Positions 1 through 11,541 of a stretch of 11,541 bases of DNA are shown in pieces. Where the stretch lies: positions 1-11,541 of the forward strand of contig SKNJ01000142.1 in NCBI GenBank assembly GCA_007120575.1, given 5' to 3'. Source of the stretch: Thioalkalivibrio sp. Lineage in GTDB: Bacteria > Pseudomonadota > Gammaproteobacteria > Ectothiorhodospirales > Ectothiorhodospiraceae. A program made the position numbers and the translations under genes. The first letter of the stretch is position 1. Each line of letters opens with the position of its first letter. The notes beneath the pieces were generated by a model, which saw nothing but the letters and a program-made list of their open reading frames with translations, searched no databases and had not been told where the DNA came from.

Positions 1-62
1 ACAGGAACTTTCCGCGCTCATCCTGTCGCAACTAGTACACGCAAGACAGCGAGGAAACTTTC

Positions 63-503
63 ATGCAAATTGCAGACGTCATGACAAAACCGGTCGCGAC
101 CGTCCCCCGTGGTACGACTCTCAAGCAGGCAGCCGCGAAACTCAAGCAGCTGGATACCGGATTCCTGCCGGTATCCGATGAGTACGAGGATCGACTGGTC
201 GGCGTCACCACCGACCGCGACATCGTCGTCCGCTGCGTTGCCGAGGGCATGGATCCCGAGACCACCCCGGTCGAAAGGGCCATGACCGACAAGGTGCTGT
301 ACTGTTTTGCCGACGATGATCTGGAGTCGGCCGCCATGAGCATGGCCGAGCAGCAGGTCTACCGCCTGGTCGTGCTGGACGATGCGAAGTCCAAGCGGCT
401 GATGGGAATCGTCAGCATGGGCGACATCCGCCGCCAGGGCGACGGCAACATTGCCAGCCAGGCGACCGATCGCATCGTGGCCGGCGCCAGACCAACTCCC
501 TGA
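63..503 (+). CDS. Two-CBS-domain protein
   Basis: This 146-residue soluble protein is almost entirely a CBS pair (Bateman module). The first CBS repeat spans about residues 1-60, opens with IADVMTKPVATV and ends in the GVTTDRDIV signature. The second spans about 75-125 and ends in GIVSMGDIRR. Bateman modules generally bind adenine nucleotides such as AMP, ATP or SAM. The T-x-x-D pattern (TTDRD, residues 49-53) is the usual ribose/phosphate-contacting motif, so an energy-sensing role is plausible but not shown. No enzymatic or membrane domain is attached. The start is ATG at 63 with GAGGA at 51-55, seven bases upstream. The rhodanese gene follows on the same strand after 34 bp, so the two are probably co-transcribed. 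The last 15 or so residues look unstructured. Confidence 0.9.
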   Translation: MQIADVMTKPVATVPRGTTLKQAAAKLKQLDTGFLPVSDEYEDRLVGVTTDRDIVVRCVAEGMDPETTPVERAMTDKVLYCFADDDLESAAMSMAEQQVYRLVVLDDAKSKRLMGIVSMGDIRRQGDGNIASQATDRIVAGARPTP

Positions 504-524
504 GTGGGGCCGCGCAGACACCTT

Positions 525-531
525 AAGGAGG
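525..531 (+). promoter_or_regulatory. Strong Shine-Dalgarno site for the rhodanese gene
   Basis: AAGGAGG is an exact anti-16S match lying six bases before ATG 538. It fixes the rhodanese start at 538. The same frame is open back to an ATG at 451, but that start would overlap the end of the CBS gene and add a tail unlike rhodanese. The strength of this site suggests high translation. Confidence 0.85.
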
Positions 532-537
532 GTCATC

Positions 538-864
538 ATGAAAAACATCGATCGCGATACGCTCAAGAAAATGAACGAAGTCGAGCATGAGGATTTCGTG
601 CTCATCAACGTCTTGCCGCGTGACGCCTTCAACGAACAACACATTCGCACCTCGATCAATATCCCGGTCAAGCACGAGGACTTCGCCGAGCGAGTTGCCA
701 AGGTCGCGGGCAGCAAGGACCGCAAGATCGTGGTCTACTGCGCCAATTTCGACTGCGATGCCTCGCCCAAGGCGGCTGAGAAGCTCGCCGCGGCCGGATT
801 TTCGCGGATTTACGACTACGAAGGCGGCACGGAAGACTGGTTCGAACAGAAGGACGCGGCCTGA
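538..864 (+). CDS. Single-domain rhodanese-like protein
   Basis: This 108-residue cytoplasmic protein is a single rhodanese (sulfurtransferase) domain. It begins with a short helix, then VLINVLPRDAFNEQHI (about residues 21-36), the family's strand followed by the segment that leads into the substrate pocket. SINIP at 39-43 is the usual A/S-x-N-I-P turn. The active loop follows VVY at residue 68, reading C-A-N-F-D-C with a second Cys at 73. Cys68 should carry the persulfide. The C-terminal YDYEGGTEDW is the normal closing motif (typically EGG-x-x-x-W). The loop lacks the common arginine at the fifth position after Cys, and the second Cys makes a disulfide or polysulfide relay conceivable. The start is set by the AAGGAGG site at 525-531. 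It probably forms an operon with the upstream CBS gene. Its physiological sulfur donor and acceptor cannot be read from sequence. Confidence 0.9.
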   Translation: MKNIDRDTLKKMNEVEHEDFVLINVLPRDAFNEQHIRTSINIPVKHEDFAERVAKVAGSKDRKIVVYCANFDCDASPKAAEKLAAAGFSRIYDYEGGTEDWFEQKDAA

Positions 865-883
865 AAGACGTCCTGAAAGACCG
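860..883 (+). repeat. 12-bp tandem duplication over the rhodanese stop codon
   Basis: CCTGAAAGAC occurs at 860-869 and again at 872-881, a 12-bp period with only the last two bases of the unit differing. The first copy contains the rhodanese TGA stop (862-864), and the second supplies another TGA in the same frame at 874-876. It looks like a slippage duplication that left a tandem in-frame stop. Confidence 0.75.
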
Positions 884-921
884 ATAGCCGTCACCGCCGG
901 CAGACGCAGACGGTCACCGCA

Positions 922-1026
922 CTGAGCGAGCGCGGCATCGTCACGTTGATCGGCGGTACGGGGTTTGTCGGCCGGGCTCGTGCCGGGCGCCCCTGTGCCA
1001 TGGTGCCAGGCCGGTGCTTGCTCTGA
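922..1026 (+). pseudogene. Possible remnant N-terminus of a Rossmann-fold NAD(P)-binding oxidoreductase
   Basis: In frame from 922 the sequence reads L-S-E-R-G-I-V-T-L-I then GGTGFVGRA (952-978). That is a textbook beta1-loop-alphaA dinucleotide motif (G-x-x-G-x-x-G) of extended SDR or NDUFA9-like proteins, which often begin MSxxx-VTL-GGTGFVGR. The first codon is CTG where ATG would be expected. After the motif the frame loses any helix-like pattern (Arg, Pro, Cys and Gly rich) and stops at 1024-1026. The fragment sits in the 170-bp gap between the rhodanese and acetate kinase genes, opposite in strand to ackA. The best reading is the decayed start of a deleted gene. A chance match remains possible, since only about 18 residues carry the resemblance. 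Confidence 0.35.
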
Positions 1027-1034
1027 CTCTGATT

Positions 1035-2138
1035 TCAGATTTGGTCGAGCACGCTCAGGGTATGGAGGGCAATCATGCGCTCTTCATCCGCCGGTATCAC
1101 GCGGACATCGAAAACCGGCAGGAAGGCCAATCGATCGACGATGCGCTCGCGCACCGGCGCGACGTTCTCGCCGATGCCGCCGGTGAACACCAGTGCATCC
1201 AGGCCGCCCAGTGAAACCACCATTTCGCCAATCTTCTGGGCGGTGCGCAGCACAAAGTAATCCACCGCCAGCTTCGCATCCGGGCTGTCGCTGGCGACCA
1301 GCTCGGACATGTCGGAAATGCCGCCGGACAGGCCTTTGAGGCCCGACTCGTCATGCAGCAGGCGTTCGACCTCATCCAGCTCCAGACCGCAGCTGCGCAG
1401 CATGAACAGCACCGCACCCGGATCAATCGCCCCGCAGCGCGTCCCCATGGGCAGGCCTTCCAGTGCGGTCATGCCCATGGTGGTGTCTACGCTTTTTCCC
1501 GCCCGCATCGCACACAGGCTGGCGCCGTTGCCCAGGTGGGCCGCCACCATACGCTCCGGCGCTCCGCCGAGCTCCTCAGCCAGCACGCGTGCGATCCACT
1601 CGTAGGACAGCCCATGAAAGCCGTAGCGGCGGATACCTTGATTTCGCAGATGCTGCGGCAGTGCGTAGCTGGCGGTGACCGCATCGTGATCGGCGTGGAA
1701 CGCGGTGTCGAAGCAGCCGATCTGCGGCAAATCGGGATAGCGGTCGGCCAGGGCGCGGACAGCCTCGAGGTTGTAGCGCTGGTGCAGCGGCGCCAGCGGC
1801 GTGTAGCGGTCCAGCCGGACCAGGATGTCCTCATCGAGCCGCACCGGCGCACGAAACTCCTCGCCGCCGTGAACGATACGGTGGCCTGCGGCTAGCAGGC
1901 GCCAGTCGTCGCTACGGTCTTGCAGATAATTCAGAACCTCGCCGATCGCGGCGGGCAGATCAAGCTGATCGTCCAGCGTTTGTGCGGCCTCCCCGCGCAG
2001 GCTGAACTGCGGGCGGCTGCCAATGCCGGTGATCCGTCCATCGGCCAGCACAGGCAGTTCGTCATCGCCCCCCAGCACCCGGAACTTGACGCTGGACGAG
2101 CCCACATTCAAAACCACCACCGCGCGCTGCGAACTCAC
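1035..2138 (-). CDS. ackA: Acetate kinase (acetate/propionate kinase family)
   Basis: This ASKHA-fold kinase interconverts acetyl-phosphate + ADP and acetate + ATP; propionate or other short acyl groups are also possible. All family motifs are present: the N-terminal phosphate loop NVGSSSVKF (11-19), GHRIVHGG (85-92, Arg87), the catalytic FDTAFH (Asp144), YGFHG (172-176), HLGNGAS (201-207), GMTALEGLPMGTR (222-234, Arg234) and FTGGIGEN (318-325, Glu324). After Arg234 the sequence reads CGAIDPG where many acetate kinases have SGDIDPG or SGDLDPG, so an acidic residue is replaced by Ala. At 367 residues it is shorter than the usual 400 or so, mainly by loop trimming. The start is GTG at 2138, whose GTGA overlaps the TGA stop of the upstream MaoC-Pta gene by 4 bp, indicating translational coupling and a joint pathway. 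Confidence 0.95.
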   Translation of the reverse strand: MSSQRAVVVLNVGSSSVKFRVLGGDDELPVLADGRITGIGSRPQFSLRGEAAQTLDDQLDLPAAIGEVLNYLQDRSDDWRLLAAGHRIVHGGEEFRAPVRLDEDILVRLDRYTPLAPLHQRYNLEAVRALADRYPDLPQIGCFDTAFHADHDAVTASYALPQHLRNQGIRRYGFHGLSYEWIARVLAEELGGAPERMVAAHLGNGASLCAMRAGKSVDTTMGMTALEGLPMGTRCGAIDPGAVLFMLRSCGLELDEVERLLHDESGLKGLSGGISDMSELVASDSPDAKLAVDYFVLRTAQKIGEMVVSLGGLDALVFTGGIGENVAPVRERIVDRLAFLPVFDVRVIPADEERMIALHTLSVLDQI

Positions 2139-3565
2139 GGCGGCGCCCCGGCTTTCTGCGCCGTGGCCACGCGCAGCGCCAGCGCGCAGGACATCAGCCG
2201 GGTGCGCAGGTTGTCCGAGCGGCTGGTCAGAATGACCGGCACGCGCGCGCCCAGCACCAGGCCAGCGGCGTCACTGTTGCCGAGGAAGGTCAGCTGCTTG
2301 GCGATCATGTTGCCCGCCTCGATATCGGGCGCGACCAGGATGTCGGCATCGCCGGCAACCGCGGAGACAATACCCTTGTTCTCGGCCGACTGGCGCGAGA
2401 TCGCCGCATCCAGGCCCAAGGGTCCGTCGACGATGGCATGTTCGATCTGCCCGCGATCGGCCATCTTGCACAAGGCCGCGGCATCGAGGGTCGACTGCAT
2501 GCGGCCGTTGACCACTTCCACCGCCGACAGCAGCGCCACCTTGGGCCGCTGATCCTGGCCGCCGCAGGCGGTGCGCCACAGGCCGATGGCGTTACGGCAG
2601 ATATCAGCCTTGACCTCGAGATTGGGCGCGATGTTGATGGCCGCATCGGTGATCAGCAGCGGCTTGTGATAAGTCGGCACATCCATCACGTAGGCGTGAC
2701 TGATGCGCCGCTCCGTGCGCAGACCTCCGGCAGAAGCGACCAGGGCGGACAACAACTCGTCGGTATGCAGCGCGCCTTTCATCAAGGCCTGGACGCGGCC
2801 GGTGGCGGCCTGGCGCACGGCTTCGGCGGCCGCGGCATGGGAGTGTTCAACGTCGATCAGTTCATAGTTCGAGATATCCACTTCGGCCTCTTCGGCCGCG
2901 GCGCGGATGCGCGACTCCGGCCCGACCAGCACCGGTACGATCAGGTTTTCGGCCACGGCTTCCGCGATGGCCCGAATGCCATGGGCCTTGACCGGGTGCA
3001 CGATGGCGGTCCGGAGCGGATCCAGCCCGGCGCAGGAATCGATCAGTTCGCGGTAGCGGTCGTGATGCCGGAACTGCACTTCGGGCAATTCAGCCCGCTT
3101 CTGGCGCACCTTCTCGATCGGCGCCAGCACCACCGCCTTGCCGCTGACCAGCATCTCGCCCAGGTCATTGCGGCACTCGCAGTCCAGGGTGACCACCGGC
3201 TTGTCGTGTCGCTTCTCGCGCACGGTCAGGCGCACGTGCACGGTATCGCCGATCCGCACGGGCTTGCTGAAGCGCAGGTCCTGGCTCAAATAAATCGTGC
3301 CAGGCCCCGGCAGCAGCGTGCCGAGCACGGTGGCGATCAAGGCCCCCGGCCACATGCCGTGACCGATGATGCCCTGGAAGATGGTGTTGTTGGCGTAAAC
3401 CTCATCCAGATGCGCGGGGTTGACGTCGCCCGACATCACGGCAAACAACTCGATGTCTTCCTTCGACAGCTTGCGCGACAGACCGGCGTGCTGGCCGATC
3501 TTCAGTTCATCGAAGGTGAAGTTCTCCAGGTACTCGTCGGGCTTGTCGGGTCGATTCGATTCCAT
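2135..3565 (-). CDS. Bifunctional MaoC-like (R)-enoyl-CoA hydratase / phosphate acyltransferase
   Basis: This is a fusion of 476 residues. Residues about 12-150 form a MaoC-type hot-dog domain, with the (R)-hydratase signature SGDVNPAH (Asp47, His52 as the catalytic pair) and GIIGHGM at 65-71. A short charged linker follows. Residues about 175-470 are a phosphate acetyl/butyryltransferase, recognisable from VPVLVGPE (210-217), the DGPLGLDAAIS stretch (380-390), ADILVAPDIEAGNM (407-420) and ARVPVILTSRSD near the end. The first half would hydrate enoyl-CoA to (R)-3-hydroxyacyl-CoA; the second would convert acyl-CoA + Pi to acyl-phosphate + CoA, feeding AckA encoded next. Fusions of this type, paired with acetate kinase, are a known bacterial family. 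ATG 3565 has GGGAG nine bases upstream. The Doc toxin gene ends 21 bp upstream on the same strand, so read-through from the toxin-antitoxin promoter is possible. Confidence 0.92.
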   Translation of the reverse strand: MESNRPDKPDEYLENFTFDELKIGQHAGLSRKLSKEDIELFAVMSGDVNPAHLDEVYANNTIFQGIIGHGMWPGALIATVLGTLLPGPGTIYLSQDLRFSKPVRIGDTVHVRLTVREKRHDKPVVTLDCECRNDLGEMLVSGKAVVLAPIEKVRQKRAELPEVQFRHHDRYRELIDSCAGLDPLRTAIVHPVKAHGIRAIAEAVAENLIVPVLVGPESRIRAAAEEAEVDISNYELIDVEHSHAAAAEAVRQAATGRVQALMKGALHTDELLSALVASAGGLRTERRISHAYVMDVPTYHKPLLITDAAINIAPNLEVKADICRNAIGLWRTACGGQDQRPKVALLSAVEVVNGRMQSTLDAAALCKMADRGQIEHAIVDGPLGLDAAISRQSAENKGIVSAVAGDADILVAPDIEAGNMIAKQLTFLGNSDAAGLVLGARVPVILTSRSDNLRTRLMSCALALRVATAQKAGAPP

Positions 3566-3573
3566 GGCTGCTG

Positions 3574-3584
3574 ACTCCCGGAGT
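3574..3584 (-). promoter_or_regulatory. Ribosome-binding site inside a short perfect palindrome
   Basis: ACTCCCGGAGT is a 5-bp inverted repeat with a one-base centre. On the - strand it contains the GGGAG that serves the MaoC-Pta start. It lies in the 21-bp gap after the Doc stop. It is too short and lacks a T-tract, so it is not a terminator. It could weakly mask the ribosome-binding site unless ribosomes finishing doc open it. Confidence 0.35.
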
Positions 3585-3586
3585 GA

Positions 3587-4009
3587 TCAATATGCGGCGG
3601 CGGCTTCGCTGACAGTTTGCGGGCGGGCGTGGCGACGCAGCCAGTCGGCCAGTTCGGCTTCCGTCAGGGTGCCTTCGGCCAGGCCGAGGAAGACCGGATA
3701 AAGATCGGCATCTTCCGCCACCAGCAGGTAGCCGTTGAGTTCCAGAAAGACTTCGCAGCCGACCGCCGCGGTACGCTTGTTGCCGTCGATGAACGGATGA
3801 TTTCGCGCCAGGCCGAACGCGTAGGCGGCAGCCAGCGCGGGCGCATCAACCAGAGTATCGCCATAGACCGCCAATTGCTGCGGCCGGGCCAGGGCTGATT
3901 CGAACAGGCCCCGGTCGCGCACGCCCGAAGGCCCTCCATGCTCAGCCAGCTGACGCTCATGAATGGCCTCGGCCAGCTCCGGGGAAATCCAGATCCACTC
4001 AGTCATCAT
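3587..4009 (-). CDS. doc: Death-on-curing (Doc/Fic family) toxin
   Basis: This 140-residue all-alpha Fic-fold protein carries the core motif HPFIDGNKR at 71-79. It combines His71, Phe73, Asp75 and the terminal NKR typical of Doc, whereas AMP-transferring Fic proteins end in GNGR. Doc toxins phosphorylate elongation factor Tu and stall translation, and that activity is the best prediction here. Upstream features also fit: the G-x-R-D-x-G-L-F-E-S-A-L segment (29-40) and the helix DAPALAAAYAFGLARN before the motif are standard for the family. The start ATG at 4009 abuts the antitoxin TGA (4010-4012) with no intervening base; a second ATG follows directly at 4006. Adjacency and order (antitoxin first) make a type II toxin-antitoxin operon. 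The motif looks intact, so there is no sign of toxin inactivation. Confidence 0.92.
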   Translation of the reverse strand: MMTEWIWISPELAEAIHERQLAEHGGPSGVRDRGLFESALARPQQLAVYGDTLVDAPALAAAYAFGLARNHPFIDGNKRTAAVGCEVFLELNGYLLVAEDADLYPVFLGLAEGTLTEAELADWLRRHARPQTVSEAAAAY

Positions 4010-4237
4010 TCACTCCGCCAGCTTCTTGAGCAGATTGCGGCGCCGGCGCATGACCTTTTCGGCCACATCCATCTGGGCCGCGAATACCGGATCGAATGGC
4101 GTCAGCGCAATCCCATCCGGCGTTTCCAGCACCATCAGTTCATCTCCACGCTGAACGCGCAGTTTTTCCAACAGTTCCTTGGGCAAAACCACGCCGGTGG
4201 AATTGCCAATGGCGGTCAGTTTGAGCTTGCGGGTCAT
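4010..4237 (-). CDS. AbrB/MazE/SpoVT-family antitoxin
   Basis: This small protein of 75 residues starts MTRKLKLTAIGNSTGVVLPK, the swapped-hairpin AbrB/MazE DNA-binding domain with its G-N-S-x-G-x-x-x-P-K core. It continues with LLEKLRVQRGDELMV. The C-terminal tail (about 46-75) is charged (MRRRRNLLKK) and is the expected toxin-neutralising part. It should block the Doc toxin encoded immediately downstream and repress its own promoter. The start at ATG 4237 was chosen because the AbrB fold begins there, GGAA lies just upstream, and a perfect TATAAT (4266-4271) lies within any longer version. The frame is open to 4318 but that extension would overlap the promoter. Confidence 0.9.
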   Translation of the reverse strand: MTRKLKLTAIGNSTGVVLPKELLEKLRVQRGDELMVLETPDGIALTPFDPVFAAQMDVAEKVMRRRRNLLKKLAE

Positions 4238-4265
4238 GAGATTTTTCCGGGTTGGCCTGATCGCC

Positions 4266-4285
4266 ATTATAACGTTTGTAATAAC
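4266..4285 (-). promoter_or_regulatory. Promoter -10 and candidate operator of the toxin-antitoxin operon
   Basis: On the - strand a perfect TATAAT occupies 4266-4271, about 30 bp before the antitoxin ATG. No convincing -35 hexamer is seen 16-18 bp further upstream. Two related octamers, GTTATTAC (4278-4285) and GTTATAAT (4266-4273), lie in direct orientation with a 12-bp period and overlap the -10. They are candidate antitoxin binding sites. This AT-rich island stands out from its GC-rich surroundings. Confidence 0.5.
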
Positions 4286-4339
4286 CAACGTGCCAGTCCC
4301 CGGGCCGATCAAGGTCAAGCGCCCCGGAAAGCCCGGATC

Positions 4340-5701
4340 TCACTCGGCCAAAGGATTCAAGACCCGCCCCAGAAACAGAATGGTGTCGGTCGGATGATCG
4401 TAGATGGCATAGACAAACGGCCGATCAAAGCGGATTTCCAGCGGTTCGTCCTCGACCGGCATGGCGGTCAAGCGCATCATCACCACCGCCGTGGCGGCGG
4501 CGGCCTCGGTGCCGGCTTCGTCCAGATCGATGAAGGTCTTGTGGAACACCTCGTCGATGTACAGCGACTGCCCCAGCACACCCGGCCCGACGCCATTCAT
4601 GCGGCGGAAATCGGCCTCGGTTCTGGAGAACGCCAGAGGCATGCCCATGTCCTGCAGCAAATCCGACAGACGGAAACTGCTGCCGCCGGTGAATTTCGGG
4701 AAATCCAGCGCCGCGCGCTTGCGCTCCAGACCCTCGACAAGCAAATCGAACGCCGCCCGATCCATGCCGCCCAACCAGGCATCGAAATCGGCCTCGGAAT
4801 CCGCCGGCATGAGGGCCACTAGTGAGACCTCACGACCCAGGTAAGGCAGGCTGACGCCGATGGTGTCGCCACCCACGTGGGCCGCCATGTGATCCGTACG
4901 GTGCATCATGGGCACCTCAACGGTGCGGCCTCGGCCGGTCGTGAAGGGCTGATCGCGGGTCAGTTCCGCCTCGAAGGCATCCTGCCAGCTGGCCAGGAAA
5001 TAGATCGCGTTGACCAGGATCATGCGGGTGTCTTCGTTGACGCTGCCGTCAGGCAGCAGATCACGAATGCGCTCGCGGGTCTGCTCCTCGACCCACTCGT
5101 TGACCTGGCCGCGAATACCGTCCGGATCGCTCTCGAAATCCACCAGCTCGACGCCAGCGCCGTAGTAGCGCTCGATCAACTCCAGATACTCGGGCAGAAA
5201 ACCACCATCATGCTGGCCCCACAGCCGGTTGACCACCGACAGCTCGAAGCCGCGCGCCTCGCCCTGCCGCTCAAGCTTGGCGCGCTCGGCCAGGGCCGCG
5301 TCCAGCGCGCCGAACGCCCGATGCAGTGCCGGCTCGTCCAGGGCAAATCGCAGGGCCTCGCGCATCTGCACGCGGGTCGAGCCGTCGGCCCCGGCATACA
5401 CCATGGCCAAGGCCGACAGAATCGAGTGCGGCGAGATCAGCAGGTGATCGGAAGCCTCCGGATTGGCCAGCAGCTGTTGAAAGGCGGCCAGGGCAAAGTC
5501 ACGGTTGCCGCCGGCAAAACGGTCTTGATCGAACTCAGCGAGCACTGTGGTTTCCTCGAGTTCAGTCGCCGCCGGTGCTTGGTCGGCCACCGGCAGGGCC
5601 GATTCGGGAACGTCGGCTGGCGTCGCTTCCTGCTCGGAAGCCGGTTGACACGCCGTCAGGGCGACGGTGAGCACAGCAGCAAAAATGGCAAGCCGGATCA
5701 T
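4340..5701 (-). CDS. Serpin-family protease inhibitor, predicted lipoprotein
   Basis: This 453-residue protein has a short signal peptide ending in the lipobox L-T-A-C, so Cys18 should be lipidated. The next residue is Gln, compatible with outer-membrane sorting. A low-complexity Ala/Pro/Glu linker (19-60) precedes a complete serpin domain, with LISPHSILSALAMVYAGA (88-105), NAIYFLASWQDAF (231-243) and the family signature IRFDRPFVYAI (423-433). The hinge of the reactive loop is GTEAAAATA (397-405), the small-residue pattern needed for loop insertion and an inhibitory mechanism. Counting from the hinge glycine as P15 places P1 at Leu411 with Thr412 as P1' and Arg410 at P2. This suggests a chymotrypsin- or elastase-like target, though one residue of register error would make Arg P1. 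ATG 5701 has GGAGA eight bases upstream. The gene is divergent from the SNF2 gene; its stop lies 102 bp upstream of the antitoxin start. Confidence 0.92.
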   Translation of the reverse strand: MIRLAIFAAVLTVALTACQPASEQEATPADVPESALPVADQAPAATELEETTVLAEFDQDRFAGGNRDFALAAFQQLLANPEASDHLLISPHSILSALAMVYAGADGSTRVQMREALRFALDEPALHRAFGALDAALAERAKLERQGEARGFELSVVNRLWGQHDGGFLPEYLELIERYYGAGVELVDFESDPDGIRGQVNEWVEEQTRERIRDLLPDGSVNEDTRMILVNAIYFLASWQDAFEAELTRDQPFTTGRGRTVEVPMMHRTDHMAAHVGGDTIGVSLPYLGREVSLVALMPADSEADFDAWLGGMDRAAFDLLVEGLERKRAALDFPKFTGGSSFRLSDLLQDMGMPLAFSRTEADFRRMNGVGPGVLGQSLYIDEVFHKTFIDLDEAGTEAAAATAVVMMRLTAMPVEDEPLEIRFDRPFVYAIYDHPTDTILFLGRVLNPLAE

Positions 5702-5816
5702 CGATATTTCTCCAGATTGGCGACCAGTCGGTATCGCTTCGACCGCTGGATCCGAAAAATGTCCCCTGCAGCTTCACTACACTATCGCGATCCATCCAGC
5801 CCAAAGTCGCAAGAAA
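5702..5816. other. Divergent intergenic region between the serpin and SNF2 genes
   Basis: This 115-bp spacer must carry start signals for both flanking genes. The serpin ribosome-binding site (CTGGAG on the - strand) is clear at its left edge. No good sigma70 hexamer pair was found on either strand, and no strong inverted repeat beyond a TCGCGA hexamer near 5785-5790. Confidence 0.5.
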
Positions 5817-8800
5817 GTGGCAAAAAAAGCCCGCGGTAGGAAAACCCAATCCCATTTAACAGCACGCTGGCTGAAATCCGAAGTTGATTCAGGCACTTGG
5901 CGCCGTGGCTCGGCCTATTTTCAGGACGGTCGGGCTGGAATACTGGAAGTTCAGGAAAACCGACAGGCCGTATCGATCCTCAGCCGATGCGAGGGCAGCC
6001 AGTTCGAGCCCTATGAGCAGGAAATCCTCATCATGTTCCACCGTCATGGCGCCAGTCTGACGGGTTACTGCGATTGCCCCGTAGGCTTCAACTGCAAGCA
6101 TGTGGTGGCCGCAGTACTGGAGTGGCAGCGGCAAATGGGCGTTGCTCCCGTCAAAACCGCCGACTCGGTGGACCTCTGGCTTGAGAACCTGACCTCTGAT
6201 CCTGACCGGGGAGCGGAAACTCCCAGGGACGCTCTGCTGTATAGGCTGTTCCCCAGTCGTGCCAAGCCCATTGTTTTGCAGCCCAGCTTTATGGTCACCA
6301 AGCCAAAACCCGGGGGTGGCTGGCAGGTCGGCCGTTCCACCATTCCAGCCAACTTGAGCGGTTCCCAGCCACGACCGGCCTACCAGACGCGCACTGATGA
6401 ACAAATCCTGGCGCTGATCAAGGCCTGCCTGCCATCGCCGGCTGTGGGACGCGGCTACCAACTGACCGGTACCAGTGGCGGTCTGGCCCTGCAGCTGATG
6501 CTGCAGACCGGCCGCTGCTTCCTGGACGACGGCAAAGAAAGGCCATTGAAGCCGGGCCCTGAACGAAACCTTGACGTCGAATGGATCAAAGACACCAAGA
6601 CCTTCCGCTGCGAGATCAAGCTTTCTGAGGGCGGCCTGCTGCTGGCCCTGGACCCGCCCTGCTACCTGGATACCGAGCAAGCCCTGGTCGGTTCGGTCCG
6701 TCTCCCGCCAGGTTTGACTGCAGACGACTTGCCCAAGCTGCAGTCCGCACCGAAGGTTCCGCTGGATCGCGCAGCGGCCGTCGCCAGAGCGCTGGCGCTG
6801 AAGGCGCCGCGCTTGCCGAGCCCGCTCAAGATCGAACAGCATGAGATTCGGGTCCAGCCGATCCCGCAGCTCGCTATCGACTTCGACCCGCGCGTGCCGC
6901 AGTTTGCCGTGGCAAAGCCCAGCTTCAACTATGGCGCTGAGCGCTTCGAGCCCGACGGTCCAGCCATGGTGATTCGGGAGGTCGACTCATCCGTGCTGCG
7001 AATCCATCGAGATCCGGCGGCCGAGGCCGCCGCGCTCGGCCAGCTGGAAGCACACGGCCTGATCCGGCAGGATGGCCGCTCTGATGCCTATATCCAGCCG
7101 GGATGGCTGGGTGATGCCGCCTTGCGCGCCAAGTGGTTTGCCTGGATCGAGCAGTCCATGCCCGAGCTGCGAGAACTCGGCTGGCAGATTGACCAGATCA
7201 CCGCCCAGGGCGTCAGACTGAGCTACGCCGGCGACATCCACGGCGAGGTCGAAGAGACCAGCAATGACTGGTTCAGCCTGCGCTTTGATCTGGAGGTCGA
7301 TGGCCAGTGCATGCCCCTGCTGCCGCTGGTCAGCGAACTCATCGGCGAGTACAAACCCGGCGAACTGCCGCCCACTCTTTACCTGAATGCCGGTCGGGGC
7401 CACTTCGTGGCTGTGCCCGCTGAACGCATCGAACCGATTCTTACGACCATCATCGAGCTGTTCGACCAGTTCACCGGCGAGGCACTCGAACTGCCGCGAC
7501 CCGACGTCGGGCGCTTGAACGATCTTGACGGCATTCCGGTTCAGGGTGCGACCTCACTGATCCAGCTCGCGGCGCGTCTGCGCGATTTTTCCGGCCTGGA
7601 AACTGTCAAGCTGCCGACCACTTTCAAAGGCCAGCTGCGCGACTATCAGCAGCATGGGGTCAACTGGCTGCAGTTCCTGCGCGCTCACGGCTTCGGCGGC
7701 ATCCTGGCCGACGACATGGGCTTGGGGAAAACCATCCAGACCCTGGCCCACCTGGCGGTGGAAAAGCGCGCCGGGCGCATGCAGCATCCCTGCCTGATCG
7801 TGGCACCGACCAGCCTGATGAGCAACTGGCAGCGAGAGGCTGAAAAGTTCGCTCCGCGGCTCAAGATCCTGGTTCTGCAGGGCCCGGAACGCTTTGAACG
7901 TTTCGAACAGATCGAGCAGGCGCAACTGGTCCTGACGACGTATCCCTTGCTGCCGCGCGATCGCGACGTCCTGCTGAAGCAGCGCTGGCACTACCTGATT
8001 CTAGATGAAGCTCAGCAGATCAAGAACCCGAAAGCACAGGCAGCACAAGTCGCGAGGCACCTGCAAGCCCAACACCGTCTGTGCCTGACCGGTACACCGA
8101 TGGAGAATCACTTGAGCGAGCTGTGGGCGCAGTTTGATTTTCTGATGCCGGGTTTTTTGGGTGACCACCAGGACTTTCGCCGCCAGTACCGCACGCCAAT
8201 TGAAGAGCGCGGTGACCTGGACGAATTGCAGCGGCTGACCCGGCGCACCGCCCCGTTCATGCTGCGTCGGACCAAGGACCGGGTGGCCGATGAACTGCCA
8301 CCCAAGACCGAACTGCTGCGCTCCGTGGCCCTGGGTGACAAACAGGCCATGCTGTATGAAAGCGTGCGCCTGACCATGGAAAAGAAGGTGCGCGACTCCA
8401 TCGCCCGCCGCGGCCTGGCGCGCAGCCACATCATCGTGCTCGAAGCCCTGCTCAAGCTGCGCCAGGTTTGCTGTGATCCACGCCTGCTGCCCGCAGGAAC
8501 CCGCGGGGCAAAATCGGCCGGCTCGGCCAAGTTCGAGCTGCTGTTCGATCTGCTGCCGGAGTTGATCGACGAGGGCCGGCGAGTGCTGCTGTTTTCCCAG
8601 TTCACCACCATGCTGGGACTGATCGAGGCCGAGGTCAAACAGCGCGGGATCGACTACACCAAGCTGACCGGCCAGACCCGCAAACGCGATGTGGCCATCG
8701 AGGCCTTTCGCTCCGGTCAAGCCAATCTGTTCCTGATCAGCCTGAAGGCTGGCGGCGTTGGCCTGAACCTGACCGAGGCCGATACCGTGATTCACTACGA

Positions 8801-9035
8801 CCCATGGTGGAACCCGGCCGTGGAGCACCAGGCCACCGACAGGGCCCACCGCATCGGCCAGGACAAGCCGGTGTTTGTCTACAAGCTGGTCGCCGAGGGC
8901 ACGGTGGAGGAAAAGATCCTGGCCCTGCAGGAACGCAAGCAACAACTGGCCGACCGGGTACATGGACAAGGTCGCGCACACGACCAGCCGCCGATCGACC
9001 AGGCGACCATCGAGGCACTGCTGGCCGCGGTCTGA
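5817..9035 (+). CDS. SNF2-family DEAD/DEAH-box ATPase with N-terminal SWIM zinc finger
   Basis: This is a large ATP-dependent DNA translocase, 1072 residues from the GTG start used here. A SWIM zinc-binding motif sits at C85-x-C87-x5-C93-x-H95. A long middle region (about 100-600) is of the kind seen in bacterial SWIM-SNF2 proteins. The ATPase core follows: Walker A ADDMGLGKT (Asp632 to Thr639), DEAQ Walker B (730-733), LTGTPMENHLSELW, then the helicase-C half with LLFSQFTTML and motif VI QATDRAHRIGQ starting at Gln1005 (Arg1012). All catalytic residues are intact. SNF2 proteins move along duplex DNA and remodel bound proteins; a specific target is not readable. The frame is open to ATG 5667, but that start lies inside the divergent serpin gene. 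GTG 5817 is the best candidate past the serpin, although its ribosome-binding site is weak. The gene converges on jetD with only 15 bp between stops. Confidence 0.9.
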   Translation: MAKKARGRKTQSHLTARWLKSEVDSGTWRRGSAYFQDGRAGILEVQENRQAVSILSRCEGSQFEPYEQEILIMFHRHGASLTGYCDCPVGFNCKHVVAAVLEWQRQMGVAPVKTADSVDLWLENLTSDPDRGAETPRDALLYRLFPSRAKPIVLQPSFMVTKPKPGGGWQVGRSTIPANLSGSQPRPAYQTRTDEQILALIKACLPSPAVGRGYQLTGTSGGLALQLMLQTGRCFLDDGKERPLKPGPERNLDVEWIKDTKTFRCEIKLSEGGLLLALDPPCYLDTEQALVGSVRLPPGLTADDLPKLQSAPKVPLDRAAAVARALALKAPRLPSPLKIEQHEIRVQPIPQLAIDFDPRVPQFAVAKPSFNYGAERFEPDGPAMVIREVDSSVLRIHRDPAAEAAALGQLEAHGLIRQDGRSDAYIQPGWLGDAALRAKWFAWIEQSMPELRELGWQIDQITAQGVRLSYAGDIHGEVEETSNDWFSLRFDLEVDGQCMPLLPLVSELIGEYKPGELPPTLYLNAGRGHFVAVPAERIEPILTTIIELFDQFTGEALELPRPDVGRLNDLDGIPVQGATSLIQLAARLRDFSGLETVKLPTTFKGQLRDYQQHGVNWLQFLRAHGFGGILADDMGLGKTIQTLAHLAVEKRAGRMQHPCLIVAPTSLMSNWQREAEKFAPRLKILVLQGPERFERFEQIEQAQLVLTTYPLLPRDRDVLLKQRWHYLILDEAQQIKNPKAQAAQVARHLQAQHRLCLTGTPMENHLSELWAQFDFLMPGFLGDHQDFRRQYRTPIEERGDLDELQRLTRRTAPFMLRRTKDRVADELPPKTELLRSVALGDKQAMLYESVRLTMEKKVRDSIARRGLARSHIIVLEALLKLRQVCCDPRLLPAGTRGAKSAGSAKFELLFDLLPELIDEGRRVLLFSQFTTMLGLIEAEVKQRGIDYTKLTGQTRKRDVAIEAFRSGQANLFLISLKAGGVGLNLTEADTVIHYDPWWNPAVEHQATDRAHRIGQDKPVFVYKLVAEGTVEEKILALQERKQQLADRVHGQGRAHDQPPIDQATIEALLAAV

Positions 9036-9050
9036 AGCTGGCAGCGCCGC

Positions 9051-10262
9051 TCAGGCTATGTGCTCGAACTGATCGAGAAAAGCTTTCAACCAGGCGAAGC
9101 GGATGCGCTCCTGCTCCAGGCGCAGGCGCGGAGCGAACACATCATCACGCAGCGCCCGGTAAAGGTCTTGCTCGCTGGCATCCAGCCCGCTCAGCTCACC
9201 GCGAAAGCGGCGATCCTCGGGCTCCTGGCCCCACAGCTCACGGTGGGCATCGAGTGTCGCCCGGTCCATCAAGAACGACCGAACCTCGGGCAGATGGGCA
9301 CGCAGGCGATTGAGCATGGCAAAGCCGTGGGTGTCGATATCGCCCCAGTACCAGCACCTCGCGCGCGACAGCCAGTCGATCCCGGCCAATCGATCCAGGC
9401 CATAACCCAGACCGAACACCACGATGGCGCGCGGATGGGCCGGAAAGGCCAGACCGTTGGTCTCGTTTTCGGTGATGAAGACCTGGTCCACGTCCAGCTC
9501 CAGGGCGGCGAATTCGTCAGCCGGCACGGCCAGGTCGGTCAGACCTTTCAGCGCCAGCGCTGGATCCAGAATGCGAAAGCGCACCATGACCGGGCGGTGG
9601 GCCAGCCCATAACGACGATTGAACCCAGCCGCACCGCTGGCCGATGGGTCAATGGCCTCAATCGGCAGTACGGCATCAAGCAGCTCGGACAGCAGACCGC
9701 GACGGGTCTCGATGAACTTGGTATCGACGCCGGGGATATCGAGCTGGCGCAGATACAGACCGGGGCGCGGATGGTCACGGAAATAGCGCAAGATGGCCAG
9801 CAGGCGCGGCCATTCATCAGCACGCTTCAAGACTTCCAGCGGGCGCCGCATCAACCAGTCGCGCAGACCGGGAAATTCCGCCAGCAGTTGGCTGCACAAT
9901 TGATCGAACCGCCGCGCCTGGGCGGCCTTGCCGATCAGACTCAGGGCGTCTTCGGCGCTGGGAATGACAATCGCCCTGGGCAGTCGGTTGCTGCCGCGGG
10001 TCCGATGCTCAATCGTGCGCCATTCAATCTCGTAACCGAATCCGCGGCAATCTCGAGAATGCTCGATCAGTTGGGCCACCCAATGGCGCACGGCATCGAA
10101 GTGGTCCGTCAAATCGCGCGATCCTGCCTTGCGCAATCGCAATTTCAGCGGAAACATCGAGCCCTCAATGTCCAGGCGGCTAGCCAGAAGGCGCCCGGAG
10201 ATCCAGCACTGTCGAACTTGCGTGACCAGTTCATCGGGACTGGTCCAGGAACCGAGCTTCAC
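9051..10262 (-). CDS. jetD: JetD-like DUF3322/DUF2220 (Toprim) protein without jetABC
   Basis: This 403-residue protein matches the full two-domain JetD layout. The N-terminal DUF3322-type region (about 1-190) opens with SWTSPDELVTQVRQCW and G-R-L-L. The C-terminal DUF2220 Toprim-like region contains ITENETN (Glu265, Glu267) and YWGDIDTHGFAML (Asp308, Asp310), the metal-binding glutamate and D-x-D of the fold. In Wadjet, JetD is the nuclease, related to topoisomerase VI A subunits, that cuts small circular DNA held by the JetABC SMC complex. Here no SMC, kleisin or JetB gene is next to it. Instead its GTG start at 10262 follows the GHKL/STAS-like gene by 3 bp, so the two form one transcript. 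AAGG lies about eight bases before the GTG, and the DUF3322 motif at residue 6 supports that start. Active-site residues look intact, so it is unlikely to be a dead remnant. Its substrate in this setting is unknown. Confidence 0.88.
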   Translation of the reverse strand: MKLGSWTSPDELVTQVRQCWISGRLLASRLDIEGSMFPLKLRLRKAGSRDLTDHFDAVRHWVAQLIEHSRDCRGFGYEIEWRTIEHRTRGSNRLPRAIVIPSAEDALSLIGKAAQARRFDQLCSQLLAEFPGLRDWLMRRPLEVLKRADEWPRLLAILRYFRDHPRPGLYLRQLDIPGVDTKFIETRRGLLSELLDAVLPIEAIDPSASGAAGFNRRYGLAHRPVMVRFRILDPALALKGLTDLAVPADEFAALELDVDQVFITENETNGLAFPAHPRAIVVFGLGYGLDRLAGIDWLSRARCWYWGDIDTHGFAMLNRLRAHLPEVRSFLMDRATLDAHRELWGQEPEDRRFRGELSGLDASEQDLYRALRDDVFAPRLRLEQERIRFAWLKAFLDQFEHIA

Positions 10263-10265
10263 GCC

Positions 10266-11294
10266 TCAGGCCTTGGCCCTGAACACCATGCGGCTCACAC
10301 TCATGTTCATGTTGGCGGCATGGAGTTCGATACCTGGATTCTTGATCGCAAATACGCGAAAGATCTCATCAGCAAAGGCCTGACCAATCGTGTCAACGCC
10401 CTGGAAATCAAAAATGACCGTCTTGAATCGATCAACCCGATTCAGCAATCGCTTGGCCTGGGATCGCGAAACCAAGCGATCATCGCCATATTGCGCCAGC
10501 TTGACCGGCACGATGGTTTTGGTGAAAGCATATTCTTCGGGCGCGGCAAATTTCCTGAACACCCTGGCCATGGAACGTGAGCTGTGGTTATCGAGTTTCA
10601 TCCGGACCACCGTGCCCGACTCGAATCGGTCTCGTTCCATGATCCAGTCCTCGTCGTTGGAAAACTCATGCGTGAAGTACACGCCGCCGGACAGGATGTC
10701 GAACTTGTCGAACATTCGGGAGGTAAAGAAAATACCCTCACCCGTGTGGCGATCCGGATCCGTGGTGAGCTTGCCCTTGGCCAGTTCAAGCACGGCATGA
10801 CGCTCATCGGCCAGGTTCAAAGCGCGCTGAATTTTCCTGAAGATCCCTTCTCCGTTGTCCATGATCATGACTTCGGCGGACATGGCGGTTTTTTCAAGTG
10901 CGACGACGATCCGGGACCCCCCTGAATGATCGATGGCGTTGTTGAACATTTCCGTAAAGCCGTATTGCCAGATGGCTCCGACGTTGTCGGGAAGCTCTCC
11001 CAGCCGCGCAGCAATATCCTCACGCCACACCCGGTCCTCGGCAAGATCAGAACCCATCGGGTATTCGCCAGACCATTGGAGTACCGGCGCCAGGTGATAG
11101 CTTCGGCTGCGGGTACTGCCCTTGCCGACGATCGCGCCCTGGGCAATCAGATTCTTCATGTGGCGATTGACGGCCTGACGCGAGATGCCGAATTTCTGCA
11201 TCGTCCGGCGCACCACATCGCCGGGATGCCGCTCTACCTGGCTGAGGATGAAGTGGCGAACCGTTTCGCCCCGATCTCTGACGCGCATGATCAT
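10266..11294 (-). CDS. Winged-helix / GHKL ATPase / STAS-like (DUF4325) protein
   Basis: This 342-residue protein joins three modules. Residues about 5-70 form a winged helix (FGISRQAVNRHMKNLIAQGAI). Residues about 90-235 form a GHKL/HATPase fold with the N-box EMFNNAIDHS (Glu115, Asn119), the G1 box MDNGEGI (Asp146 to Gly150) and the G2 box HTGEGIFF (183-190). Residues about 260-342 are a STAS-like DUF4325 domain (VIFDFQGVDTIGQAFADEIF). The mix resembles an anti-sigma kinase and its STAS antagonist held in one chain, with its own DNA-binding head. ATP binding and autoregulation are reasonable inferences; kinase activity is not shown. ATG 11294 was chosen; TTG 11300 and ATG 11288 are in frame and possible. 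The third TTGACAAT repeat overlaps this start. JetD follows after 3 bp, so they probably act together. Confidence 0.87.
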   Translation of the reverse strand: MIMRVRDRGETVRHFILSQVERHPGDVVRRTMQKFGISRQAVNRHMKNLIAQGAIVGKGSTRSRSYHLAPVLQWSGEYPMGSDLAEDRVWREDIAARLGELPDNVGAIWQYGFTEMFNNAIDHSGGSRIVVALEKTAMSAEVMIMDNGEGIFRKIQRALNLADERHAVLELAKGKLTTDPDRHTGEGIFFTSRMFDKFDILSGGVYFTHEFSNDEDWIMERDRFESGTVVRMKLDNHSSRSMARVFRKFAAPEEYAFTKTIVPVKLAQYGDDRLVSRSQAKRLLNRVDRFKTVIFDFQGVDTIGQAFADEIFRVFAIKNPGIELHAANMNMSVSRMVFRAKA

Positions 11295-11343
11295 TGTCAA
11301 CTCTGGTTCGAATTATTGTCAACAAAGAACGCGGCATTGTCAA
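11293..11343 (-). repeat. Three phased TTGACAAT direct repeats upstream of the GHKL-JetD unit
   Basis: On the - strand the octamer TTGACAAT occurs exactly at 11336-11343, 11315-11322 and 11293-11300. The spacings are 21 and 22 bp, close to two turns of B-DNA, so all three face one side of the helix. The unit nearest the gene overlaps the start codon. The arrangement looks like an operator array, possibly for the protein's own winged helix. Confidence 0.85.
11315..11343 (-). promoter_or_regulatory. Predicted sigma70 promoter built from the TTGACAAT repeats
   Basis: The first repeat supplies a perfect -35 TTGACA (11338-11343). With a 17-bp spacer, GACAAT of the second repeat (11315-11320) falls where the -10 should be, matching four of six consensus bases. 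A start point near 11308 would give a leader of only about 14 bases. The second and third repeats make a similar pair with an 18-bp spacer, but that start point would fall near 11286, inside the gene. Confidence 0.55.
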
Positions 11344-11392
11344 GGAACCAGGATACAGGCGCTTTGAGGATTTGGAAGACCCAAGCGGACAT

Positions 11393-11541
11393 TTATGGCT
11401 TGCGCGCGGCGGCTTCGGCCCGGTATTCCTCGATGGAGAGATTGCGCAGCATGGATTGCTTGCCGTCCGGGTTGTGGACGAAGCCGACGCTGGCCACGAA
11501 CGGCTCGATGATGTGGATTTTCTGCAGCGGGGTGACGATCA
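11393..11541 (-). CDS. C-terminal end of an unrecognised protein (5' end outside the window)
   Basis: An open frame enters from the right edge and ends at TAA 11393-11395, giving 48 residues. It starts IVTPLQKIHIIEPFV, continues with VGFVHNPDGKQSML and ends in a charged helix (SIEEYRAEAAARKP). Codon use, with G or C at most third positions, looks like a genuine gene. I do not recognise the family from this tail. It lies 98 bp upstream of the GHKL gene on the same strand. The TTGACAAT promoter between them suggests separate transcription, and no hairpin terminator is evident. Confidence 0.6.
   Translation of the reverse strand, partial: IVTPLQKIHIIEPFVASVGFVHNPDGKQSMLRNLSIEEYRAEAAARKP

Follow-up and report, generated by a model that had tools for sequence, protein, structure and literature searches.

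According to the available part of the article that describes them (PMC13373217), CapK and CapS are a GHKL kinase and a STAS-wHTH repressor that control CBASS/Bub and other immune operons as well as themselves and respond to single-stranded DNA; Wadjet is not named in the article. For JetD, the unspecific nuclease of Wadjet, the accessible portion of PMC10586767 describes safety through autoinhibition, which is relieved by JetABC, and homologues of BrxR are reported to co-localize with Wadjet in the accessible portion of PMC9122601. Here, we analyzed a window of exactly 11541 bases, the full length of contig C127, which ends inside jetC. The locus belongs to type I Wadjet, an anti-plasmid defense system, and its operon carries an additional regulator gene between the motor and nuclease genes. 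We regard its anatomy as secure, a regulatory role for the repeats at the regulator gene as likely, and control of jetD as plausible.

Anatomy of the Wadjet locus

The product of jetD (403 aa) carries the Pfam domains DUF3322 and JetD_C and scores in PADLOC as JetD type 1 (489 bits). Alignment to the solved chains of JetD and MksG shows its Glu265, Asp308, and Asp310 to be intact. Glu265 coincides with the residue mutated in the JetD(E248A) structure, and the three catalytic residues are common to 9 of 9 aligned JetDs. The preliminary description of this DNA had proposed a complete JetD-like protein with these residues, which is confirmed, and the features that mark type I Wadjet, DUF3322 with a JetD_C Toprim domain bearing catalytic Glu/Asp, are present. 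No JetD relatives were found in viral contigs. Matches were found in 12 plasmids, and each of the four plasmids inspected has DUF3375, DUF4194, SMC-type ATP-binding, and JetD-type genes in series.

It had also been stated that no SMC-family genes adjoin and that jetABC is lacking, but directly upstream, at the contig end, lies a truncated reading frame that is the C-terminus of JetC. This tail is 72–83% identical over 44–47 residues to 8 of the 10 JetCs compared: 83, 77, 74, and 72% over 47 residues to G055, G042, G045, and G043, respectively (E 5e-24 to 3e-22), and 76–80% over 44–45 residues to G072, G018, G008, and the JetC of a Thiodictyon plasmid. Identity was 56% to a Streptomyces plasmid JetC and 31% to G027. 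The reference used, G045 JetC, scores in PADLOC as JetC1 (1653 bits), and its G045 neighbors score as JetA1 and JetB1. The SMC subunit JetC is thereby recognized in the same operon as jetD from its C-terminal 48 residues alone; most of jetC and, presumably, the genes for the kleisin JetA and the KITE protein JetB are off the contig, which ends at 11541, inside jetC. A check for jetABC families in the same assembly, which covered JetA and JetB, returned no matches to the JetA profile and a single JetB match (E 0.19), far under the cut-off for its family. Completeness of the assembly, which is in 344 contigs, is 66.6%, and this fragmentary state together with the contig end can account for the missing JetA and the sub-threshold JetB.

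Transcription on the minus strand runs from jetC through three TTGACAAT repeats and the GHKL gene to jetD (Table 1). The gap from the jetC stop to the regulator start is 92–98 bp, and the regulator gene ends 3 bp ahead of the jetD start. The usual order has jetD directly after jetC, whereas here a 1.03-kb regulator gene and the repeat array lie between them. We call the locus a Wadjet variant because a regulator gene with its own repeats separates jetC and jetD.

Table 1. Positions of the features of the Wadjet locus in the window
Feature	Position	Strand	Evidence
jetC 3' end, last 48 codons and TAA stop, truncated by the contig end	11393..11539	-	Identity to JetC C-termini
Direct-repeat array, presumed operator	11294..11343	-	Repeats begin at 11343, 11322, and 11300
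wHTH - GHKL kinase-like - STAS-like (DUF4325) gene, 342 aa from ATG 11294	10266..11294	-	
Winged-helix domain, N-terminal, residues 1-80	11055..11294	-	Secondary structure; MarR/ArsR-like matches
GHKL domain, SpoIIAB-like, residues 86-235	10590..11039	-	Fold match; invariant residues
STAS-like domain, DUF4325, residues 257-342	10269..10526	-	
jetD, Wadjet nuclease, GTG start, 403 aa	9051..10262	-	DUF3322 and JetD_C; PADLOC; catalytic residues

We compared this arrangement with 38 other JetD loci, made up of 15 loci and a further 23 with flanks of about 1.5 kb. A class sample of 40 match rows supplied the 23: a locus was available for 30 rows, 23 of them new, and of the 10 remaining rows two had already been covered with the first set and the other eight were left out. 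In 35 of the 38 loci, jetC lies on the upstream side, two of these 35 (L117 and L213) being broken up, and no GHKL relative was found in any of the 38. The two genes overlap or lie a few bases apart in 29 of the 35 loci with jetC. The gap is 414–851 bp in L111, L198, L201, and L215, while in L196 and L213 it measures about 105 bp. Between jetC and jetD, L198 carries a PIN-domain gene that points the other way (1068–1699), L215 a 274-aa reading frame with a sub-threshold match to the ketopantoate reductase C-terminal domain (2655–3479), L111 a 61-aa reading frame without a Pfam match (5890–6075), and L201 414 bp with no clear gene (~2565–2978). These inserts suggest that the jetC–jetD border is an occasional insertion site. 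The PIN-domain gene of L198 has a small upstream reading frame, itself without a Pfam match, in a vapBC-like arrangement. Wadjet remnants were also observed: L117 holds short pieces of JetA, JetC, and JetD lying close together, and L121 a JetD piece alone.

Elsewhere in the window, a gene for an SNF2-family helicase with a SWIM zinc finger (5667–9035, plus strand) is convergent with jetD and ends 15 bp from its stop; contig C161 of this assembly carries a 61% identical paralogue. A serpin protease inhibitor gene occupies 4340–5701 on the minus strand; serpins are uncommon in bacteria. The Fic/Doc-family gene at 3587–4318 (minus strand), with a MazE-type antitoxin gene before it, looks like part of a toxin-antitoxin pair.

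The regulator, its repeats, and its family

In agreement with the domains first assigned to the gene 3 bp before jetD, HATPase_c_2 and DUF4325 scored over their cut-offs, with winged-helix families under theirs. The open frame reaches back to a TTG at 11300 (344 aa), and the ATG at 11294 gives 342 aa; judging by a 97% identical relative (P0002) that begins there, the ATG is the more likely start. The GHKL domain has a SpoIIAB-like fold with intact ATP-binding motifs, and the region behind it folds as STAS. Residues E115, N118, N119, D146, G148, G150, G185, and G187 are each invariant in 56 of 56 sequences, as is S278. The counterpart of the CapS phospho-Ser is Gln305 in 54 of the 56 and Pro in two, in a motif alignment whose register is unproven; the position was set from the predicted helix start and the SpoIIAA motif. 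The absence of this Ser suggests that the CapS mode of switching is not shared, and the alternatives are the invariant S278 or a conformational change alone; S276 and S278 are candidate sites of self-phosphorylation. The family combining DUF4325, GHKL, and winged helix is little studied, with at least 8000 scored database members, and in the open-access literature we noticed no paper on the function of DUF4325 or on any gene inserted at the jetC–jetD border.

An analogy to the TopoVIB/TopoVIA pairing, raised in the preliminary description, was rejected. The fold is the wrong one, and the remark that no transducer domain is visible holds, as there is no such Pfam match and STAS follows the SpoIIAB-like GHKL domain. 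TopoVI-B chains did appear in Foldseek (E 2.3e-3 to 4.2e-3, TM 0.17–0.19 to the target), ranked behind SpoIIAB.

The three direct repeats at the start of the regulator gene read TTGACAA(T) on the minus strand. Their recurrence was counted in the best 80 of 93 GHKL relatives, from named genomes, with a pair defined as two repeats 21 or 22 nt apart, located from −150 to +120 relative to the start of the ORF and with a single mismatch allowed on one side. A pair was present at the gene start in 57 of the 80 (39 exact), against 0.16 expected from the rest of the loci, and was missing in 23, mostly more distant relatives. In its own assembly, the exact pair occurs twice, both times within this array, and the reversed pattern had no matches. 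Exact pairs were found in 17 of 20 other GHKL-bearing genomes, most of which were chosen after repeats were seen in their loci, and the reversed pattern matched three times. Of 31 exact-pair places in these 20 genomes, 30 were retrieved, 28 at a GHKL gene start and two elsewhere. With the exact pair almost only at its own gene, the regulator may control nothing but itself.

The repeats at the locus can also serve as sigma-70-like −35 and −10 elements, in the forms TTGACA-17-GACAAT and TTGACA-18-GACAAT. Across the family, 33 of the 34 pairs spaced by 21 nt have the form TTGACA-17-GACAAT, which is what a promoter would show, and the 22-nt pairs end in GACAAT (TTGACA-18-GACAAT) in 13 of 30 and in GACAAA in 17. 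A promoter scan of the region returned two sites, just the repeat pairs, with 0.9 (sd 1.0) in shuffles, which is not clearly fewer, and no separate site ahead of jetD. From sequence, the repeats appear to be a putative operator and promoter in one, which suggests repression by occlusion.

Going by record titles, the 80 relatives come from several phyla. A phmmer search with the window JetD found no JetD beside them in any of the 80 retrieved stretches, and no neighbor family recurred within 6 kb in more than 10 loci. The next gene (ORFs of at least 150 aa) lies on the same strand in 31 loci and on the opposite strand in 41, with none in eight, and this absence of strand bias argues against a general role of the family in controlling operons. 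No match to the GHKL protein was found in 72,556 plasmid and 50,697 phage records; three loci with relatives (41–58% identity) were found in viral contigs. The GHKL gene looks like a self-controlled, horizontally moving, usually solitary gene. Two Competibacteraceae carry such a GHKL/DUF4325 gene directly after kdpA (L035:7372–8412 and L021:4107–5144), and in L035, an E1-E2 ATPase gene lies 35 bp downstream of it, so that the potassium transporter operon appears split. A transposase-like reading frame, which we take to be IS1-like, lies upstream of the GHKL gene on the opposite strand, near the repeats, in 4 of the 80 loci (L018, L025, L059, and L066); these are too few for transposition to be accepted as the means of spread.

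Co-occurrence with JetD was then sought in database lists of the best 120 GHKL and best 120 JetD matches, the same contig being judged from equal contig size. Three sizes of at least 5 kb were common to both, against 0.06 expected: 6826 bases (GHKL 97% and JetD 95% identity), 23444 bases (76% and 71%), and 382473 bases (72% and 73%). A shared size of 1731 bases was excluded as too small for both genes, and one JetD row carried no contig size. As a positive control, the JetC and JetD lists (best 120 each) had nine such sizes in common versus 0.4 expected; the GHKL and JetC lists (best 120 each, JetC matches at least 62% identical to G045) had none. We have good confidence that GHKL and JetD relatives share a contig in three further cases, as co-location and not adjacency. 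In a GHKL tree of 84 rows (60 of the 120 database rows, 23 loci, and the window), the paired proteins are scattered inside one 21-row clade (SH-aLRT 100) on a long branch (0.29). Three of the five database contigs above 6 kb in this clade match a JetD contig among the matches listed; those of 9392 and 34727 bases have no JetD match among the matches listed. The paired JetDs, in a tree of the best 120 database JetDs and eight others, fall inside one 52-row clade (SH-aLRT 100) and are not all adjacent. None of the nine common JetC/JetD sizes falls in that clade, among the best 120 JetC matches with G045 as the query.

Possible control of jetD and rival explanations

Our preferred reading, to which we assign a probability of about 0.5, is that a one-chain SpoIIAB-like kinase-repressor, so named by analogy, would repress its own gene and jetD within a type I Wadjet operon; the JetD cutter would then probably be made under separate control from the motor. 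The winged helix would bind the repeats and block the promoter, which would repress both the regulator gene itself and jetD, transcribed together with it from 3 bp further on. A signal, perhaps single-stranded DNA if CapK and CapS are a guide, would be sensed through the ATP-binding and STAS part and would alter the shape or oligomer of the regulator, freeing the promoter. JetABC would come from the operon's own upstream promoter, with extra JetD supplied on demand, and jetD may also be transcribed by read-through from jetC. A bolder version, which we advance only tentatively, is that a single protein, with sensor, switch, and DNA-binding parts in one chain, licenses JetD apart from JetABC: the motor would be present at all times and JetD topped up only after a DNA-damage-like signal. 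The protein would belong to a nomadic self-repressing family, marked by a TTGACAAT array that is operator and promoter together, whose genes have entered unrelated operons across several phyla.

A strong competitor, though we do not favor it, is that a solitary self-regulated GHKL gene, of a kind that settles at gene borders, landed between jetC and jetD as an uncoupled passenger, with jetD read from the upstream promoter. It stands close behind the preferred reading, since members of the family usually occur alone and the repeats mark the family's own gene. The 80 loci without a common neighbor family or strand bias downstream, the gene after kdpA in two Competibacteraceae, and the unrelated inserts at the jetC–jetD border of L198, L215, and L111 all fit a passenger. 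Against this, GHKL and JetD share further contigs at 71–76% identity, as judged by equal size, the GHKL proteins of the paired contigs fall in one clade on its long branch, and the shared strand and 3-bp spacing would make jetD dependent on the regulator transcript or on read-through. The preliminary description had suggested that the GHKL/STAS protein is a partner or switch for JetD. A direct role at the protein level, in which it would bind to JetD or JetABC and thereby switch the nuclease, as with VapS–VapC or TopoVIB–TopoVIA, is unlikely. The STAS protein VapS of the related VapKSC system inhibits its nuclease directly, according to the available part of PMC13373217, and the spacing with jetD is tight, but the relatives lack JetD (0/80), the transducer domain is absent, and the winged helix and repeat array indicate DNA.

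An accidental joining of the GHKL gene to the Wadjet locus in assembly is very improbable. The draft is fragmented, and GC content is 56.0% in the regulator gene and 47.8% in the promoter gap, below the 61–66% of the neighboring genes; however, the lower GC of the gene also fits horizontal acquisition, and the 97% and 95% identical relatives both lie on contigs of 6826 bases. Least probable of all is the two-gene orphan system acting without JetABC that was first proposed: the JetA and JetB searches would fit it, but the JetC C-terminus is directly upstream, the contig ends inside jetC, and the assembly is incomplete. The earlier interpretation is thus supported in part, without its JetABC-free module and its transducer-less TopoVI pairing. 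The case also cautions that a defense gene that looks orphaned near the end of a contig may belong to a truncated operon. If jetD is separately controlled, this would be a second safety layer for JetD beyond autoinhibition and a natural handle on the extruder running without its cutter, and the repeat array offers a concrete candidate DNA target for the DUF4325/GHKL/winged-helix family.

Comparison with known systems

The locus resembles type I Wadjet in the DUF3322 and Toprim domains of JetD, its intact catalytic residues, and the JetC C-terminus upstream in the same direction, and it differs in that a regulator gene and repeat array part jetC from jetD. BrxR/CapW (WYL) and CapH+CapP are likewise repressors adjoining defense genes, but their domains are unrelated to those of the window regulator, and they usually stand ahead of an operon, not within it between a motor gene and a nuclease gene. 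The anti-sigma kinases SpoIIAB/RsbW and their STAS antagonists SpoIIAA/RsbV are separate proteins, whereas here GHKL and STAS are fused, with an N-terminal winged helix added; no sigma factor gene was seen in the window. With CapK+CapS, the regulator shares a DNA-binding helix, a SpoIIAB-like GHKL domain, STAS, a position adjoining an immune gene, and likely self-regulation. CapK+CapS, however, comprises two genes, HTH-STAS-GHKL and STAS-wHTH, whereas the window protein is one chain in the order wHTH-GHKL-STAS. The operators of CapK+CapS are palindromic and lie at their own and the downstream promoter, in contrast to direct repeats 21/22 nt apart. Helix 2 of the CapS STAS domain has a conserved Ser where the window regulator, in an unproven register, has Gln305. 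Finally, unlike CapK+CapS as described in the available part of PMC13373217, the window regulator sits inside a Wadjet operon.
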